From Halalkalicoccus jeotgali B3 (GTDB taxonomy: Archaea > Halobacteriota > Halobacteria > Halobacteriales > Halalkalicoccaceae): DNA of 64,000 nucleotides. The notes beneath the pieces were generated by a model, which saw nothing but the letters and a program-made list of their open reading frames with translations, did no database searches and was not told the origin of the DNA. Below, piece after piece: positions 1-64,000 of this stretch (the stretch's first letter is position 1; each line of letters begins with the position of its first letter). The DNA is taken from positions 2,277,770 to 2,341,769 of the forward strand of contig NC_014297.1 in assembly GCF_000196895.1 (NCBI RefSeq), given 5' to 3'. The position numbers and the translations under genes are program-made.

Positions 1-1151
1 TCGACATGGGCGGGACGTCGAGCGACGTGAGCCTCGTCCGCGATGGCGAGATCGAGCGCACGACCGACGCGGAGATCGACGGGATTCCCATCGGGACCCC
101 GATGGTCGACGTCAACACCGTGGGAGCCGGCGGCGGCTCGATCGCCTGGGTCGATCCGGGCGGGGCGCTGCGGGTCGGTCCGCGCTCGGCGGGCGCTGAG
201 CCCGGCCCCGCCTGCTACGGCAAGGGCGGCGAACGGGCGACGGTGACCGACGCGAACGTCGTACTGGGATACATCGGCCCGGAGACGGCGCTGGGCGGCG
301 AGATGACCCTCGACGTCGAGGCGGCCCACGACGTCCTCGAGGACCTGGCCGAGGAGGCCGGACTGGAGAACGCCTTGGAGGCCGCACGCGGCGTCTATCG
401 CGTCGCCAACGCGAACATGGCCCGTGCGGTCCGGGCGGTCACCGTCGAGCGGGGCTACGACCCCCGCGGGTTCGGCCTGGTCGCCTTCGGCGGCGCGGGG
501 CCGATGCACGCCGTATCGCTCGCCGAGTCGTTGGACATCGAGCGGGTGGTCGTTCCCCGACCAGCGGGGGTACTCTCGGCGTTCGGCCTGCTCGCCGCCG
601 ACGAGAAACACGACGCAGTTAGAACCTACCGTGCCCCCCTGGAGGAGGCCGATTCGGGGGCGGTCGAATCGGTGTATGCGGACCTCGAAGAGCGGGTCCG
701 CGAGGAGACCGCAACCGGCGAACCCGCGATCGAGCGGGCGGCCGACCTGCGGTACGTCGGCCAGAGCTTCGAGATCACCGTCCCCCTGAGCGAGTTCGAC
801 CCCGCGGCGCTCGAAGAGCGCTTCCACGCGGCTCATAACCAGGCCTATGGCTATCGAATGGACGAGGCCGTCGAGCTCGTTAACCTCCGGGCGACGGCGA
901 CGGTGCCCCGCGAGGCGCCACCGGTAAGCTACGAGGGCGGGGGCGATCCCGTGGTCGGAACGCGCGAGGCGTACTTCCCGGGCGGAGGTCGCCACGAGGC
1001 GACGATCTACGACCGAGATCGGCTCGCACCCGGTGAACGGGTCGCGGGGCCCGCAGTGCTCGAACAGGCCGAAAGCACGACCGTCCTGCCCCCCGAGTGG
1101 GTCGGGACGGTCGAGACGGACGGAACGCTCACCGCACGGAGGGAGGACTGA
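1..1151 (+). CDS. hyuA: Hydantoinase/oxoprolinase subunit A (N-methylhydantoinase A), 5' truncated by window edge
   Basis: C-terminal part of the ATP-dependent subunit of a hydantoinase/5-oxoprolinase type amidohydrolase, which opens cyclic amides such as hydantoins or oxoproline. The frame is open from base 3 and begins with DMGGTSSDVSL, the family's internal acidic/glycine phosphate-binding motif, so the true start lies upstream of the window. The 380-odd residues present match the second half of a protein usually near 680 residues. Later family motifs are visible (GPACYGKGG, FGGAGPMHA, and RYVGQSFEITVPL in the C-terminal domain). The stop overlaps the start of hyuB by one base, as expected for an operon. 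The exact substrate (hydantoin, oxoproline, or another cyclic amide or ketone) cannot be told from sequence. Confidence 0.93.
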   Translation, partial: DMGGTSSDVSLVRDGEIERTTDAEIDGIPIGTPMVDVNTVGAGGGSIAWVDPGGALRVGPRSAGAEPGPACYGKGGERATVTDANVVLGYIGPETALGGEMTLDVEAAHDVLEDLAEEAGLENALEAARGVYRVANANMARAVRAVTVERGYDPRGFGLVAFGGAGPMHAVSLAESLDIERVVVPRPAGVLSAFGLLAADEKHDAVRTYRAPLEEADSGAVESVYADLEERVREETATGEPAIERAADLRYVGQSFEITVPLSEFDPAALEERFHAAHNQAYGYRMDEAVELVNLRATATVPREAPPVSYEGGGDPVVGTREAYFPGGGRHEATIYDRDRLAPGERVAGPAVLEQAESTTVLPPEWVGTVETDGTLTARRED

Positions 1152-2734
1152 TGGACGCGATAACACTGGAGATACTCAGAAACCAACTGGAAAGCATTGC
1201 CGAGGAGATGGGACAGGTGCTGATCACGGGGGCCTATTCCCCGAACATCAAGGAGCGCCGGGACTGCTCGACCGCCCTGTTCGATTCGGAGGGGCGGATG
1301 GTCGCACAGGCCGAGCACATCCCGGTCCACCTGGGTGCGATGCCCGAGGCCGTCGAGACGGTCCGAAAAAAGGACCCACAGCCGGGGGACGTCTACGTGC
1401 TGAACGATCCCTTCGAGGGCGGGACGCACCTGCCGGACATCACGATGGTCTCGCCGCTGACGGTGGACGAGGGGATCGTCGGCTACGCCGTCTCCAGAGC
1501 CCACCACGCCGACGTCGGCGGGTCGACCCCGGGGAGCATGCCCGCGGGAGCACGCGAGATCTACGAGGAGGGGCTTCGCCTGCCGGCGGTGTGCCTCCAG
1601 CGGGCGGGTGAGACCAACGACGACGTCATGGACCTCCTGCTCGCGAACGTCCGGAACGCCGGGGAGCGCCGCGCGGACCTGCGCGCCCAGCTCGCCGCGA
1701 ACGACCGTGCCGAGGACAGGTTAGGAGACCTCTTTTCCGAACACGGGGAGGGCGTAGTCAGAGAAGGGTTCGACGCCGTGATCGAGTACTCCCGCGAGCG
1801 GATCGAAGCGGAGATCGACGAGCTCCCCGACGGGAGCTACGACGCGATCGACGCCCTGGAGGGCGACGGGATCACCGACGGGGACATCCCGATCAAAGCG
1901 ACGGTCACCGTCGAGGGCGAGGCGATCGACGTGGACTTCGAGGGGAGTTCGAAACAGGTCCCCGGAAACGTCAACGCGCCGCTTTCGGTGGCCAAAAGCG
2001 CCGTCTACTTCGTCGTGCGCTGCGTGACCGACCCAGAGATCCCGCCGAACCACGGCTGCTATGCGCCCGTCTCGGTACGGGCCCCCGAGGGATCGCTGTT
2101 GAACCCGCGGCCCCCGGCGGCGGTGGTGGGCGGAAACGTCGAGACGAGCCAGCGAGTGACGGATACGGTCTTCCTCGCCCTCGCGAAGGCCGCACCCGAC
2201 CGCGTGCCCGCACAGGGCCAGGGGACGATGAACAACCTCACGATCGGCGGGCGGGATGGGGAATTCGCCTACTACGAGACGATCGGCGGGGGGTTCGGCG
2301 CGCGCGCCGAGAAGGACGGCATGGACGGCGTCCAAGTGGGTATGACGAACACGCTCAACACGCCCGTCGAGTCCCTCGAAACCGAGTACCCGATGCGCGT
2401 CGAGGAGTACGCACTCAGAGCCGACAGCGGCGGACGCGGGCGGTATCGCGGTGGAGTGGGTCTCGTGCGCTCGGTGCGCCTCGCGGAGCCCGCGACCGTC
2501 TCGTTGCTCACCGAACGGCGCCGATACGGCCCCCGCGGGGTCGCGGGCGGCGAGGACGGGCGGCCGGGCGAGAACCTGATTTCGGGGGAGCCGGTCCCGG
2601 CGAAGACGACGCGGGACGTCCCCGCCGGGGCGCTGATCACCGTGAAAACGCCTGGTGGCGGCGGTCACGGCGATCCCGACGATCGGGACCGCGAACTCGA
2701 AGAAAACGACCGCGAGAACGGGGTGGCCCAATGA
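1151..2734 (+). CDS. hyuB: Hydantoinase/oxoprolinase subunit B (N-methylhydantoinase B)
   Basis: Second subunit of the hydantoinase/oxoprolinase complex, 527 residues, of normal length. The start MDAITLEILRNQLESIAEEMG is the family's typical N-terminus, and its ATG shares one base with the hyuA stop, so I take 1151 rather than an in-frame ATG at 1097. Family motifs follow: RRDCSTALFD, ND(P)FEGGTHLPD, the NPRPPAAVVGGNVETSQR stretch, and the C-terminal TPGGGGHGDP glycine loop. The gene ends in an ATGA overlap with the racemase-like gene, so all three are probably co-transcribed and translationally coupled. Confidence 0.93.
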   Translation: MDAITLEILRNQLESIAEEMGQVLITGAYSPNIKERRDCSTALFDSEGRMVAQAEHIPVHLGAMPEAVETVRKKDPQPGDVYVLNDPFEGGTHLPDITMVSPLTVDEGIVGYAVSRAHHADVGGSTPGSMPAGAREIYEEGLRLPAVCLQRAGETNDDVMDLLLANVRNAGERRADLRAQLAANDRAEDRLGDLFSEHGEGVVREGFDAVIEYSRERIEAEIDELPDGSYDAIDALEGDGITDGDIPIKATVTVEGEAIDVDFEGSSKQVPGNVNAPLSVAKSAVYFVVRCVTDPEIPPNHGCYAPVSVRAPEGSLLNPRPPAAVVGGNVETSQRVTDTVFLALAKAAPDRVPAQGQGTMNNLTIGGRDGEFAYYETIGGGFGARAEKDGMDGVQVGMTNTLNTPVESLETEYPMRVEEYALRADSGGRGRYRGGVGLVRSVRLAEPATVSLLTERRRYGPRGVAGGEDGRPGENLISGEPVPAKTTRDVPAGALITVKTPGGGGHGDPDDRDRELEENDRENGVAQ

Positions 2735-3426
2735 GCGAGTGGCGCCGGCTGGGTGTCGTGGTCCCCTCCTCGAACACCGCCGTCGAGCGCGAGTTTCCGA
2801 GGTACGTACCCGAGGACGTCTCGGTTCACGCCAGCCGAATGCCCTTGGAATCGGTCACCGCGGCGGCGCTCGACTCGATGAGCGACCGCGCCGTCGAGTG
2901 TGCCGAACTCCTCTCGCATGCCGACGTGGACGCGGTCGCCTACGCCTGTACGACCGGGAGCCTGCTGCACGGCCCCGGGTTCGACGCGGAGTTAGAAAAA
3001 GCGCTCTCGGCGGCGATCGACGGGCCGGCGGTCGCCACGGCCCTGTCGGTCGACAGGGCCTTAGAGGAACTCGGCGCGAAGCGAATCGCCGTGCGCACAC
3101 CGTACAACGAGGAGCTGAACGCCCGCGAACGGGCGTATCTCGAAGCGGCGGGGTACGAAGTCGTCTCGATCGCGGGGCTGGGAATCGAGGACAACACCGC
3201 GATCGGTGCGCTCGCACCCGACGACGTAACCGAACAGGTCGCCTCCGTCGATCCCGACGTGGACGCCGTCTTCGTCTCGTGTACGAACTACCCCACGCTG
3301 TCGGCGGTCGGGCCGCTGGAGAGCGATCTGGGGATACCGGTGGTGACGAGCAACGGGGCGACCGTGTGGGACCTCGGCCGGGCCGCGGGCGTGGGTATCG
3401 AGGGACCGGGACGCCTGTTTCACTAG
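2731..3426 (+). CDS. Asp/Glu/hydantoin racemase superfamily protein (maleate isomerase/arylmalonate decarboxylase-like)
   Basis: Soluble protein of 231 residues. It has VVVPSSNTAVE near the N-terminus, a first cysteine in YACTTGS (Cys73) and a second in VSCTNYPTL (Cys184). This is the two-cysteine layout of cofactor-independent racemases and maleate cis-trans isomerases, and the VPSSNT and SCTNY blocks favour the maleate isomerase/arylmalonate decarboxylase branch over true hydantoin racemase. Its ATGA overlap with hyuB places it in the hyu operon, where it could racemise or isomerise the substrate or product of HyuAB. The specific reaction is inferred from position only. Confidence 0.85.
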   Translation: MSEWRRLGVVVPSSNTAVEREFPRYVPEDVSVHASRMPLESVTAAALDSMSDRAVECAELLSHADVDAVAYACTTGSLLHGPGFDAELEKALSAAIDGPAVATALSVDRALEELGAKRIAVRTPYNEELNARERAYLEAAGYEVVSIAGLGIEDNTAIGALAPDDVTEQVASVDPDVDAVFVSCTNYPTLSAVGPLESDLGIPVVTSNGATVWDLGRAAGVGIEGPGRLFH

Positions 3427-3536
3427 GTCGGCGGTCGGTTCGGCCGCCCGGCCGTCCACCGCCGGCGTCGGCAGGGGGCGTTTCACTCGCTGGGATTGTA
3501 GAACACCTTGATGGTGTGTCACGACTAGACTGTTTC

Positions 3537-3713
3537 ATGAGCGATCCGGATCCGAGGGGACCGCAAACGCCATCACGGACCCGGTTCTGGATGCTGATAG
3601 TCATCGCCTCGAGAGGCATGTTCCTCGGCGTGCTCGATACGACGATGATGAACGTTGCCGGGCCCGCGATCGGCCGAGCCCCGAACACGACCGTCAGCGC
3701 GACCGAACGATGA
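3537..3713 (+). pseudogene. N-terminal stub of a DHA2-type MFS transporter
   Basis: An open frame of 58 codons starting at ATG 3537. Residues FWMLIVIASRGMFLGVLDTT followed by MMNVAGPAIGRAPNTTVSATE correspond to the first membrane helix and the LDtTivNVAlPaI signature of 14-helix drug exporters. That signature normally continues into a WVVTGYLL-type second helix. Here the frame ends at TGA 3711-3713 instead, and nothing downstream encodes the rest. The stop overlaps the start of the GAP-family gene (ATGA), so the stub may now act as a translated leader for it. I read it as the remnant of a deleted transporter. A functional small peptide cannot be excluded. Confidence 0.6.
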
Positions 3714-4327
3714 CTGCCCCCGAGATTCTACCGCTGGTGTTCGTGATGATCGCGGGCCCACAGATCCTCTCCCCGATCTTCCTCGCGACGACCGAGAACT
3801 GGCGGCGGAACTCCGCCGCGTACGTCGCCGGTGCGGCGTTCTCGATTACCCTCGTGGTCACTGTCGCATACGCGTTCGGTGGTGGAACCGTCGGCTCGGG
3901 CGGATCGAACACGACGCTCAACGTGATCGTCCTCGTTGCGCTCGTGCTTGCGATGGTGAACACGTATCTGACCAGACACGAGTCGGAGCCACCGAAGTGG
4001 ATGGGAAAACTCGGGACCGCGACGCCACGGTTCTCGTTCAGGCTCGGCTTTCTCCTCTTGGGATTTTTCCCGACCAACATCCTCACCTCGGTCGCCGTCG
4101 GGACCTATCTCGCGGCGAACGACGCCCCGTGGACGGACGCCCTTCCGTTCATCTCGCTCACGCTTCTGGTGCTGGCCCTCCCAGCGCTTATCCTGGTTGC
4201 GTTTGGCGAGCGTGCAGAGACCTTCCTACCGAAGGCTCGGGACTGGATGGACACGAACTCCTGGGTCGTCAACGAAGTCGTAATCGTCTTCTTCATCGGG
4301 ATGGCCCTCAACAACCTTCTGGGTTGA
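3710..4327 (+). CDS. GAP/Sap-type (LysE-like) integral membrane protein
   Basis: Membrane protein of 205 residues with about six hydrophobic helices. The opening PLVFVMIAGPQILSPIF, the paired basic stretch after helix 3 (RHESEPPKWMGKL) and the later FPTNILTSVAVG block recall the GAP family (Sap sulfolipid-addressing and related LysE-superfamily proteins). Members are thought to export small molecules or lipids; no substrate can be assigned here. Translation probably depends on the MFS stub through the ATGA overlap. The 219 bases after the stop (4328-4546) hold no gene that I can recognise. Confidence 0.65.
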   Translation: MTAPEILPLVFVMIAGPQILSPIFLATTENWRRNSAAYVAGAAFSITLVVTVAYAFGGGTVGSGGSNTTLNVIVLVALVLAMVNTYLTRHESEPPKWMGKLGTATPRFSFRLGFLLLGFFPTNILTSVAVGTYLAANDAPWTDALPFISLTLLVLALPALILVAFGERAETFLPKARDWMDTNSWVVNEVVIVFFIGMALNNLLG

Positions 4328-4546
4328 AAGCGGCCTGCTCGCACTCGGAGTGGGGTTCTGACTACGTCCAACGACGGGATCGGGCGGTCACGGCTACAGC
4401 TGTTCACCGAACGGTCGGGACCGACGGCTGCGTCCTTGCTGGCCGCCCAGTCCGTCGGTCCCCTGCCCGGTACGAAACGTAGGGGAGTTTGGCTTGATCC
4501 ACCACCGCAAAGAGTATCGCTGATGGCATCATACTAACTATTAATC

Positions 4547-4951
4547 ATGGAGATTAGCTGGAAGGCTGTACTGATCGGCTTCGCCGTGACCATGGCGCTC
4601 GGCCTCATCAGTGGTCTGATCTACGTGGGCTCGGACGCCACGATCGTGGTACTGTACTGGGGAACGGTCGGCGTGCTCGGTGGCCTCGCGGCCGGATACG
4701 TCGTTGGCGGCACGAGTGGTTCTGGCGCGTTCCACGGCGGTCTCGCGACCGTCTTCGGGTCGGTCGTCGTGTTGGTCAGCGCGGCGTTCACGACCCTGCT
4801 GTTTGGGGGGATCGTTCCGACGTTCGGTGTGCTCGTCTTCGGCGCACTCGTACTCGCGTTCTACGCCATCCCCGGTATGCTGGGTGGCGCGGTGGGGTCG
4901 TGGGTAAAGGGCCGCCGGGCCGCTCCGGAGACGAGGCGCACGCGGGCCTGA
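4547..4951 (+). CDS. Four-helix haloarchaeal membrane protein (DUF5518-like)
   Basis: Small hydrophobic protein of 134 residues with four predicted membrane helices rich in Gly, Ala and Val. An internal glycine-rich loop (GYVVGGTSGSGAFHGGLAT) lies between helices 2 and 3, and the tail is basic (KGRRAAPETRRTRA). This layout resembles the DUF5518 family of haloarchaeal membrane proteins of unknown role. An AT-rich stretch lies directly before the ATG (about 4530-4546). Another four-helix glycine-rich protein of similar size lies at 30156-30545. No function can be stated. Confidence 0.7.
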   Translation: MEISWKAVLIGFAVTMALGLISGLIYVGSDATIVVLYWGTVGVLGGLAAGYVVGGTSGSGAFHGGLATVFGSVVVLVSAAFTTLLFGGIVPTFGVLVFGALVLAFYAIPGMLGGAVGSWVKGRRAAPETRRTRA

Positions 4952-5042
4952 GAACCCTCACTCCGACCATCGTGTACGAACAGACGGTTACCGGAACGAC
5001 GAGGGAAACGAGGGGGATACTGACAGGGAGGACCAGACGGAC

Positions 5043-6074
5043 ATGAGTACGCGGTCGGAGCGTTCGAGAACGTTCCTCCGGATCGTCGCCATCGGAGCCG
5101 GAGGCCTCTCGTTACTGATCGTTCTGCCGTTTCTCAGTTGGATACTGGTCGCCGTGATACTCGCGTACGTCCTCCGTCCGATAGACGATCGGCTTTCGAG
5201 GCGGCTTGGTCCGGGGCTCTCGGCCGGTCTTTCGATACTCGGTGGTCTCTTTCTCGTCGTTCTCCCGGTCCTCGTCGTCCTCGGTGTCGCAGCGAATCAG
5301 GCACGCCAGCTAGCGGCCACGTTCGATCCGGGAGACGTCGCCCGGCTCGACGTCGTGATCGCGGAGCATCTCGGCGTGCAGGTCGATATGGCGACCGTAC
5401 ACGACGCGTTCAGCGGTGCAATCAAAACGGGAGCACGAGGGCTCGTCGGGAACCTCTTCAGTATCATCGGTGGGCTCCCCGAACTCTTCCTCGGGTTCAC
5501 GGTCCTGTTTTTCGTGTTGTTCTACCTGCTCAAAGACGGCGAGTCCGCCGTCGAATGGCTCCGAGCGGTGGTACCGATCGAACCCGACGTTCGAGAGGAA
5601 CTGTTCGAGGAGACCGGGTTGTTGCTGCACAACTCGCTCGTCGGTACCGCCGTCGTTGCAGGAGCACAGGCGGTGTTGCTCGGGGTCGCGTTCCTCGTTC
5701 TCGGTCTGGGGAACGTCGTGTTCTGGATCGTCACGACGTTCATCGCAGCGATGGTTCCGCTCCTCGGAGCGTCGATCGTCTGGATCCCCGCATCGATCTA
5801 TCTGTTCGTCGTCGGTCGCCCCGTTCCCGCCGTTGCGTTATTCGTTTTCGGAGCGATCGCGATCAGTACGGTCGATAACATCCTCCGCCCGATGGTGATG
5901 CGTCGTGGGGCACAACTCAGTCCCGTTCTCACGATCATCGGCATTTTCGGTGGGATAGCGGTCTTCGGGTTCGTGGGGCTCTTCATCGGGCCGGTCGTTC
6001 TCGGACTGACGAAACTCCTCATCGAGCTACTCGTGCGGGAGTACCCCGCGTTGACACCAGTCGAAGGGAGATGA
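5043..6074 (+). CDS. AI-2E family transporter (PerM-like permease)
   Basis: Membrane protein of 343 residues with the AI-2E/PerM pattern. Two N-terminal helices (LSLLIVLPFLSWILVAVILAY) lead into LRPIDDRLSRRLG. A hydrophilic segment of about 80 residues follows, then a cluster of helices containing FFVLFYLLKDGE, a GAQAVLLGVAFLVLGL helix, and the C-terminal PMVMRRGAQLSPVLTIIGIFGGIAVFGFVGLFIGPVVLG block typical of the family. Members act as permeases for autoinducer-2, or as Na+/H+ or other exporters. The haloarchaeal substrate is unknown. It stands alone on this strand, with about 200 bases of non-coding sequence (6075-6272) after it. Confidence 0.88.
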   Translation: MSTRSERSRTFLRIVAIGAGGLSLLIVLPFLSWILVAVILAYVLRPIDDRLSRRLGPGLSAGLSILGGLFLVVLPVLVVLGVAANQARQLAATFDPGDVARLDVVIAEHLGVQVDMATVHDAFSGAIKTGARGLVGNLFSIIGGLPELFLGFTVLFFVLFYLLKDGESAVEWLRAVVPIEPDVREELFEETGLLLHNSLVGTAVVAGAQAVLLGVAFLVLGLGNVVFWIVTTFIAAMVPLLGASIVWIPASIYLFVVGRPVPAVALFVFGAIAISTVDNILRPMVMRRGAQLSPVLTIIGIFGGIAVFGFVGLFIGPVVLGLTKLLIELLVREYPALTPVEGR

Positions 6075-6272
6075 GACGACCGGATCACGCCGGTAGAAAA
6101 CGACTGTCGGCGAGAACCGGAGAGAGTGCGTACGACCGTCGAAGCCCCCGAATTCGGGTGGGCATTGCTCCCCGCCGTCGCGACTGGGCGGTGTGAACGT
6201 CGGGTCACCACCGAGGCCGAATCGCGTTCGTCGTCACGGCGATCCACGACGGCGTCGGGGGAGCTATCGAGT

Positions 6273-6647
6273 TCAGTCGAACTGCTCTGCGGTGTCGATC
6301 CCGCAGACGACGCCCGAGCCTGCAAGAGCATCGCTGTCGCCGCTGCTCGCGACGAACAGCGCCTCAGCCTGGCGCTCGTGGGCGCGACGGGCGGCGGTTT
6401 CGAGGGCGTCATCGAAATCGTAGGGTTCGAACAGCGACTCCCACTCCTCCGGGTCGATCGCGTAGGCGCGTCGGTCCTCGACGGTGACGTACTCTCCCTG
6501 TTCGAACTCGGAGTGGCGACCCCGCAGGTCGGCGTCGAGCAGTTCGAGCGCGTCGGCCAGTTCTCCTTCATCGACGCCGGAGTCCTCGGCGGTCCGGGCG
6601 ACGATGTCGGTCTCGATCGCCGTCGTACGTGCGGTGTCGTCGGTCAT
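6273..6647 (-). CDS. Acidic hypothetical protein
   Basis: A very acidic soluble protein of 124 residues that I do not recognise. It begins MTDDTARTTAIETDIVART, continues with a helical segment (GELADALELLDADLRGRHSEF), then a short strand-like part (YVTVEDRRAYAIDPEEW) and an Ala-rich helix ending in a hydrophobic stretch (EALFVASSGDSDALAGSGVVC). No catalytic motif, signal peptide or membrane helix is visible. A TATA-like element lies about 28 bases before the start, so it is probably transcribed on its own, downstream of and in line with the prenyltransferase gene. Confidence 0.6.
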   Translation of the reverse strand: MTDDTARTTAIETDIVARTAEDSGVDEGELADALELLDADLRGRHSEFEQGEYVTVEDRRAYAIDPEEWESLFEPYDFDDALETAARRAHERQAEALFVASSGDSDALAGSGVVCGIDTAEQFD

Positions 6648-6670
6648 GGTTCGACGTTCGCGGACGACCG

Positions 6671-6681
6671 ACGTAAAAACC
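6671..6681 (-). promoter_or_regulatory. T-rich element: terminator of prenyltransferase and/or TATA box of hypothetical gene
   Basis: On the minus strand this reads GGTTTTTACGT. It sits about 10-19 bases after the stop of the prenyltransferase gene (T-run, archaeal terminator-like) and about 25-30 bases before the ATG at 6647 (TATA-like spacing). It could serve either role or both. Confidence 0.4.
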
Positions 6682-6689
6682 GGGGCCGG

Positions 6690-7538
6690 CTACAGCGGCC
6701 GAAACCACACGGCAGCAAGGAGGAGCGCGAGAAAGACGTACGCCCCGCGGACGAGCAGCATGGTCGCGACCTCCGGATCGGCCCGCCGGGAGATGGCCGC
6801 GACGACGCCAAAGGCAAGGACGGCAAGCGTCGTCTCGGGCGGAAACACCCGCAGGAGGGCGAAGCCGACCACCAGCGCCAGCGCGAGGACCATCAGCCCG
6901 TAAGCGGCGCTCCGGGCGCGTGCGGGACCGAGCGCGACGGCCACGGTCCGTTTCTCGATCGAGCGGTCGTACTCGTAATCCTGCCCGTCGTCGATGACTT
7001 TCACACCCGAGAGCAAGACCAGAAAGACCAGCGAGAAGGCCAGCGCGATCGGTTCGAGGGTACCGACTTGGACGTAAAAGCCGCCGAGGATGGCCAGCGC
7101 GATCCCCGCCGGGTAGCCCGTGGTCGTCGTTATCGGGTTCGTATCCAGCTGTGGAGCGTGATGATAGGCGATGAGCCACGTCGGCAGCGTGAGGAGTGCG
7201 GCCCACGCGTCGACGGGGTACCACAGCGCCGCGAGACAGACGAAAAACAGGGCCGAGGCCCCGGCAAGCGCGCGCTTACAGCCCGGTTCGGAGAGCGGGT
7301 GGTCCGAGTCCTCGCCCCGGAGGTAGAAGTCGACGTAGCCGTCCTTGAGGTGGGCGGTGTAGACCGCGGCGAAGATCGCCGTCATGTGCACGGCCCCGAG
7401 CGCAAGCGAGAACTCCCCGGCGAGCATGCTCCCGAACCACGAGGCGGCGATCGGCGGCAGCATGAACACGGGGTGGACCTGCGAGAGAAGCGCCGCGAGA
7501 TCCCCACCGACACCCTCCCCGTGGCGTGCGAAGACCAT
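6690..7538 (-). CDS. UbiA-family prenyltransferase
   Basis: Membrane-embedded aromatic/lipid prenyltransferase of 282 residues with about eight to nine helices. The second aspartate motif is clear: KVIDDGQDYEYDRSIEKRTV matches the family's D-x3-D-x3-D block followed by K-R-T-x-P/A. The first motif, usually NDxxDxxxD, is present as LKDGYVDFYLRGEDSDHPL, so it has diverged but remains acidic. In haloarchaea such enzymes make menaquinone or archaeal ether lipids (geranylgeranylglyceryl-phosphate chemistry). The acceptor cannot be inferred. It lies downstream of the DUF389 gene on the same strand with only 36 bases between, which suggests co-transcription. Confidence 0.82.
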   Translation of the reverse strand: MVFARHGEGVGGDLAALLSQVHPVFMLPPIAASWFGSMLAGEFSLALGAVHMTAIFAAVYTAHLKDGYVDFYLRGEDSDHPLSEPGCKRALAGASALFFVCLAALWYPVDAWAALLTLPTWLIAYHHAPQLDTNPITTTTGYPAGIALAILGGFYVQVGTLEPIALAFSLVFLVLLSGVKVIDDGQDYEYDRSIEKRTVAVALGPARARSAAYGLMVLALALVVGFALLRVFPPETTLAVLAFGVVAAISRRADPEVATMLLVRGAYVFLALLLAAVWFRPL

Positions 7539-7574
7539 ACCGAGGTGTTCGGCCGGGAGTTACATAGTTGTGGG

Positions 7575-8858
7575 TCACGTCCCCGCCGAGACCGTCTCGC
7601 GGTACTCGATCTCGACGGCGACGGCCGTCCCCGTCCGTTCCTCGATCCGCGCAGCGAGGGCCGTCGGGAGGTCCGGGTAGGCCACGTCTGCTGGGCGGCT
7701 CAGTACGACCGAGATCCGTCGGTCGCCCGACGAGAGGTCGCCGTCTGCAAAGCGTGTCTGGACGTCGACGAGTTCGACCCGGTCGTAGGCGTCCTGGGCG
7801 AGGACCTCCTCGACCCCGCGGTTGACCTCGTTCTCGAAGGCGATCTCGCCGGCGATGACGGCCCCCGATCCGGCCAGAAGACAGAGGAGGACGGTAAGCA
7901 GGACCAGTGGGGGACCGAACGCGGGCAGCGTGCGCTTTCGGAGCGGCCGGTCGGTCCAGTCGGCGGGGCGATATCCGAGCCACCAGAGGACGGCGATGGC
8001 CGCGAGGGTGACGAGTGCGGCGTTGACGATCAGGAGGACGAACGCCCCGAGTGCGACCGACGGGATCCCCCAGGCGATGCCGACGCCGACGGCGGCCGCC
8101 GCCGGAATCAGCGCCGCCGCGATCATGACGCCGACGATCGAGATCGGGAAGGCCGTCGCCAGCCCGAACGCCGCGGCCCCGCCCGCACCGGCCCCGACGA
8201 CGACCGTCAGCATGCCGGGCGAGATCCGGTGGGTGACCTGCGTCACGGTAGTGACGTTCAGGGTCGCGGGCACGATCGAGGTGGTGCGGACGAGCCAGCC
8301 AAACGCCGCCGCCCCCAGGATCGCGACGACCAGCCCCGCCACGAGCGCCCGAAAGCCCCGCGCGATCATCTCCCGATCGTTGAGGACGGTCCCGGTGCTC
8401 GCGGTCAGAGCCGCACCGACCTGCGGGGCGATCACCATCGCGCCGACGACGATCGCCGGCGAATCGAGCAGCAGGCCGGCGGTCGCGACGATCGCGCTGA
8501 TCAGCGTCATCCCGTAGTAGGTGCGGGAGTCGGGCGTCATGCCGTCGGCCCGCGTGCGGATCTCGGCGCGGTCGATGCTGTCGTCCTCGTCGGCAAAGCG
8601 CTCCTCGAGTTCGGCGAAGTTCGCCGTCGTCACCGTCTCGGCGCTCGTGATGACGGTGTAGTCCTCGCCGAGACCGGCCTCGCGTAGCTCGTCCATGACG
8701 GCCTCGACGGCGGGCGTCGGCAGCGGGAACTCGACGAGGACCGCCTCGCCGCCGTTGCTGGCGTCGCTGGTCACCACGTAGTCGATCCCCCGGTCGTCGA
8801 GCGCGTCGAGCCAGTCCTCGCGGTGGGCCTCGGAGACGAGCACCCGAACCAGTCGCAT
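7575..8858 (-). CDS. DUF389 / TIGR00341-type membrane protein
   Basis: Protein of 427 residues with a soluble N-terminal domain of about 110 residues (MRLVRVLVSEAHREDWLD...), followed by a membrane domain of about seven helices and a C-terminal soluble tail. The membrane domain opens with the family's hallmark: TYYGMTLISAIVATAGLLLDSP, then AIVVGAMVIAPQVGA, then helices with GAGAGGAAAFGLATAFP and IAAALIPAAAAVGVGIAWG. The biochemical role of DUF389 is unknown. A strong minus-strand TATA box lies about 26 bases before the ATG, so the mRNA is probably leaderless and may extend into the UbiA-type gene. Confidence 0.88.
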   Translation of the reverse strand: MRLVRVLVSEAHREDWLDALDDRGIDYVVTSDASNGGEAVLVEFPLPTPAVEAVMDELREAGLGEDYTVITSAETVTTANFAELEERFADEDDSIDRAEIRTRADGMTPDSRTYYGMTLISAIVATAGLLLDSPAIVVGAMVIAPQVGAALTASTGTVLNDREMIARGFRALVAGLVVAILGAAAFGWLVRTTSIVPATLNVTTVTQVTHRISPGMLTVVVGAGAGGAAAFGLATAFPISIVGVMIAAALIPAAAAVGVGIAWGIPSVALGAFVLLIVNAALVTLAAIAVLWWLGYRPADWTDRPLRKRTLPAFGPPLVLLTVLLCLLAGSGAVIAGEIAFENEVNRGVEEVLAQDAYDRVELVDVQTRFADGDLSSGDRRISVVLSRPADVAYPDLPTALAARIEERTGTAVAVEIEYRETVSAGT

Positions 8859-8877
8859 ACACGCCCTGCAGATGCCA

Positions 8878-8890
8878 CCTATATAATACC
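8878..8890 (-). promoter_or_regulatory. TATA box of the DUF389 gene
   Basis: The minus strand reads GGTATTATATAGG. Its centre is 26 bases from the ATG at 8858, which is the spacing expected for a leaderless haloarchaeal transcript. Confidence 0.7.
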
Positions 8891-9042
8891 CGTCAGGATC
8901 GACGCCGCGAGGCTCTATTTCAACCGTAAGGGGAGTTTCGTGAACAAACGACGACTGTTAGCGGGCGGCGATTCGAGTGCCAGAACTGGTAGCCGTCGGA
9001 GGGAATCTTTTTGCCACGGAGGTGCTATTGTCGTGAACGAAC

Positions 9043-10614
9043 ATGACGAACCTTGTCACGCAGGTCGGGGAGATAGCCGAGGAGATGCCCGCCCGGACGG
9101 CGATCGGCTACGAGGGCCGGGAGACCTCCTACGAGGAGTTCTGGGCGCAGGTCGGCGGGTTCGCCGCGGCCCTCGACGAGCGCGGGATCGGCCCGGACGA
9201 CCGGGTGGCGGTCTACCTGCCGAACCTCCCGCAGTTCCTCGTGGCCTTCCACGGCACCCTCAGGGCGGGTGGCGTGGTCGTCCCGATGAACCCCCAGTAC
9301 AAAGCCCGCGAGATCGGTCATCTGCTCGCCGACAGCGGGGCAAAGGCGGTCGTCGCCCTCGGGGACCTCGTCCCGTTCGTCGAGGAAGTACGGGAGGAAA
9401 CGGAGCTACAGGAGGTCATCTCGGTGGGCGAGGCCGAGGTCGGAAACGCGACCCCCTTCGAGGCATTCCTCGCCGACGGGGAGCTCGACATCGTCGAGCG
9501 GGACGACGACGACGACGCGGTCCAACCCTACACGTCGGGGACGACGGGCCGGCCCAAGGGCGTCCAGCTGACCCACGAGAACCTCGCGACGAACGCCGAG
9601 GCCTCGGTGTCGGTCGTCCCCGGCGGGATCCGCGCCGACGACGAGATGCTCGGGGTCCTCCCCTTGTTCCACATCTACGGGATGACGGTGACGATGAACG
9701 CGACGCTCTTTGCCGGCGGCGCGTACTACCCCCGACCGTCGTGAGACGCGGGGGAGGCGACCTCCCTCATCGAGGACGAAGAACTCACCCTGATGCACGG
9801 CGTGCCCGCGATGTACAACGACGTCATCAACCAGCCCGACGCCGCGGAGTTCGACCTCTCCTCGCTCCGTCTTGCGGGCGTCGGCGGCGCGGGCATCCCC
9901 ATCGAGGTGCTGCGACGGTTCGAGGAACTGTACGACGTGACCGTCTGTGAGGGCTACGGGCTGACCGAGACCTCGCCGGTGACCCATTTCAACGACCCCA
10001 ACGACCGCCGAGTCGGCTCGATCGGCAAGAGCCTCCCGGGGATCGACGCGCGGATCGTCACCGAGGACTTCGAGGACGTTTCGCCCGTCGAGCGCGGCCC
10101 CGTCGACGAAGAGGCGGTCGATCTGAACGAGATCACGGGCGAGCTGGTCATCGCGGGTCCGAACGTGATGAAGGGCTATTACGGTCTGCCCGAGGCCAAC
10201 GAGGCGGCGTTCACCGAAGAGGGTGGGCGGCGATGGTTCCACACCGGCGACGTGGGATATTACGATTCCGAGGGGTTCTACTACGTCGTGGATCGCGAAA
10301 AGCACATGATCGTCACGGCGGGCTACAACGTCTACCCGCGCGAGGTCGAAGAGCTCCTGTTCGAGCACGCGGCCGTGGCGGACGCCGCCGTCGTCGGCAT
10401 CCCCGACGACCGTCGCGGCGAGACGATCAAGGCATACGTCGTCCCGAGGCCCGACGCCGACGTGAGCGAGGAAGACATCAAGGAGTACTGTCTCTCCAAC
10501 CTCGCCGAATACAAACACCCCCGCGAGGTCGAGTTCGTCGAGGAACTGCCCCGGACGACCACCGGAAAGGTCCAGAAGTTCAAACTCGAAGAGCGGGAAG
10601 TCGGAGCCGAGTGA
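9043..10614 (+). pseudogene. Long-chain-fatty-acid/acyl-CoA ligase interrupted by an in-frame TGA
   Basis: AMP-forming acyl-CoA ligase of 524 codons, intact except for one in-frame stop (TGA 9742-9744, codon 234). Before the stop are the family N-terminus and the AMP-binding loop YTSGTTGRPKGVQLTHENL (residues 163-181). After it, in the same frame, come LMHGVPAMYND, GYGLTETSPV, WFHTGDVGYYD, YVVDREKHMIVTAGYNVYPREVE and PRTTTGKVQKF. The residue lost is almost certainly Trp (PRPS-stop-DAGEATSLI), so a single TGG to TGA change explains it. No frame shift is seen and both halves keep all motifs, so the lesion is recent or a sequencing error. It would activate fatty acids for the dehydrogenases downstream. 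A T-rich element (ATCTTTTT, 9005-9012) lies upstream. Confidence 0.85.
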
Positions 10615-10615
10615 G

Positions 10616-11581
10616 TCAGGGCAGCGCGAGCAGTGTTTCGAGGTCCGGCTCCGTGGTGAGGACGTATTCCGCGTCCTCGCGCTCGACGTGACCGGCGCGT
10701 TCGAGGTGGTCCAAGTGTGCGAACGCCTCGCCCGGCCCGTGCATAACGTGGATCCCCTCCAGATCGCCGAACAGCTCGGCGCTGACCGTCCAGGCGTCCG
10801 CGGGACCGTCTTCGAGTACCCCGAGGACACGCTCGGTCCGCTCGCGGTGATGGGACACGATGTAGCGCGCGCGCTCGGCCGGCTCGTCGATGACGTCGCG
10901 GTGGCCCGGCCAGACCCGCTCGAAGTCGCGTTCGATCAGGGTCCGAAGGGAGTCGACGTATCGTTCCAGGGGAGCGTCGATCCGGACGTCAGCCCCGCCG
11001 ACGTTCGGGGTGTAGACCGGCAGAACTGCATCGCCGACGAAGGCTTCGGGACCGTCGCCCTCGAATGCGAAACAGCAGAGCCCGGCGGCGTGGCCGGGCG
11101 TATGCAGCGTTTCGAGGGCCATCTCGCCGGTCTCGATCCGGTCGCCCTCGGAGATTCGCGTGACGTCCGCGGGCTGGCCCATGATCTCCTGATGGCTGTC
11201 GAGGAAGGCAAGCAGCTCCTCGCGCTCGGCGTCGGGCATCCCCCACTGGTTGAACAGCTCCCGGCGGCGCTCGTCCAACTCGGCGAGCGCCTCGGCGCGC
11301 TGTTCGATCAGCGGGGCGTCGGCGGCGTGGGCGTAGACCGTCGCGCCGCTTTCGCGCTGGATCTTCCCCGCTAACCCGGCGTGGTCGGGGTGAAAGTGCG
11401 TGAGGATTACCTGATCGATGTCCGAAAAGTCGATCCCACGCTCGGCGAGCTCCTCACGGAGCTGTTCGCGGGTGCGGTCGGTCGCGATCCCCGTATCCAG
11501 CAGGGTGACGGGCTCGCCCTCCAGGAGATAGGCGTTGTTCTTGCCCTCGAACTCCTCGTTGCCGAGCGCGATGGCGTGCAT
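10616..11581 (-). CDS. MBL-fold metallo-hydrolase with C-terminal winged-helix-like domain
   Basis: Metallo-beta-lactamase fold hydrolase of 321 residues. The dinuclear metal motif HFHPDH lies at residues 62-67, with further ligands in TPGHAAG and the VGDAVLP aspartate. The last 80 residues (DAWTVSAELFG ... FAHLDHLERAGHVERE) look like a small winged helix, as in LACTB2-type members. Substrates of the family include acyl-CoA or other thioesters, nucleotides and RNA; this one is unassigned. It converges on the acyl-CoA ligase gene with one base between their stop codons, and its start is close to the divergent acyl-CoA dehydrogenase promoter. That position hints at a thioesterase-like role in lipid metabolism, as inference only. 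Confidence 0.85.
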   Translation of the reverse strand: MHAIALGNEEFEGKNNAYLLEGEPVTLLDTGIATDRTREQLREELAERGIDFSDIDQVILTHFHPDHAGLAGKIQRESGATVYAHAADAPLIEQRAEALAELDERRRELFNQWGMPDAEREELLAFLDSHQEIMGQPADVTRISEGDRIETGEMALETLHTPGHAAGLCCFAFEGDGPEAFVGDAVLPVYTPNVGGADVRIDAPLERYVDSLRTLIERDFERVWPGHRDVIDEPAERARYIVSHHRERTERVLGVLEDGPADAWTVSAELFGDLEGIHVMHGPGEAFAHLDHLERAGHVEREDAEYVLTTEPDLETLLALP

Positions 11582-11662
11582 ACCGGAGCGAGGAGCGCAC
11601 GGCTATTAAACGGGAGCGGTTCCCCGCCAAGAGAGTTAACGAATTTCAGAGAGTTGCCAAAA

Positions 11663-11670
11663 CTATTTTA
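11663..11670 (+). promoter_or_regulatory. TATA box of acyl-CoA dehydrogenase gene
   Basis: CTATTTTA, centred about 26 bases before the ATG at 11693. This spacing argues for a leaderless mRNA and for the start at 11693 rather than the in-frame ATG at 11678. Confidence 0.65.
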
Positions 11671-11692
11671 CAGTGGAATGAGAGTATCCGAC

Positions 11693-12832
11693 ATGGCATT
11701 CACGCTGTCGGGCGAACACCGGGCGATCCGCGATGCGGTACGGGAGTTCGGGGAGGAGGAGATCGCACCCGTCGCACGCGAACACGACGAACGAAAGGAG
11801 TATCCCGCCGATCTGATCGAGGAGGCGGCCCGATACGATCTGGTCGCGCCGAACATCCCCGAAGAGTACGGCGGGCCGGGGATGGACATCCTTTCGAGTG
11901 CGATCGTCACCGAGGAGCTCTGGCGGGCCGATCCGGGGATCGGGAGCGCGATCGGCTCTCGAGGGTTCGGCTCGAACATGATCCTCGAGTTCGGCGACGA
12001 GTGGATGAAATCCGAGTGGCTCACCGCGATCGCGAGCGGTGAGTCGGCGTGTGCGAGCGCGATCTCCGAGCCCGCCCACGGGTCGAACGTCGCGGGCATG
12101 GAGACGCGCGCGGAACGGGACGGCGACGAGTGGGTCATCGACGGCAACAAGATGTGGATCACCAACGGAACCGTCGCCGACGTCGCGGTCGTGATGGCGA
12201 AAACCGATCCCGACGCCGGCAAACGGGGGATTACGGCGTTTCTCGTCCCCACAGACACCGAGGGCTTTCGCGCCGAGAAGATCGACAACAAGCTCGGGAT
12301 CCGTGCCTCTGACCTCGCCGAACTGCTCCTCGACGACGTGCACGTTCCCGAGGAGAACGTCATCGGCGAGGTCAACGAGGGCTTTTACCAGCTCATGAAC
12401 TTCTTCGGGTCCGGGCGGGTCAGCGTCGCCGCACAGGCCGTGGGTGCGGCCCAGGGCGCACTCGACGCCGCCCTCGAGTACGCGGGCGAGCGCGAGCAGT
12501 TCGACCGGAAGATCGCGGAGTTCCAGGCGATCGAGCACAAACTCGCGGAGATGGCCACGAACGTCGAGGCCGCCCGCTCGCTGACCTATCGGGCTGCAAG
12601 CGAGGTCACGGACGGCGATCAGCGCACGGCGATGAAGTTCGCGAGCATGGCAAAGCTCTTTGCGAGCGAGCACGCCGTCGACGTGGCTGACGAGTCGATC
12701 CAGGTCCACGGCGGGGCGGGCTACGTCACCGATCACGCCGCAGAACGCTACTACCGGGACGCTCGGATCACCAAGATCTACGAAGGGACCAGCGAGATCC
12801 AGAAGAACATCATCGCCGACGGGCTACTGTAA
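11693..12832 (+). CDS. Acyl-CoA dehydrogenase
   Basis: FAD-dependent acyl-CoA dehydrogenase of 379 residues, normal length, catalysing the first oxidation of beta-oxidation or of a short branched acyl-CoA. The N-terminus MAFTLSGEHRAIRDAVREF is typical. Family signatures include ACASAISEPAHGSNVAGM (FAD/substrate loop), WITNGTVADVAVVMAKT, GGAGYVTDHAAERYYRDARI and IYEGTSEIQKNI, whose glutamate in YEGT is the usual catalytic base. The start at 11693 is supported by TATA spacing. An in-frame ATG at 11678 is the alternative. The next gene on the strand is a winged-helix regulator 39 bases downstream. Confidence 0.93.
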   Translation: MAFTLSGEHRAIRDAVREFGEEEIAPVAREHDERKEYPADLIEEAARYDLVAPNIPEEYGGPGMDILSSAIVTEELWRADPGIGSAIGSRGFGSNMILEFGDEWMKSEWLTAIASGESACASAISEPAHGSNVAGMETRAERDGDEWVIDGNKMWITNGTVADVAVVMAKTDPDAGKRGITAFLVPTDTEGFRAEKIDNKLGIRASDLAELLLDDVHVPEENVIGEVNEGFYQLMNFFGSGRVSVAAQAVGAAQGALDAALEYAGEREQFDRKIAEFQAIEHKLAEMATNVEAARSLTYRAASEVTDGDQRTAMKFASMAKLFASEHAVDVADESIQVHGGAGYVTDHAAERYYRDARITKIYEGTSEIQKNIIADGLL

Positions 12833-12871
12833 CCGAAAGCGACAGTACCCGAGCAACGAAACCCCACGATC

Positions 12872-13390
12872 ATGTCGGAACGCCCCCCGGACTGGGAGTT
12901 CAAGGAACGCGATATCGTCATTCTCAGGGAGCTCTCGGCGAACCCACAGATCTCCTCGCGACAGCTCACCGAGGTCCTAGCGAACGACCACGACATCGAC
13001 GTCTCGCACGTAACCGTCAGCGAATCGATCCGGAAGATGCGCCAACAGGGCGTCTTCCGCGAGACGATCGTCCCGAACGAGGAGTACTTCATCTTCGGCC
13101 TGTTCGAGTTCCGGTTCAACCCCGAGAACTTCGCCGAGGGCTGGCGCGACGCCATGGAGTACATCCGCGAGGACCGACACACGCTCTTTTATTTTCTTTC
13201 GGACGGCGAGTACCAGTGGAAGTCGGTGATGATGTTTCCCGACCGGCGCTCGGAATCGCAGTGGATCCACGAGTTCTACAAGGCCCACGGCGGGGTCATC
13301 GACAACATCCGGAACTCGGTCATCCACAACGTCCTCAAGTTCCGTACCGATCCCGAACTCCTGAACGACCTCTCGGAAACGGGCGAGTAG
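12872..13390 (+). CDS. Winged helix-turn-helix transcriptional regulator (Lrp/AsnC-like N-terminus)
   Basis: Regulator of 172 residues. Residues 12-65 form a winged helix: KERDIVILRELSANPQISSRQ, then LTEVLANDHDIDVSHVTVSE and SIRKMRQQGVF. The remaining 110 residues (FIFGLFEFRFNPENFAEGWRD onwards) form an alpha/beta domain that may sense a ligand or dimerise; I do not recognise a named family for it. It lies 39 bases after the acyl-CoA dehydrogenase gene and may be co-transcribed, which makes local control of fatty-acid genes a reasonable inference. Confidence 0.82.
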   Translation: MSERPPDWEFKERDIVILRELSANPQISSRQLTEVLANDHDIDVSHVTVSESIRKMRQQGVFRETIVPNEEYFIFGLFEFRFNPENFAEGWRDAMEYIREDRHTLFYFLSDGEYQWKSVMMFPDRRSESQWIHEFYKAHGGVIDNIRNSVIHNVLKFRTDPELLNDLSETGE

Positions 13391-13490
13391 CCCGCTCGAC
13401 CGGCGACGAGACCCACAAAGACGGCCACCGTCTCGCCGCCCTGGCTTCCCGTCCCACTTCGGATTGATTGAATTCCAAATTTAGGTAGTA

Positions 13491-13499
13491 ATATTTATT
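13491..13499 (+). promoter_or_regulatory. TATA box of histidine kinase gene
   Basis: ATATTTATT, within an AT-rich stretch (13466-13525) that contrasts with the GC-rich surroundings. It is centred about 31 bases before the ATG at 13526, giving a leader of only a few bases. Confidence 0.6.
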
Positions 13500-13525
13500 T
13501 CGTAGAAGTTAGAATAAGAATTCCA

Positions 13526-14665
13526 ATGAGTTCCTCCCTGCCCATCGAGGGCGGAAACGGTGTCATCGTGTTCGTCGGGGGTGTTTACGTCCTCCTCGCC
13601 ATCGGGTTGACGTACGTTCAGGTCGCCTCGAACGTGTCGTTCCGGGCGACGCCGATGGAGATCGTCCTGCTGGCCGGTCCGGGAGTGGTGCTGGTCTACG
13701 GTGGGTATCGGCTGACGGAGGCGGACGTCCATCCCGACTTTTACCCGACGATCACGCGCTGGTGTCTCGGCGGGTGTGGCCTGATGATCGGCCTGCTCGT
13801 GCTCTATCACGTCCAGCCCGGCACCAGCGTCTCCACGTCGAACCCGATCGGCGCCGTTCTCGTGGCGCTCAGTAGCGTTGCCGGCTACGAGGCAGGGCTG
13901 CACAACGCGCGGGCAAAGGAGCTCAGCCGAACGCGCGACCGACTCGATACGACCGTCGAGCGCCTCCGGACCTCCAACGAGCGCCTCGAACGGTTCGCCT
14001 ACGCGGCCTCCCACGATCTCCAAGAGCCCCTCCGGATGGTGTCGAGCTATCTGCGGTTACTCGAACGCCGCTGTGGCAGTGATCTGAACGAGGAGGGCCG
14101 CGAGTGTCTGGAGATCGCCGTCGACGGCTCCGACCGGATGATCGCGATGGTCGACGGGTTGCTCAGGTACTCACGGGTGACGACCGGCGACGACTCCTTC
14201 GAACCGGTCGAGTTGGCGGACACGCTGGCGGACGCCCGGGCGGATCTCCGCGTGCTGATCCACGAACGTGGCGCGGAGATCACCGCCGGAACCCTGCCCG
14301 TCGTCATGGGGACACCGGGCCAGCTCGAACAGGTGTTCCAGAACCTGCTGTCGAACGCGATCCACTACGCCGGGGAGGGGCCGGCGCGGGTCCACGTCTC
14401 GGCCGCGCGGACCGGCGGGTGGTGGACCGTCACCGTCAGCGACGACGGGACGGGGATCGAGCCCGAGTACGCCGACGCGATCTTCGAGTTGTTCGAGCGC
14501 GCGACGACCGACGAGGAACACGCCGGTTCGGGGATCGGGCTCGCGCTCTGTGAGCGGATCGTCGAGCGCCACGGCGGCGAGATCTGGGTCGAGTCCGCGC
14601 CCGGCGAGGGGGCCGCCTTCTCGTTTACGCTGCCGGCCGTCGACGGGGGCGAGGAGAATGCGTGA
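13526..14665 (+). CDS. Membrane-bound sensor histidine kinase
   Basis: Histidine kinase of 379 residues. Residues 1-125 hold about four membrane helices and no large extracellular sensor domain, so it probably senses something in or at the membrane, or inside the cell. A short coiled linker (RTRDRLDTTVERLRTSNERLE) leads to the HisKA domain with the phospho-accepting His163 in ASHDLQEPLRM. The ATPase domain follows with QNLLSNAIHYA (N box), SDDGTGIEP (G1), FELFERATTDEEHAGSGIGL (F and G2) and a normal end. The stop overlaps the response regulator gene by 8 bases, so the two form a coupled two-component system. Confidence 0.93.
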   Translation: MSSSLPIEGGNGVIVFVGGVYVLLAIGLTYVQVASNVSFRATPMEIVLLAGPGVVLVYGGYRLTEADVHPDFYPTITRWCLGGCGLMIGLLVLYHVQPGTSVSTSNPIGAVLVALSSVAGYEAGLHNARAKELSRTRDRLDTTVERLRTSNERLERFAYAASHDLQEPLRMVSSYLRLLERRCGSDLNEEGRECLEIAVDGSDRMIAMVDGLLRYSRVTTGDDSFEPVELADTLADARADLRVLIHERGAEITAGTLPVVMGTPGQLEQVFQNLLSNAIHYAGEGPARVHVSAARTGGWWTVTVSDDGTGIEPEYADAIFELFERATTDEEHAGSGIGLALCERIVERHGGEIWVESAPGEGAAFSFTLPAVDGGEENA

Positions 14666-15116
14666 GGGACGGCGGCTCGAACCGGTGGACATCCTGCTCG
14701 TCGAGGACAACCCCGGCGACGTCAAACTCACACAAGAGGCGTTCAAGGAGGGACAGATCGCGAACACGCTTCACGTCGTCACCGACGGCGTCGAGGCGCT
14801 CGATTTCCTCTTTCAGCGAAACGACCACGCCGACGCGCCCCGTCCCGACTTCGTCCTGCTCGATCTGAACCTCCCGCGCAAGAACGGCGACGAGGTGCTC
14901 GAAGAACTCCGGTCCGATCCGGACTGCAGGGACGTTCCGGTCATCGTCCTCACCGGGTCGAGCGCACAGGAAGACGTCGTTCGGTCCTACGAACTCGCCG
15001 CGAACGCCTATCTGACGAAACCGGTCGATCCGGGCGAGTTCATCAAGACGATCCTCGCGACCGAGCGCTACTGGCTGTCGGTCGTCCGACTGCCGACCGA
15101 TTCCGAACTCGAGTGA
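14658..15116 (+). CDS. Response regulator, receiver-only (Rcp1-like)
   Basis: Single receiver domain of 152 residues without an output domain. The acidic pocket is VEDNPGDVK (Asp17 region), the phospho-acceptor is Asp69 in VLLDLNLPRKNGDEVLEEL, and the conserved Thr/Ser and Lys are in VLTGSS and YLTKPVD (Lys121). The long loop before the aspartate (FQRNDHADAPRPD) is typical of phytochrome-type Rcp1 regulators. Its start codon lies inside the kinase gene with an 8-base overlap in another frame. With no DNA-binding domain, it probably signals by protein contact or as a phosphorelay partner. Confidence 0.92.
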   Translation: MREGRRLEPVDILLVEDNPGDVKLTQEAFKEGQIANTLHVVTDGVEALDFLFQRNDHADAPRPDFVLLDLNLPRKNGDEVLEELRSDPDCRDVPVIVLTGSSAQEDVVRSYELAANAYLTKPVDPGEFIKTILATERYWLSVVRLPTDSELE

Positions 15117-15152
15117 CGACCGCGAACGGGTTTGGAGGAGCGGGGCGGTCGT

Positions 15153-15920
15153 TCAGACCTCTGGGGTCTCCTCGACGCGCGGGACCCCGCCGGCAGTGAT
15201 CGTCTCCCCGATGACGTAGGAGGAGGCGGGGCTCGCAAGAAACTGGGCGATATCGGCGATCTCCTCGGAGAGACCGATCCGGCGCTCGACCGACGCGCGG
15301 TCGATCTCGTCGGCCGAAACGCCCATCTGGGACTCGACGCCCGGCGTCGCGACGAACCCCGGCGCGATGCAGTTGACTCTGACGTCGTCGCCAGCCCATT
15401 CCGCCGAGAGGGTCGTCGTGAGGTTGATGATCCCCGCTTTCGCCGCACCGTAGTGGCTCATATACGGCGAGCCCCGTTGGCCCGCTACCGACGCGAGGTT
15501 GATCACCGTCCCGCCGGCCTGTTTGAGATGCTCGCCGGCCGCCTGCGTGCAGTGGTAGGTACCGGTGAGGTTGATATCGACGATAGTCTCCCAGCCGTTC
15601 TCGCTGATGTCGTCGAATCCGGCCATGAAACTCGCGCCCGCGTTGTTGACGAGGCAGTCGAGTCCGCCGAACTCCTCGACAGTCGCTTCGACCAGCGCCT
15701 CGACGGCGTCCCTGTCGGTCACGTCGCACTCGACGGCCAGCGCCTCGCCGCCCGCGTCCTCGATCCCCTCGGCAACCGGGTCGACGTTTCCCTGTTCGCG
15801 CGAGCAGACGACGACGCTTGCCCCACCCTCGGCGAAACGCTCGGCGATCGCCCGACCGATCCCGCTCGATGCCCCCGTCACGATCGCGACCTGCCCGTCG
15901 ACCTCGAACCGCCCGCTCAT
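15153..15920 (-). CDS. Short-chain dehydrogenase/reductase (FabG / glucose dehydrogenase-like)
   Basis: Classical SDR of 255 residues. The cofactor motif is TGASSGIGRAIAERF, followed by NNAGASFMAGF, the catalytic Ser in INLASVAGQRGSPYMSHYGAAKAG with its YxxxK, and the PG motif APGFVATPGVE. The region after the first strand (CSREQGNVDPV) has an Arg that can favour NADP. Possible roles are 3-oxoacyl/3-hydroxyacyl-CoA reduction or a sugar/alcohol oxidation; the location between acyl-CoA dehydrogenase genes favours the former. An inverted repeat TACCA-T-TGGTA lies 27-37 bases before the start and may be its operator. Confidence 0.9.
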   Translation of the reverse strand: MSGRFEVDGQVAIVTGASSGIGRAIAERFAEGGASVVVCSREQGNVDPVAEGIEDAGGEALAVECDVTDRDAVEALVEATVEEFGGLDCLVNNAGASFMAGFDDISENGWETIVDINLTGTYHCTQAAGEHLKQAGGTVINLASVAGQRGSPYMSHYGAAKAGIINLTTTLSAEWAGDDVRVNCIAPGFVATPGVESQMGVSADEIDRASVERRIGLSEEIADIAQFLASPASSYVIGETITAGGVPRVEETPEV

Positions 15921-15946
15921 CGTCCCGCCTCGCAGTGAGATGTGGT

Positions 15947-15957
15947 TACCATTGGTA
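15947..15957. promoter_or_regulatory. Inverted repeat TACCA-T-TGGTA upstream of the SDR gene
   Basis: A perfect 5-base inverted repeat around one central base, 27-37 bases before the SDR start codon, so it would overlap or adjoin the promoter core. Short enough to arise by chance; its position is the main support. Confidence 0.35.
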
Positions 15958-16010
15958 GTACAATAACTGTGTTTCCATCCATCGTTAATAAGAATTCGTC
16001 CCGTGAGCGA

Positions 16011-17225
16011 TTACCCTTCGTAGCGCGTGATCGCCTCGATCTCCCGTGGGTCCATGTCGTTGAGGGCCTCGCGGGCGATCACGCGCTTGTGGACCTCGTC
16101 GGCCCCGTCGACCAGTCGGAACTGCCGGACGTTCTCGTAGAAGTCGGCGATCGGGAGGTCCTTGCCGATGCCGTTTGCACCACACAGTTGGAGACAGTCG
16201 TCGATCACGTCCTGGACCGTGTTCGCCGCAAAGACCTTCGCCATCGAGACGGGGATCCGGGCCTCGCCGCCCGAATCGATCTCGCGGGCAGCGTGGCGCA
16301 CCATCGTCCGGGCGGCGTGCAGGTTCGTCTCCGCTTCGGCGATCGTAAAGCGAACCGACTGTTTCTCGCCGAGCGATTCCCCGAAGGCCTCGCGCTCGCT
16401 GACGTAGGCCTTCGTCACGTCGAGTGCGCGTTCGGCCATTCCCGAATAGCGCATGCAGTGGGTGAGACGCGCGGGGCCGAGGCGCTGTTGGGCGTGGGAA
16501 AAGCCCTCGTTGCGCTCGCCGAGCAGGTTCTCCTCGGGGATCCGAACCCCGTCGTAGCGGATTTCGGCGTGACTCATCCCCGTGACTTCGCCACCCACAT
16601 GGGGGATGTCACGGACGATTTCGACCCCCTCGGTGTCGCTCGGGACGAGAAAGAGCGAACAGCCGGCGTAGGGATGGGCCTCCGGGTCCGTGCGCGCCAT
16701 CACGATCAGCACGTCGGCCTCCGATCCCTGCGTCGTCCACCACTTGTGCCCGTCGAGGATCCACTCGTCACCCTCCTTTTCCGCCTCGGTTTCGAGCATC
16801 TTCGGGTCCGACCCGCCCCCCTGGATCGGCTCAGTCATCGAGAATCCTGAACGAGCTTCCCCGGCAACGAGCGGTTCCAACCATTCGCCTTTCTGTTCGT
16901 CGGTTCCGAACAGTTCGAGGGTGTGCATGTTGCCCTCGTCCGGGGCGTCGACCCTGAGGGCGGCCGGTCCCAGCAGGCTCCGGCCGGCGGCCTCGAAGAC
17001 GGGTAACATATCGCGGTAGCTCAGGCCCTGTCCCCCGTACTCCTCGGGGAGGTGCGGGGCATACAGTTCGCGCTCGCGGGCGGCCTCGCGCAGCGTTTCG
17101 AGTTGCTCCTCCGAAGCCGGGCCGCTCCCCAGAACCTCCCGTTCGACGGGGATCACTTCTTCCTCGAGAAACTCGCGGGTCCGGCTGGCGAACTCGCGTG
17201 CGCGCCGTGTGTCGTCGTACTCCAT
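16011..17225 (-). CDS. Acyl-CoA dehydrogenase of the ACAD10/11-like branch
   Basis: Acyl-CoA dehydrogenase family protein of 404 residues. The start at 17225 gives MEYDDTRRAREFASRTREFLE, a normal N-terminus; a longer in-frame start (17294) would add 23 residues with no family likeness and would run through the promoter. Motifs: SGFSMTEPIQGGGSDPKM, GHKWWTTQGSEADVLIVMART, and near the end LCGANGIGKDLPIADFYENV, then FRLVDGADEVHKRVIARE. The DGADEVHKR block replaces the YEGTSEIQ block of ordinary enzymes and is characteristic of the ACAD10/11 type. It is divergent from an APH-type kinase, the partner domain fused to it in eukaryotes. A perfect 17-base inverted repeat lies just before its start. 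Confidence 0.9.
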   Translation of the reverse strand: MEYDDTRRAREFASRTREFLEEEVIPVEREVLGSGPASEEQLETLREAARERELYAPHLPEEYGGQGLSYRDMLPVFEAAGRSLLGPAALRVDAPDEGNMHTLELFGTDEQKGEWLEPLVAGEARSGFSMTEPIQGGGSDPKMLETEAEKEGDEWILDGHKWWTTQGSEADVLIVMARTDPEAHPYAGCSLFLVPSDTEGVEIVRDIPHVGGEVTGMSHAEIRYDGVRIPEENLLGERNEGFSHAQQRLGPARLTHCMRYSGMAERALDVTKAYVSEREAFGESLGEKQSVRFTIAEAETNLHAARTMVRHAAREIDSGGEARIPVSMAKVFAANTVQDVIDDCLQLCGANGIGKDLPIADFYENVRQFRLVDGADEVHKRVIAREALNDMDPREIEAITRYEG

Positions 17226-17229
17226 ACGG

Positions 17230-17246
17230 GTGTATCGGAGATACAC
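17230..17246. promoter_or_regulatory. Perfect inverted repeat GTGTATC-GGA-GATACAC, candidate operator
   Basis: Seven-base arms and a three-base spacer, both arms perfect. It lies between the minus-strand TATA element and the start codon of the ACAD10/11-like gene (5 bases upstream of the ATG), where a bound repressor would block transcription start. It is also in the shared control region of the divergent kinase gene. Confidence 0.6.
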
Positions 17247-17254
17247 TGTAAAAG
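17246..17254 (-). promoter_or_regulatory. TATA-like element of the ACAD10/11-like gene
   Basis: The minus strand reads CCTTTTACAG around this point, centred about 25 bases before the ATG at 17225, consistent with a leaderless mRNA. Confidence 0.5.
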
Positions 17255-17294
17255 GATTCCCCCAAGCGAGTGTCGGTTGGTAATCCCGTCCCAT

Positions 17295-17304
17295 AGCTAT
17301 TCAT
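17295..17304 (+). promoter_or_regulatory. TATA-like element of the APH-type kinase gene
   Basis: AGCTATTCAT, centred about 27 bases before the ATG at 17327, consistent with a leaderless mRNA divergent from the dehydrogenase. Confidence 0.45.
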
Positions 17305-17326
17305 ACGACGGGGGAATACTGACCCC

Positions 17327-18391
17327 ATGACCGATGCGAACGAGACGTACTTCGAGCGCCTCGTCGACGAGGAGGCGCTTGCCGACTATCTCGAAGGCGA
17401 ACTCGGCCCCGTCGAGGAGTACTCGGTCTCCCACCATCAGGAGGGACACTCCAACGAGACGCTGTTCGTGACGTGGGGCGAAGGAGAGTTAGTAATCCGT
17501 CGCCCGCCGCCGGGCGAGACCGCCGACACCGCCCACGACGTGCTCCGGGAGTACCGGGTGATGGACGCGCTGCAGGGGACTGACGTCCCGCTTCCCGACA
17601 CCCTGCTCGCCTGCAAGGACCACGACGTGATCGGCAGTGACTTCTACGTGATGAGTCGGGTCGACGGCGACGTTCTCAGGGAGCACGAACCCGAGCGGTT
17701 CGCCGATCACAGGGAAGAGATCGGCGGTGAACTCGTCGATTCGCTCGTCGCTATCCACGAAGTCGACCCGGAGGAGGTGGGGTTGGGCGAGTTCGGCCGA
17801 CCCGCGGGCTACACCGATCGGCAGGTCGAACGGTGGGGCACACAGATCGAGTGGGCCACCGAGGTCACGAGCGAGGAACGGGAGGTCCGGACGCTCAAGG
17901 AGGTCGGCGACTGGTTGGAAGCGAACAAACCGAACTCGCACCCACACACGCTGGTCCACGGCGATTACAAGCTCGATAACGTGCTGTTCGCGCCCGGGAC
18001 GCCGCCGGATCTGGTAGCGGTCCTCGACTGGGAGATGAGTACGCTGGGGGACCCGCTCGCGGATCTGGGTTGGATGCTCTCCTACTGGCGCGACCCGAAG
18101 GACCCCGAGCCGGCGATCCCCGAGCTCACCGCCCGGTTCATGGAGCGGGAGGGCTATTCCACCCGCGAGGAGTTGGTCGACCGATACGAGTCACGAACTG
18201 GATTCGAGTTCGAGCACGAGCAGTTCTACCGCGCGCTCGCTGTGTACAAACTCGCCGCGCTCGGCGAGATGTTCTTCCGGCGGTATCTGGAGGGGAACTC
18301 CGACGACCCGATGTATCCGAAGATGCGTGAGCGCGTCCCGGCGCTGGCGACACGAGCCGAACGGATCATCGAGGGCGAGGAGCCGCTGTAA
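17327..18391 (+). CDS. APH-family phosphotransferase (ACAD10/11 kinase-domain type)
   Basis: Kinase-like protein of 354 residues. The catalytic loop is LVHGDYKLDNVLF (His211, Asp213, Asn218), and the metal-binding block is AVLDWEMSTLGDPLADLGWML (Asp234). This DWE-S-T-LGDPLADLGW pattern marks the phosphotransferase subgroup found fused to, or beside, acyl-CoA dehydrogenases, not the antibiotic-resistance enzymes. The N-terminal nucleotide lobe contains VEEYSVSHHQEGHSNETLF and a strand with a Lys/Arg-rich end (ELVIRRPPPG). Eukaryotic ACAD10/11 use this domain to phosphorylate 4-hydroxyacyl-CoA. I infer the same here from the divergent dehydrogenase partner. Confidence 0.88.
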   Translation: MTDANETYFERLVDEEALADYLEGELGPVEEYSVSHHQEGHSNETLFVTWGEGELVIRRPPPGETADTAHDVLREYRVMDALQGTDVPLPDTLLACKDHDVIGSDFYVMSRVDGDVLREHEPERFADHREEIGGELVDSLVAIHEVDPEEVGLGEFGRPAGYTDRQVERWGTQIEWATEVTSEEREVRTLKEVGDWLEANKPNSHPHTLVHGDYKLDNVLFAPGTPPDLVAVLDWEMSTLGDPLADLGWMLSYWRDPKDPEPAIPELTARFMEREGYSTREELVDRYESRTGFEFEHEQFYRALAVYKLAALGEMFFRRYLEGNSDDPMYPKMRERVPALATRAERIIEGEEPL

Positions 18392-18576
18392 TTCCCGCGA
18401 GGTCTTCCCCATCTCGCCATCGCTGCCTCGAACACGACTGTCGCTGCGCGGCTTCGAACGCCCGCGGAGAACTGAAACGAGCGAGGGCGAGCCGTCACCC
18501 GAATCGGTTCTACATATTCACCCGGCGAGAACAGCCCCCTGCGTTTTTGCCGCTACTCGTGGATTACAACACAGTT

Positions 18577-19305
18577 ATGAGTTCTCACGCAGGGGCTGAA
18601 GGCGTTCACGCAGTAGTGCTCGCCGCGGGGCTCGGCAGTCGGCTCCAGCCGCTTACCGACGGCACGCCGAAGACGCTGCTGGCCGTCAACGGCCATCCCA
18701 TTCTCGGACACATCCTCGATTCGCTCGCTGACGCCGGCTACGAACGAGTGACCGTCGTCACCGGCTACGAGGCCGAACAGGTCCGCTCGTTCTGCCAGCG
18801 CGACGACCGGCTCGACTTCGAGTTCGTCCACAACGAGACGTTTCAGCAGACGAACAACAGCTACTCGCTGTGGCTGGCGCGCGAACGGCTCCGGGAGGGG
18901 TTCGTGCTCGTCAACTCCGATACGCTGTTTCCGACCGCCTGCCTCGACAGGCTCCGCGAGCGCGAGGGGTCGGCGCTGGTCGTCGACAGGGTCACCGACC
19001 TGACCGACGAGAGCATGAAAGTCGCCGTCGAGGACGGACGGGTCCGCGCGATCGGCAAGGGGATCGACCGCGCCGACGGCGAATTCATCGGGCTCTGTAA
19101 GTTCGAGCCCGACGAGGCGTCGGCGCTGATCCGCTGTCTCGATAACCTCGTCGAGCGCGGCCTGACGAACGAGTGGTACGAGACCGCCTTTGACCGGCTG
19201 GCGACCGACCGGTCGATCGGCGTCGTCGAAGTCCACGAGGAGTGGATCGAGATCGACGACCGCGAGGACCTCCGGACCGGCCAGCAGCTCTGGGGAGAGG
19301 CCTGA
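18577..19305 (+). CDS. Nucleotidyltransferase, LicC/phosphocholine cytidylyltransferase-like
   Basis: Nucleotidyltransferase of 242 residues with the N-terminal signature VVLAAGLGSRLQPLTDGTPK, then TLLAVNGHPILGHIL. The NNSYSLWLARERL segment and the following VLVNSDTLF metal site resemble LicC-type enzymes that activate phosphocholine or phospho-alcohols with CTP, more than glucose-1-phosphate thymidylyltransferases. The chosen ATG (18577) precedes MSSHAGAEG. An upstream in-frame TTG at 18547 is less likely. The stop is directly followed by the GTG of the glycerophosphotransferase-like gene, so the two are coupled: one probably makes an activated CDP-alcohol that the other consumes. A T-rich stretch (GCGTTTTTGC) lies about 30 bases upstream of the ATG. 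Confidence 0.82.
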   Translation: MSSHAGAEGVHAVVLAAGLGSRLQPLTDGTPKTLLAVNGHPILGHILDSLADAGYERVTVVTGYEAEQVRSFCQRDDRLDFEFVHNETFQQTNNSYSLWLARERLREGFVLVNSDTLFPTACLDRLREREGSALVVDRVTDLTDESMKVAVEDGRVRAIGKGIDRADGEFIGLCKFEPDEASALIRCLDNLVERGLTNEWYETAFDRLATDRSIGVVEVHEEWIEIDDREDLRTGQQLWGEA

Positions 19306-20454
19306 GTGGGCGTTCCGGGACTCTCGATCCTCGCCCACCGCCTCGTCCATCCTCTCCCGCGCGACGAGTCGCTGTGGGTCTTCGGAACGCGCGGCGGCGA
19401 GGCCTTCGAGGGCAACACCAAGTACCTCTTTTTGGCCCTGCAGGAGGAGGAATCGATCCGGCCGGTCTGGCTCTCGAAGCGCGCGGCGACCGTCCACGAG
19501 CTTCGCGAAAACGGGTTCGAGGCCTACCGCACGGACTCGCTCCGGGGACGACTGACGATGCTCCGGGCGGGCGTGGTCTTCGTCACCGGTACGATGACCG
19601 ACATGGCGCTGTGGCCGACCGGCGGGGCGAGGGTCGTCCAGCTCTGGCACGGCGTCCCGCTGAAGCGTATCGCCGCGGACGCGCCGAGCTTCGAGGAGTT
19701 CTCGATCCGAGAGCGTCTCGGCCTTTCGTACACCTACCGGCAGTTCGACGCGTTGACCCTGACGGCGGCCGGGCTGGCCGACGCGTTTCGCTCGGCGTTC
19801 CGGATCGATTCCGATCTGCCGGTTACGGGCTACCCGCGAAACGACGCCCTGTTTCGCGAGATCCCCGGCGAGGACGTCGGCCAGCCCGAAAGCGCCCGTG
19901 GGATCCACGAGGACATCGACGCGGAGCGGCTGCTCGTCTACCTGCCGACCTACCGCGAGGACGGGTCCGACCCCGGAGAACACGTCGACTTCGAGCGCCT
20001 GGACCGGTTCCTCGCCGAGCGTGACGCGGCGTTGGTCGTGAAACTTCACCCCTTCAGCGACCCCGACTTCGATCCCGACCGCTTCGACCGCATCCGTCTC
20101 CTCCCGGCGGGCTCCGATATCTATCCCTTGCTCCGGGAAACCGACGCGCTCGTAACCGACTATTCGTCCGTTTACTTCGACTTCCTCCTGCTCGATCGCC
20201 CGGTCGCCTTCTACGCCTACGACCGCGAGCGCTACGAGCACCGTCCGGGATTTTATCACGCGTACGAACAGCTCACCCCCGGCCCCGTCGCCGAGACGTT
20301 CGACGGGCTGCTCGACGCGCTCGATCTCGTTCTCGACTCGCCCGAGGCACACGCCGACGAGCGCGAGCGCGTTCGGGCGTGGGCGTTCGATCACCATGAC
20401 GATCGCTCCGCCGAGCGGGTCCGGGAGTACGTTCGGGTGCGGTTCGGGGTGTGA
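19306..20454 (+). CDS. CDP-glycerol:poly(glycerophosphate) glycerophosphotransferase-like (TagB/TagF family)
   Basis: Protein of 382 residues starting with GTG immediately after the preceding stop. It carries the family motifs: VVQLWHGVPLKRI (catalytic His), TGYPRNDALFREI, LVYLPTYREDG, a short VVKLHPFSDPDF strand, and the donor-site block ALVTDYSSVYFDFLLLDRPV. In bacteria these peripheral membrane enzymes transfer glycerol-phosphate or ribitol-phosphate units to make teichoic acids and capsules. The size is that of TagB-like primases or single-domain polymerases. In haloarchaea the product would be a phosphodiester-linked surface glycan or lipid head group, which is inference. The donor is probably made by the coupled nucleotidyltransferase. 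Confidence 0.85.
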   Translation: MGVPGLSILAHRLVHPLPRDESLWVFGTRGGEAFEGNTKYLFLALQEEESIRPVWLSKRAATVHELRENGFEAYRTDSLRGRLTMLRAGVVFVTGTMTDMALWPTGGARVVQLWHGVPLKRIAADAPSFEEFSIRERLGLSYTYRQFDALTLTAAGLADAFRSAFRIDSDLPVTGYPRNDALFREIPGEDVGQPESARGIHEDIDAERLLVYLPTYREDGSDPGEHVDFERLDRFLAERDAALVVKLHPFSDPDFDPDRFDRIRLLPAGSDIYPLLRETDALVTDYSSVYFDFLLLDRPVAFYAYDRERYEHRPGFYHAYEQLTPGPVAETFDGLLDALDLVLDSPEAHADERERVRAWAFDHHDDRSAERVREYVRVRFGV

Positions 20455-20517
20455 CGGCGGTCCGGTCGACCGGCGAAAGCGTATGGATTGATACTCGTTC
20501 GTACGGCAATTAATCAC

Positions 20518-22200
20518 ATGAGTGAGAGCTACACCGGCGCGGATTGCTTCGTCGACGCGCTCGAACAGTACGGCGTCTCGTACGTCTTCGGTAACCCCGG
20601 CACGACCGAACTCCCAGTCTTGAAATCGCTTGCGGCAAGCGATATCGAGTACATTCTGGGACTGCACGAGGACATCGCGGTCGGGATGGCCGGCGGCTAC
20701 GCGAGTACCCGGCGCTATCACGCCCATAGCGATCCCGACGTGTGCCCGGTTGGCGTGGCGAACCTGCATCTCGCGCCGGGGCTCGCTCACGGGCTCGGGA
20801 ACCTCTACGCCGCGAAGGTCGCCGGCGCGCCGGTGGTCGTCACGGCGGGCAACCACAGCACCGACTTCCGCCACGAGGAGCCGATCCTCTCGGGCGATCT
20901 CGTGAGCCTCGCCGAGGAGTTCACCAAGTGGAGTGCCGAGGTGCTGGACGTGGCTGCGCTGCCAGCGATGATCCGGCGGGCGTTCCGGACGGCGCTGACC
21001 CCGCCGACCGGCCCGGTCTTTCTCGGCCTCCCGCTCGATACCATGCTGGCCGAGACGGACGCGGAGCCCGAACGGCTGGGCGAAATCCCGACCGCCGGTG
21101 GGGGAGACCCCACCCAACTCGCGCGAGCCGCGGAGCTGCTCACGGCGGCCGAGGCCCCGACCATGATCGTGGGCGATCAAATCGCTCGCGCGGGGAGCGA
21201 CGCGGTCGACGCCGCTGTGACACTGGCCGAAACGGCGGGTCTACGGGTTCACGGCGAGATCCTCTCGTGTGAGGTGAACTTCCCGACGACGCACGACCAG
21301 TGGGTATCGTACATCCCACCCGACGAGGGCCTCGCGGCGCGGGTGATGGGGGCGGACACGCTCGTCTTCGCGGGCTGTTCGACCAACACGACGCTGACCC
21401 GCCACGAGAACCCCCTCATCGATTCCGAAACGACCTGCATCCATCTCGGGCCGGACGCGTGGGAACTCGGGAAACACCAGCCCGCCGACGCCGCCGTCCT
21501 GGGCGATCCCGGCGAGGTCATGCGTGCGCTCGCGGAGCGAATCGACCTCGAAGCGGGGGTACGAAAGGAGCGACTCGACCGGGTAGAAGAGACGAAAGCC
21601 GGGCTCGCCGACACGCTCGACTCGATCGGACGGGGTACGGAGGACGATCCGCGGGCGTCGAAGGCCGAACTGGCCGAGGCGCTCATCGAGAGCGCCCCGG
21701 ACGCCTACATCGTCGACGAGGGCGTCACCGCGAAGTACGCACTGCTCACCCGCTGGCCGCTTGCGGCGGAGGGAATGATCTCGAACAAAGGCGGCGGGCT
21801 GGGCTACGGCCTTCCTGCGTCGGTCGGCGCGGCCATCGCCGAAAGCGAACACGAGGGGTCGAGGACCGTCCTCGGGTTCGTCGGCGACGGTTCGTACCTC
21901 TACTATCCCCACACGCTCTACTCGGCGGCACGCCACGACGTCGATCTAACAGTCGTAATCGCCGACAACCGCAACTACCGCATCCTGAAGGACAACACGA
22001 TCGGGCTCTTCGGCGGCGAGGACGCCGATCACGACTACGTGGGAATGGACTTCGAGCCGCCGGTGGATCTCGTGACGAACGCACAGAGCCACGGCGCGGA
22101 CGCCGAATTAGTCGAAACACCCGAGGGGATCGCTCCCGCGGTCGGGCGGGCGGTCGAAAGCGAGGGGCCGACCGTGCTCGACGTGCTGGTTCGGGACTGA
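20518..22200 (+). CDS. Thiamine-diphosphate enzyme (benzoylformate decarboxylase / acetolactate synthase-like)
   Basis: ThDP-dependent enzyme of 560 residues. The first domain has YVFGNPGTTELPVL with the catalytic Glu and a GLHEDIAVGMAGGYA loop. A middle DHS-like domain follows. The C-terminal domain has GDGSYLYYPHTLYSAARHD then VDLTVVIADNRNYRILK, the GDG...N ThDP/Mg motif. The GYGLPASVGAAIAE segment and overall pattern fit benzoylformate decarboxylase or related 2-oxoacid decarboxylases better than true acetolactate synthase, as no small regulatory subunit is adjacent. I chose ATG 20518 since MSESYTGADCFVDALEQYGV is a normal start; the earlier in-frame ATG (20488) adds ten residues. The substrate is unknown. 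Confidence 0.86.
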   Translation: MSESYTGADCFVDALEQYGVSYVFGNPGTTELPVLKSLAASDIEYILGLHEDIAVGMAGGYASTRRYHAHSDPDVCPVGVANLHLAPGLAHGLGNLYAAKVAGAPVVVTAGNHSTDFRHEEPILSGDLVSLAEEFTKWSAEVLDVAALPAMIRRAFRTALTPPTGPVFLGLPLDTMLAETDAEPERLGEIPTAGGGDPTQLARAAELLTAAEAPTMIVGDQIARAGSDAVDAAVTLAETAGLRVHGEILSCEVNFPTTHDQWVSYIPPDEGLAARVMGADTLVFAGCSTNTTLTRHENPLIDSETTCIHLGPDAWELGKHQPADAAVLGDPGEVMRALAERIDLEAGVRKERLDRVEETKAGLADTLDSIGRGTEDDPRASKAELAEALIESAPDAYIVDEGVTAKYALLTRWPLAAEGMISNKGGGLGYGLPASVGAAIAESEHEGSRTVLGFVGDGSYLYYPHTLYSAARHDVDLTVVIADNRNYRILKDNTIGLFGGEDADHDYVGMDFEPPVDLVTNAQSHGADAELVETPEGIAPAVGRAVESEGPTVLDVLVRD

Positions 22201-22222
22201 GCCGCCGCGCCGACCGCCGCCC

Positions 22223-23659
22223 TCAATCGGAACGGTGTTGGCGTTCCGAGACCTCGCTGTCCCCGTCGGGGCCCATGATGGCGTTGCTGCGCAGGTCGGC
22301 CTCGATCTCCTCGAGCGACCGGCCCATCGTCTCGGGGACGCGCGTGTAGATGAACACGAACGCGAGCAGACAGAAGACCCCGAGAATCCAAAAGGAATAG
22401 CCCTCGCCGATCCGGTCGATCAGCGGGAGGAAGGTCAGGCCAACGAGGAAGTTCGCCCCCCAGTTGAAGACGCTCGCAACCCCCTCTGCGGTCCCGCGGA
22501 TCCGAAGCGGGTAGATCTCGGAGATCAGCAGCCAGAACACGGGCCCGAGGCTGATCGCGTAGAAGGCGACGTAGAGGAACATACTCCCCAGCGTCACGTA
22601 GCCGACGATCCCCGACAGACCGGGCAGGAAGAACCCGAGTCCCAGAATACCGAGCATAACGGTCATCCCCGCAGTGCCCACGAGCAACAGGGGTCGCCGA
22701 CCGACGCGATCGACCAACAGGACGGCGACGACCGTCAGCGCCACGTTGACGACCCCGACGCCGATGGTTCCGGCCAGCGAGGCGATGTCGCCGAAGCCGA
22801 TGTTGCTGAGGATCGTCGGCGCGTAGTAGATGATCGTGTTGATTCCGCTGAACTGCTGGATGATCGCCAGTCCGACGCCGACGATCAGCGCCGGGCGGAC
22901 CCACGGTTCGAGCAGGTCCGAGAGGCCCCCCTCCTCCTCGATCTCGCTGACTTCGCGGATGCCCTCGATCTCCTCGTCGACCGCGTCGGTCTCGCGGATG
23001 CGCGAGAGCACGCTTCGGGCCTCCTCGACCCGTTCGTTCTCGACGAGCCAGCGCGGGCTCTCGGGGAGGAAGTACGTCCCGATCGCAAGCACCGCAGCGG
23101 GCACCGCGCCGAACCAGAGCATCCAGCGCCAGCCGATGATCCCGAGGAACTCCGGTGCGAAGAGGTAGTTGACGCCGTAGGCCAGCAGGATGCCGATGGT
23201 GATCATCAGCTGCTGGAGGAAGCCGAGCGCTCCCCGGACGTCCGATGGGGCCGTCTCGGCGATGTACAGCGGGCCGACGATCGAGGCGACGCCGACGGCG
23301 ACACCCTCGACGACCCGCCAGACGATCAGCCAGCCGAGCGTCGGCGAGAGGGCCATCCCGAACGAGCCCACGAAGAACACGACCGCGCCCGCGAGCGTCA
23401 GCCGGCGGCGGCCGAATCGATCCGCCAACTTCCCGCCGGTGGCCGCCCCGATCATCGCCCCCACGAGCACGCTGCTGGTCACGAGCCCCTGCATGAACGG
23501 CGAGAGGGTAAAGGACTGGTCGATGTAGAGCAACGCCCCGGAGATGACGCCGACGTCGAATCCGAACAACAGCCCGTTGAGTGCGGCGATGGCAGCGATA
23601 ACGTAGACGAACTGGCTGTGGTCGCTGTCGGCGTCAAGCAGGCGGTTGGCTACGTCCAT
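22223..23659 (-). CDS. MFS sugar porter
   Basis: Twelve-helix transporter of 478 residues in the sugar porter family. Signatures: LLFGFDVGVISGALLYI in helix 1, GGKLADRFGRRRLTL (loop 2-3), PESPRWLVENERVEEA before the central loop, QQFSGINTIIYYAPTI in helix 7, and LLVDRVGRRPLLLVG, each canonical. It would move a sugar or polyol by proton or sodium symport or by facilitation. ATG 23659 gives a start just before helix 1; a further-upstream frame extension has no likeness to transporters. It converges on the ThDP enzyme gene, with 22 bases between the stops. Confidence 0.93.
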   Translation of the reverse strand: MDVANRLLDADSDHSQFVYVIAAIAALNGLLFGFDVGVISGALLYIDQSFTLSPFMQGLVTSSVLVGAMIGAATGGKLADRFGRRRLTLAGAVVFFVGSFGMALSPTLGWLIVWRVVEGVAVGVASIVGPLYIAETAPSDVRGALGFLQQLMITIGILLAYGVNYLFAPEFLGIIGWRWMLWFGAVPAAVLAIGTYFLPESPRWLVENERVEEARSVLSRIRETDAVDEEIEGIREVSEIEEEGGLSDLLEPWVRPALIVGVGLAIIQQFSGINTIIYYAPTILSNIGFGDIASLAGTIGVGVVNVALTVVAVLLVDRVGRRPLLLVGTAGMTVMLGILGLGFFLPGLSGIVGYVTLGSMFLYVAFYAISLGPVFWLLISEIYPLRIRGTAEGVASVFNWGANFLVGLTFLPLIDRIGEGYSFWILGVFCLLAFVFIYTRVPETMGRSLEEIEADLRSNAIMGPDGDSEVSERQHRSD

Positions 23660-23805
23660 CGCACACTCCGACTCGTGTCCCCGCCATCGATTCGTCGTCC
23701 CGTTCGAACGGCCCCGCGGCGCCGATACGCCGGATCGGATCCCACCATTCTCACGAACGTTACTCGGATTCGGATAAACGCCCGTCGATGGCGATAGATC
23801 CAACG

Positions 23806-23817
23806 GAGTTATAACTC
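23806..23817. promoter_or_regulatory. 12-base palindrome GAGTTATAACTC
   Basis: A perfect palindrome that contains a TATA-like core, lying between the aminotransferase stop and the sugar porter start, about 147 bases upstream of the porter ATG. It may be the porter's promoter with a long leader, or an operator. Confidence 0.35.
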
Positions 23818-23839
23818 GGGTGTCACTGCGACCCGATCG

Positions 23840-24961
23840 TCAGCGCACCGCCCGCGTCGCCTCGCGCATGATCGACAGCGCCGCCTCCAACTCGTCGGTG
23901 CCGGTCGCATACGAGAGTCGGGCGTAGCCCGCCCCACCCTCGCCGAAGGCCTCGCCGGGGACGACCACCACGCCCCGGTCGATCACTTCCTCGACCCAGC
24001 CCTCGGGCACCTTCGGCATCGCATAGAAGGCACCCTTCGGGGTCGGCGTTTCGAGACCCATGTCGGTCAGCCCGTCGAGAACGAGGTCCCGGCGCTGTTC
24101 GAAGGTCTCGACCATCTCCTCGACGGGCTCTTGGGGACCCGAGAGGGCGGCCTCGGCGGCGTACTGGGCCGGCGCGCTCGCACACGCCTGGGCGTACTGA
24201 TGCACCCGCAGCATGCGCTCGATCCGCCGGTTCGAGCCGGTGATCCAGCCGAGTCGCCAGCCGGTCATCGAATACGTCTTCGAGCAGGCGCTGACGACGA
24301 CGACGTTGTCCGACTCGGCGAACTCCATGGGCGAGCGGTGAACGCCGTCGAAGACGATGTGTTCGTAGACCTCATCGCTGATGCACAGGACGTCGTGTTC
24401 GTCTGCGATCCGGGCGAACTCGCGCATGTCCGCCTCGCTTTGGACCGCCCCCGTTGGGTTAGCGGGGCTGTTGACGATGAACGCCGCAGTCTCGTCGGTG
24501 ATCGCGTTCTCGACCGTTTCGGGCGAGAGCGTGAGGTCCTCGCGGAGTTCGAGGGGGTTCGGAACTCCGTCTGCGATCCGGGTCAGGGCGTCGTAGGAAA
24601 CGAACCCCGGGTCCGGAAAGAGCACCTCTTGGCCGGGGTCGACGTGGGCTTCGATGGCCAGATGCAGCGCCTCGCTGCCTCCGGACGTCGCGATCACGTC
24701 CCCGGGGTCGATGGACTGGGAGTACTCCCGGTCGTACTTCGCGGCGATCGCCTCGCGTAGCTCTCTGGTCCCTTTGTTGGAGGTATAAGCGTCGACCGCG
24801 CCCGATTCGATGGCCTCGATTGCGGCCTCGCGGGCGTGGGTCGGCGTCGGAAAGTCGGGCTGGCCGAGCCCGAGGTTGATCGCCTCCTCGCCCGCTGCCT
24901 CGAACACCTCGCGGATCCCGCTGATCGAGACCGACTCGACACGTCGTGAGAACTCCGTCAT
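23840..24961 (-). CDS. Class I/II aminotransferase (aspartate/tyrosine-type)
   Basis: PLP-dependent aminotransferase of 373 residues. It contains the N-terminal NLGLGQPDFPTPTHARE block, TSNKGTRELREAIAAKY, the PLP contacts in NSPANPTGAVQSE and DEVYEHIVFDG, and the Schiff-base lysine in SACSKTYSMTGWRLGWITG. The C-terminal Arg site is AGYARLSYATG. The pattern is that of aspartate/aromatic aminotransferase family I-gamma enzymes common in archaea. It stands upstream of nothing obvious on its strand; the sugar porter gene follows 180 bases later and may be separate. Confidence 0.92.
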   Translation of the reverse strand: MTEFSRRVESVSISGIREVFEAAGEEAINLGLGQPDFPTPTHAREAAIEAIESGAVDAYTSNKGTRELREAIAAKYDREYSQSIDPGDVIATSGGSEALHLAIEAHVDPGQEVLFPDPGFVSYDALTRIADGVPNPLELREDLTLSPETVENAITDETAAFIVNSPANPTGAVQSEADMREFARIADEHDVLCISDEVYEHIVFDGVHRSPMEFAESDNVVVVSACSKTYSMTGWRLGWITGSNRRIERMLRVHQYAQACASAPAQYAAEAALSGPQEPVEEMVETFEQRRDLVLDGLTDMGLETPTPKGAFYAMPKVPEGWVEEVIDRGVVVVPGEAFGEGGAGYARLSYATGTDELEAALSIMREATRAVR

Positions 24962-25000
24962 GGGTTGGTGCGCGGCCCGCCCGCGCATAACGTTTGCTAC

Positions 25001-25150
25001 CTATCCGCGAAACTCCTCGCGGAGGTCCTCGACGTGGCCCGAAAGCACCGACAGCGCCGCGTCGGCGTCCATGTATCCCTGTTCGTACTCCGAAAGCACG
25101 TACCCGGCGTCGTCGAGGAACTCCTCGACGTTTTCTTCGAGGTCTGCCAT
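25001..25150 (-). CDS. Small acidic protein (49 residues)
   Basis: Short acidic, mainly helical protein beginning MADLEENVEEFLDDAGYVLS and ending LREEFRG, between the RND-type protein gene and the aminotransferase gene on the same strand. No motif or family is recognised. The acidic composition and clean ATG start support it as a real haloarchaeal small protein. A longer in-frame extension upstream is Arg/Pro-rich and not gene-like. Confidence 0.5.
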   Translation of the reverse strand: MADLEENVEEFLDDAGYVLSEYEQGYMDADAALSVLSGHVEDLREEFRG

Positions 25151-25181
25151 ACTCCTTCCTACGTTCTCGAAGGGGATGAAG

Positions 25182-28100
25182 CTAATCCGAGGTGCCGGCC
25201 GGCGTCGCGGTTTCGGTCCCCGTCGAGTGGCCCCTGTCAGGGCCGAGATACCGCGCCCAGACCGCAAGCAGGCTCGGCAGGACGAACACGCTCGCGAGGA
25301 AGGCGTACACGATCGTCAACCCCGTGATGAGGCCGAACTGCTGGAGGGGCGGGAGGATGGCGAAGACGAGCACGCCGAAGCCGCCGACGGTGGTCGCAGC
25401 ACTCCCCAGAAGCGCCCCGCCGGTCCCGCGGACGCTGCGGTCGAGCGCCTCGAAGAGGCCGTAATCGCGCTCGCGTTCGAGCAAGAATCGCTCGGTCATG
25501 TGGATGTTGTACGCCACACCGAGCCCGATCGTGAGGCTGGTGATCGTCCCGGTCATGACGTTGAAGGGAATCTCCAGGAGGTACATCGTCCCGAGGATCC
25601 ACGCCACCGAGAGGACGATCGGCACCAGCGTCACGGCCCCGAGGACCGCGCTGCCGTGGGTCCACCGATAGGCGAGCATGAGGAAAGCAAAGACCGCCAC
25701 GAGGGTGACGAGCATGCTCTCGACAACGGTTCGAAGGAGTTCCTGCTCGACGATCCCGAAGACGATCAGCTGGCTGGTTGCGGTCGCCTCCAGCCCGTCG
25801 CCGTCGAGGATCGTAGCGACTGCACGCGTCTCCTCGCTCGCCCGATCGGTGTCGGCGCTGCCCTCGATCGAGATCACGAGCCGGAACGACTCGTACTCGC
25901 CGGAATCGGTCCGATAGACGACCTCCTGGGCGGCGTTCTCGTCGGCCGCGAACAGCGCATCGTAGACTTCCTCGATATTTTCGTCGGGCACGCCGTCGCC
26001 GGTGGTGTCCGCGGCGGCGAACGTCTCGTTGAACTCCTCGTCCTCCTCGGCGACCGACTCCATGACCGACAGCGGACTCGTGAGATCGGCCTCGCCACTC
26101 GAGAGCACTACCGCCGAGTCGCTTTCGGCGGCCCGCGATTCGGCCTCGGCAAGACGGGAGAGCGCGTCATCGCGGGTGATATCGCCTTCGACGAGCACCT
26201 CGGTTTGGGTGTCCTCGCGCAGGAAGTTCTCGTTGACGTATTCGAGGTTCGCCTTCGAGTCGTACTGGCCCACGGCCAGCGGCTCGGGCAGGTCCTGCAT
26301 CCAGTCGGCCGGATCGTCCGCGATGAAATCCTCTTGTGAGAAGGAGGTGTCGATGCCCGCCGCCCCGTAGGCCGCCCCCGCCGTAAGCACGAGCACGAGG
26401 ACGATCACCGCCCAGGGAGCTCGGCGTGCGGCCCGCCCACCCAGCGCGAGGAAGTCACTCGCCGGACCCCCACCGGTCCCGAAGGCCCGCCGCCGCCTGT
26501 CGTAGCCCCGTGATTCGAGGGCGGCGTCGAGTTCGACCTTCGACGCGGGGATCAGCAGGCCGAAAACGAGAAGCGCCGAGACGATGCCGACGGCACTGAC
26601 GATCCCGAACTCCCGGATCGGGCCAACGGGGCTGACGAGGTTTGAGAGGAAGCCGATCACCGCGGTCGCCGTGACCCAGATCAGCGCCAGTCCGAGCCCC
26701 GAGAGGGTGATGGCCATCGCGCGGCGCGAGCCCTCGGCGCTCTCTTCGCGCCGCTCGCGGTGGCGCATGAACACGTGGATGGCGTAGTCGATCGACAGCC
26801 CCACGAGCAACACCGGCACGGCGATCATGATCTGATTGAACGCGATCCCGATCCAGCCCATGAAGCCGAACGTCCACAGCAACACGACGAGGATGCCCAC
26901 GCCACCGAGGACGATGTCGAGGGGATCCCGGTAGGCGATCGCAAGCACGCAGACGACGAACCCCAACGCCAGCGGGAGGACGATACCCAGACTATCCGTC
27001 AGCGAGCGCTCGATCTCGTCGGAGATGATACCCGAACCGAAGACGAACGCCGAGTCGAAGCGTTCCTCGACGATCCCGTCCATCGCGAGTTGCGAGTCGA
27101 TCAACGAGGGTGGTGCTTCGCCCTCGATGGCCGCCCCGTCCCCGGCGGTCTGGGTGACGTAGATCGCGCGGGCGTCGGCGCTCGTCGATCCTGGCTCGTA
27201 GTCGGTCGGCAGGAACGCGAAGACCTCCCGGGGGGCGTCCTCCGAGAGTACCGATTCGAGTACCTTGTCGATCTCCGACTGGTTCATCGACTGGAGTTGA
27301 GCGATCCGCTCGTCCCGATCGGGGTCGATCTCCGCGATCGCCTCGGAGTCGTCTTCGAGCGCCGCGGCGTCGTCCTCCAGTTCGGCGGCGTCGGTTTCGA
27401 GTGCCTCCCCCTCGGCGTCGAGTTCCTCGCTTCGGGACTCGAGTGCCGCGCGGTCGTCCGCAAGGGCGTCACCGCGTTCCCCGAGGCGTTGCTGGCGCTC
27501 CTCTAATCGGCTGGCGTCGGTTTCAAAGGCCTCGCCGCGCTCAGCCAGATCGGCGCCCGCCGGGGCGAGCACCTCGCCCTCGATGGCGTCGTAGGCGGCC
27601 TCGATCTCCGCGGCGGGTTCGGCGCTTCGGTCCTCGTACTCCGCCTGCGTGATCTCGCCTGCCTGGAATCGTGCGTCGAGTGCGTTCAGTTCGGCCTGTG
27701 CGCCGGCCACGTCGTCGATCAGGGGTGCGAAAGCGGCGTACTCCCCGTCGGGAAGGCGCTCTCGGGCCGCGGCGTCGAGGTCCGCGATGCCCGTTTCGTA
27801 CTCGGTCTCGGTGATCTCGCTGTCGTCGTAGGCGTCCCGTAGATCGCCGGTCTCGTTGAGCGTCTCGGCCATGAACGCGCCGCGGGCCTCGAGGTCGGTT
27901 CGGTCGGCTTCGAGTCGCGCTTGGCGCTCCTCTAGTTCGGCGGCGTCGGCTTCGAGTTCGCCGGCGTCTTCCTCGAGAGCCTCGCCGCGTGCTTCGAGGG
28001 CCTCGCCCTCGGATGCCAGTTCCTCGCCCTGAGCTTCGAGTCGCTGGCGTCGCTCGTCGAGGGCCTCGCCGCGCGCGTCGAGGGCCTCGGACCGCGTTTC

Positions 28101-28493
28101 CAGTTCGTCGGCACGTTCCCCGCGGATCGCGGCGGTGGCGACGACGTCAGCCAGATCACCGAACGGCTCGTCGGCGAGCGTTCCGTTTATCGTCTCGTTC
28201 TCGCGAAACGCCGCCTGCAGTTCGAGGCTCGCGATCAGCGATTCCTTCGAGAGGGCGTTTTCCTCGCGAACGATCAACTGGGCCGTCGTGGTGTTCTCCT
28301 CGGCACCGTAGTGCTCGTCGATGTAGGCCTGTTTGTCGGCCTCCACACTGTCGGTCTGGAACTGGTCGAGCGACGAGGACTGAGCGAGTCCGCCGACGCC
28401 GCTCCCGATCAGGAGCGTGAAGACCAGGAAGACGGCGACGACGAGTCGACTGCGTCCCGTGACGAGATCGATCAGGCGGTCTGCCGCGCGCAC
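25182..28493 (-). CDS. RND/MMPL-superfamily transporter with large coiled-coil insertion
   Basis: Protein of 1103 residues in the RND superfamily (MMPL/Patched-like). One helix near residue 20 is followed by an extracytoplasmic part of about 460 residues. Helices 2-6 start near residue 503 (ALGFVVCVLAIAYRDPLDIV, SIDYAIHVFMRHRERREE), then comes a second N-terminal-like helix (APWAVIVLVLVLTAGAAYGA), a second outer domain, and helices near the end (VAYNIHMTERFLLERERDYG). The first outer domain holds two long heptad coiled coils, about residues 127-210 and 314-390, rich in LEARGEALEE-type repeats. Those probably form an antiparallel stalk. Substrate is unknown; candidates are lipids or hydrophobic compounds. 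Confidence 0.9.
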   Translation of the reverse strand: MRAADRLIDLVTGRSRLVVAVFLVFTLLIGSGVGGLAQSSSLDQFQTDSVEADKQAYIDEHYGAEENTTTAQLIVREENALSKESLIASLELQAAFRENETINGTLADEPFGDLADVVATAAIRGERADELETRSEALDARGEALDERRQRLEAQGEELASEGEALEARGEALEEDAGELEADAAELEERQARLEADRTDLEARGAFMAETLNETGDLRDAYDDSEITETEYETGIADLDAAARERLPDGEYAAFAPLIDDVAGAQAELNALDARFQAGEITQAEYEDRSAEPAAEIEAAYDAIEGEVLAPAGADLAERGEAFETDASRLEERQQRLGERGDALADDRAALESRSEELDAEGEALETDAAELEDDAAALEDDSEAIAEIDPDRDERIAQLQSMNQSEIDKVLESVLSEDAPREVFAFLPTDYEPGSTSADARAIYVTQTAGDGAAIEGEAPPSLIDSQLAMDGIVEERFDSAFVFGSGIISDEIERSLTDSLGIVLPLALGFVVCVLAIAYRDPLDIVLGGVGILVVLLWTFGFMGWIGIAFNQIMIAVPVLLVGLSIDYAIHVFMRHRERREESAEGSRRAMAITLSGLGLALIWVTATAVIGFLSNLVSPVGPIREFGIVSAVGIVSALLVFGLLIPASKVELDAALESRGYDRRRRAFGTGGGPASDFLALGGRAARRAPWAVIVLVLVLTAGAAYGAAGIDTSFSQEDFIADDPADWMQDLPEPLAVGQYDSKANLEYVNENFLREDTQTEVLVEGDITRDDALSRLAEAESRAAESDSAVVLSSGEADLTSPLSVMESVAEEDEEFNETFAAADTTGDGVPDENIEEVYDALFAADENAAQEVVYRTDSGEYESFRLVISIEGSADTDRASEETRAVATILDGDGLEATATSQLIVFGIVEQELLRTVVESMLVTLVAVFAFLMLAYRWTHGSAVLGAVTLVPIVLSVAWILGTMYLLEIPFNVMTGTITSLTIGLGVAYNIHMTERFLLERERDYGLFEALDRSVRGTGGALLGSAATTVGGFGVLVFAILPPLQQFGLITGLTIVYAFLASVFVLPSLLAVWARYLGPDRGHSTGTETATPAGTSD

Positions 28494-28584
28494 GCGCTCA
28501 CCTCGCTACGGGATTCCTGCCACATCTGTGTCTATACGATCCTACAGACAGGACACGTATAACTATTTCGAGAGTACATCGAAC

Positions 28585-28607
28585 CGACTCATAAGTACGT
28601 AGAGTCG
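28585..28607 (-). terminator. Hairpin downstream of the PAC2-family gene
   Basis: Inverted repeat CGACTC / GAGTCG with an 11-base loop, 24-46 bases after the stop of the minus-strand PAC2 gene and ahead of the RND gene promoter region (a TATA-like GTATAACTATT lies at 28556-28566). A bulged extension (CATCG ... CGATG) lengthens the stem. No strong T-run follows, so the terminator role is tentative. Confidence 0.35.
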
Positions 28608-28630
28608 ATGAGATGCCCGTATCGGAAGAG

Positions 28631-29371
28631 TTACTGATACATTCCGAGGGGTTTGGCCTGCGTGCTCTCGTCCTCGCCGGCCTGTCGCATCCGCTCTGCG
28701 AGCTGTTCGCGCTGCTCGCGGATCTGTTCGGCCTGTTCGACGAGCTGGTCCACCTCGGCTTCGATCTCGGTGATCGGACCGATCCCGCCCTGAATCAGCG
28801 CGCGTGCAGCCTCGGGATCGGGGAACTGCGGATCGGTCTCGACGACCAGCCCCACGCTGTCGGAGTCCGTTTCGACCGCCCGATTGAGCAACGCGCCGGT
28901 CGGACCGCTGATGAAGCCCGTCTCGCGCGGGGGGACGATCCCCGCCCGGTCGAGGTGTGTACTCGCCTCGCCGGTCGCGACACCATACACCTCCGGGGAG
29001 CCGTCCTTCTCGGTCGGAAAGCCGCTGAGGTAGATCGGCGTCACCGCACGTTCCTCGAACCAGCCCGAGACGCAGGCGGCGAACTCGGGCGCGCCCGATC
29101 CCGAGACCGGCACCTCGCTCTGGAGGGCGAGCAGGTCCCGCTCGGGGTCGGCATAGAGCCTGACGGGTGCCTTGAGTTCGTCGTCGTCCTCGTGATACAC
29201 CCCGATCCGCGGGAGCCCCTCGCAGTGGACGTTCGCGTAGTGGGTCATCGAGAACTGCTCGATCAGGTGATCGACCGCGATCTTGCCGACCAGTCCCACA
29301 CCCGGTAGCCCCTCGACGAGGAACGGCTCGTCGAGCGAGATCGACTCCTCGCGTACGTCGATGCGTGCCAT
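28631..29371 (-). CDS. PAC2-family protein (proteasome assembly chaperone-like)
   Basis: Soluble protein of 246 residues. The family motif LVEGLPGVGLVGKIAVDHLI lies near the N-terminus, followed by RIGVYHEDDDELKAPVRLY, a GSGAPEFAACVSGWFE segment, YLSGFPTEK, and a P-loop-free GFISGPTGALLNRAVE stretch. Archaeal PAC2 proteins are relatives of the PAC1-PAC2 chaperones that assist 20S proteasome assembly; direct evidence in haloarchaea is limited. The C-terminal 50 residues form a coiled helix (EAEVDQLVEQAEQIREQREQ). It stands alone on this strand. Confidence 0.88.
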   Translation of the reverse strand: MARIDVREESISLDEPFLVEGLPGVGLVGKIAVDHLIEQFSMTHYANVHCEGLPRIGVYHEDDDELKAPVRLYADPERDLLALQSEVPVSGSGAPEFAACVSGWFEERAVTPIYLSGFPTEKDGSPEVYGVATGEASTHLDRAGIVPPRETGFISGPTGALLNRAVETDSDSVGLVVETDPQFPDPEAARALIQGGIGPITEIEAEVDQLVEQAEQIREQREQLAERMRQAGEDESTQAKPLGMYQ

Positions 29372-29551
29372 GCCTGAGCGACGCGGGCCATCTCAATAAA
29401 GGGACTGGCGGTCGTCGGTTCGGGCGGGCCGACAGGTCAGAGCGGGCGAATTAGCACGCGTGACTGTTCCTCCTTCGAGCGGGTCGTTGACCGGATGAAT
29501 CCATCAGAACGGCTATACTCGGTGGTCGTGGATCCGGAGACGAATCAGGAT

Positions 29552-30094
29552 ATGGCGACGAATCAACTCGAACACACGGTCGCTGGAATCACGCTCGGCG
29601 GGCGCCTCCACGGTGCGAGCGTCTGGGTCGTACTGGCGCTGCGGGTGATCGCGGGAATCGCGTTCGTCCAGAACGGGCTCGGGAAGGTCCTCGGCGGGTT
29701 CGACGCACAGGGGTACCTGCTTGGCGCAGGAGCCAGCCCCATCAGCGGCTTTCTCGCATGGATCGCCGCGACCCCTCCGGCGCTCGAAGCGGTGAACGTG
29801 CTCGTCGCGTGGGGTGAGCTCTTCATTGGGCTTGGGCTGCTCGTGGGTTTTCTCACCCGACTGGCGGCGTTCTCGGGCGTGTTCATGATGGTGCTGTTCT
29901 ACCTCGGGAACTGGTCGATCGCGACCGAGGGAACTCTCGTCACTGAGCCCCTGTTGTACCTGCTGGTCTTCCTCGCGCTGGCGGCGTTCGGGGCCGGACG
30001 CATCCTCGGGGTGGACCGGATCGTCGAGAACTACGAGGTCGGTGACCAAACGCTCATCGAGCGCCACCCCCACCTCGGAACGTTCCTCGGATAG
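29552..30094 (+). CDS. DoxX-family membrane protein
   Basis: Membrane protein of 180 residues with four helices: LALRVIAGIAFVQNGLGKV in helix 1, ALEAVNVLVAWGELFIGLGLLVG, GVFMMVLFYLGNWS, and a last helix LLYLLVFLALAAFGAGRILGVD. This is the DoxX/TQO small subunit layout, including the Asn-Gly-x-x-K region after helix 1. Members serve in thiosulfate:quinone oxidation or as parts of oxidoreductase complexes; no partner is adjacent here. The start at 29552 (MATNQLEHTVAGITLGG) fits the usual N-terminus better than the in-frame ATG at 29495. Confidence 0.85.
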   Translation: MATNQLEHTVAGITLGGRLHGASVWVVLALRVIAGIAFVQNGLGKVLGGFDAQGYLLGAGASPISGFLAWIAATPPALEAVNVLVAWGELFIGLGLLVGFLTRLAAFSGVFMMVLFYLGNWSIATEGTLVTEPLLYLLVFLALAAFGAGRILGVDRIVENYEVGDQTLIERHPHLGTFLG

Positions 30095-30155
30095 GGCCTC
30101 GGACGACTGCCCCCTCGATTCGCAGCCGAGCGCTGACAGCGGTCGAACCCGGTGC

Positions 30156-30545
30156 TCACCCGACGAACCGCGCACGTAAATCACGCCGCAGCCAGTAGGC
30201 GAGCCCACCGGTGACGGAGGCGATGACGGCACAGCCCACCCCGTAGACGATGGCTACGGCGAAAAACGGGTTGAGACCCCACGCCAGCAGCGCGAGGTCC
30301 CCCGACGCGAGTGCGAGGCGAACCCCGATCCCGAAACCGAAGACGATGGCGAAGGCGAGTCCGGCGAATCCGCCGGACCCCGCGCCGTGAAACAAGGCGG
30401 CCGCGAGGTCGGGACTGCTCGCCCCGACGACGAGTCCCGCTACCCCGCCGCCGAGCACCCACCCGGACGGGCCGAACGACATCGCCGCGAGGGCGCCGAT
30501 CACCGACCCGACGAGCGCGCCCACACCCGCGTTCCACCCGACCAT
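30156..30545 (-). CDS. Four-helix glycine-rich membrane protein
   Basis: Hydrophobic protein of 129 residues with about four membrane helices, Gly/Ala-rich (GALVGSVIGALAAMSF, VLGGGVAGLVVGASS), and a basic C-terminus (YWLRRDLRARFVG). It resembles small haloarchaeal membrane families of the DUF5518 kind but I cannot assign it firmly. It converges with the DoxX gene (61 bases between the stops). Function unknown. Confidence 0.65.
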   Translation of the reverse strand: MVGWNAGVGALVGSVIGALAAMSFGPSGWVLGGGVAGLVVGASSPDLAAALFHGAGSGGFAGLAFAIVFGFGIGVRLALASGDLALLAWGLNPFFAVAIVYGVGCAVIASVTGGLAYWLRRDLRARFVG

Positions 30546-30719
30546 TGTTGATCCGATTTCAGGACCGTTCGATAAGTAGTTACTGCCGGTACGAAGCGGT
30601 AGGGCCGCTCGTCGGGCCCCGTTGGCCGGACTTGATCGACGACGCCACGCCGTCGCTGTCGGACCGACGTTCGTCCGACCGTCATGAACTCGATCGTCTC
30701 GACGGCGGATCCGTTAGTG

Positions 30720-30843
30720 GTGTACCAAGTATGACATTCATCTACAGGGATGGTGAACAAGAGAGTGTAGAAATGACACTACACATAGTATTACAGACTA
30801 TTTACATATTATTCAATAGTAGAATGTATAGAATCAAACTAGA
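30720..30843. other. AT-rich promoter-like island
   Basis: About 120 bases of markedly lower GC than any neighbour, with several TATA-like words (CTATTTA at 30798-30804, CATATTATT after it). It lies before the frameshifted DUF7344-like gene. A 38-codon frame (ATG 30731) runs through it, but its codon usage is unlike haloarchaeal genes and I do not call it. The composition suggests acquired or relict mobile DNA, or a strong promoter region. Confidence 0.4.
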
Positions 30844-31192
30844 ATGAACACGGTAACGGTTCCATCGGGGCTCTCCCTCGATACGGTGTTCGGGGTATTG
30901 AGCGATCGCCGCAAGCGATACGTACTGTACGCGCTGCGCGGGGCGGAGGGGAACGTGTTGACGGTCGAGCAGTTGACGAGGCGAGTCCGTAAACTGGAGG
31001 GGGGGAATCGACGAGGGCGCCCCAAAGCGGATCGCTGAGGACCTCCGAAATCGACACATACCTGAGCTAGTCGCGACGAACGCGGTCGAATACGACGAGC
31101 GAAGCGAGACCGCCCGGTATCACAGCGTCCCGTCGCTCGAAGAATGGGTCGAACACGCCGAGTTCAAGGAGGCAAAAGCCCCCGAAGGATAG
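30844..31192 (+). pseudogene. DUF7344-like winged-helix protein gene, frameshifted in a G7 run
   Basis: The first frame gives MNTVTVPSGLSLDTVFGVLS then DRRKRYVLYALRGAEGNVLT and VEQLTRRVRKLEGG, the usual opening of the haloarchaeal DUF7344 winged helix, but it ends at TGA 31036-31038. The rest of the domain is in the next frame: IAEDLRNRHIPELVATNAVEY then DERSETARYHSVPSLEEWVE, ending at 31190-31192. Removing one G from the run of seven at about 31000-31006 joins the two into one protein of about 115 residues. The gene is either inactivated, phase-variable, or misread in the assembly. A complete relative with membrane helices is at 62306-62821. Confidence 0.75.
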
Positions 31193-31230
31193 CGAAACCC
31201 ACAAGCGAGCCACCGGGCTAGCGGGAAGCG

Positions 31231-32139
31231 ATGGAGGTCCTTTCGCGGTACGAACCGCTCGTCGACGACTTCGAGGCCTTTCTCGCCGCCTGCGAGCGGT
31301 CGCTGCCCTCGGTCGTCCGCGTGAACACGATCAAGGCCGGCGTCGAACGGACGAAACGCGCCCTCGAGGCGGAGGACGTCGGCTACCGGGATCGCGACTG
31401 GAACCCGACCGTCCTCGAACTCGACACCAACAAGCCGGGCAACACGTGGCCCTATTTCCACGGTTGGATCCACGGTCAGGAGGAGGTCTCCTCGCTGCCG
31501 GCGACGGTACTCTCGCCCGACCCCGGCGAGCGGGTACTCGATGCGTGTGCCGCACCAGGGGGCAAAACTGCCCAGATCGCCGCATTGATGGACGACACCG
31601 GACTGGTCGTGGCTAACGACAACAACCTCGGGCGCCTGTCGGCGCTTCGCTTCAACGCCGAGCGACTCGGGCTGACGAACGTTGCCGTCACCCGCCAGGA
31701 CGCCCGGAACTTCTCGCTGAAGCCCGTCGGGCTCGACGCCTTCGATCGCGTGCTCGTCGACGCCCCCTGCTCGTGTGAGGGGATCATCCGCAAGCGCCCC
31801 GACACCCTCGACGAGTGGAGCCTCTCGCACGTCGAGGGCGTTTCCGGCGTCCAGAAAGGGATCCTCAAACGGGCGATCCAGGCGACTCGCGAGGGCGGTG
31901 TCGTCGTCTACTCGACGTGTACGTTCGCCCCCGAGGAGAACGAGGCCGTGTTGGATCACGCCCTCGAAGAGGAGGACTGCCGGGTCGTCGAGTTCGAGAC
32001 CCCCCTCGACTCCCGGCCGGGAGTCACCGAGTGGCAGGGAGAAAGGTACCACGAATCGGTCGCGAAAGCACGACGATACTACCCGCATCACAACGACACT
32101 GGTGGCTTTTTCTGTGCGAAACTGGAGGTGACGGGATGA
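31231..32139 (+). CDS. RsmB/NOP2/Sun-family RNA (cytosine-5)-methyltransferase
   Basis: SAM-dependent m5C methyltransferase of 302 residues acting on rRNA or tRNA. SAM motif I is LDACAAPGGKTAQIAALM. The two catalytic cysteines lie in VLVDAPCSCEGIIRKRPD and VVYSTCTFAPEENEAV, the motif IV and VI pair of the family. It lacks an N-terminal NusB-like domain and has only a short N-terminal RNA-binding part (PSVVRVNTIKAG). The next gene overlaps by ATGA and probably supplies a PUA-like accessory domain. Confidence 0.93.
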   Translation: MEVLSRYEPLVDDFEAFLAACERSLPSVVRVNTIKAGVERTKRALEAEDVGYRDRDWNPTVLELDTNKPGNTWPYFHGWIHGQEEVSSLPATVLSPDPGERVLDACAAPGGKTAQIAALMDDTGLVVANDNNLGRLSALRFNAERLGLTNVAVTRQDARNFSLKPVGLDAFDRVLVDAPCSCEGIIRKRPDTLDEWSLSHVEGVSGVQKGILKRAIQATREGGVVVYSTCTFAPEENEAVLDHALEEEDCRVVEFETPLDSRPGVTEWQGERYHESVAKARRYYPHHNDTGGFFCAKLEVTG

Positions 32140-32636
32140 GCAATTCGGGCCAGCGCTTCGACCGGCTCCCCGAAACCGACGAGGAGCGCGACCTCGACGG
32201 GCGAGCCACCCGCGAGGAAGTCGTCGAGTGGTGGGACGAGCGCTTCGGGATCGGCTCCGAGAAGTTCGCAGAGCACACCTTCTGGGAGAAAGGCGCGGGC
32301 AAGATCTGGATCTTCCATGACGAGGTCCCCTCGCCCACCGAGATCGAAGGGCTGGGGATGAAGTTCCTCAGGACCCGCCAGGAGCACTGGAAGCCGACGA
32401 CCAACGCCGTCCAGCGCTTCGGTCGGGGCGCGACGCGAAACGTGATCGACCTCGACCCCGAGCAAGCGATGGCGTTCGTCCGCGGCGAGGATCAGGAGAT
32501 CGAGTGGGACGGCGACTGGGGCTATCTGATCGCCGCCCACGAGATCGCCGGCGAGCGAGAACCGCTCGGTGTGGGGCTGTATCTCCACGGCGAGTTGCGC
32601 TCGGTAGTACCGAAGGGGCGGCGGCGCGAGGACTGA
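32136..32636 (+). CDS. Partner of the m5C methyltransferase (PUA-like/Nip7-type domain, DUF7122-like)
   Basis: Acidic protein of 166 residues coupled to the methyltransferase gene by ATGA. It contains RFGIGSEKFAEHTFWEKGAGKI, WIFHDEVPSPTEIEGLGMKF, TTNAVQRFGRGATRNVIDLD, EQAMAFVRGEDQEI, and ends GLYLHGELRSVVPKGRRRED. The last part has the V-x-x-G-x-L-x-S-x-V/L-P-K-G-R-R form seen in the C-terminal RNA-binding domain of NOP2/RsmF proteins and in PUA-like proteins. I infer that it is the split C-terminal domain, guiding RNA recognition; the DUF name is from memory. Confidence 0.7.
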   Translation: MSNSGQRFDRLPETDEERDLDGRATREEVVEWWDERFGIGSEKFAEHTFWEKGAGKIWIFHDEVPSPTEIEGLGMKFLRTRQEHWKPTTNAVQRFGRGATRNVIDLDPEQAMAFVRGEDQEIEWDGDWGYLIAAHEIAGEREPLGVGLYLHGELRSVVPKGRRRED

Positions 32637-32717
32637 GCACCCGTCTTCGGGACGCCAACTCCGGACGGAGGCGATCCCGGCCAGTGGATTCTTATCATCA
32701 AAGTCGCATACGAGGAC

Positions 32718-32915
32718 ATGGCCATCGATCAGTGGAACGCAGAGACGACACCGGTGCAGACGGCGATTCTGGCGATGGTCACATGGGCCGTCGTGACGAT
32801 GGTCCTGTCATACGTGTTCGGGCGGTCGTTGCTCGTGTCTAATCTGATGGCGTGTCTCGGTGCGGTCACCTTCGGCGTCGTGATCTACGTCGTCGAATCG
32901 GGACAGTTCGAATAG
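32718..32915 (+). CDS. Small two-helix membrane protein (65 residues)
   Basis: Short hydrophobic protein, MAIDQWNAETTPVQTAILAM leading into two membrane helices (AMVTWAVVTMVLSYVFG and LMACLGAVTFGVVIYVVES). A TATA-like TTCTTATC lies about 25 bases before the ATG, supporting expression as a leaderless mRNA. No family recognised. Confidence 0.6.
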   Translation: MAIDQWNAETTPVQTAILAMVTWAVVTMVLSYVFGRSLLVSNLMACLGAVTFGVVIYVVESGQFE

Positions 32916-32977
32916 GAAAAGCCGTCTCGCTGGCCGCTATCCACACGTTTTAGCCGCGGTCGGATCAACCCCCGATA

Positions 32978-34150
32978 GTGCGCTGGGAGTACCGCAACAC
33001 CGTCTTGGCCCTGTGTACGGCGGCGTTCTTCGCGACGATGGTCGCCCGCCTCGTCATCAGCCCCGTCGTCCCGCTGATCGTCGAGGAGTTCGGAACCTCC
33101 TCGGGAACCATCGGGCTGGCGCTATCGGGGATGTGGGCGGCCTACGCCCTCTCGCAGTTCCCCTCCGGCATCCTCGCGGACCGCTACGGCGAGCGGCGGG
33201 TGATCCTCACCGCCGTTTTCGTGACCGCCGCCGCGAGCGCCGCACTGGCGCTGTCGCCTTCGATGGCCGCCTTCGGCCTCTTCGCCGTCCTCCTCGGTGC
33301 GGGCGCGGGACTCCACTACGTGGTCGCGACGACGCTTCTGACCCGCATCTTCTCGAACACGGGCCGGGCGATCGGGCTCCACGTCACCGGCAGCCCGATC
33401 GCGGGCCTCTCGGCACCCGTGTTGGCGGCGGCGGTCGGTGCGCGCTACGGGTGGCGGGTCGCGCTCGTGTTGGGGACCGTCGCGGCGGTCCCCGTCGGGT
33501 TGGTGTTCGCCTGGCGGGTCCGCGAGACCGAGCCACAACACCCCGAGCGCCCGCTGCGCGAACAGTTCGAACCCCGGACGCTTGTCGAACTGCTCTCACG
33601 ACCCGCGATCGCCTATACCACCGTTCTCGCGGTGATCGCGGCCTTTACGTGGCAGGCGACTGCCTCGTTTCTCCCCACCTTCCTGATCGCGCGCCACGGC
33701 TACTCGACGGCATTGGCCGGACTTCTCTTCTCGCTGTACTTCGTCGCCCACGGGGTGTTCGCCCCCACGATCGGCTCGCTCTCGGATCGTTTCGGTCGGG
33801 ACCCGACGCTGGCGGCGACGCTCGCGGTCGGGATCCTCGCCTACCCCCTGCTCGTCGTCGGCCCCTCGCTGTCGGTCGTCGTCGCTGGGGTCGTCCTCGC
33901 GGGAATCGCCATGAGCTGGAGCGCCCCCCTACAGGACCGCTACATCGTCCGGCTCTCGGAGGGCGAGACGAACCGGGGGTTCGGACTCGTCCGGACCGTT
34001 TACATGCTGCTGGGGGCGCTCGGAAGCGTCGTTACCGGGACGCTCGCGGATCTGGCGGGCTGGGGCGTCGCTTACGGCGCGCTCGGGGTGCTGTTGGCGC
34101 TCGCGGTCGGGAGCCTCGCGGTCGTCCGGCTCCGGGGGCTCGCGCTCTGA
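32978..34150 (+). CDS. MFS transporter
   Basis: Twelve-helix MFS permease of 390 residues with a GTG start (MRWEYRNTVLALCTAAFFATM in helix 1). Motif A between helices 2 and 3 is GILADRYGERRV, and a second copy, GSLSDRFGRDPTLAATL, lies between helices 8 and 9. Helix 5 includes HVTGSPIAGLSAPVLAAAVG. The length and motif pattern fit the small-molecule permease branches (YcaD/CynX-like), with no substrate clue in the neighbourhood. It converges with the Bax1 gene; a G-rich tract lies about 35-50 bases after its stop. Confidence 0.88.
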   Translation: MRWEYRNTVLALCTAAFFATMVARLVISPVVPLIVEEFGTSSGTIGLALSGMWAAYALSQFPSGILADRYGERRVILTAVFVTAAASAALALSPSMAAFGLFAVLLGAGAGLHYVVATTLLTRIFSNTGRAIGLHVTGSPIAGLSAPVLAAAVGARYGWRVALVLGTVAAVPVGLVFAWRVRETEPQHPERPLREQFEPRTLVELLSRPAIAYTTVLAVIAAFTWQATASFLPTFLIARHGYSTALAGLLFSLYFVAHGVFAPTIGSLSDRFGRDPTLAATLAVGILAYPLLVVGPSLSVVVAGVVLAGIAMSWSAPLQDRYIVRLSEGETNRGFGLVRTVYMLLGALGSVVTGTLADLAGWGVAYGALGVLLALAVGSLAVVRLRGLAL

Positions 34151-34240
34151 AGCACTGAAAGGAAAAACTTCCCGAATCCACTGGGGTGGGGAGGGGGGGG
34201 ATCAGCAGGACCGGGAAGTAATACATACTCCACACCTCTG

Positions 34241-34250
34241 AATAAAAACT
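34241..34250 (-). terminator. T-rich terminator of the Bax1 gene
   Basis: On the minus strand this reads AGTTTTTATT, 22-31 bases after the Bax1 stop codon, consistent with archaeal termination at T-runs. Confidence 0.5.
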
Positions 34251-34271
34251 CTTTCGGTTACAGCAGGTCGC

Positions 34272-35777
34272 CTACTCCTCGGCCGACCGGAGCCGACCGC
34301 CGGAGAGGCCGTCCCACTCGACGCGGTAGCCCAGTCGCGAGAGGACGGCGCTGGTCTCGGTGATCCCCGCCTTCGCGAGGACGCTTTCGGCCTCCGAGAG
34401 CGACTGACCGGTTTCGAGGCGCTCCGCGAGCCTCCCGAGGACGGCCGGTCGGACGAGGGTCCGTCCCACCAGTTCGTGCTCGGGAAAGTCGATGTCTGCA
34501 AGGGCGTCCTCGCTGACGCCGTGGCGGGCCGCGAGCGCGGCGATCGAAAGGGCGTCCGCCTCGGGCGAGAGCGCCTCAGGGAGGGAGGCGGCGCTCGCGG
34601 CGACGAGGCGCTCCTCGTAGCGGCGTAGTGCGTCACGGACGTCCTTGATCCGCACGGTCCCCGAGTAGGGGATGACGCGGTGATCGCGTGCCTCGATAGC
34701 CTCCCCGACGCCCAGCGATTCGTCGACCGCGACGAGCAACTCGACGTCCTCGACGCGATCCAGCTGGTCAAGCTTCTTTGCGACGTACTCGGGGGTCCAA
34801 AACCCCATGATTTCGAAGTGGACCCGGAACTCCGCGTGGGCGTAGTCGAACGCGAAGTCGGGGATCATCACGCTCGCACCGACTTCCAATGGTTCGGGCT
34901 CACGCTGGAGGTCCCAGTCGAGGTCGAGCGCCGAAAACCGGGTCGCGAACTCGCGCTCGACCGCGCTGTCGTAGCTCACCTCGACGACGGGCTCCGAATC
35001 GGGCGATCGCAGGGGATCGGCGTCGGAGAGTTCGAGGGTTCGTTCGGTGCCGTGGTCGTCGATCGTCGCCGTCAGCTCCCACTCGCCTGCCTCGACCACG
35101 GCCCGGAGCAGACGGGCAAAGCGGGTGCCGTACCGACGGGTCGCCCGGAACAGGGCGTCGGGACCGGTGACGAGGAGCTCTCGCCCCGAGCCCGTTTTCC
35201 GGACCTCGTAGAGCAACCCCAGGCGCTTTGTCGCCGAGACGAGCCGGCGGGGGTCGTCGCTTCGGATCCGTATCTCGCGGGCGTCGAACAGCGCGGTCTG
35301 GGCCAGCGAGAGGTCGTACTGGGCGAGCAGGGCGTCGGGATCGTACCGGTCGTCGAGCGCGACGAGCACCTGGCGTTCCTCCCGGTCGGCGTACAGCGCC
35401 CGGTCGAGCCGGTCCGGGGCGATTCCGAGGCTGTCGGCCGCCCGCGAGAGCGCCCGCTCGCGGTCGTCGTCGTTCGCGACCAGCAGTGCCTCGCCGGCCT
35501 CGAAGGCCGCTCGGCGGGCGCGTGCGGGGGAGACGGCCGCCCGTGTCTCGAAGGTCGCCTCGCGTTCGAGGAGTTTCGCGAGCCCCCGGACGAGCTTGAA
35601 GTCGTACTCGCCTTCGAGGTCAGCGAGCGCGCCGTCGAGTTCCGACCGGGGATCGCCGACGTGGTCCTCGAAAGTGCCGAGGACTTTCGCGGCCAGCGGG
35701 CGGTGTTCACGCCCGGCGAACTGGAGGTGGTAGCCCCCGCCCGCACGCGAGACGCGAAGCAGGTCCTTGGTCAGCAC
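34272..35777 (-). CDS. bax1: Bax1 nuclease (DUF790), partner of archaeal XPB
   Basis: Protein of 501 residues of the DUF790/Bax1 family, a structure-specific nuclease that binds XPB helicase in archaeal nucleotide excision repair. The N-terminus MLTKDLLRVSRAGGGYHLQF (GTG start at 35777) is characteristic. The nuclease domain has MIPDFAFDYAHAEFRVHFEI then MGFWTPEYVAKKLDQLD. A TATA-like GCGTTTTTCAC lies about 27 bases before the GTG, so it can be transcribed on its own. XPB is encoded just upstream on the same strand, but 256 bases separate the two genes, and a tiny zinc-finger frame occupies the opposite strand there. Confidence 0.88.
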   Translation of the reverse strand: MLTKDLLRVSRAGGGYHLQFAGREHRPLAAKVLGTFEDHVGDPRSELDGALADLEGEYDFKLVRGLAKLLEREATFETRAAVSPARARRAAFEAGEALLVANDDDRERALSRAADSLGIAPDRLDRALYADREERQVLVALDDRYDPDALLAQYDLSLAQTALFDAREIRIRSDDPRRLVSATKRLGLLYEVRKTGSGRELLVTGPDALFRATRRYGTRFARLLRAVVEAGEWELTATIDDHGTERTLELSDADPLRSPDSEPVVEVSYDSAVEREFATRFSALDLDWDLQREPEPLEVGASVMIPDFAFDYAHAEFRVHFEIMGFWTPEYVAKKLDQLDRVEDVELLVAVDESLGVGEAIEARDHRVIPYSGTVRIKDVRDALRRYEERLVAASAASLPEALSPEADALSIAALAARHGVSEDALADIDFPEHELVGRTLVRPAVLGRLAERLETGQSLSEAESVLAKAGITETSAVLSRLGYRVEWDGLSGGRLRSAEE

Positions 35778-35889
35778 TGCCGACAGGTAGGGACCCGGGG
35801 GTGAAAAACGCGCCCAAACACCGGCGATAGCAGGCGCGCTCGGGCAAGCCGGCCGGCGATCCGGCCGCGACGCCAACGGTCGGGTACCG

Positions 35890-36033
35890 ATGATCGTCGA
35901 CAAATGCCGACTGTGCGAGTTCTACGTCGTCGTCGAAAGCCCGGCCGACCACCACCGCCTCATACAGGCCCACGAGCGACGCGAACACGGTGAGATCGGA
36001 CCGGACCGACTGGACCGCCACCCCGACACCTGA
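35890..36033 (+). CDS. Small C2H2-type zinc-finger protein (47 residues)
   Basis: A 47-residue frame, MIVDKCRLCEFYVVVESPAD then HHRLIQAHERREH. Cys6, Cys9, His28 and His33 give a C-x2-C ... H-x4-H zinc-finger pattern like other haloarchaeal micro-proteins. Its stop (TGA) directly abuts the minus-strand stop of the XPB gene, making the palindrome TGATCA at 36031-36036. It lies within the 256-base space between XPB and Bax1 on the opposite strand. Whether it is expressed is not known, and the spacing between the pairs is longer than classical. Confidence 0.45.
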   Translation: MIVDKCRLCEFYVVVESPADHHRLIQAHERREHGEIGPDRLDRHPDT

Positions 36034-37398
36034 TCAGCGCCGCCGGGCCGCGACGTTCTCCTCCGCGGTGTCCTCGCTGACGAGTTCGTACAACAGCGCT
36101 CGCTTTCCCTCGCCGGGGCGTAAGATCCGGCCCAGCCGCTGGGTGAACTCCCGCTCGGAGCCGCTGCCCGAGAGCACCACGGCGACGCTGGCGTCGGGGA
36201 CGTCAACGCCCTCGTCGAGGACGTTCGAGGCGACGACTCTGGAGTACGTCCCCTCGCGGAACCGGTCGAGGACCTCGCGGCGCTCTTTGGTCCCCGTACG
36301 GTGAGTGATCGCCGGGATGAGAAACCGTTCGGAGAGCCGGTAGACCAGGTCGTTGTGGGCGGTGAAGACGATGATTCGCTCGCCGTGGTGGCGCTCGAGG
36401 ATCGCGCCCAACTGTTCGACCTTCCGCTCGGCGTTCGAGACGATCTCGCGAGCGTGCTGTTTCGCGAGCAGCGCTTCCCTCGCCCGGGGGTCCGACCCCG
36501 AACGTTTGACGAGTTCCTGATAGTCGCTGCCCCGGCGCATCTCGATGCCCGATTCGCGTAGATAGGAGACGAACGTCTCCTGGTTTCGCTCGTACTCCTC
36601 GCGCTCTCGTTCGGTGAGCGACACCTCGATCCGTTTGACGTCGTAGGGTGCGAGGTGCTCGCCGGCCAGTTCCTCGGCGCTCGTCCGGTAGACGACCGGC
36701 CCGACGAGGTCCTCGATGAGCTCGTGGGCGCCGTCGGGGCGCTCGAAGGTCGCGGTCAGTCCCAACCGAGCGGGCGCGGCCAGCAGGCGGGCGATCTCGC
36801 GATAGCCCTCGCCGCCGAGGTGATGCACCTCGTCGAAGACGACGAGGGAAAAGACGTCGCCGACCGAGTCGGCCTTCAGATACGCCGAGTCATAGGTCGA
36901 GACGGTGATCGCCTCCATCGACTGGACGCCACCGCCGAACTGCCCCACGGGGATATCGAACTCCGCGCGCAGCTCCTCGCGCCACTGGTTCAGCAGGTCG
37001 ATCGTGGGCACGACGATCAGCGTCGGACAGGCGAGGGTCTCGATGGCCTTCATCGCGATCACGGTCTTGCCGCTCCCCGTCGGGAGTTCGAGCACACCCC
37101 GGTTCCCGTTGTCGTCCCACGCGTCGAGGGCCGCCTGCTGATAGGACCGCAGTTCGTACGCAGAGACGAGCCCGCGGAGGAACGACCGATCGAAGACGAG
37201 GTCCGCGTACTCGATGTCGCGCTCGTCGAGTCGTACTCGGAGATCCGCGTAGCGAAACGCGGGCGCTCGGTGGACCAGACTGCGGGGGTCGTATTCGAGG
37301 ATCGGGTCCGACGGGACCGCCTCCCGCACGGCCTCGCGTTCGCGCTCGGGCCCGCTCGCGCGGATCGTCCCGTCCTCGTAGGTGAGCCGGATCGCCAC
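36034..37398 (-). CDS. XPB-type DNA repair helicase
   Basis: Superfamily 2 DNA helicase of 454 residues. After an N-terminal damage-recognition part come the Q-like RSYQQAALDAWDD, Walker A ELPTGSGKTVIAMKAI (residues 104-119), motif II FDEVHH (Asp189-His193), LTATFERPDG, and C-terminal IIVFTAHNDLVYRLSE, VASNVLDEGVDVPDASVAVVL, and QRLGRILRPGEGKR. This matches archaeal XPB, which works with Bax1. A TATA element 28 bases upstream supports a leaderless mRNA. Confidence 0.92.
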   Translation of the reverse strand: MAIRLTYEDGTIRASGPEREREAVREAVPSDPILEYDPRSLVHRAPAFRYADLRVRLDERDIEYADLVFDRSFLRGLVSAYELRSYQQAALDAWDDNGNRGVLELPTGSGKTVIAMKAIETLACPTLIVVPTIDLLNQWREELRAEFDIPVGQFGGGVQSMEAITVSTYDSAYLKADSVGDVFSLVVFDEVHHLGGEGYREIARLLAAPARLGLTATFERPDGAHELIEDLVGPVVYRTSAEELAGEHLAPYDVKRIEVSLTEREREEYERNQETFVSYLRESGIEMRRGSDYQELVKRSGSDPRAREALLAKQHAREIVSNAERKVEQLGAILERHHGERIIVFTAHNDLVYRLSERFLIPAITHRTGTKERREVLDRFREGTYSRVVASNVLDEGVDVPDASVAVVLSGSGSEREFTQRLGRILRPGEGKRALLYELVSEDTAEENVAARRR

Positions 37399-37421
37399 TA
37401 GAGAAGGGTTGTCGGTCGGGG

Positions 37422-37429
37422 TGTATAAC
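37422..37429 (-). promoter_or_regulatory. TATA box of the XPB gene
   Basis: The minus strand reads GTTATACA, centred about 28 bases from the XPB ATG at 37398. The remaining 200 bases up to the HdeD-like gene contain no other recognisable gene. Confidence 0.55.
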
Positions 37430-37625
37430 GACCGCGACGATCAGTTGAACAGTCGACAGTTCCACGGCCCGCCCCACCGCGGGAGAATCGTGCGATTCGC
37501 CGGGCCGGGATCGCGGTCCTGCTATCGGCCGTCGGTTCGTCCGGATGTAACTTACGACCCGACCTTCCCGACGATACGCAGACACGTTCATGCCCTCATC
37601 CGACCAACTCAAAGAGGGGAATACG

Positions 37626-38228
37626 ATGGAAACACGAACGACCGAACGAGGGGAGGAACGGGTGGGGAACAGCGCCAGCGAGACGTGGCGGACGCTTATG
37701 GTCGTTGGCGGAGTACTGGCGATACTCGGGATGCTTGCGGTCGTGTTCCCGTTTGTCACGGGGATCGGAATCGAGCTGCTGCTCGGCGGACTGTTAGTCG
37801 TCGGCGGGCTCATCCATGCGTGGCACGCGCTCAGCGCGCGGGGTTGGGCCGGCTTCCTCGGCGGCGTGGCCCTCGGCGCGCTCTACGTGATCGCCGGGCT
37901 GGTGTTGCTCGTGAACCCTGTCGTCGGGCTGGCGACGCTCACCCTGCTGGTGGGGAGCTTCTTCGTCGTCGACGGGGTCGTTGAGCTCTACATGGGCCTT
38001 CGGGTCCGCCCCGAGACGAACTGGGTGGGGCTGGTGGTCAGCGGCGTCCTCTCGCTGGTGCTGGCGTGGCTGATCCTCGCGGGCTGGCCGAGCACGGCCG
38101 TCTGGGCGGTCGGGGTCCTGTTCGGGATCAACCTGCTGACGACCGGGCTGGCGATGGCTGCGGTCGCGATGGGCGGGCGCCGGACCGAGCGGGCGGCGGT
38201 CGGCTCCGGGACGGCCCGTCCCGAGTGA
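37626..38228 (+). CDS. HdeD-family membrane protein (DUF308)
   Basis: Membrane protein of 200 residues with six helices in three pairs, typical of HdeD (DUF308). The pattern includes LLLGGLLVVGGLIHAWHAL, ALGALYVIAGLVLLVNPVVG and VGSFFVVDGVVELYMGLRV. In E. coli HdeD is linked to acid stress; its role in haloarchaea is unknown. I choose ATG 37626, preceded by AAAGAGGGGAATACG, which contains a ribosome-binding-site-like GAGGGGA; an in-frame ATG at 37590 would add 12 residues. Confidence 0.85.
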   Translation: METRTTERGEERVGNSASETWRTLMVVGGVLAILGMLAVVFPFVTGIGIELLLGGLLVVGGLIHAWHALSARGWAGFLGGVALGALYVIAGLVLLVNPVVGLATLTLLVGSFFVVDGVVELYMGLRVRPETNWVGLVVSGVLSLVLAWLILAGWPSTAVWAVGVLFGINLLTTGLAMAAVAMGGRRTERAAVGSGTARPE

Positions 38229-38252
38229 TCCCGTTGGTCCGGTTCTGTAACC

Positions 38253-38258
38253 CTTAAA
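38253..38258 (+). promoter_or_regulatory. TATA box of grpE
   Basis: CTTAAA, centred about 27 bases before the grpE ATG at 38283. Spacing fits a leaderless mRNA. Confidence 0.6.
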
Positions 38259-38282
38259 CCTGCGGGGGCGCACCCTCGATAC

Positions 38283-38879
38283 ATGAGCAACGAGGAGCCG
38301 GCGGCCCCCGAGGAGGACCGGGAACCGACGGAGCCAGCGGCGGACGAGCCGGCCGAAGCGACTGGAACGGACGGCGTCGACGAGACGTCCGAAGACGAAC
38401 GCGAGGGCCGAATCGCAGAACTCGAAGCCGAACTCGAGGAGCGCGAGGAACGCATCGAGGAGCTCGAATCGCGCCTGAAGCGCACGCAGGCGGACTTCCA
38501 GAACTACAAGAAGCGCGCGAAAAAGCGCCAGGAGCAACTCGAAAAGCGTGCCACCGAGGACCTCGTGACCCGGCTGCTCGACGTTCGGGACAACCTCAAA
38601 CGAGCCCTCGAGGAGGAAAGCGAGGACGCGGAAAGCCTCAAACAGGGCGTCGAGATGACGCTCTCGGAGTTCGACCGCGTGCTCGAAGACGAGCGCGTCA
38701 GCGAGGTCGCACCCGAGCCGGGAGCCGAGGTCGACCCCCAGCGCCACGAGGTAATGATGCGCGTCGAAAGCGACCAGCCAGAGGGCGCGATCGACGAGGT
38801 CTACACGCCGGGTTACGAGATGAGCGAGAAGGTGCTTCGCCCGGCACAGGTCACCGTCAGCGACGGTACGGAAGAGTAG
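38283..38879 (+). CDS. grpE: Nucleotide exchange factor GrpE
   Basis: Acidic co-chaperone of 198 residues that releases ADP from DnaK. An acidic disordered N-terminus of about 45 residues is followed by a long coiled coil (RIAELEAELEEREERIEELE, SRLKRTQADFQNYKKRAKKR) and the beta domain with EVDPQRHEVMMRVESD and VYTPGYEMSEKVLRPAQVTV. It has its own TATA box, and a T-run follows its stop. dnaK is 139 bases downstream with its own promoter. Confidence 0.95.
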   Translation: MSNEEPAAPEEDREPTEPAADEPAEATGTDGVDETSEDEREGRIAELEAELEEREERIEELESRLKRTQADFQNYKKRAKKRQEQLEKRATEDLVTRLLDVRDNLKRALEEESEDAESLKQGVEMTLSEFDRVLEDERVSEVAPEPGAEVDPQRHEVMMRVESDQPEGAIDEVYTPGYEMSEKVLRPAQVTVSDGTEE

Positions 38880-38893
38880 TGTTGCGGTTCCGG

Positions 38894-38898
38894 TTTTT
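38894..38898 (+). terminator. T-run after grpE
   Basis: GGTTTTTCGG, 15-19 bases after the grpE stop codon. Together with the separate dnaK promoter it suggests that grpE and dnaK are transcribed separately. Confidence 0.4.
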
Positions 38899-38982
38899 CG
38901 GCGAGTTCGAGCGCGCGAATCGCCGGAAATCGGACGCCAGCGGCCCACTGGTATCGATTCACGCAGTCGCGTGATGTAGCAA

Positions 38983-38990
38983 GGTTTAAC
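38983..38990 (+). promoter_or_regulatory. TATA box of dnaK
   Basis: GGTTTAAC, centred about 32 bases before the dnaK ATG, leaving a leader of only a few bases. Confidence 0.6.
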
Positions 38991-39018
38991 CGACCAAGAA
39001 CGCAACGTCAGGCCAACA

Positions 39019-40932
39019 ATGGCGAGTAACAAGATTCTCGGTATCGATCTCGGGACCACCAACAGCGCCTTTGCGGTCATGGAAGGTGGGGATCCCGAGA
39101 TCATCGTCAACGGCGAGGGCGACCGGACGACACCGTCGGTCGTCGCCTTCACCGACGACGGCGAACGGCTCGTCGGCAAACCGGCGAAGAACCAGGCGAT
39201 CCAGAACCCCGACCGGACGATCGCCTCGATCAAACGCCACATGGGCGAGGACGATTATACCGTCGAGGTCGAGGGCGAAGAGTACACGCCCGAACAGCTC
39301 TCGGCGATGATCCTCCAGAAGATTAAACGCGACGCCGAGGAGTACCTCGGCGACGACGTCGAGAAGGCCGTCATCACGGTGCCAGCGTACTTCAACGACA
39401 AGCAGCGCCAGGCGACGAAGGACGCCGGCGAGATCGCCGGCTTCGAGGTCGAGCGCATCGTCAACGAGCCGACCGCCGCCTCGATGGCCTACGGGCTCGA
39501 CGACGATTCGGACCAGACCGTTCTCGTCTACGACCTCGGTGGGGGAACCTTCGACGTCTCCATTCTCGATCTCGGAGGTGGGGTTTACGAGGTCGTCGCG
39601 ACCAACGGGGACAACGATCTGGGTGGCGACGACTGGGACCACGCGATCATCGACCACCTCGCCAAGGAGTTCGAGAACGACCACGGGATCGACCTCCGCG
39701 AGGACCGCCAGGCCCTCCAGCGCCTGAAGGACGCCGCCGAGGAGGCCAAGATCGAGCTGAGTAGCCGGAAGGAGACCGACATCAACCTGCCCTTCATCAC
39801 GGCGACCGATTCGGGCCCGGTCCACCTCGAAACGTCGCTGACCCGCGCGACCTTCGAGTCGCTGACCGCCGATCTGATCGAGCGGACCGTCGCCCCAACC
39901 GAGCAGGCCCTCTCCGATGCGGGCTACGACGCGAGCGAGATCGACGAGGTCATCCTCGTCGGTGGCTCGACCCGGATGCCCCAGGTCCAGGAGAAAGTCG
40001 AGGAGGTCATCGACCAGGAGCCCAAAAAGAACGTCAACCCCGACGAGGCCGTCGCGCTGGGCGCGGCGATCCAAGGCGGCGTCCTCGGCGGCGAGGTCGA
40101 CGACATCGTGTTGCTCGACGTGACGCCCCTGTCGCTCGGGATCGAGGTCAAGGGCGGCCTGTTCGAACGGCTCATCGAGAAGAACACCACCATCCCGACC
40201 GAGGAGTCGAAGGTCTTCACCACCGCGGCGGACAACCAGACCTCCGTGCAGGTCCGGGTGTTCCAGGGCGAGCGCGAGATGGCAGAGGACAACGAGCTCC
40301 TGGGGGAGTTCATGCTGACGGGAATCCCGCCGGCGCCCGCGGGCACCCCCCAGATCGAGGTCGGCTTCAACATCGACGAGAACGGCATCGTCAACGTCGA
40401 GGCCGAGGACCAGGGCTCGGGCAACAAAGAGGAGATCACCATCGAGGGCGGCGCGGGCCTCTCGGACGAGGAGATCGACCGCATGCAAGACGAGGCCGAA
40501 CAGCACGCAGAGGAGGACAAGGAACGGCGCGAGCGCATCGAGGCGCGCAACGACGCCGAGAGTGCCGTTCAGCGCGCGCGGAGTCTGCTGGAGGAGAACG
40601 AGGAGGACCTCGACGAGGAGCTGATCGAGGAGATCGAAGCCGAGGTTGACGAAGTCGAGGCCGTACTGGAGGACGAGGAGGCCGACACCGAGGAGATCAA
40701 ATCGGCGACCGAGGACCTGAGCAAGGCGCTTCAGGAGATCGGCAAGCAGATGTACCAGGACGCCGAGGGCGCAGCGGGTGCCGGTGGCGCCGATGCGGCC
40801 GGTGCGGGTGCCGGTCCCGGCGGCATGGGTGACATGGGCGGCGCTGGCGGGGCCGGTGCCGGTGGTGCGGGCGGTCAGGAAGGCGAGTACGTCGACGCGG
40901 ACTTTGAGGACGTAGACGAAGACGACTCGTAG
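39019..40932 (+). CDS. dnaK: Molecular chaperone DnaK (Hsp70)
   Basis: Hsp70 of 637 residues. N-terminal ATPase signatures: [39 protein letters not shown], and [20 protein letters not shown]. The substrate-binding domain has [19 protein letters not shown] and the usual [18 protein letters not shown]. The C-terminal lid ends in a Gly/Ala-rich linker and [16 protein letters not shown]. The last three residues and stop fall within the first of four palindromes. Beyond the stop, two ~60-base repeat units occur and then GDDQ-stop in another frame, so the original C-terminus was probably ...FEDVDEDGDDQ. Function should be unaffected, as the acidic tail is dispensable in Hsp70s generally. Confidence 0.97.
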
Positions 40933-41062
40933 AGTCGTCTCGTCTGCCAATCAGAAGCCTGCGGCTTCTGATGACGTAGACGAGGACGAGGACAGTCAGT
41001 CCTCGTCCGCACACGAGAGCAGATCTCTCGTGAACGTAGACGAGGACGGCGACGACCAGTGA
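40909..41062 (+). repeat. Two palindromic repeat units with 16-base direct repeats at the dnaK 3' end
   Basis: Three copies of (G/A)ACGTAGACGA(A/G)GACG lie at 40909-40924, 40973-40988 and 41033-41048. Between copies are pairs of perfect palindromes: GACGACTC/GAGTCGTC (40921-40939) and ATCAGAAGCC/GGCTTCTGAT (40950-40972), then GGACGAGGAC/GTCCTCGTCC (40984-41008) and CACGAGAG/CTCTCGTG (41012-41032). The second palindrome of each unit ends exactly where the next direct repeat begins. The units are 64 and 60 bases long. The sum (124) is not divisible by three, so the first unit shifts dnaK into the observed early stop; a +1 frame remains open through both units to TGA 41060-41062. Confidence 0.85.
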
Positions 41063-41111
41063 GACCGCCCGACTGAACTGAGTGGGTCCGGTCGACAACG
41101 AACGAGCCTTT

Positions 41112-41282
41112 TCAGGCGGATCGCGCCCGCCAGCCGTTGACGCCGAGGGGAAGGAGGACACCGACTCCGATCAGGACCGTCCACGCGAGCACGTCGCTAT
41201 CGCTGGTTTGTCCTGTCGCGTACCACAGCACGACCGCGAGAACGACGAACGCGACCGTAACCTGCGTGTCGGTCGAGACCAT
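41112..41282 (-). CDS. Small two-helix membrane protein (56 residues)
   Basis: A 56-residue frame starting MVSTDTQVTVAFVVLAVVLW and ending VNGWRARSA, with two membrane helices separated by a short polar loop (YATGQTSDSDV). It is too short for family recognition. Clean start and stop, helix-loop-helix topology with a basic end, and its position in an otherwise empty 290-base gap support a real gene. Unknown function. Confidence 0.5.
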   Translation of the reverse strand: MVSTDTQVTVAFVVLAVVLWYATGQTSDSDVLAWTVLIGVGVLLPLGVNGWRARSA

Positions 41283-41353
41283 AGCGTATCGACTGCCGAT
41301 CCGAGTGAGTGTTTTCTGGTGATGATAGACGAATATACCCGAGGAAGCGATGA

Positions 41354-41977
41354 TCAGACGGTTTCGAGCGCGCTCTCGATCGGTTCGTCGCCCTCGATCA
41401 GCTCGAAGGTCTTCCCGTGGGTGTTCTCGACATCGAGTGCGGCGACGAGCGTCCGGGCGACGTCGGCGCGGGTGATCTTCCCGCGCTCGACCCGGCGAGC
41501 GGCCTCGACCTTCCCGGTTGCGGGCTCGTCGGTCAGCTCGCCCGGTCGGACGATCGTGTAGGCCAGCTCGCTTCCTTCGAGGTGCTCGTCCGCGGCGAGT
41601 TTCGCCTCGAGATACGGCTGTAGCGCTTCGGGACTCTCCTCGGGACGATCGGCATTGATCGAACTGAGCATGACGAACCGATCCGTGCCCTGCTCTTCAG
41701 CCGCGTCGATGAGCCGGACCGCGCCGTCGCGATCGACACCTTTGACGTCCTCGCCGCTCGATCCGGCCGCGAAGATCACCGCGTCACACCCCTCGACGGC
41801 GTGGGAGACGTCCTCAGTCAGATCCGCGACGATCACGTCGACGCCGTAGTTCTCCTCCATCTCGGGGACCTGTGACTCCGTCCGGACCATCGCGTGTGCG
41901 GTGTGCTCGCTGTCGGCGAGCAGGTCCGTGATATGCTGTCCGACCCCGCCGTGCGAACCAGCGATGAGTACGTCCAT
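41354..41977 (-). CDS. NAD(P)-binding protein, atypical SDR (NmrA/BVR-B-like)
   Basis: Rossmann-fold protein of 207 residues with an atypical-SDR glycine motif, VLIAGSHGGVGQHITDLLAD, a DAVIFAAGSSGEDVKGVDRD segment, FVMLSSINADRPEESPEALQ with a following YLEAK, and TIVRPGELTDEPATGKVE. These are features of the NmrA-like/biliverdin-reductase-B-like group, which bind NAD(P) and often act as redox sensors or small-molecule reductases. Substrate unknown. It stands alone. Confidence 0.88.
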   Translation of the reverse strand: MDVLIAGSHGGVGQHITDLLADSEHTAHAMVRTESQVPEMEENYGVDVIVADLTEDVSHAVEGCDAVIFAAGSSGEDVKGVDRDGAVRLIDAAEEQGTDRFVMLSSINADRPEESPEALQPYLEAKLAADEHLEGSELAYTIVRPGELTDEPATGKVEAARRVERGKITRADVARTLVAALDVENTHGKTFELIEGDEPIESALETV

Positions 41978-42034
41978 CGCTCCAAGGAAGGGGCGACAGC
42001 ACCAAAAGCGCGTGGCCGGAACTCGATGATGGGG

Positions 42035-43768
42035 TCAGGCCGACTCGTGGAGTTTCTCGCCACGATGCAGGCGGGTCGCGATCGTAAACGTCTGCTCGCG
42101 CTCGCGGCGAGTGGGGGTGTGGGCGGCGAGGTAGCGGGCGGTGGCGATCAGGTGGAGGCGTTTCTCGCCGGTGCGCTCGGCCTGCTCGAAGGCGGCCTCG
42201 ACGTTCTGGAGCGTGTGGAAGTTCGCGTCCTCGCGGAGCAACGCCCCGCCGAGCGTGCGGGTTAGTTCCTCGGGATCGCCGCCCGAATCGAGGTAGTCCG
42301 CGACGAACCGTCCGGCCCTGTTGACCTCGCCCTCCTCGTCGAACGTCTCGAGCAGGTCCCCGAGGAGGGTTTCGGGGTCCGTTTCGACCTCCCGCGGTTC
42401 GGGGATCGGTGTCGGCGGCGTGTTGAGAAATCGGTCGAGATACACGTTGATCGCGCCGTCGTAGACCGCCTTATAACACTCTTCGCCGCCCGTCCGTCGG
42501 GCCAGCCCGCAGACCGCGTTCGCGTAGGTGTAGGTGTGATGGACCGTGTTCCAGTCGCGGACCTCGTTGCCCGTCCCGAACTGCGCGATCCGAACCCCGG
42601 CGGCCACGCCGACGCGGTCGGCAAGGTCCGCCGCACTCGCGCCGGCTTCGATCGCCTCGTCCAGTGTCGCGACGATCTCCCGGGGGTCCTCGGAGAGCAG
42701 CGTTTCGTCGAACCGTTCGGTCGGCGTCCACTCCTCGCGTTCGCCGGCCCCGATGCGCGCCGGGAGGCGCTCGAAGGATTCCGAAAGCAACGCGGCGAGA
42801 TCGACCGGCTGGCGCCACGAGGAGCGTTCCTCGCTTCGCTCGGCGCTCGCCAACTGGGGGACGAGCGCCGGCAACAGGTCGTCGGCACGCTCCCAGCCGA
42901 CGTGATTCAGCGTTTCTACGGCCTTGTTGAGGAAGTCCACCGTGTGTCCGGTGTCGAGATACCGGTGGTCGGTGGCCGCCCCCACCAGCATCGAGACGAC
43001 CCGCTCGTTCGGAAGGTGGGCGATCGCGGTTCCGAGGACCCGCTCTGCACCCTGTCGGTCCCGGACCTCGATGCAGTCGCGAAACCAGCGCTCGAGGCGC
43101 TCGGGGTCGTGGTCGTCCCCCGAAAGGGGGTCCTGAACGAATCGGGGTGGGTGGCCCGACGCGTCGTTTGCGACGCTGACCGCGCCGGTGTAGAGCGCGC
43201 GGCGGCGGTCCTCGGGTTCGAGCGCCGGAAGGAGGTTGGCCATCGCGCCCATCGTCGTGAGCCCGCGCCCCCAGCCGTCGTCCCGGTAGCGCGCGCCGAA
43301 CGTCGCGATACGTTCGAGGGGGAGTTCATAGTTGATATCGGCGTCGTCGAGCCCGATGACGGATTTCGCGAGCACCAATCGCAGGTCGTTCTCCAACCCG
43401 TCCTCCAACCGACCGAGCCAGCGCTCTCTCGGAGGATCGTCGCGCTTCGGGTGCGGGTCGACCCAGATCTCCTCGCCACGAACCTCGGTCGGGAAGGTCG
43501 GCAGGTCGTCGGCGAAGGGGTCGAACGTGCTGCCACAGCCGAGTTCGAACCGGGCGTGGTGCCAGTGGCAGGTGAGGACGCCGTCGTCGACGGTGCCCTG
43601 TGCCAGCGGAAATCCCATGTGCGGACAGCGGTTGTCGACGGCGTAGAACTCCCCTTCGTGGCGAAACAGGGCGATCGCTTGGCCGCGCGTCGTGACGAGA
43701 GCCTGGTCCTCGCCGTCGAGATCGGCTGTGGTCGCGACCTGTACGAAATCCTCGTCAGTTGTTGCCAT
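42035..43768 (-). CDS. Rieske [2Fe-2S] protein with large uncharacterised C-terminal domain
   Basis: Protein of 577 residues. The first 110 residues form a Rieske domain: RCPHMGFPL (Cys48, His50) and TCHWHHARFE (Cys67, His70) bind the cluster. The remaining 460 residues are mostly helical with many histidines (HHTYTYANAVCGLARRTGG, GWGRGLTTMGAMANLLPAL, HTVDFLNKAVETLNHVGWE). This domain is not the oxygenase alpha-subunit fold, since no mononuclear-iron D-x2-H-x4-H motif is seen. It may be a heme-free or metal-binding oxidoreductase domain fed by the Rieske cluster. I do not recognise the family, though the whole is evenly haloarchaeal in composition. Confidence 0.85.
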   Translation of the reverse strand: MATTDEDFVQVATTADLDGEDQALVTTRGQAIALFRHEGEFYAVDNRCPHMGFPLAQGTVDDGVLTCHWHHARFELGCGSTFDPFADDLPTFPTEVRGEEIWVDPHPKRDDPPRERWLGRLEDGLENDLRLVLAKSVIGLDDADINYELPLERIATFGARYRDDGWGRGLTTMGAMANLLPALEPEDRRRALYTGAVSVANDASGHPPRFVQDPLSGDDHDPERLERWFRDCIEVRDRQGAERVLGTAIAHLPNERVVSMLVGAATDHRYLDTGHTVDFLNKAVETLNHVGWERADDLLPALVPQLASAERSEERSSWRQPVDLAALLSESFERLPARIGAGEREEWTPTERFDETLLSEDPREIVATLDEAIEAGASAADLADRVGVAAGVRIAQFGTGNEVRDWNTVHHTYTYANAVCGLARRTGGEECYKAVYDGAINVYLDRFLNTPPTPIPEPREVETDPETLLGDLLETFDEEGEVNRAGRFVADYLDSGGDPEELTRTLGGALLREDANFHTLQNVEAAFEQAERTGEKRLHLIATARYLAAHTPTRREREQTFTIATRLHRGEKLHESA

Positions 43769-43815
43769 GAGACAGGCTACGCGAGAGGGCGACTAAACGG
43801 TTCGCCGGATCGACG

Positions 43816-44610
43816 TCAGACGAACGACAGGGGCAGCATCAAGAGTACGCCACAGCAGAGTCCGGCGAGGAGTTCCGGAGTCCCGTTTCGCGGTAGCTCC
43901 CGTCCGATCGAGCGGGCCTCGGGGACGAGTTCGGAGGCGACGAGGTAGATCATCGCACCCGCGGCGAAGCCGAAACCGACGGCGAGAAACTCGCGGGCTG
44001 TCTGGACGAACAGGTAGGCTAGCGCCGCGCCGACGGGCTGAGGCAGGCTCGAAAACACCGCCCACCAGACTATCCGCCAGCGCGGGACGCCCAAGCCCTG
44101 TAACGGGATGGCGACGGCGATCCCCTCGGGGACGTTCTGGATCGCGATCGCCCCGGTGATAAAGACCGCGAGCACCGGCACCGTGACCCCGAGCGCCTCG
44201 ACTCCCTCGCCGAGCGGGAGGTCCGCAAACGAGACGCCGATGGCGACGCCCTCCGGAAAGCTGTGGACGGTGAGCACGCCGAGGATGAGCACGAGCTTCT
44301 TGAAGCTCGCCTCCTCGTACCGCCGGGGGTGGATCTCGGTTCCCGAGAGCACGCGATCGCTCACGACGACCAGCGCGACCCCGACGGCGAGCCCGACCGC
44401 GAGGACCGTCGGCCCGCCCGCCGCGAGGCCCTCGCTCACCAGTCCGAAAACCGAAGCGGAAAGCATGATTCCGGAGGCGAACCCCCAGAGGCCGACGTTG
44501 AGTCGGTCGTTCACATCGTCGACGAAGAAGAAAGGGAGCGCCCCGAGGCCGGTGGCAAGCGCGGTCGCGAGGCCCGCGAGAACGACCACGGTCAGCTCCC
44601 CGAGCACCAT
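43816..44610 (-). CDS. ZIP-family divalent metal transporter
   Basis: Membrane protein of 264 residues with eight helices. The metal-binding helices hold HSFPEGVAIGVSF and QNVPEGIAVAIPL, the H-x2-P-E-G signature of ZIP transporters of the GufA type. The start ATG 44610 gives MVLGELTVVVLAGLATALAT; a longer in-frame extension has no transporter character. It should import Zn2+, Mn2+ or Fe2+. It is divergent from dnaJ with only 87 bases between start codons, so the two share a control region. Confidence 0.9.
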   Translation of the reverse strand: MVLGELTVVVLAGLATALATGLGALPFFFVDDVNDRLNVGLWGFASGIMLSASVFGLVSEGLAAGGPTVLAVGLAVGVALVVVSDRVLSGTEIHPRRYEEASFKKLVLILGVLTVHSFPEGVAIGVSFADLPLGEGVEALGVTVPVLAVFITGAIAIQNVPEGIAVAIPLQGLGVPRWRIVWWAVFSSLPQPVGAALAYLFVQTAREFLAVGFGFAAGAMIYLVASELVPEARSIGRELPRNGTPELLAGLCCGVLLMLPLSFV

Positions 44611-44697
44611 AGGGGTCGTTGTCGAGCCGCCGTAGTAAGTAGAGGGGTCCGAGAGCGGTCCGTTCAAGTACGACAATCGAGTAAGGGGTGACAACTG

Positions 44698-45840
44698 ATG
44701 AGCGAGGATTTCTACGACGTCCTCGGCGTGAGTCGAGACGCCGACGAGGACGAGATCAACAAGGCGTTCCGGAAGAAGGCCGCGAAGTACCACCCGGACG
44801 TCAGCGACGAACCGGACGCAGAGGAGAAGTTCAAACAGGCGAAGAAGGCCAAAGAGGTCCTCTCGGACGAACAGAAACGCTCCGCGTACGACCAGATGGG
44901 CCACGACCGCTTCGAACAGGCCGAAAAGCGCGGCGGGTTCGACGGTGGAGCCGGCGGTGCAGGTGGTTTCGGCGGGGCGGGCGGGTTCGGGGGGGCCGGC
45001 GGAGCCGGCGGCGGGCTGGGCGACATCTTCGAACAGTTCTTCGGCGGCGGGAGCGGGAGCGGCGGCCGCCGGCAGGGCGCGGACCTCCAAACGCGTCTCT
45101 CGGTCACGCTCGAAGAGGTCTACGATGGCGTCGAAAAGGAGATGACGATCAACCGCCCCGAGAACTGTCCGACCTGTGACGGCGCGGGCGGGGAGAACCC
45201 CGAGACCTGTCCCGAGTGCAACGGCCGTGGGCAGGTCACACAGGTCCAACAGACCCCCTTCGGGCGGATGCAACAGACCCAGGCCTGTCCGAACTGCCGG
45301 GGCGACGGTCAGATCTACGAGGAGACCTGCGGGGAGTGTCGCGGCGAGGGACAGGTCACCCGCGAGACCACCCTCTCGGTCGAGATCCCCGAGGGCATTC
45401 GCGACGGCCAGACGCTCCGGATGGAACGCGAGGGCGCGCCTGGCGAGCGGGGCGGTCCCAACGGCGACCTGCTGATCGAGATCCGGGTCGAAGACCACCC
45501 CGACTTCGAACGCGACGGCGACGATCTGAAGTATCGAAAACCCATCTCGTTCCCGGAGGCGGTCTTCGGGGCCACGATCGAGGTGCCGACCATGGAGGGC
45601 ACCGTCGAAATGGACGTCCCGGGCGGCACCCAGAGCGGCGAGCGATTTCGACTCCAGGGTAAGGGGATGCCCCGACTTCGCCGTCGCGGTCAGGGCGATC
45701 TGTACGTCTCGATCCAGATCGTCACGCCCGAGGAACTGAACGCCGAGCAGCGAGAAGCCCTCGAAGCGTTCGCGGCGGCCGGCGGCGAGGAGATAGAAGT
45801 CGAGCAGGGCTTCTTCGAGAAGATCAAGAGCTCGCTGTAG
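44698..45840 (+). CDS. dnaJ: Molecular chaperone DnaJ (Hsp40)
   Basis: Full-length DnaJ of 380 residues. J domain with YHPDVSDEPDAEEKFKQ (HPD motif), a Gly/Phe-rich stretch (GGAGGFGGAGGFGG), four zinc-binding repeats (CPTCDGAGG, CPECNGRG, CPNCRGDG, CGECRGEG), and two C-terminal beta domains including LPR-like MPRLRRRGQGDLYV. It recruits substrates to DnaK and stimulates its ATPase. The start is preceded by GGGGTGACAACTG, with a ribosome-binding-like GGTGA. It is separated from grpE-dnaK by about 3.8 kb. Confidence 0.96.
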   Translation: MSEDFYDVLGVSRDADEDEINKAFRKKAAKYHPDVSDEPDAEEKFKQAKKAKEVLSDEQKRSAYDQMGHDRFEQAEKRGGFDGGAGGAGGFGGAGGFGGAGGAGGGLGDIFEQFFGGGSGSGGRRQGADLQTRLSVTLEEVYDGVEKEMTINRPENCPTCDGAGGENPETCPECNGRGQVTQVQQTPFGRMQQTQACPNCRGDGQIYEETCGECRGEGQVTRETTLSVEIPEGIRDGQTLRMEREGAPGERGGPNGDLLIEIRVEDHPDFERDGDDLKYRKPISFPEAVFGATIEVPTMEGTVEMDVPGGTQSGERFRLQGKGMPRLRRRGQGDLYVSIQIVTPEELNAEQREALEAFAAAGGEEIEVEQGFFEKIKSSL

Positions 45841-45883
45841 CCGGATCGAGCACGTATTTGAGTGGCGAACACGAGACATCGGT

Positions 45884-46588
45884 ATGGACACCGTCGGGGA
45901 GATCGTGGCTCGGGAGCGACGCACCCGCGAGCCGGCGTTGCGCGCGCAGACGGGCGTCAATCTGCGATACGATTACTACCAGTTCTGTACGACCGCCCAC
46001 AAGGCGGGGAACTTCTTCAGCCACCGTGGGGTGCGAGCCGGCTCGCTCGTCGGCGTCGTCCGTGAGGAAAGCGGCGCGCCGTTGCTCTCGCTGTTCGGGG
46101 CGGCGCTGCTTGGCGCGCGGGTGTGCTTTGATCCACCCCACGACCTCGGTGCCCGATTGCTGGTCGCACCAGGAGAGGAGATAGAAACGTACGACCTCCC
46201 GTCCGGGGCGAGCCGGCTCGCATACGCCGGCGAGGCGAGGCCGGGGGTCGAGGCCTTCGGCGAGAGCGTCTGGAGCGAGAACCCCGCCTGTCCCGTCCCG
46301 CCAGAAATCGGCCCCGACACCGCGCTACTCGAAGTCGAGGACGAAACCCACACGCACGGCGAGTTGCTCGCCGCAGCGCGACGGGTCGTCGATCGGTTCG
46401 GGATCGAACCCGGAACGGAAGTGGCGATCCGCGCGCCGCTTTCGCGCCCCGGAGTGGTCGTCGCGGGCGTGCTCGCGCCGCTTCTGGCGGGCGGTGTCGT
46501 CCTCTTTCCCGGGCCCGACGAGACGGGAGATCTCGCGGTGGGTGAGGGATCCGAACCCGACGCGATCCGGCCCGAACAGGTCCTGTAA
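45884..46588 (+). CDS. Truncated AMP-binding (acyl-CoA synthetase-like) protein
   Basis: Protein of 234 residues resembling only the N-terminal subdomain of the AMP-dependent ligases. RYDYYQFCTTAHKAGNFFSH, RGVRAGSLVGVVREESGAPLL and FGAALLGARVCFDPP match the first strands and helices. The P-loop YTSGTTG-type motif, the adenine motif and the C-terminal hinge are absent, so it cannot form an acyl-adenylate by itself. The gene ends cleanly and is evenly haloarchaeal. Its second half (THTHGELLAAARRVVDRFGI ...) repeats the N-terminal fold motif. It could be a regulatory or scaffold paralogue; function unknown. Confidence 0.65.
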   Translation: MDTVGEIVARERRTREPALRAQTGVNLRYDYYQFCTTAHKAGNFFSHRGVRAGSLVGVVREESGAPLLSLFGAALLGARVCFDPPHDLGARLLVAPGEEIETYDLPSGASRLAYAGEARPGVEAFGESVWSENPACPVPPEIGPDTALLEVEDETHTHGELLAAARRVVDRFGIEPGTEVAIRAPLSRPGVVVAGVLAPLLAGGVVLFPGPDETGDLAVGEGSEPDAIRPEQVL

Positions 46589-46650
46589 CCTCTCCGCTTT
46601 CCGTTGGTTTGGGGAAACTGTTTTACCATTGAACGGACTGGCTATACGGT

Positions 46651-47961
46651 ATGGCAAATAGTCGCATGCTGAAGGGGTGGCGCCGCTACCGGTCGGTGCC
46701 GATCATCTATCGGATCGGCGCGGCGTTCGTACTCGGCTCGCTGGCCGGTCTCACGATCGGGGAACCGATGTTGGCGCTCCAGCCACTCGGCGATCTGTTC
46801 GTGCGACTGTTGAGCATGATCGTCGTCCCGATCGTGATCTTCACGCTGTTGATGGGTGTTCGCCACCTCACGCCCTCCTCGCTGGGACGGGTCGGCGGGC
46901 AAGTCGTCGGGCTGTATGTCGTCACCTCGGCGATCGCCGTGGGGATCGGGCTGGCGGTCGCGAACGCCATCAACCCCGGTCAGGGGCTGACGTTGGTCGA
47001 AGCCGAGATCGACACACAACAGACGCCGAGTTTCACCGAAGTGTTCCTCGGGATCGTCCCCGAGAACCCGATCAACGCGATGGCGAGCGGCGACATTCTC
47101 GCCGTACTGTTCTTCGTTCTCGTCTTCGGGCTCGCGCTCGCGATGCTCCAGGAGGAAAGCGAGAATGCCCGCGTCCAGAACGGCGTCGAGACGTTCTTCG
47201 ACGTGGCGGAGGCGGGTTCTGAGGCCCTGTTCAAGATCGTCTGGGGGATCATGGAGTACGGTGTGCTGGGCGTGTTTGTGCTGATGGCTGCCGTCTTCGC
47301 CGAGGCCGGTATCAGCGCGCTCTCGACGTTCGCGCTGCTTGCGGCCACGCTCATACTCGGGGTGGCACTTCACATCTCGATCGTGTATCTCGGGGCGATC
47401 ATCGCCCTGCTCACCCAGCAGTCGCCGATCTCCTTTCTCGCCGGGATCAAGGAGGCGATGGTGACGGCGCTCTCGATCGCTTCCTCGAGCGCGACGCTGC
47501 CGATCTCGATGTCGAACGCCGAGGACAACCTCCGGGTCGACGAGGGGATCTACGGCTTCTCCCTGCCACTGGGTGCGACCATCAACATGGACGGCACCGG
47601 GATGTACCAGGGGATCGTCGCGGTCTTCGCGGCGAACCTCGTGGGCGTTTCACTCACGCTCACCGAACAGATCACCGTCGTCACCATCGCGGTGCTCGCG
47701 AGCATCGGCACCGCGGGCGTGCCGAGCGCCGGCCTGATCCTCCTGACGCTGGTGCTGACCCAGTTGGGTCTTCCCCTCGAAGTCGTGGGCTTCATCGCCG
47801 GTATCGACCCGCTACTCGACCGGCTCCGCACCATGACCAACGTCACCGGGGATCTGGCGGTGACGACGCTCGTCGCCCACTGGAACGGCGCGGTCGACTT
47901 CGACGACGGCGTCTGGGCCAGCAGCGAATCGGGTCCCGCGGGCGTCCCCGGCGACGACTGA
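46651..47961 (+). CDS. Dicarboxylate/amino acid:cation symporter (GltP/DAACS family)
   Basis: Membrane protein of 436 residues of the glutamate/aspartate transporter fold. Signature elements: the serine-rich hairpin ASSSATLPISMSNAEDNL, NMDGTGMYQGIVAVFAANL in helix 7, and GVPSAGLILLTLVLTQLGLP near hairpin 2. It imports glutamate, aspartate or C4-dicarboxylates with Na+ or H+. A TATA-like CTGTTTTACC lies about 29 bases before the ATG. The next gene (acyl-CoA synthetase) converges 6 bases later. Confidence 0.93.
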   Translation: MANSRMLKGWRRYRSVPIIYRIGAAFVLGSLAGLTIGEPMLALQPLGDLFVRLLSMIVVPIVIFTLLMGVRHLTPSSLGRVGGQVVGLYVVTSAIAVGIGLAVANAINPGQGLTLVEAEIDTQQTPSFTEVFLGIVPENPINAMASGDILAVLFFVLVFGLALAMLQEESENARVQNGVETFFDVAEAGSEALFKIVWGIMEYGVLGVFVLMAAVFAEAGISALSTFALLAATLILGVALHISIVYLGAIIALLTQQSPISFLAGIKEAMVTALSIASSSATLPISMSNAEDNLRVDEGIYGFSLPLGATINMDGTGMYQGIVAVFAANLVGVSLTLTEQITVVTIAVLASIGTAGVPSAGLILLTLVLTQLGLPLEVVGFIAGIDPLLDRLRTMTNVTGDLAVTTLVAHWNGAVDFDDGVWASSESGPAGVPGDD

Positions 47962-47967
47962 TCCCGT

Positions 47968-49932
47968 CTATCGCGCGTTCTCCAGCCCGTCTAACGCCTC
48001 GGGGTTCTCGATGCTGCTCATGTCGCCGAGTTCCTCGCCCGTGTAGCTCGCCTGCACGGCCCGGCGGATGATCTTCCCGCTCTGTGTCTTCGGGAACTCC
48101 GAAACGAACAGCACCTCGCGCGGACGAAACGGCTTGCCCAGTTCCTCGCCGACCTGCGCGCGCAGTTCCTCGCGTAGAGCGTCGGTCTCCTCGATCCCGG
48201 CCTCCAGAATGACGTAGGTGACGACCGCGGTGCCGGTGGTCTCGTCGGGGACGCCCACCGCGGCGGCCTGGTTGACCGAGGGGTGGTCCATCAGCGCACC
48301 TTCGACCTCGGCGGGGCCGACCTTGCGCCCGGCGACGTTGAGCGCGTCGTCGGCCCGGCCGTGAAGGAACCAAAAGCCCTCGGCATCCTTCTGTGCCCAG
48401 TCGCCGTGATCCCACAGCGGCGGGTCGTCGAAGGAGCTCCAGTACTCCGCGAGATAGCGCTCGTCGCCCTCCCAGAGGGATTTCGTCATCGAGGGACACG
48501 AGTCGCGCGCGACCAGAAAGCCCCGTTCGTGGGAGTCGGCGACCGATTCCCCTCGGGAGTTCACGATGTCGATGTCCATTCCGAGTCCGGGGCCACCGAG
48601 CGTACAGGGTTTCAGCGGCTGATTGGGCATCGGCATCAGGAAACAGCCACAGATCTCCGTGCCGCCGGAGATGTTGATGATCGGGGCCTCGCTCCCGCCG
48701 ACCTTCTCGTAGAACCACTGCCAGGACTCGGGGTCCCAGGGCTCGCCGGTCGAGCCGAGGATCCGCAGCGACGAGAGGTCGTGGCGCTCGACGTGTGCAT
48801 CGCCGTGTTTGCGAAGCGCGCGGATCGCCGTCGGCGAGATACCGAACTGCGTGATCGAGTGACGGTCGATCATCTCCCAGAACCGATCGGGTTCGGGGTG
48901 GTCGGGCGCGCCCTCGTACATCATTACCGTCCCGCCGAAGGTATGGGTCCCGATCAGCGTCCACGGCCCCATCATCCAACCGATATCGCTAACCCAGAAA
49001 AAGCGGTCGGCAGGCTTGAGATCCATCCCGAAGTGGACCTCTTTCGGACATTGGACGCCGACGCCCGCATGGGTGTGGACGATCCCTTTCGGTTTGCCCG
49101 TCGTGCCCGACGAATACAGCAACATCGACTCCCCATCCGCGGGCAGGGATTTCGTCTCGTACTCGTCGGACTCGGTTTCGATGGCGTCAGCCCACGTCTC
49201 GTCGCGCTCGTTACGGTCGTAGTCGCTTCCGAGTCGTTCGTAGACGATCGTGTGTTCGACGTGGCCCACCTCCTCGATGGCCTCGTCGGCGGAGGCCTTG
49301 AGATGGATCTCGCTCCCTCGACGGTAGAACCCATCGCCAGTAAAGAGGACGGAACACTCGGAGTCGTCGATCCGCGTCGCGGTGGCGTCGGTTCCGAACC
49401 CGGAGAAGATGGGAACGGCGATCGCGCCGACCTTGAAACAGCCGTAGAGAATGGAGATGACTTCGGGGACCATCGGCATGTAGAGTCCGACCGTATCACC
49501 GGTTTCGACCCCCCGTGCTTCGAGGGCGTTCGCGACCTGATTGGCCCGCCGGTACAGGTCGTGGTACGTGATCTGGCGCACCTCGCCGGGTTCGCCCTCC
49601 CAGATGCAGGCGATCTTGTTTCGTGTCTCGTTGCCGGGGGCTGCGTGGCGATCGACCGTGTTATGCGCGACGTTGAGCCGCCCGCCGGGATACCAGTCGG
49701 TGAACTGCGGGCCTTGGCTGTCGTCACGAACGCGGTCGTAGGGCTCGTAGAAGTCGATGCCCAGGTACTCGACCAGTTCGTCCCAGAACCACTCGATCTC
49801 GCCCGTGGTTCGCTCGATGAGTTCGTCGTAGTCGTCGAGATCGTAGCGCTCCATGAACGCCGCGACGTTCGTCTCCGCGGCAAAGGCCTCCGTTGGCCGG
49901 TGAACGATCTCCCCACCGTCCGGTGAATCCAT
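47968..49932 (-). CDS. Acetyl/acyl-CoA synthetase (AMP-forming)
   Basis: AMP-forming synthetase of 654 residues with the length and motifs of the acetyl-CoA/propionyl-CoA synthetase group. The P-loop is LLYSSGTTGKPKGIVHTHAG, followed by FFWVSDIGWMMGPWTL, NISGGTEICGCFLMP, the DHGDWAQKDAEGFWFLHGR hinge with ADDALNVAGRKVGPAEVEGA, and the C-terminal catalytic lysine block EFPKTQSGKIIRRAVQ. It has the IGWMMGPW variant in place of the DVGWVTGHSY of Acs, suggesting a related acyl substrate. The start at 49932 (MDSPDGGEIVHRP) was preferred over an upstream in-frame ATG that is hydrophobic and unlike the family. Confidence 0.9.
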   Translation of the reverse strand: MDSPDGGEIVHRPTEAFAAETNVAAFMERYDLDDYDELIERTTGEIEWFWDELVEYLGIDFYEPYDRVRDDSQGPQFTDWYPGGRLNVAHNTVDRHAAPGNETRNKIACIWEGEPGEVRQITYHDLYRRANQVANALEARGVETGDTVGLYMPMVPEVISILYGCFKVGAIAVPIFSGFGTDATATRIDDSECSVLFTGDGFYRRGSEIHLKASADEAIEEVGHVEHTIVYERLGSDYDRNERDETWADAIETESDEYETKSLPADGESMLLYSSGTTGKPKGIVHTHAGVGVQCPKEVHFGMDLKPADRFFWVSDIGWMMGPWTLIGTHTFGGTVMMYEGAPDHPEPDRFWEMIDRHSITQFGISPTAIRALRKHGDAHVERHDLSSLRILGSTGEPWDPESWQWFYEKVGGSEAPIINISGGTEICGCFLMPMPNQPLKPCTLGGPGLGMDIDIVNSRGESVADSHERGFLVARDSCPSMTKSLWEGDERYLAEYWSSFDDPPLWDHGDWAQKDAEGFWFLHGRADDALNVAGRKVGPAEVEGALMDHPSVNQAAAVGVPDETTGTAVVTYVILEAGIEETDALREELRAQVGEELGKPFRPREVLFVSEFPKTQSGKIIRRAVQASYTGEELGDMSSIENPEALDGLENAR

Positions 49933-50128
49933 ACCCGCCAATCCCACAGGAACGACAAAGAGGTTTTGCACGTACGGGGTGGAGCAGGGTCGATGGGTAC
50001 TGTGGGAACGGCCGCCTCGAATACGGCACCGAACGGACGTCCGTGAGTCGTGGACCCGAGGCGCTCGTATACCGACGAGGGGACAGGGCGAACCGCCGAT
50101 CGGCCGGGTTCGAGGGCCAACCCGGCGA

Positions 50129-51871
50129 TCACTCGACGAACGCCCGGACCTCGCTTGCCGTCCACGCGTTCAGGACGTCCGCGGGCCCGGCCCAACCCCG
50201 TCGGGCGGTGTGAATCCCGTATCGGTCGTTCTCGAACTCAGCGGGGCTGTGTGCGTCGGTGTTGATCACGACGGTCGCGCCCGCCTCGACGGCGACCTTC
50301 ACCGCCCGGCCCCAGAGGTCGAGGCGGGCGGGGTTCGCGTTGATTTCGAGGGCCACCCCGTTGTCGGCGGCGGCCTCGGCGACCCGCTGGAGGTCCGGAT
50401 CGAGGCCCGGCCGGCGGGTGAGCAGCCGCCCGGTCGGATGGCCGAGGATATCGGTCTGCGGGTGCTCGATGGCCGCGACGAGCCGGTCGGTCGCGGCTTC
50501 GGAGTCCATGTCGAGCCCGCTGTGTGGCGAGGCGACCACGAGATCGAGCTCTTCGAGGACGTCCTCGGCGACGCTCAGACCGCCCTCCGAGTCGATGTTC
50601 GCCTCGACGCCCGCGAACACCTCGATCGCCGCGTCTGCGGCCGCCTCGCGGATCGTTGCGGCCTGCTCGCGGAGGTCCTCGTCCGAGAGGCCGACCCCGC
50701 CGACCATCCCGGGCCCGGTCGCGTGATCCGAGATGCAGAGGTACTCGTGGCCGAACGTCTCGGCAGAAGCGATCCACTCGTCGATCGACTCGGTCCCGTC
50801 CGACCAGTCGGTATGCGTGTGTAGCTCCCCGCGGAGGTCGCCCTCCTCGATCAGGTCGGGGAGGGCGTCCGCGGCGGCGGCGTCGATCTCGCCGGTGTCT
50901 TCGCGGAGCTCTGGGGGGATCCACGCGAGATCCAACGCCGCATACATCTCCCCTTCGGTCCTGCCGGCGACCCGCTCGCCAGCACGCTGGCCCTCCTCGT
51001 TGGTGTCGCTCACGTCGAACACGCCGTACTCGTTGACTTTCAGGTCGCGATCCAGCGCACGGTTTCGAAACCGGATGTTGTGGGCCTTGCTGCCCGTGAA
51101 GTACTGCAATGCGCTGCCGAACTCCTCGGGGACGACGACTCGGAGGTCGACGCGAATCCCGTTTGCGACGACGCTCGCCTTGTTCTCGCCGGATTCGATG
51201 ACTCGCTCGACCCGTCCCCAGTCGGTAAACGCCACGATGACTCCGTTCAGATCGTCGCTCGCGGCGAGCACGTCGACGTCACCGCTGGTCTCTCGCCACC
51301 GACGGATCGACCCGGCGACCTCCGCACGCTCGATCCCGTCGTGGCCGCGGAGGTAGTCGAGCAGGTCGTCGGCCAGCGGGCGGGTATCGCCCAGTAACTC
51401 GCGCTCGCTTGCCTTTCGGGCGAACTCCAACCCGCTGAGGATGTTCTGTTCGGTTTTCGGCCCGAACCCCTTGATCTCCTGAATCTCGCCAGCGCTCGCG
51501 ACTGTTTCGAGATCCGCGAGGTTCTCGACGCCGAGTGCCTCGTAGAGCGTGCCGACCGTCTTCGGCCCGACGCCCTCGACGCTCGTGAGTTCGTCCATCG
51601 CCACCGGGAGCTTCGCGCGCTCTCCTTCTAGCTCCTCGATCGCGCCGGTGTCGACGTACTCGATGACCTTCGAGGAGATGGCGTCGCCAACCCCGTCGAT
51701 CTCCTCGACCGCGTCCTGGCCCTTGCTCGCCAGGTCTTCGATTGCAGTCGGGTACTCCCGGATGCTCTCTGCGGCCCGGCGATACGTGTTGGGCTTGTAT
51801 TCGACGTCCTGGGCTTCGAGGAGGTCGGCGTACTCCTCGAAGAGGGCGGCGATCTCGGCGTTGCGGCTCAT
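50129..51871 (-). CDS. polX: DNA polymerase/3'-5' exonuclease PolX with PHP domain
   Basis: Family X DNA polymerase of 580 residues for gap-filling repair. The 8-kDa domain and helix-hairpin-helix parts come first (MSRNAEIAALFEEYADLLEA; KLPVAMDELTSVEGVGPKTV; EIQEIKGFGPKTEQNILSGL), then the polymerase palm with VAGSIRRWRETSGDVDVLAA (metal-binding DVD), and finally a PHP phosphoesterase domain with ELHTHTDWSDGTESIDEW, CISDHATGPG, and a late NTDAHSP. The PHP part supplies 3'-5' exonuclease and 3'-phosphatase functions in homologues. Confidence 0.94.
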   Translation of the reverse strand: MSRNAEIAALFEEYADLLEAQDVEYKPNTYRRAAESIREYPTAIEDLASKGQDAVEEIDGVGDAISSKVIEYVDTGAIEELEGERAKLPVAMDELTSVEGVGPKTVGTLYEALGVENLADLETVASAGEIQEIKGFGPKTEQNILSGLEFARKASERELLGDTRPLADDLLDYLRGHDGIERAEVAGSIRRWRETSGDVDVLAASDDLNGVIVAFTDWGRVERVIESGENKASVVANGIRVDLRVVVPEEFGSALQYFTGSKAHNIRFRNRALDRDLKVNEYGVFDVSDTNEEGQRAGERVAGRTEGEMYAALDLAWIPPELREDTGEIDAAAADALPDLIEEGDLRGELHTHTDWSDGTESIDEWIASAETFGHEYLCISDHATGPGMVGGVGLSDEDLREQAATIREAAADAAIEVFAGVEANIDSEGGLSVAEDVLEELDLVVASPHSGLDMDSEAATDRLVAAIEHPQTDILGHPTGRLLTRRPGLDPDLQRVAEAAADNGVALEINANPARLDLWGRAVKVAVEAGATVVINTDAHSPAEFENDRYGIHTARRGWAGPADVLNAWTASEVRAFVE

Positions 51872-51885
51872 GGCCCGTCTTGGAT

Positions 51886-52323
51886 CTATCGCCTGTTAGG
51901 TGTACTGTCCTCGTCGAGCCCCAGCGCCTGGCGCATGAAGCGCGACCAGCGTTTCTTGTCGGCGACCTCCTGTGCGCGCGCCTCGGCTTCGAGGTTCGCG
52001 GGACCCAGTTGCTGGAGGCCCTCTAGCGCGCGGTCGATCCCGATGATCGATTCGGCGAGGCGTTCGCCCTCTGCCATGCTGATCTCGCCGGCCTCGATCC
52101 TATCGAGGCGCTCGATGCGCTCCTTGCGGAGGTTACGCTTTGCCTGCTCGACGCGCTCTTTCTCGCCCTCGGGGACCGTCGTGCGGCGCTTGATCTCGAA
52201 GACGAAATCCCGGAGTTCGACGCGTTCGCCCTGAACGGTGATCTCCTCTGGGATCCGTGCGCCGATGGTCGCGCCCTCCTTGCCGATCCGTTCGAGCAGC
52301 TGTTTTCGCTCATACTCCTGCAC
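51886..52323 (-). CDS. DUF5788-like haloarchaeal protein
   Basis: Acidic-and-basic helical protein of 145 residues starting at GTG 52323 (MQEYERKQLLERIGKEGATIG). Other blocks are PEEITVQGERVELRDFVFEI, KRRTTVPEGEKERVEQAKRN and a helical C-terminus (AEARAQEVADKKRWSRFMRQ). It resembles the DUF5788 family restricted to haloarchaea; no function is known. It is divergent from the AN1-rhomboid gene with 83 bases between starts, and lies 14 bases upstream of the PolX gene in the same direction, so they are probably co-transcribed. Confidence 0.75.
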   Translation of the reverse strand: MQEYERKQLLERIGKEGATIGARIPEEITVQGERVELRDFVFEIKRRTTVPEGEKERVEQAKRNLRKERIERLDRIEAGEISMAEGERLAESIIGIDRALEGLQQLGPANLEAEARAQEVADKKRWSRFMRQALGLDEDSTPNRR

Positions 52324-52406
52324 GTCCCGGTGTCGGTGATCGAGGAGCAAAAATCCCGCTCGTCCGATCCCCACCCCTTTTGTCGCCCCCACGCCAATCT
52401 CGGGTA

Positions 52407-53342
52407 ATGGCGCAGTGTGATCGGTGTGGCGCACACGAGAACCTCCCCTACCGGTGTGGGCGCTGTGGCGGCGTCTTCTGTGCGAGCCACCGGCTGCCGG
52501 AGAACCACGACTGCCCCGGCCTCCAGGAGTGGCGCGACCCCGACGGGGTCTTCGACAGCGGGTTCGACGACGGCGTGAACAACCCCGGGGGACAGGAGAG
52601 GACGGTCCGCGACCGGGTGCCGTTCAACACCGGCACCGGCGGACCCCTCGGATACGTCCGCAACAACATGACCTACGTCTTCCTGTTGCTGATGTGGGTG
52701 ACGTTCTCACTACAGTTCGTCCTCCTCCCGCTGTTCGGATTCGGAACCAACAGCGCCCTCCAGGTCTATCTGTTCGTCCTCGATTCGAACAACATTACTC
52801 ACGTCTGGACGTGGGTCACCTCCATTTTCGCCCACGGTAGCGTCGGTCACATCGTGATGAACAGCATCGTCCTGTATTTCTTCGGGCCGATCGTCGAGCG
52901 GAAGGTCGGCAGCCGAAACTTCGCGGCGCTGTTTCTCGTAAGCGGCGTGATCGCCGGCCTCGCACAGGTCGGAACCGCGCTCGCGCTCGGCTCGTTCAGC
53001 GCCGTCGTCGGGGCCAGCGGTGCGATCATGGCCATCCTCGGTGTGCTCACCGTGCTGAACCCCCAGCTTCGGGTCCTGCTGTTTTTCTTCATCCCGATGC
53101 CGCTGTGGCTCCTGACGCTGGGCTTCGCCGCCGTCTCGATCGGTGTCGTCGGGTTCGGCGGCGTCGGCGCCGGCGGGATCGCCCATCTGGCCCACCTCGC
53201 GGGCCTGTTCGTCGGGCTGGCCTACGGCGAGAAGCTCCGCCGTGAAGGCGAGCGCGCGCCCGACCAACTCCGCTTTGGCGGCGGTCCCGGTGGTCCCGGC
53301 GGCCCGGGCGGTCCGGGCGGCCCCGGACGAGGGCGGTTCTGA
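52407..53342 (+). CDS. Rhomboid intramembrane serine protease with N-terminal AN1-type zinc finger
   Basis: Protein of 311 residues. Residues 4-36 form an AN1 zinc finger (CDRCGAHENLPYRCGRC, then CASHRLPENHDC). About 50 polar residues follow, then six membrane helices of a rhomboid protease. The catalytic serine is Ser204 in VGASGAIMAILG, with His148/Asn152 in GHIVMNSIVLYFFGP forming the oxyanion region, and His263 (or His260) in IAHLAHLAGLF as the base. A glycine/proline repeat tail ends the protein. AN1 plus rhomboid is a combination known in haloarchaea. The zinc finger probably recruits a cytosolic partner. Confidence 0.92.
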   Translation: MAQCDRCGAHENLPYRCGRCGGVFCASHRLPENHDCPGLQEWRDPDGVFDSGFDDGVNNPGGQERTVRDRVPFNTGTGGPLGYVRNNMTYVFLLLMWVTFSLQFVLLPLFGFGTNSALQVYLFVLDSNNITHVWTWVTSIFAHGSVGHIVMNSIVLYFFGPIVERKVGSRNFAALFLVSGVIAGLAQVGTALALGSFSAVVGASGAIMAILGVLTVLNPQLRVLLFFFIPMPLWLLTLGFAAVSIGVVGFGGVGAGGIAHLAHLAGLFVGLAYGEKLRREGERAPDQLRFGGGPGGPGGPGGPGGPGRGRF

Positions 53343-54077
53343 ATGGAGGTCGTCCATCCGAAATTTCGCCCTGATCCCGGACTCTCGCGGGCGGAGATGG
53401 AGGCCCTCCAGCGCGAGATCGGCCACGAGGCGGTCTTCGAGGACGACCTGGCCCCCCTGCCCGACTCGCCGCTGGTCGTCGGCGTCGATCAGGCCTTCCC
53501 AGACGAGCAGGCCGTCAGCGCGATCGTCGCCATGCGCGACGGCGAGGTGATCGAACGCACCTCCGCAGTAACCGACCTTTCCATACCGTATATCCCCGGC
53601 CTGCTCTCCTTCCGGGAGGGCGAATCGATCCTTGCGGCCTTCGAGACCTTGGAGTGCGAGCCGGATCTGGCGCTGTTCGACGGCAGCGGCCGGATTCATT
53701 ACAGGGAGGCCGGACTGGCGACTCACATGGGCGTCGCGCTCGATCTCCCCAGCGTCGGCGTCGCAAAGAGCCTGCTCTGTGGCCGACTGAGCAACCCGCC
53801 CGAGGAGCCCTTCGCGGAGGGCACGCGAGTGCCGATACTGGCGAACGGCCGGGTCGAAGTCGAAGAGGGCAACGTACTGGGCTACGCGGTCCAGACCCGC
53901 CAGTACGACGGGGGGTCGCGCTACATCAACCCCCTCTACGTGAGCCCGGGCCACCGCGTCGGCCCCGAGACGGCAGCGGGGCTGGCGGAAGCACACTGTG
54001 CGGGCTATAAACTCCCCGAGCCGATCCGGCGGGCCGACGCCTATGCGGGCGAACTGGCGAGCGAAGCGCGTCAGTAG
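53343..54077 (+). CDS. nfi: Endonuclease V
   Basis: Deaminated-base repair nuclease of 244 residues, starting immediately after the rhomboid stop. Catalytic residues: Asp49 in VGVDQAF, Glu92 in PGLLSFREGE, and Asp113 in LFDGSGRIHYREAGLATHMG. The canonical ...HPR... in this last motif is HYR here. The VGVAKSLLCG and YINPLYVSPGHR blocks complete the fold. It nicks DNA beside inosine or uracil. It shares an operon-like layout with the rhomboid gene, with no overlap or spacer. Confidence 0.93.
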   Translation: MEVVHPKFRPDPGLSRAEMEALQREIGHEAVFEDDLAPLPDSPLVVGVDQAFPDEQAVSAIVAMRDGEVIERTSAVTDLSIPYIPGLLSFREGESILAAFETLECEPDLALFDGSGRIHYREAGLATHMGVALDLPSVGVAKSLLCGRLSNPPEEPFAEGTRVPILANGRVEVEEGNVLGYAVQTRQYDGGSRYINPLYVSPGHRVGPETAAGLAEAHCAGYKLPEPIRRADAYAGELASEARQ

Positions 54078-54469
54078 CGATCGGTCGCTCGGTCTCGGGA
54101 CCGGCGGTTCCTCTCGGGGTCGCTCCCTAGCAGGCGCTCGATCCGGTGGTCGAACTCTTCATCGCTTAGCTCGCCGCGCGCGTAGCGCTGGCGCAACAGG
54201 GTTAGCGCGTCGGTATCGAGATCGGGGTCTGCGAAACAGTCGTCTTCAGTCAGGAGCTTCGTCGGCGAGTTGAGGTACGCGTAGACGGCGTACATGAGGT
54301 TGCCGAGGCCGAAGGTGAACCACACGGTGGTAAGGGCGATCAGTCCGTGGATCCACGCCGAACCGTACTGGGGGTTTTTCAGTACGACGCGGGTCTCGCC
54401 CTCGCGGGCGACCCGCCATCCGTCGGCGTACTCCTCGTCGAGTCGCCGTTGAAACCGCTCGATCCTCAT
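54071..54469 (-). CDS. SHOCT-domain membrane-anchored protein
   Basis: Protein of 132 residues. The first part (MRIERFQRRLDEEYADGWRV) is a short beta/alpha domain ending with a hydrophobic helix (SAWIHGLIALTTVWFTFGLG then NLMYAVYAYL). The C-terminus, DALTLLRQRYARGELSDEEF then DHRIERLLG, is the short oligomerisation SHOCT module. This two-part design is frequent in haloarchaeal proteins of unknown function. It converges with endonuclease V and overlaps its last 7 bases. Confidence 0.75.
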   Translation of the reverse strand: MRIERFQRRLDEEYADGWRVAREGETRVVLKNPQYGSAWIHGLIALTTVWFTFGLGNLMYAVYAYLNSPTKLLTEDDCFADPDLDTDALTLLRQRYARGELSDEEFDHRIERLLGSDPERNRRSRDRATDRY

Positions 54470-54563
54470 GCTCACGACTGAGTAGGTCGAGGCGGATGAA
54501 AAGGGTTCCCCGCGCGGCGAGCATAGTACAACAATTAACACCCCTGCGGTCGACTGTCGGGAC

Positions 54564-55388
54564 ATGGAGAAGACCGTTTGTATCACGGGCTGTTCGTCGG
54601 GGATCGGTCGCGAGACGGCACGGCAGTTCCTGCAGGAGGAATGGACGGTGTACGCGACCGCCCGTGATACGGGCGATATCGCGGACCTCGCGGAGCTCGG
54701 CTGTGAGACGGCCGAACTCGACGTGACCAACGACGTACAGATACAATCGGTCGTCGAGCATATCCTCGCGGAGACCGGCCGGATCGACTGTCTGGTCAAC
54801 AACGCGGGCTACGGCCAACTGGGTCCCGTCGAGGACATCCCGGTGCGCGACGTCGAAAAGCAGTTCGACACCAACGTCTACGGTCCGCATCGCCTCGTCC
54901 GGGAGGTCCTCCCGCACATGCGCGAGCGCGGCGACGGCACGATCGTCAACGTCTCCAGTCTGGCCGGGCGCGTCTCCTTTCCCGGCGGCGGCGTCTACTG
55001 CGGGTCGAAAGCCGCCCTCGAATCGATGACCGACGCTCTCAGAGTCGAGGCCGACCGCTTCGGCGTCGACGTCGTGTTGGTCGAACCCGGGCCGGTGGCG
55101 TCGAACTTCTCGGACCGTGCGACCGACTCCGCGGACGACATCCCACGCTCGGAGGCCTACAGCGACATCTACAGCGTGATCGACGACACGAGCGCGATCG
55201 GCGGGGACGGACCGGGCGCAATCGAGCCCGGCGAGGTCGCAGACTGGATCGTCCACGCCGCGAGCGCGACCCGCCCCAACGCCCGGTATCCCGTCGGGAA
55301 GGCCGCCAAACTCGGGTCGCTCGCCCGCCTAGTTCCCGACTCGCTTCGCGACACGGCGTTCAAACTCGCCCTGAAGATCGCCGGATGA
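54564..55388 (+). CDS. Short-chain dehydrogenase/reductase
   Basis: Classical SDR of 274 residues: TGCSSGIGRETARQFL cofactor loop, NNAGYGQLGPVEDI, catalytic Ser and YxxxK in VNVSSLAGRVSFPGGGVYCG followed by SKAALE, and the VEPGPVASNF segment. The GGGVYCGSK variant and the long C-terminal extension (VPDSLRDTAFKLALKIAG) resemble the retinol/17-beta-hydroxysteroid dehydrogenase-like branch, which prefers hydrophobic substrates. It overlaps the glycerate kinase gene by ATGA; a shared pathway (for example hydroxypyruvate or tartronate semialdehyde reduction) is possible but unproven. Confidence 0.9.
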   Translation: MEKTVCITGCSSGIGRETARQFLQEEWTVYATARDTGDIADLAELGCETAELDVTNDVQIQSVVEHILAETGRIDCLVNNAGYGQLGPVEDIPVRDVEKQFDTNVYGPHRLVREVLPHMRERGDGTIVNVSSLAGRVSFPGGGVYCGSKAALESMTDALRVEADRFGVDVVLVEPGPVASNFSDRATDSADDIPRSEAYSDIYSVIDDTSAIGGDGPGAIEPGEVADWIVHAASATRPNARYPVGKAAKLGSLARLVPDSLRDTAFKLALKIAG

Positions 55389-56728
55389 TGCAGGATCGCG
55401 AGGCGCTTGGCGGGACGGCCGCCCGCGACCTCGCACTCGACTGTATCGAGGCCGGAATCGAGGCCGGGGACCCCGAGCGGGCGATCGCCGAGAGCGTCTC
55501 GCTCGACGGCGATCGACTGACCATCGGCGAAACGAGCTACGACCTCGCTTCGTACGCCGACGTCGTCGTCTTCGGCGGGGGTAACGCCGGCGGCCGGATG
55601 GCGAGCGCGATCGAGGGCGTACTGGGTAAGCGGATTTCGAGAGGGGTCGTCGTCACCGACGCACCTGAAGAGACCGACCGGATCGAGGTGCTGCCGGGCG
55701 ATCACCCCGTCCCCTCCGAGCGCGGGGTCGAGTCCACCCGCCGGATGCTCGAACTCGCGGACGACGCGGCGGACGATACGCTCGCGCTCGTGCTGGTCTC
55801 GGGTGGGGGAAGCGCGCTCATGCCCGCGCCCGCCGAGGGGATCACGCTTTCTGCACTCCAAGAGGTAACCGAAGCGCTGCTCGCGAGCGGGGCGGAGATC
55901 GGCGAGATCAACGCCGTCCGCAAGCACTGCTCGGCGTTCAAAGGCGGCGGGTTGGCACGCCGGGCCGCTCCCGGTACCGTGGTCTCGCTGATCGTCAGCG
56001 ACGTCATCGGTAACGACCTGAGCACGATCGCGAGCGGGCCGACCGCCCCCGACGCGACGACCTTCGAGGAGGCCAAAGAGGTGCTCTCGCGATACGGGAT
56101 CGACCCACCCGAGGCGATCGCGAGTCGCCTCGAACGCGGGGCAGAGGGGGAGGTAGCGGAGACGCCAGACGCCGAGGATCCCGTCTTCGATCGGGTCGAC
56201 AATCACGTGATCGCCGACGGCTTCAGCGCCCTCGAAGCGGTCCGCGACCTCGCAAGCGAGCGGGGCTCCGAGCCGCTGATCCTCTCTTCCAGTGTGCGCG
56301 GCGAGGCCCGCGAGGCCGCAAAAACCCACGTCGCGATCGCAGAGGAAGTCCAACGAACGGGCAATCCGCTCGCCGCACCCGCAGTGGTCTGTTCGGGCGG
56401 CGAGACGACCGTGACGCTGCGTGGCGATGGCACCGGCGGGCCCAACCAGGAGTTCGCGCTTGCTGCGGCGATCGAACTCCGGGGGAGAGAGGGAATCGCG
56501 CTGACCGCGGTCGACACCGACGGGATCGACGGCGCGACCGACGCGGCGGGCGCGGTGGTCGATGGCGAGAGCGTCTCGGACCCCGAAACGGCGCGGGCTG
56601 CCCTCGCCGAGAACGACGTCTACCCGTATCTCGAAGAACGCGATTCGCTCATCGAGACGGGGGCGACAGGAACGAACGTCAACGACCTGCGGGTACTCGT
56701 CATCGCCAATCCCGAGGGGAGTCGTTGA
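55385..56728 (+). CDS. Glycerate 2-kinase (DUF4147/MOFRL family)
   Basis: Kinase of 447 residues of the type II glycerate kinase family. The N-terminal domain contains VVVFGGGNAGGRMASAIEGV, VLPGDHPVPSERGVESTRRM and LVLVSGGGSALMPAPAEGIT. The C-terminal MOFRL domain has VCSGGETTVTLRGDGTGGPN, then QEFALAAAIEL, and ALTAVDTDGIDGATDAAGAV. It phosphorylates glycerate to 2-phosphoglycerate, serving serine, glyoxylate or Entner-Doudoroff-type pathways. It starts inside the SDR gene (ATGA overlap) and its end overlaps the convergent M24 peptidase gene by 29 bases. Confidence 0.9.
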   Translation: MMQDREALGGTAARDLALDCIEAGIEAGDPERAIAESVSLDGDRLTIGETSYDLASYADVVVFGGGNAGGRMASAIEGVLGKRISRGVVVTDAPEETDRIEVLPGDHPVPSERGVESTRRMLELADDAADDTLALVLVSGGGSALMPAPAEGITLSALQEVTEALLASGAEIGEINAVRKHCSAFKGGGLARRAAPGTVVSLIVSDVIGNDLSTIASGPTAPDATTFEEAKEVLSRYGIDPPEAIASRLERGAEGEVAETPDAEDPVFDRVDNHVIADGFSALEAVRDLASERGSEPLILSSSVRGEAREAAKTHVAIAEEVQRTGNPLAAPAVVCSGGETTVTLRGDGTGGPNQEFALAAAIELRGREGIALTAVDTDGIDGATDAAGAVVDGESVSDPETARAALAENDVYPYLEERDSLIETGATGTNVNDLRVLVIANPEGSR

Positions 56729-57782
56729 GCCGTTCACAGCCCTCGGCAGTGACGACCACCAGGTCCTCGATCCGGACGCCGAACTCGCCGTCGAGATAGA
56801 CGCCCGGCTCGACGCTGAAGACCATGCCCGCTTCGAGCGCCCTCGAGTTCCCGTCGACGATGTATGGCGGTTCGTGGACCTCGATGCCGACCCCGTGGCC
56901 CGTTCTATGCGTGAACTGCTCGCCGTAGCCCGCGTCTTCGATGACCTCCCTCGCAGCGCGGTCGACCGCTTCCGCGGGGACGCCGGGTGCGATCGCCTCG
57001 ACGGCCGCCCCCTGAGCCTCACGGACGACGTCGTGAACCGCCTCGAACCCCGTCGGTGGGTCGCCCCCGAAGACGACCGTCCGGGTCTGGTCGCTCGGAT
57101 AGCCATCGAGTCGGGTCCCGAAATCGAGGACGACGGGATCGCCAGCTTCGATCTCTCGGTCGCCATGGCGGTGGTGCGGGCGCGCGCCGTTCGGTCCGGC
57201 GGCGACGATCGTCTCGAAGGAGGGACCCTCGCCGCCCGCATCGGCTAATTGTGACTCGATCTCGCGGGCGAGGTCGCGTTCGGTCATCCCGATCGCGTCC
57301 AGCGTCCTGATCTCCTCGCTCACCCGGTCCGTCAACGCGCTGGCCCGTCGAATCGCGTCTATTTCGGCCTCGTCCTTCTTCAGGCGGAGGTCCGCAAGCA
57401 CCTCGCTTGCCAGCCCGAACTCGGCGTCCGTCACAGCCTGAAGGTCCTGGGTGAAGCGCGCCCACAGCCGGTCGTCGACGAGCAAGCACTCCGGGTCGAG
57501 GTGCGAGAGGATCTCCTCGATGTACTCGCGAGGGTCCTCGCCGTCGTCCCAGAGTCGAGTATCAGAGACCCAGGTGTCGGCAAGCTGGTCGTCGTACATC
57601 GTCGGCGCGAGGAAGACGGGCTCGCCCTCACGGGGAACGAACAGGAGGAAGTGACGTTCCATCGGCTCGTCGCGAAATCCGGTCAAATATTGGAGGTTCG
57701 GTCCCGGAAAGAGCACGAGACACTCCTCGGGAGAAAGCGCCTGTTGGCAGGCGCGGGTCCGGCCCTCGTAGTCGGCGTCCAT
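56700..57782 (-). CDS. M24 family metallopeptidase (Xaa-Pro dipeptidase/aminopeptidase P-like)
   Basis: Peptidase of 360 residues with a creatinase-like N-terminal domain (PNLQYLTGFRDEPMERHFLL) and the pita-bread catalytic domain. Metal ligands lie in VVLDFGTRLDGYPSDQTRTV (two Asp), THRTGHGVGIEVHE (His), SVEPGVYLDG (Glu), and GVRIEDLVVV (Glu). It should cleave X-Pro dipeptides or N-terminal X-Pro bonds. ATG 57782 (MDADYEGRTRACQQAL) was chosen; the upstream extension is Ser/Cys-rich and unlike the family. Confidence 0.92.
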   Translation of the reverse strand: MDADYEGRTRACQQALSPEECLVLFPGPNLQYLTGFRDEPMERHFLLFVPREGEPVFLAPTMYDDQLADTWVSDTRLWDDGEDPREYIEEILSHLDPECLLVDDRLWARFTQDLQAVTDAEFGLASEVLADLRLKKDEAEIDAIRRASALTDRVSEEIRTLDAIGMTERDLAREIESQLADAGGEGPSFETIVAAGPNGARPHHRHGDREIEAGDPVVLDFGTRLDGYPSDQTRTVVFGGDPPTGFEAVHDVVREAQGAAVEAIAPGVPAEAVDRAAREVIEDAGYGEQFTHRTGHGVGIEVHEPPYIVDGNSRALEAGMVFSVEPGVYLDGEFGVRIEDLVVVTAEGCERLNDSPRDWR

Positions 57783-57813
57783 GGTCGAGGAGTCGGCCGA
57801 CTGCGTGATAAAG

Positions 57814-58887
57814 TCAGTCGAGGCAGGCCGCGACGAGTTCGAGCATCCGTTCGCCCCGGACCTCGTCAGCAAACAGCGGTACCCGTTTGACGTCGTGGCC
57901 GCGAAACAGCTCCTGAGAGCGGGTCAACGCGCCCTGTTGGACCTTCCAGCGCCGATTACAGAACTCGCAGTTCTCGATATCCGGCGAGACGAAATCGTCG
58001 GGGTCGCCGCCGGCGACGTTCGCGAAGTCCTCCATCACGCGGTTGACGACCACCGTGGAAACGGGGATCTCGAACTCCGCTAACCTACTGAGCAGGCGTT
58101 TGGACTCGACGACGCTCATCTCCTCGGGCACCATTACGATCCGGAAGTCCGTTTTCGTGGGGTCTCGCAGCGTCGCGCGTAGGTGCTCGATTCGCTCGCG
58201 GAGTTCGTCGAGATCCCCCATCCCCCCTTCAGAGGGGTCGTCGCCGAACATCCCCTTCATTCCCTCGACCATCCCCTGCATCCGCTGGCGGAACTGCATC
58301 AGCCGCCCGACCATCGAGTCCATCAGTTCGGGGAGTTCGAGCAATCGGAGGGTGTGGCCCGTCGGCGCGGTGTCGATCACGACCCGGTCGAAGCGGTCGT
58401 CGTCGAGGTACTGAAGCAGTTGGCGCATCGCCGCCGCCTCGTCCGCTCCGGGCATCGACCCGCCCGACAGCAGGTCGCCCAGCCCGCTCTCCTCGTCGGC
58501 GGGCCCCTCGTAACCGACCCCATCGGCACCGCCGAACATCCCTTCGAACCCGCCGAGCGGGTTCTCGCCGCCGAGCATCCCTTCATCCATCGCGTCGTCG
58601 GGGTCGATCTCGGCGGCAAAGAGCGGGATGTCGTCTCGAATCTGCGTCGCCTCGCTCGGAATCTCCGTTTCGAGCGTGTCCGAAAGCGAGTGGGCGGGGT
58701 CCGTCGAAACCACCAGCGTTCGAGTGCCGTCCCGGGCGCTCGCGAGCGCGGTCGCGGCGGCCATCGTCGTTTTGCCGACGCCGCCTTTCCCCCCGTATAG
58801 TACGTACTCCGGAGCGTCGACACCGCTCGGAACGGACACCTCCACGTCTTCGATCTCCTCGACGGGCTCGACGTCCAGTTCGGCCAT
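57814..58887 (-). CDS. ArsA/Get3-family ATPase
   Basis: Homodimeric-type ATPase of 357 residues. The deviant Walker A GGKGGVGKTTMAAA (residues 32-45) is followed by STDPAHSLSD, IDTAPTGHTLRLLELPELMD (switch II region), and the zinc-binding CxxC NCEFCNRRW near the end. Two Gly/Met-rich stretches lie at about 100-146 and 199-223 (GMLGGENPLGGFEGMFGG, MQGMVEGMKGMFGDD). Similar Met-rich insertions bind tail-anchored membrane segments in TRC40/Get3. No arsenic genes are adjacent, so membrane-protein targeting is the more likely role. Confidence 0.9.
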   Translation of the reverse strand: MAELDVEPVEEIEDVEVSVPSGVDAPEYVLYGGKGGVGKTTMAAATALASARDGTRTLVVSTDPAHSLSDTLETEIPSEATQIRDDIPLFAAEIDPDDAMDEGMLGGENPLGGFEGMFGGADGVGYEGPADEESGLGDLLSGGSMPGADEAAAMRQLLQYLDDDRFDRVVIDTAPTGHTLRLLELPELMDSMVGRLMQFRQRMQGMVEGMKGMFGDDPSEGGMGDLDELRERIEHLRATLRDPTKTDFRIVMVPEEMSVVESKRLLSRLAEFEIPVSTVVVNRVMEDFANVAGGDPDDFVSPDIENCEFCNRRWKVQQGALTRSQELFRGHDVKRVPLFADEVRGERMLELVAACLD

Positions 58888-58927
58888 ACCATCCGTTTCG
58901 GGGCGATCGCCGTGTACCCGTCGGTCT

Positions 58928-60028
58928 TCAGGCGAAAAACTCCGCCAGCCTGTCGGCGGCCTCCTGCGCTCGCGGCGTCACCAGCGCGAAGCGCAGCCAC
59001 TCCGCCCGGGAGTCGCCGAAGGCCTCGCCGGGCATCCCCGCGACGCCGGCCTCGTCGATCAGGCGCTCGACGTTGTTCATGGTCCCCGGGAACCCCTCGA
59101 AGCGCGCCAGGACGTAAAAGGCGCCGTCCGGGCGGGTGTACTCGGCTCCCGCGGCGTCGAGCGCGTCGGTGAAGGCGTCAATGCGTTCCGCGAGCATCTC
59201 GCGCGTTCCCGCGTAGTAATCGGGATCCGTCTCGCGGAGCGCCTGCAAGACGGCATACTGGGCGGGCCGTGAGCCGGTGACGTTGACGAGCATGTGGCGG
59301 GTCCGGGCGGGTTCGGCCAGCGCGGGCGGCAACACGGTATAGCCCACCCGAAAGCCCGTGATCGCCATCGACTTCGAGAAGCTGGCCGTGACCACGCGGT
59401 GTGCCGAGTCGATCGATAGCGCGCTCGTAAAGCGTCCCGACTGGTCGAAGTGATCGTAGACCTCGTCGCTTATGAGGATCGCATCCGACTCCTCTGCGAT
59501 CGCGACGAGTTCTCGTGTCGTTTCCTCGCCGTAGACCGCCCCCGTCGGGTTGTTCGGCGAGTTGACGACGATCGCGGCCGTCTCGGCGCTCGCCCGGTCG
59601 CGGACGGCCTCGGGATCGAGCCGGCCGTCCCCGTCGACGGGGACGTAGGTCGCCTCGCCGCCAAGCATCTGCGTCTTGCCGGGGTAGTACGGGTAGACGG
59701 GGTCGGTGAGCAACACCTCCTTGCCCGCGTCCCTGTCGAGGGCTTCGGCCATCGCGAGGTAGTTCGCCTCGCCGCCGCCGTTGGTGACGATCACCGACTC
59801 GAGAGGGACGTTTCGCCGATCAGCGATCTCCTCGCGTAGCTCGCGCAGGCCGTCGCTAGGCGGGTACTGGAACTCGTCGACGGGACGGTCGGCGTACTCG
59901 CGCAGGCCCTCCCGGAGCGCCTCGGGAGGTTCCCAGTCGGGGTTGCCACTGACCATGTCGATGACGTCCCGATCCGCGCGCTCGGCGTACTGCATCACCC
60001 GGAAGAACAGCGGTTTCTCGTAGTCCAT
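58928..60028 (-). CDS. Class I/II aminotransferase
   Basis: PLP-dependent aminotransferase of 366 residues. N-terminus FRVMQYAERADRDVIDMVSG then NPDWEPPEALREGLREYAD. PLP contacts in NSPNNPTGAVYGEE and DEVYDHFDQSG, and the Schiff-base lysine in TASFSKSMAITGFRVGYTV. A second paralogue of the same class is at 23840-24961. The alanine/aspartate or histidinol-phosphate-like specificity cannot be separated by eye. The next gene on the strand (Get3-like ATPase) begins 40 bases later. Confidence 0.92.
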   Translation of the reverse strand: MDYEKPLFFRVMQYAERADRDVIDMVSGNPDWEPPEALREGLREYADRPVDEFQYPPSDGLRELREEIADRRNVPLESVIVTNGGGEANYLAMAEALDRDAGKEVLLTDPVYPYYPGKTQMLGGEATYVPVDGDGRLDPEAVRDRASAETAAIVVNSPNNPTGAVYGEETTRELVAIAEESDAILISDEVYDHFDQSGRFTSALSIDSAHRVVTASFSKSMAITGFRVGYTVLPPALAEPARTRHMLVNVTGSRPAQYAVLQALRETDPDYYAGTREMLAERIDAFTDALDAAGAEYTRPDGAFYVLARFEGFPGTMNNVERLIDEAGVAGMPGEAFGDSRAEWLRFALVTPRAQEAADRLAEFFA

Positions 60029-60075
60029 ACGTGCCCTGTCGACCCGGTCGACCTGCCTCTTTCGGGTTCGGACGA

Positions 60076-60738
60076 TCAGTCGTTGACGTGGGCCTGTTCG
60101 AACGGTCGTGGGGGCAGTCGTAGCTTGTCGAGATACGGCAGGTGTTTGATGTTGTAGACGATCCGCAACTCGTCGGTGCTCGGCGTGCCGTTACAGGACA
60201 GCCGGATGCCCCGATCGAGCATCTCCGCCGGGAGGACGTGATTGACCGGCATCGAGAGCTCGCCGTCGAGGACCGCGACCGCACAGTTCGCACATGCCCC
60301 GCCCCGACAGGCGTACGGCCACGCGAACCCGCGGTTCTCGGCGGCCTCCAGCAGCGACTCGTTTGGCTGGACGAGAAACCGGCCGTAATCGGCCCCGTCG
60401 AGGCCCGCGTCGGCGGCCTTCTCGAACAGGTCCGCCTCGTCGAGAGTCCACCCGTGGTCGTCGAGCACCTCGTAGTTGAGGTACTCGACCCGCGAGAGCT
60501 CCTCGTCTTCCTCGTCTCCGGGGTCAGATCCCTCCTCCTCGATGCCGGTATCGAGCGAGGGGGCCTCGGGTCGCGAGCCGACGGTGAGTTCCTCGTAGGC
60601 CTCCCTGACCAACTGGAACTCGCGGGCGGATCCCCCCTGATCCGGGTGGGCCTCGATCACGCGCCGCCTGTAGGCACGGGCCACCTCCTCGTCGTCCGCG
60701 TCCGGATCGACCGACAGCACCTCGTACGGGGACACCAT
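60076..60738 (-). CDS. J-domain/[2Fe-2S] ferredoxin fusion protein
   Basis: Protein of 220 residues. The first 50 residues are a J domain with the HPD motif at 31-33 (VIEAHPDQGGSAREFQ), then an acidic linker (EEEGSDPGDEEDEELSRVEY) and a plant-type ferredoxin domain. Cys144, Cys149, Cys152 and Cys182 (PYACRGGACANC; LSCNGTP) bind one [2Fe-2S] cluster. Haloarchaea also have stand-alone ferredoxins; this one couples electron transfer with Hsp70 contact. It could deliver cluster-bearing or partly folded clients to DnaK, or use the chaperone to mature its own cluster. Inference. Confidence 0.93.
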   Translation of the reverse strand: MVSPYEVLSVDPDADDEEVARAYRRRVIEAHPDQGGSAREFQLVREAYEELTVGSRPEAPSLDTGIEEEGSDPGDEEDEELSRVEYLNYEVLDDHGWTLDEADLFEKAADAGLDGADYGRFLVQPNESLLEAAENRGFAWPYACRGGACANCAVAVLDGELSMPVNHVLPAEMLDRGIRLSCNGTPSTDELRIVYNIKHLPYLDKLRLPPRPFEQAHVND

Positions 60739-60818
60739 GCCCGCCCTAGCGGGTTCGTGCTGATAAATCCCTTCCGAGGTGCCGACAGCCTATTGGCGCG
60801 GGTCCCCGTAGCGGGCCC

Positions 60819-61172
60819 ATGAGCGCGAGCGAGGAGGCGATCCGGGAGTACTACGAGTGCGTGGATCGGGAGGCCTACGAGGAGCTGTTCTCGCTGTTCG
60901 CCGAGGACGTCGTCTACCACCGCCCCGGCCAGGAGCCCATTGAGGGGATGGCCGACTTCGAGGAGTTCTACCAGGAGATCCGCGCGATCGATCGGGGGAC
61001 CCACACCGTGATCGACCTCACCGCCGAGGACGACACGATCGCAGTGCAGGGGCGCTTTGCGGGCGTGCTGGAGGGCGGGCAGGTCGAGTTCGGCTTCGCC
61101 GACGTCCACCGGTTCGACGACGAGGGGCTCATCACCGAGCGCTGGACCTACACGGACACGGGGCGGGTGTGA
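60819..61172 (+). CDS. SnoaL/NTF2-like protein
   Basis: Protein of 117 residues with an NTF2-like fold: MSASEEAIREYYECVDREAY, EELFSLFAEDVVYHRPGQEP, DFEEFYQEIRAIDRG and VQGRFAGVLEGGQVEFGFAD, ending HRFDDEGLITERWTYTDTGR. Members are small-molecule isomerases or ligand-binding proteins in diverse pathways; no catalytic residues are distinctive here. Its stop overlaps the CinA start by GTGA, so the two are co-translated. Confidence 0.85.
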   Translation: MSASEEAIREYYECVDREAYEELFSLFAEDVVYHRPGQEPIEGMADFEEFYQEIRAIDRGTHTVIDLTAEDDTIAVQGRFAGVLEGGQVEFGFADVHRFDDEGLITERWTYTDTGRV

Positions 61173-61663
61173 GCGACCCCATCGAAACGCGGGTCGGCGA
61201 GGCGCTTCGCGAGCGCGAGGCGACGGTGGCGACCGCCGAGTCCTGTACCGGCGGGCTGATCTGCTCACTTTTGACCGACGTCCCCGGATCGAGCGACTAC
61301 CTCGACCGGGGGTTCGTCACCTACGCCTACGACGCCAAACGCGAGATGCTGGGCGTCTCGCGGGAGGCACTGGACGATCACGGCGCGGTGAGCGACCCCG
61401 TCGCCCGCGAGATGGCCCGCGGGGCGCGCGACGTGGCCGACGTCACGTGGGGACTCGCGACGACCGGGGTCGCCGGGCCCACGGGGGGAAGCGAGGAGAA
61501 TCCGGTAGGGACGGTCTACATCGGCGTCGCCCACGCCGCCCCGTGGGGCTCTGGCGACTCGTATGCAAGCGTCTCCCGATACGAGTTCGACGGCTCGCGG
61601 ACCGAGATCAAGGGCGAGATCGCTCGCCAAGCCCTCACCGAACTGTACGAGGCGGTCGTCTGA
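61169..61663 (+). CDS. CinA-family nicotinamide-nucleotide amidohydrolase (C-terminal domain type)
   Basis: Stand-alone CinA-C/PncC protein of 164 residues with GTG start overlapping the previous stop (GTGA). Family blocks: TAESCTGGLICSLLTDVPGS, FVTYAYDAKREMLGVS, VSDPVAREMARGARDVADVT, and the ATTGVAGPTGGSEENPVGTV signature. The enzyme deamidates nicotinamide mononucleotide for NAD recycling; Ser in AESCTGG is the catalytic residue. The bifunctional N-terminal domain of bacterial CinA is absent, as in many archaea. Confidence 0.92.
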   Translation: MSDPIETRVGEALREREATVATAESCTGGLICSLLTDVPGSSDYLDRGFVTYAYDAKREMLGVSREALDDHGAVSDPVAREMARGARDVADVTWGLATTGVAGPTGGSEENPVGTVYIGVAHAAPWGSGDSYASVSRYEFDGSRTEIKGEIARQALTELYEAVV

Positions 61664-61669
61664 CGCAAC

Positions 61670-61677
61670 CGTTATTT
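61670..61677 (+). promoter_or_regulatory. TATA-like element of the YdjM-like gene
   Basis: CGTTATTT, centred about 28 bases before the ATG at 61702, directly after the CinA stop. A second AT-rich word (TTTATATCAG, 61688-61697) is too close to the ATG to be the promoter core. Confidence 0.5.
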
Positions 61678-61701
61678 GCGTGCCGCGTTTATATCAGATA
61701 G

Positions 61702-62190
61702 ATGAACAAACGTGGGCACGTGCTGAACGCGGCGTTGCTTGCGGTCGGGTTGGGGGTGATGGTCCGGCCCGTTCCGGAGGTCGAGACGCTCGCCGTGGTC
61801 GCCGAGCTGTTCGTCCCCATCGTGCTTGGCGCGCTCTTTCCGGACGTCGACACCGCGTTCGGAACGCACCGCAAGACGCTGCACAACCTGCCCGTGCTTG
61901 CGATCTTTCTGGCCTACCCGATCTACTTCGGGAACCTCCAGTGGGTCTGGGTCGGCGTGCTCAGTCACTACCTGCTGGACGTGCTGGGAAGCAAGCGCGG
62001 GATCGCGCTCTTCTATCCCCTCTGGCGCCGCGAGTTCGGCTTTCCCTTCGGGGTGCCCGTCAGGAGCCGGTGGTCGCCCGTCGTGACCCTCGTCGTGACG
62101 GGTCTCGAACTCGCGTTCGGGGCGGCCGTGATCCACTGGCTCCCCGCCCCGATGGCCGAGGGCGCCCTGACCCTCTTGGGCGTCCGATAG
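61702..62190 (+). CDS. Metal-dependent hydrolase, YdjM/LexA-binding inner-membrane family
   Basis: Membrane protein of 162 residues with about four helices. The metal-binding histidines/aspartates are in NKRGHVLNAALLAVG, LFPDVDTAFGTHRKTLHNLP and VGVLSHYLLDVLGSKRGIAL, the YdjM pattern (H ... DxD ... HRxxxHS-like ... SHxxxD). The exact enzymatic role of the family is unclear. An own TATA-like element lies just after the CinA gene. Confidence 0.85.
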   Translation: MNKRGHVLNAALLAVGLGVMVRPVPEVETLAVVAELFVPIVLGALFPDVDTAFGTHRKTLHNLPVLAIFLAYPIYFGNLQWVWVGVLSHYLLDVLGSKRGIALFYPLWRREFGFPFGVPVRSRWSPVVTLVVTGLELAFGAAVIHWLPAPMAEGALTLLGVR

Positions 62191-62305
62191 CGTCCGACAC
62201 CGGCGTGCGTCGAGGAGGGATCGGTGTTGATATAACACGGTTGATCGTAGTGAGAAGCGTCTCGACAATCGGCGCGAGGACGGGCGACATGACGGTGATG
62301 GAAGG

Positions 62306-62821
62306 ATGGTCACAGGTTCAAACCAGCACTTGACGGAAGCCCAGATCCACGACGTGCTGCGTAACGACCGTCGGCGGGCGGTGATCTCGACGCTCGGCGA
62401 CGCCGACGGGGTGGCACAGATCCGGGACCTCGCCGATCGGATCGCGAGCACCGAAACCGGCACCACGCCCCCGCCACAGAACGCCAGACAGAGCGTCTAC
62501 GTCTCGTTGCACCAGACCCATCTCCCGAAACTCGACTCGCTTGGCGTCGTCGAGTACGACACCGACACCAACACGGTGTCGCTGCGCGAGGAGGCGAGCG
62601 AGGTCGCGGCGTACATGGGTGGTGCGCCGGGATCGACCGTCCACTGGGCGCGGATCTATCTGGCCCTGAGCGTCCTCGGACTGGTCAAGACGGTCGTTGC
62701 GCTGCTCGCGATCGAACCACTGACGCGCGCGGCACTCGTGGGGGCGCTGATCATGTTCGTCGTCATGATGGGGCTTGCGGGCTATCACGTCTGGTTACAG
62801 CGCGACCGGCCGCTGCGCTGA
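62306..62821 (+). CDS. DUF7344-like winged-helix protein with two membrane helices
   Basis: Protein of 171 residues. The N-terminal domain (LTEAQIHDVLRNDRRRAVIS, QIRDLADRIASTETGTTPPP, RQSVYVSLHQTHLPKLDSLG and VVEYDTDTNTVSLREEA) is the haloarchaeal winged helix often called DUF7344. Two membrane helices follow (IYLALSVLGLVKTVVALLAI and GALIMFVVMMGLAGYHVWL). It could be a membrane-tethered regulator. A frameshifted relative without the membrane part lies at 30844-31192. Confidence 0.82.
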   Translation: MVTGSNQHLTEAQIHDVLRNDRRRAVISTLGDADGVAQIRDLADRIASTETGTTPPPQNARQSVYVSLHQTHLPKLDSLGVVEYDTDTNTVSLREEASEVAAYMGGAPGSTVHWARIYLALSVLGLVKTVVALLAIEPLTRAALVGALIMFVVMMGLAGYHVWLQRDRPLR

Positions 62822-62826
62822 TCCGA

Positions 62827-63579
62827 TCAGTACACTGCCACGTCGTCGAACCGGCCTTCGTACGCGGGGTGGCGCGGATGGGTCGGTTCCATCCCCGAGA
62901 GCGCGAGGCGATCGACCTTCTTCCAGGAGTTCTCCCATGCGAGGTGAGCGAACTCGATCCGACACCGGCGGCCGTGGCGCCGTCCCGACCGGTGGAACAC
63001 CCGGCGGGCCACACCCGAGCGAAGCGCGGTATACAGGTCCGCCGCCGAGTCGATGTCGATCCCGAACTCGGTCCAGACCTCGCCGACGGTTCGAGGGAGG
63101 TGAGCGTACGACGAGCCGAAGGCCGGGAGACTGGTTTCACGGGCGATCTCGCGTGCGCGGCGGTTGTGATGCGGGAGGTGTTTCGGGTTGTAGATCTCGA
63201 CGCCACAGAAACAGTCGGGGTGGCGATTCAGGTCGACGACGTCCAAACTGACCGTCGCGAACTCCGGGTGCGGGACGAGCGCGAGGGCGTCCCGGCGGTC
63301 GAGTTCTTCGAGCGTGCCCTCGAGCGTGAGGAAGTCCGGAATCGGCTCCTCGAGATCGAGCGCGAGGACGTGTTTTCGGTCGCGGAAACTCCCCGTGAAG
63401 ACCTCACGGGCCGGAACGACCAGCAGGTCGTCGTCGCTGAAGCGCGCCGCGCGCTCGCGGATCTCCGGCAGGCGGGTGAAATGGGGCGCGTAGACGAGGA
63501 CGTCGATTCCACGGTCTTTCGCCCGGCGGGCGACTCCTTCGTCGAGGATCTTCACATGCGGGTCGACACGAGTCGGCAT
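62827..63579 (-). CDS. PHP-domain phosphoesterase
   Basis: Protein of 250 residues with the PHP metal-site layout: VDPHVKILDEGVARRAKDRG (degenerate D-x-H-x-H region), DVLVYAPHFTRLPEI, LVVPAREVFTG, ALVPHPEFATVSLDVV and an internal NPKHLPHHNRR segment. It closely follows the archaeal stand-alone PHP family (PHP-like, RNase P p30-like), presumed phosphoesterase or metallohydrolase. The first motif has Val-Asp-Pro-His-Val-Lys, so one usual His is Lys. A long inverted repeat lies between it and the divergent zinc-finger gene. Confidence 0.8.
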   Translation of the reverse strand: MPTRVDPHVKILDEGVARRAKDRGIDVLVYAPHFTRLPEIRERAARFSDDDLLVVPAREVFTGSFRDRKHVLALDLEEPIPDFLTLEGTLEELDRRDALALVPHPEFATVSLDVVDLNRHPDCFCGVEIYNPKHLPHHNRRAREIARETSLPAFGSSYAHLPRTVGEVWTEFGIDIDSAADLYTALRSGVARRVFHRSGRRHGRRCRIEFAHLAWENSWKKVDRLALSGMEPTHPRHPAYEGRFDDVAVY

Positions 63580-63629
63580 ACCGACTGGGTACTCCGGTCG
63601 CCGGTTTGCGACTTACGGTTCCAGTACCC

Positions 63630-63660
63630 TAAAATACATGGTATAAAATAAAGTATTTTA
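63630..63660. promoter_or_regulatory. Inverted repeat TAAAATAC / GTATTTTA with AT-rich spacer
   Basis: Perfect eight-base arms (63630-63637 and 63653-63660) around a 15-base AT-rich spacer, in the intergenic region between the PHP gene (minus) and the zinc-finger gene (plus). The right arm is part of the TATA element (centred about 28 bases before ATG 63686) of the zinc-finger gene. It may be a regulator site controlling one or both genes. Confidence 0.5.
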
Positions 63661-63685
63661 TATCAGTAGGCCCTGTCGAACGTCG

Positions 63686-63973
63686 ATGACCGGCTGGGAG
63701 TGTGCGATCGACGGCTGTGGCGTGACCTTCGAGTCCGCCGAGGAGCTGATCGCCCACCAGAAGGGCGAACACGCGGGCCACGAGTGTCGGGTCTGCGGGG
63801 TCGAGGTTCCCGACGGCTATCCGGCGATCAGACACGCCTTCGGGGAACACACCCGCGCGCAGTACGTCCGGGTCTACGACGCCGACGCGGAGGCGATCCG
63901 CGTCCGTGAGGCGGTGCTCCGACGGGTCCAGTCGGCGCTCGACGGGTCGATTTCGGCCGTCAATTCCGAGTGA
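63686..63973 (+). CDS. Double C2H2 zinc-finger protein
   Basis: Protein of 95 residues with two tandem zinc fingers: CAIDGCGVTFESAEELIAHQ (Cys6, Cys11, then His, His in HQKGEH) and CRVCGVEVPDGYPAIRHAFG (C-x2-C, then H-x4-H in HAFGEH). The remainder is an acidic helix (ADAEAIRVREAVLRRVQSAL). Haloarchaeal two-finger proteins of this kind are potential DNA- or RNA-binding regulators, possibly acting on its own upstream inverted repeat. Inference. Confidence 0.82.
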   Translation: MTGWECAIDGCGVTFESAEELIAHQKGEHAGHECRVCGVEVPDGYPAIRHAFGEHTRAQYVRVYDADAEAIRVREAVLRRVQSALDGSISAVNSE

Positions 63974-64000
63974 AGAACGCGAGAGAGCGGGCGCTTTCGT

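Follow-up and report, generated by a model that had tools for sequence, protein, structure and literature searches.

A conserved haloarchaeal gene pair for a LicC-type nucleotidyltransferase and a TagB/TarF-type transferase, and its possible role in glycerol-phosphate decoration of surface glycans

Teichoic acids and related capsules offer the closest described counterparts of the gene pair analyzed here. In the wall teichoic acid pathways of Bacillus and Staphylococcus, the substrate is activated with CTP by TagD/TarD, and TagB/TarF then carries out glycerophosphotransfer from CDP-glycerol to an acceptor. The haloarchaeal pair would follow the same logic, and its transferase is a homolog of TagB/TarF (family PF04464) that retains both catalytic histidines. 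The activating enzyme, in contrast, is a LicC-type nucleotidyltransferase (NTase) unrelated to TagD/TarD, no linkage-unit genes are linked to the archaeal pair, and the envelope concerned is an archaeal one. The TagF-like capsule polymerases Bcs3 and Cps3D likewise share the PF04464 domain and are structural matches of the transferase, but each of these is a large polymerase with several domains and more than 1100 residues. The pneumococcal CDP-2-glycerol genes, as listed in PMC3493582, comprise a dehydrogenase, an NTase and a putative phosphotransferase beside a putative glycerol phosphotransferase; unlike this gtp1-gtp2-gtp3/wchX group, the module of the window's type consists of NTase and transferase alone. 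Finally, the NTase resembles LicC, PntC, IMPCT and CpgD in fold, Arg-Lys-Asp active-site residues, size and NN-x-YSL block, but differs from them in having a PF04464 gene as its genetic partner.

We consider it fairly probable that the pair is a two-step module for decoration with glycerol phosphate, in which CDP-glycerol would be made by the NTase and used to modify a surface glycan. The proposed chemistry is known from teichoic acids and related capsules, and archaeal PF04464 proteins have already been annotated. A literature search of incomplete coverage found no description of the haloarchaeal NTase-PF04464 pair or of a LicC-type source of CDP-glycerol in archaea, and no direct account of haloarchaeal CDP-glycerol transferases. 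If the proposal is right, archaea assemble teichoic-acid-like glycerol-phosphate groups with an activating enzyme different from that of bacteria.

The gene pair and its products

The window is a stretch of 64,000 nucleotides from Halalkalicoccus jeotgali B3, and the features of the pair are collected in Table 1. Both open reading frames were found as the original prediction described them, with the stop codon alone between the NTase and its GTG-started neighbor (GCC TGA GTG GGC across the junction). No start other than this GTG is plausible: the first start-type codon that follows it in frame is a TTG at codon 43. A recent horizontal import of the pair was rejected, since its GC and GC3 equal those of the neighboring genes (0.670, compared to a window mean of 0.663).

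Table 1. Features of the NTase-transferase pair in the window
Feature	Coordinates	Strand	Start and stop	Basis
LicC-type (COG1213-like) cytidylyltransferase, 242 aa	18577..19305	+	ATG at 18577; TGA at 19303-19305	Pfam, PDB match, fold, invariant residues
Proposed role of this product: CTP:glycerol-phosphate cytidylyltransferase	18577..19305	+		Sequence, fold, genome context
TagB/TarF-type CDP-glycerol glycerophosphotransferase, 382 aa	19306..20454	+	GTG at 19306; stop at 20452-20454	PF04464, TarF model, histidines, fold
TGAGTG junction, NTase stop abutting transferase start (translational coupling)	19303..19308	+		Same junction in relatives

The NTase matches Pfam NTP_transf_3 (3e-15). Its top PDB sequence match is the phosphocholine cytidylyltransferase LicC (1jyk, 9e-19), followed by an archaeal CTP:inositol-1-phosphate enzyme, and its TNNSYSLWLAR block aligns with YNNFYSLYLVK of LicC. 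When the AlphaFold2 model (pLDDT 93) was compared to known structures with Foldseek, PntC ranked first (TM 0.86), followed by LicC and IMPCT/IPCT, all of them CTP-using enzymes for phospho-alcohols or phosphonates, with sugar-1-phosphate enzymes lower in the list. The modeled fold thus points to CTP as the probable nucleotide, and the cytidylyltransferases among the closest structures support the earlier suggestion that the donor is a CDP-alcohol, as opposed to a nucleotide sugar. In the alignment of the conserved haloarchaeal type (class A, see below), R22, K32, N113-x-D115, WYE and W-x-E-I-D are invariant and GE[YF]IG is conserved. The active-site Arg, Lys and Asp of LicC-type (COG1213) enzymes are therefore all present, R22, K32 and D115 corresponding to R16, K26 and D112 of IMPCT (PMC12275187); the Arg and Lys also align in LicC. 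At 24-25% identity to the solved enzymes among LicC, PntC, IMPCT and CpgD, the sequence is unassignable to any of these specificities.

In the transferase, the PF04464 domain (Glyphos_transf, 4.3e-69) occupies residues 12-376 and spans profile positions 4-365 of 367. TarL (8va1) and TagF (3l7i) are the top PDB sequence matches, and TarF scores best among the NCBIfam models (1.8e-29, under the strict cut-off of that model). Residues H115 and H248 align with the catalytic H444 and H584 of TagF and are invariant in a 24-row alignment. The AlphaFold2 model (pLDDT 90) has the GT-B fold of TagF, and Foldseek ranks 1-20 are all TagF, TarL, Bcs3 or Cps3D. The sequence contains no strongly hydrophobic segment; a predicted N-terminal helix (residues 4-13) probably keeps the enzyme on the inner side of the membrane.

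Does the transferase build a chain? Polymerising TagF and TarL carry extra N- or C-terminal regions and reach about 560-750 aa. The 382-residue haloarchaeal enzyme has no domain beyond the catalytic one and lacks these polymerase-type regions. Such a single-domain, TarB/TarF-sized design does not imply a long polymer, and one or a few units are likelier than a long chain. The surface polymer that had been envisaged was therefore not borne out.

Conservation of the pair and distribution of PF04464

Among 392 genomes of the order, 19 close NTase homologs were found (about 49-100% identity), and every one adjoins a PF04464 gene with which it shares a strand; 18 keep the gene order and one has it reversed. 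We refer to this arrangement, an NTase gene directly beside a PF04464 gene as in the window, as class A. The adjacency is beyond chance. The TGAGTG junction is found in the window and six relatives, with an overlapping GTGA in four others, and this recurrence argues that translational coupling is conserved. In the NTase tree, the class A enzymes form a separate archaeal clade (support 100/99). The original prediction treated the LicC-type NTase and the TagB/TagF-type transferase as a linked module and proposed a search for the adjacency in other haloarchaeal genomes; the search upheld the linkage, none of the 19 close homologs having an unlinked partner.

The same prediction called teichoic-acid-like chemistry a bacterial trait, which proved overstated. 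Within the order, PF04464 matches, some of them weak, occur in 103 of 392 genomes and 35 of 95 genera, or about a quarter of haloarchaeal genomes, and they occur in 35 of 295 genomes of a phylum-wide sample, nine of the 35 being members of the order. Existing annotations of haloarchaeal copies already read CDP-glycerol glycerophosphotransferase.

What would the acceptor be? No glycan genes flank the pair in the window genome, where the neighbors are an acyl-CoA dehydrogenase/APH pair, a thiamine-diphosphate enzyme and a transporter. Elsewhere, several class A loci (L069 of Halovivax asiaticus, L072, L073 and L080) lie among genes for glycosyltransferases, flippases, O-antigen-ligase-type (Wzy-type) proteins and a polysaccharide deacetylase. 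By analogy with these loci, the acceptor in the window genome is most likely a lipid-linked surface glycan. No evidence was found for a modified polar lipid, the other product suggested earlier.

As a separate observation, the divergent acyl-CoA dehydrogenase and APH-family kinase genes at 16011-18391 of the window, outside the pair, resemble the ACAD10/ACAD11 pairing.

The activated alcohol

TagD was expected to be absent, and this was confirmed: none of 24 genomes passes the cut-off of the TagD model (TIGR01518, HxGH type), the best score being 41 bits against 165. A TagD elsewhere in the window genome was ruled out as well, because none of its three PF01467 proteins, RibL-, NadM- and CoaD-like by eye, passes the model. 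Most likely, the NTase takes the place of TagD as a non-orthologous enzyme and makes CDP-glycerol. In the first step of the proposed pathway, it would join CTP and glycerol phosphate to give CDP-glycerol. In the second, judging from its family, the PF04464 enzyme would move glycerol phosphate from CDP-glycerol onto a hydroxyl of a lipid-linked surface glycan; CMP would be released, and the glycan would gain a negatively charged phosphodiester.

The main evidence for glycerol comes from a sister lineage. In a methanogen genus of the same phylum (g98; methyl-coenzyme M reductase was found), five loci have the order PF04464, LicC-type NTase, GpsA. GpsA is an NAD(P)H-dependent sn-glycerol-3-phosphate dehydrogenase; the g98 proteins carry PF01210/PF07479, reach 212 bits against a cut-off of 257 for the NCBIfam subfamily and have 1z82 as closest PDB entry. 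In five g98 genomes PF07479 is present as a single copy, located at the PF04464-NTase module, and in a sixth genome with PF04464 (G474) GpsA shares a contig with PF04464, at a distance of 8 kb. PF07479 is absent from g98 genome G585, which has no full PF04464 gene, from 13 of 13 haloarchaea and from four archaeal control genomes. With a supply of sn-glycerol-3-phosphate encoded beside a LicC-type NTase and a glycerophosphotransferase, the g98 module is best read as a CDP-glycerol pathway, the GpsA linkage being a feature of this one genus. The original prediction held that the NTase could make a different CDP-alcohol; this is possible, but the GpsA linkage points to ordinary glycerol phosphate. 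The g98 NTases also have the class A pocket signature (NxD, GE[FY]IG, WxEID). Counting against glycerol for class A, they form a clade of their own, distinct from class A, and LicC-type enzymes are promiscuous.

While GpsA is linked in the g98 methanogens, no glycerol-phosphate-making enzyme is linked at class A haloarchaeal loci. Lacking such a partner, the class A enzyme should use a standing metabolite, and the pool would be either sn-glycerol-1-phosphate, the lipid precursor in every archaeon, or sn-glycerol-3-phosphate formed by glycerol kinase; a glycerol kinase (710 bits) is encoded in the window genome away from the pair. Perhaps the class A enzyme is a CTP:sn-glycerol-1-phosphate cytidylyltransferase with the LicC fold, in which case a haloarchaeal surface glycan would be decorated with the archaeal enantiomer of glycerol phosphate via CDP-1-glycerol. 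We regard this narrower version as doubtful, albeit a serious candidate. CDP-1-glycerol does have an archaeal precedent in glycerophosphoinositol synthesis (cited in PMC8262930). If true, the route would parallel bacterial teichoic-acid chemistry by convergence, with the opposite enantiomer. For the gene pair in general, a single purified enzyme allows a direct test of which stereochemistry glycerol phosphate has in a surface glycan of archaea.

The strongest rival donor is CDP-glycerate, made by CpgD-like chemistry: the NTase would activate 2- or 3-phosphoglycerate, and the PF04464 enzyme would transfer phosphoglycerate to a lipid or glycan. Phosphoglycerates are central metabolites that need no dedicated enzyme, and the LicC-type (COG1213) CpgD of Caulobacter uses them, while giving no product from glycerol-1-phosphate (PMC12275187). 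Even so, we judge this donor unlikely, given that the transferase scores best as TarF, a CDP-glycerol enzyme, and that the GpsA and GlpA-like enzymes encoded at other archaeal loci handle glycerol phosphate.

CDP-choline, CDP-ethanolamine or the donor of another cationic phospho-alcohol would fit with LicC as the best sequence match of the NTase, and a methanogen PF04464 locus where a CobD-like PLP enzyme and an NTase form one fusion protein suggests phosphoethanolamine. However, the amine is contacted by an acidic residue in both LicC (D105) and PntC (E104) (PMC6697681), and class A NTases differ from the two in carrying the invariant Asn113 at this position, an assignment on which automatic alignments differ by one residue and which was judged from the metal-binding Asp. 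This replacement argues against a cationic substrate, and no LicA-type choline kinase is linked; we consider such donors distinctly unlikely. A phosphocholine route through the upstream APH-family kinase was rejected, as that gene pairs with the acyl-CoA dehydrogenase and, in a sister species, has two genes between itself and the NTase. Asn113 was also rejected as proof of a glycerol substrate, since Asn-Gly-Asp occurs in sugar-1-phosphate enzymes too; it speaks only against a cationic substrate.

A sugar-1-phosphate enzyme that takes UTP or dTTP, and that lies near the transferase merely through a common glycan context, is quite improbable: the fold is common to RmlA, GlmU and MurU, and the top NCBIfam score is for an archaeal GlmU subfamily (though 94.8 is far below the cut-off of 292.1), but CTP enzymes come first both by sequence and by structure, and the coupling with PF04464 is strictly one-to-one. 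Synthesis of CMP-aminoethylphosphonate for phosphonate tailoring, as suggested by the top structural match to PntC, is very improbable, for the locus has no PntC-type partners, and the route was rejected because the window genome has no PEP mutase match above the cut-off.

Other operon types

A further 42 NTase homologs (mostly 33-45% identity) were compared, 29 of which sit 1.1-2.1 kb downstream of PF04464 on the same strand, in open frames of about 500-900 aa. In the example that was scanned, a GDPD gene intervenes and the NTase continues into a HAD domain of the NagD type; we call this order class B. Pfam confirmed HAD and GDPD at a single haloarchaeal locus, and HAD in two NTases from bacteria; gene calls in distant loci are mechanical. 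In sister loci a xylose-isomerase-like protein, a zinc ADH and an SDR come next, and two loci (L061, 5649-11521; L062, 5838-9780) show the operon as PF04464, GDPD, NTase-HAD (NagD-type), TIM-barrel isomerase and ADH (SDR in sister loci). Class B also takes in, with support of 99/99, bacterial NTase-HAD fusions beside PF04464 from a Sulfurimonadaceae and from a gammaproteobacterial MAG. Compared by gene list only, pneumococcal gtp1-gtp2-gtp3 and wchX resemble the class B operon (PF04464, GDPD, NTase-HAD, ADH, SDR). By that analogy, the fused HAD domain may help to make the substrate, as proposed for the gtp genes. A search of plasmids with the class B NTase-HAD protein returned ordinary HAD-IIA hydrolases and nothing else, so that no gtp genes of pneumococcus were among its matches. 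Given these different partners, PF04464 enzymes of haloarchaea may not always handle glycerol phosphate.

Several other loci carry still different partners. In a fen archaeon (L186, 4758-6631), a LicC-type NTase gene overlaps one for a GlpA-like protein (glycerol-3-phosphate dehydrogenase subunit A), divergent from PF04464. The methanogen fusion of a LicC-type NTase to a CobD-like aminotransferase, preceded by PF04464 (L187, 4598-7647), suggests CDP-ethanolamine or CDP-serinol as the donor there. At five 4 kb loci (L003, L010, L011, L012 and L016), one of them on a Halorussus plasmid, an NTase with CGD instead of NxD adjoins PF04464; these haloarchaeal enzymes possibly represent a third specificity. 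The pattern points to the NTase and its partner as what determines the alcohol, which PF04464 would then transfer. Lineage by lineage, the transferase family appears to be paired with differing LicC-type enzymes and differing makers of the substrate. Such a code could help to predict which phospho-substituents the surface glycans of archaea carry.

In two haloarchaeal loci (L076, 11954-16523; L078, 10217-14840), genes for a PPDK_N/PEP-utilizer protein of about 1040 aa, a Peptidase_C26/GATase and a LicC-type NTase lie near several PF04464 genes. This cluster resembles the phosphoramidate (MeOPN) genes Cj1418-Cj1417-Cj1416 of Campylobacter, and by that analogy it is a possible archaeal CDP-phosphoramidate pathway.
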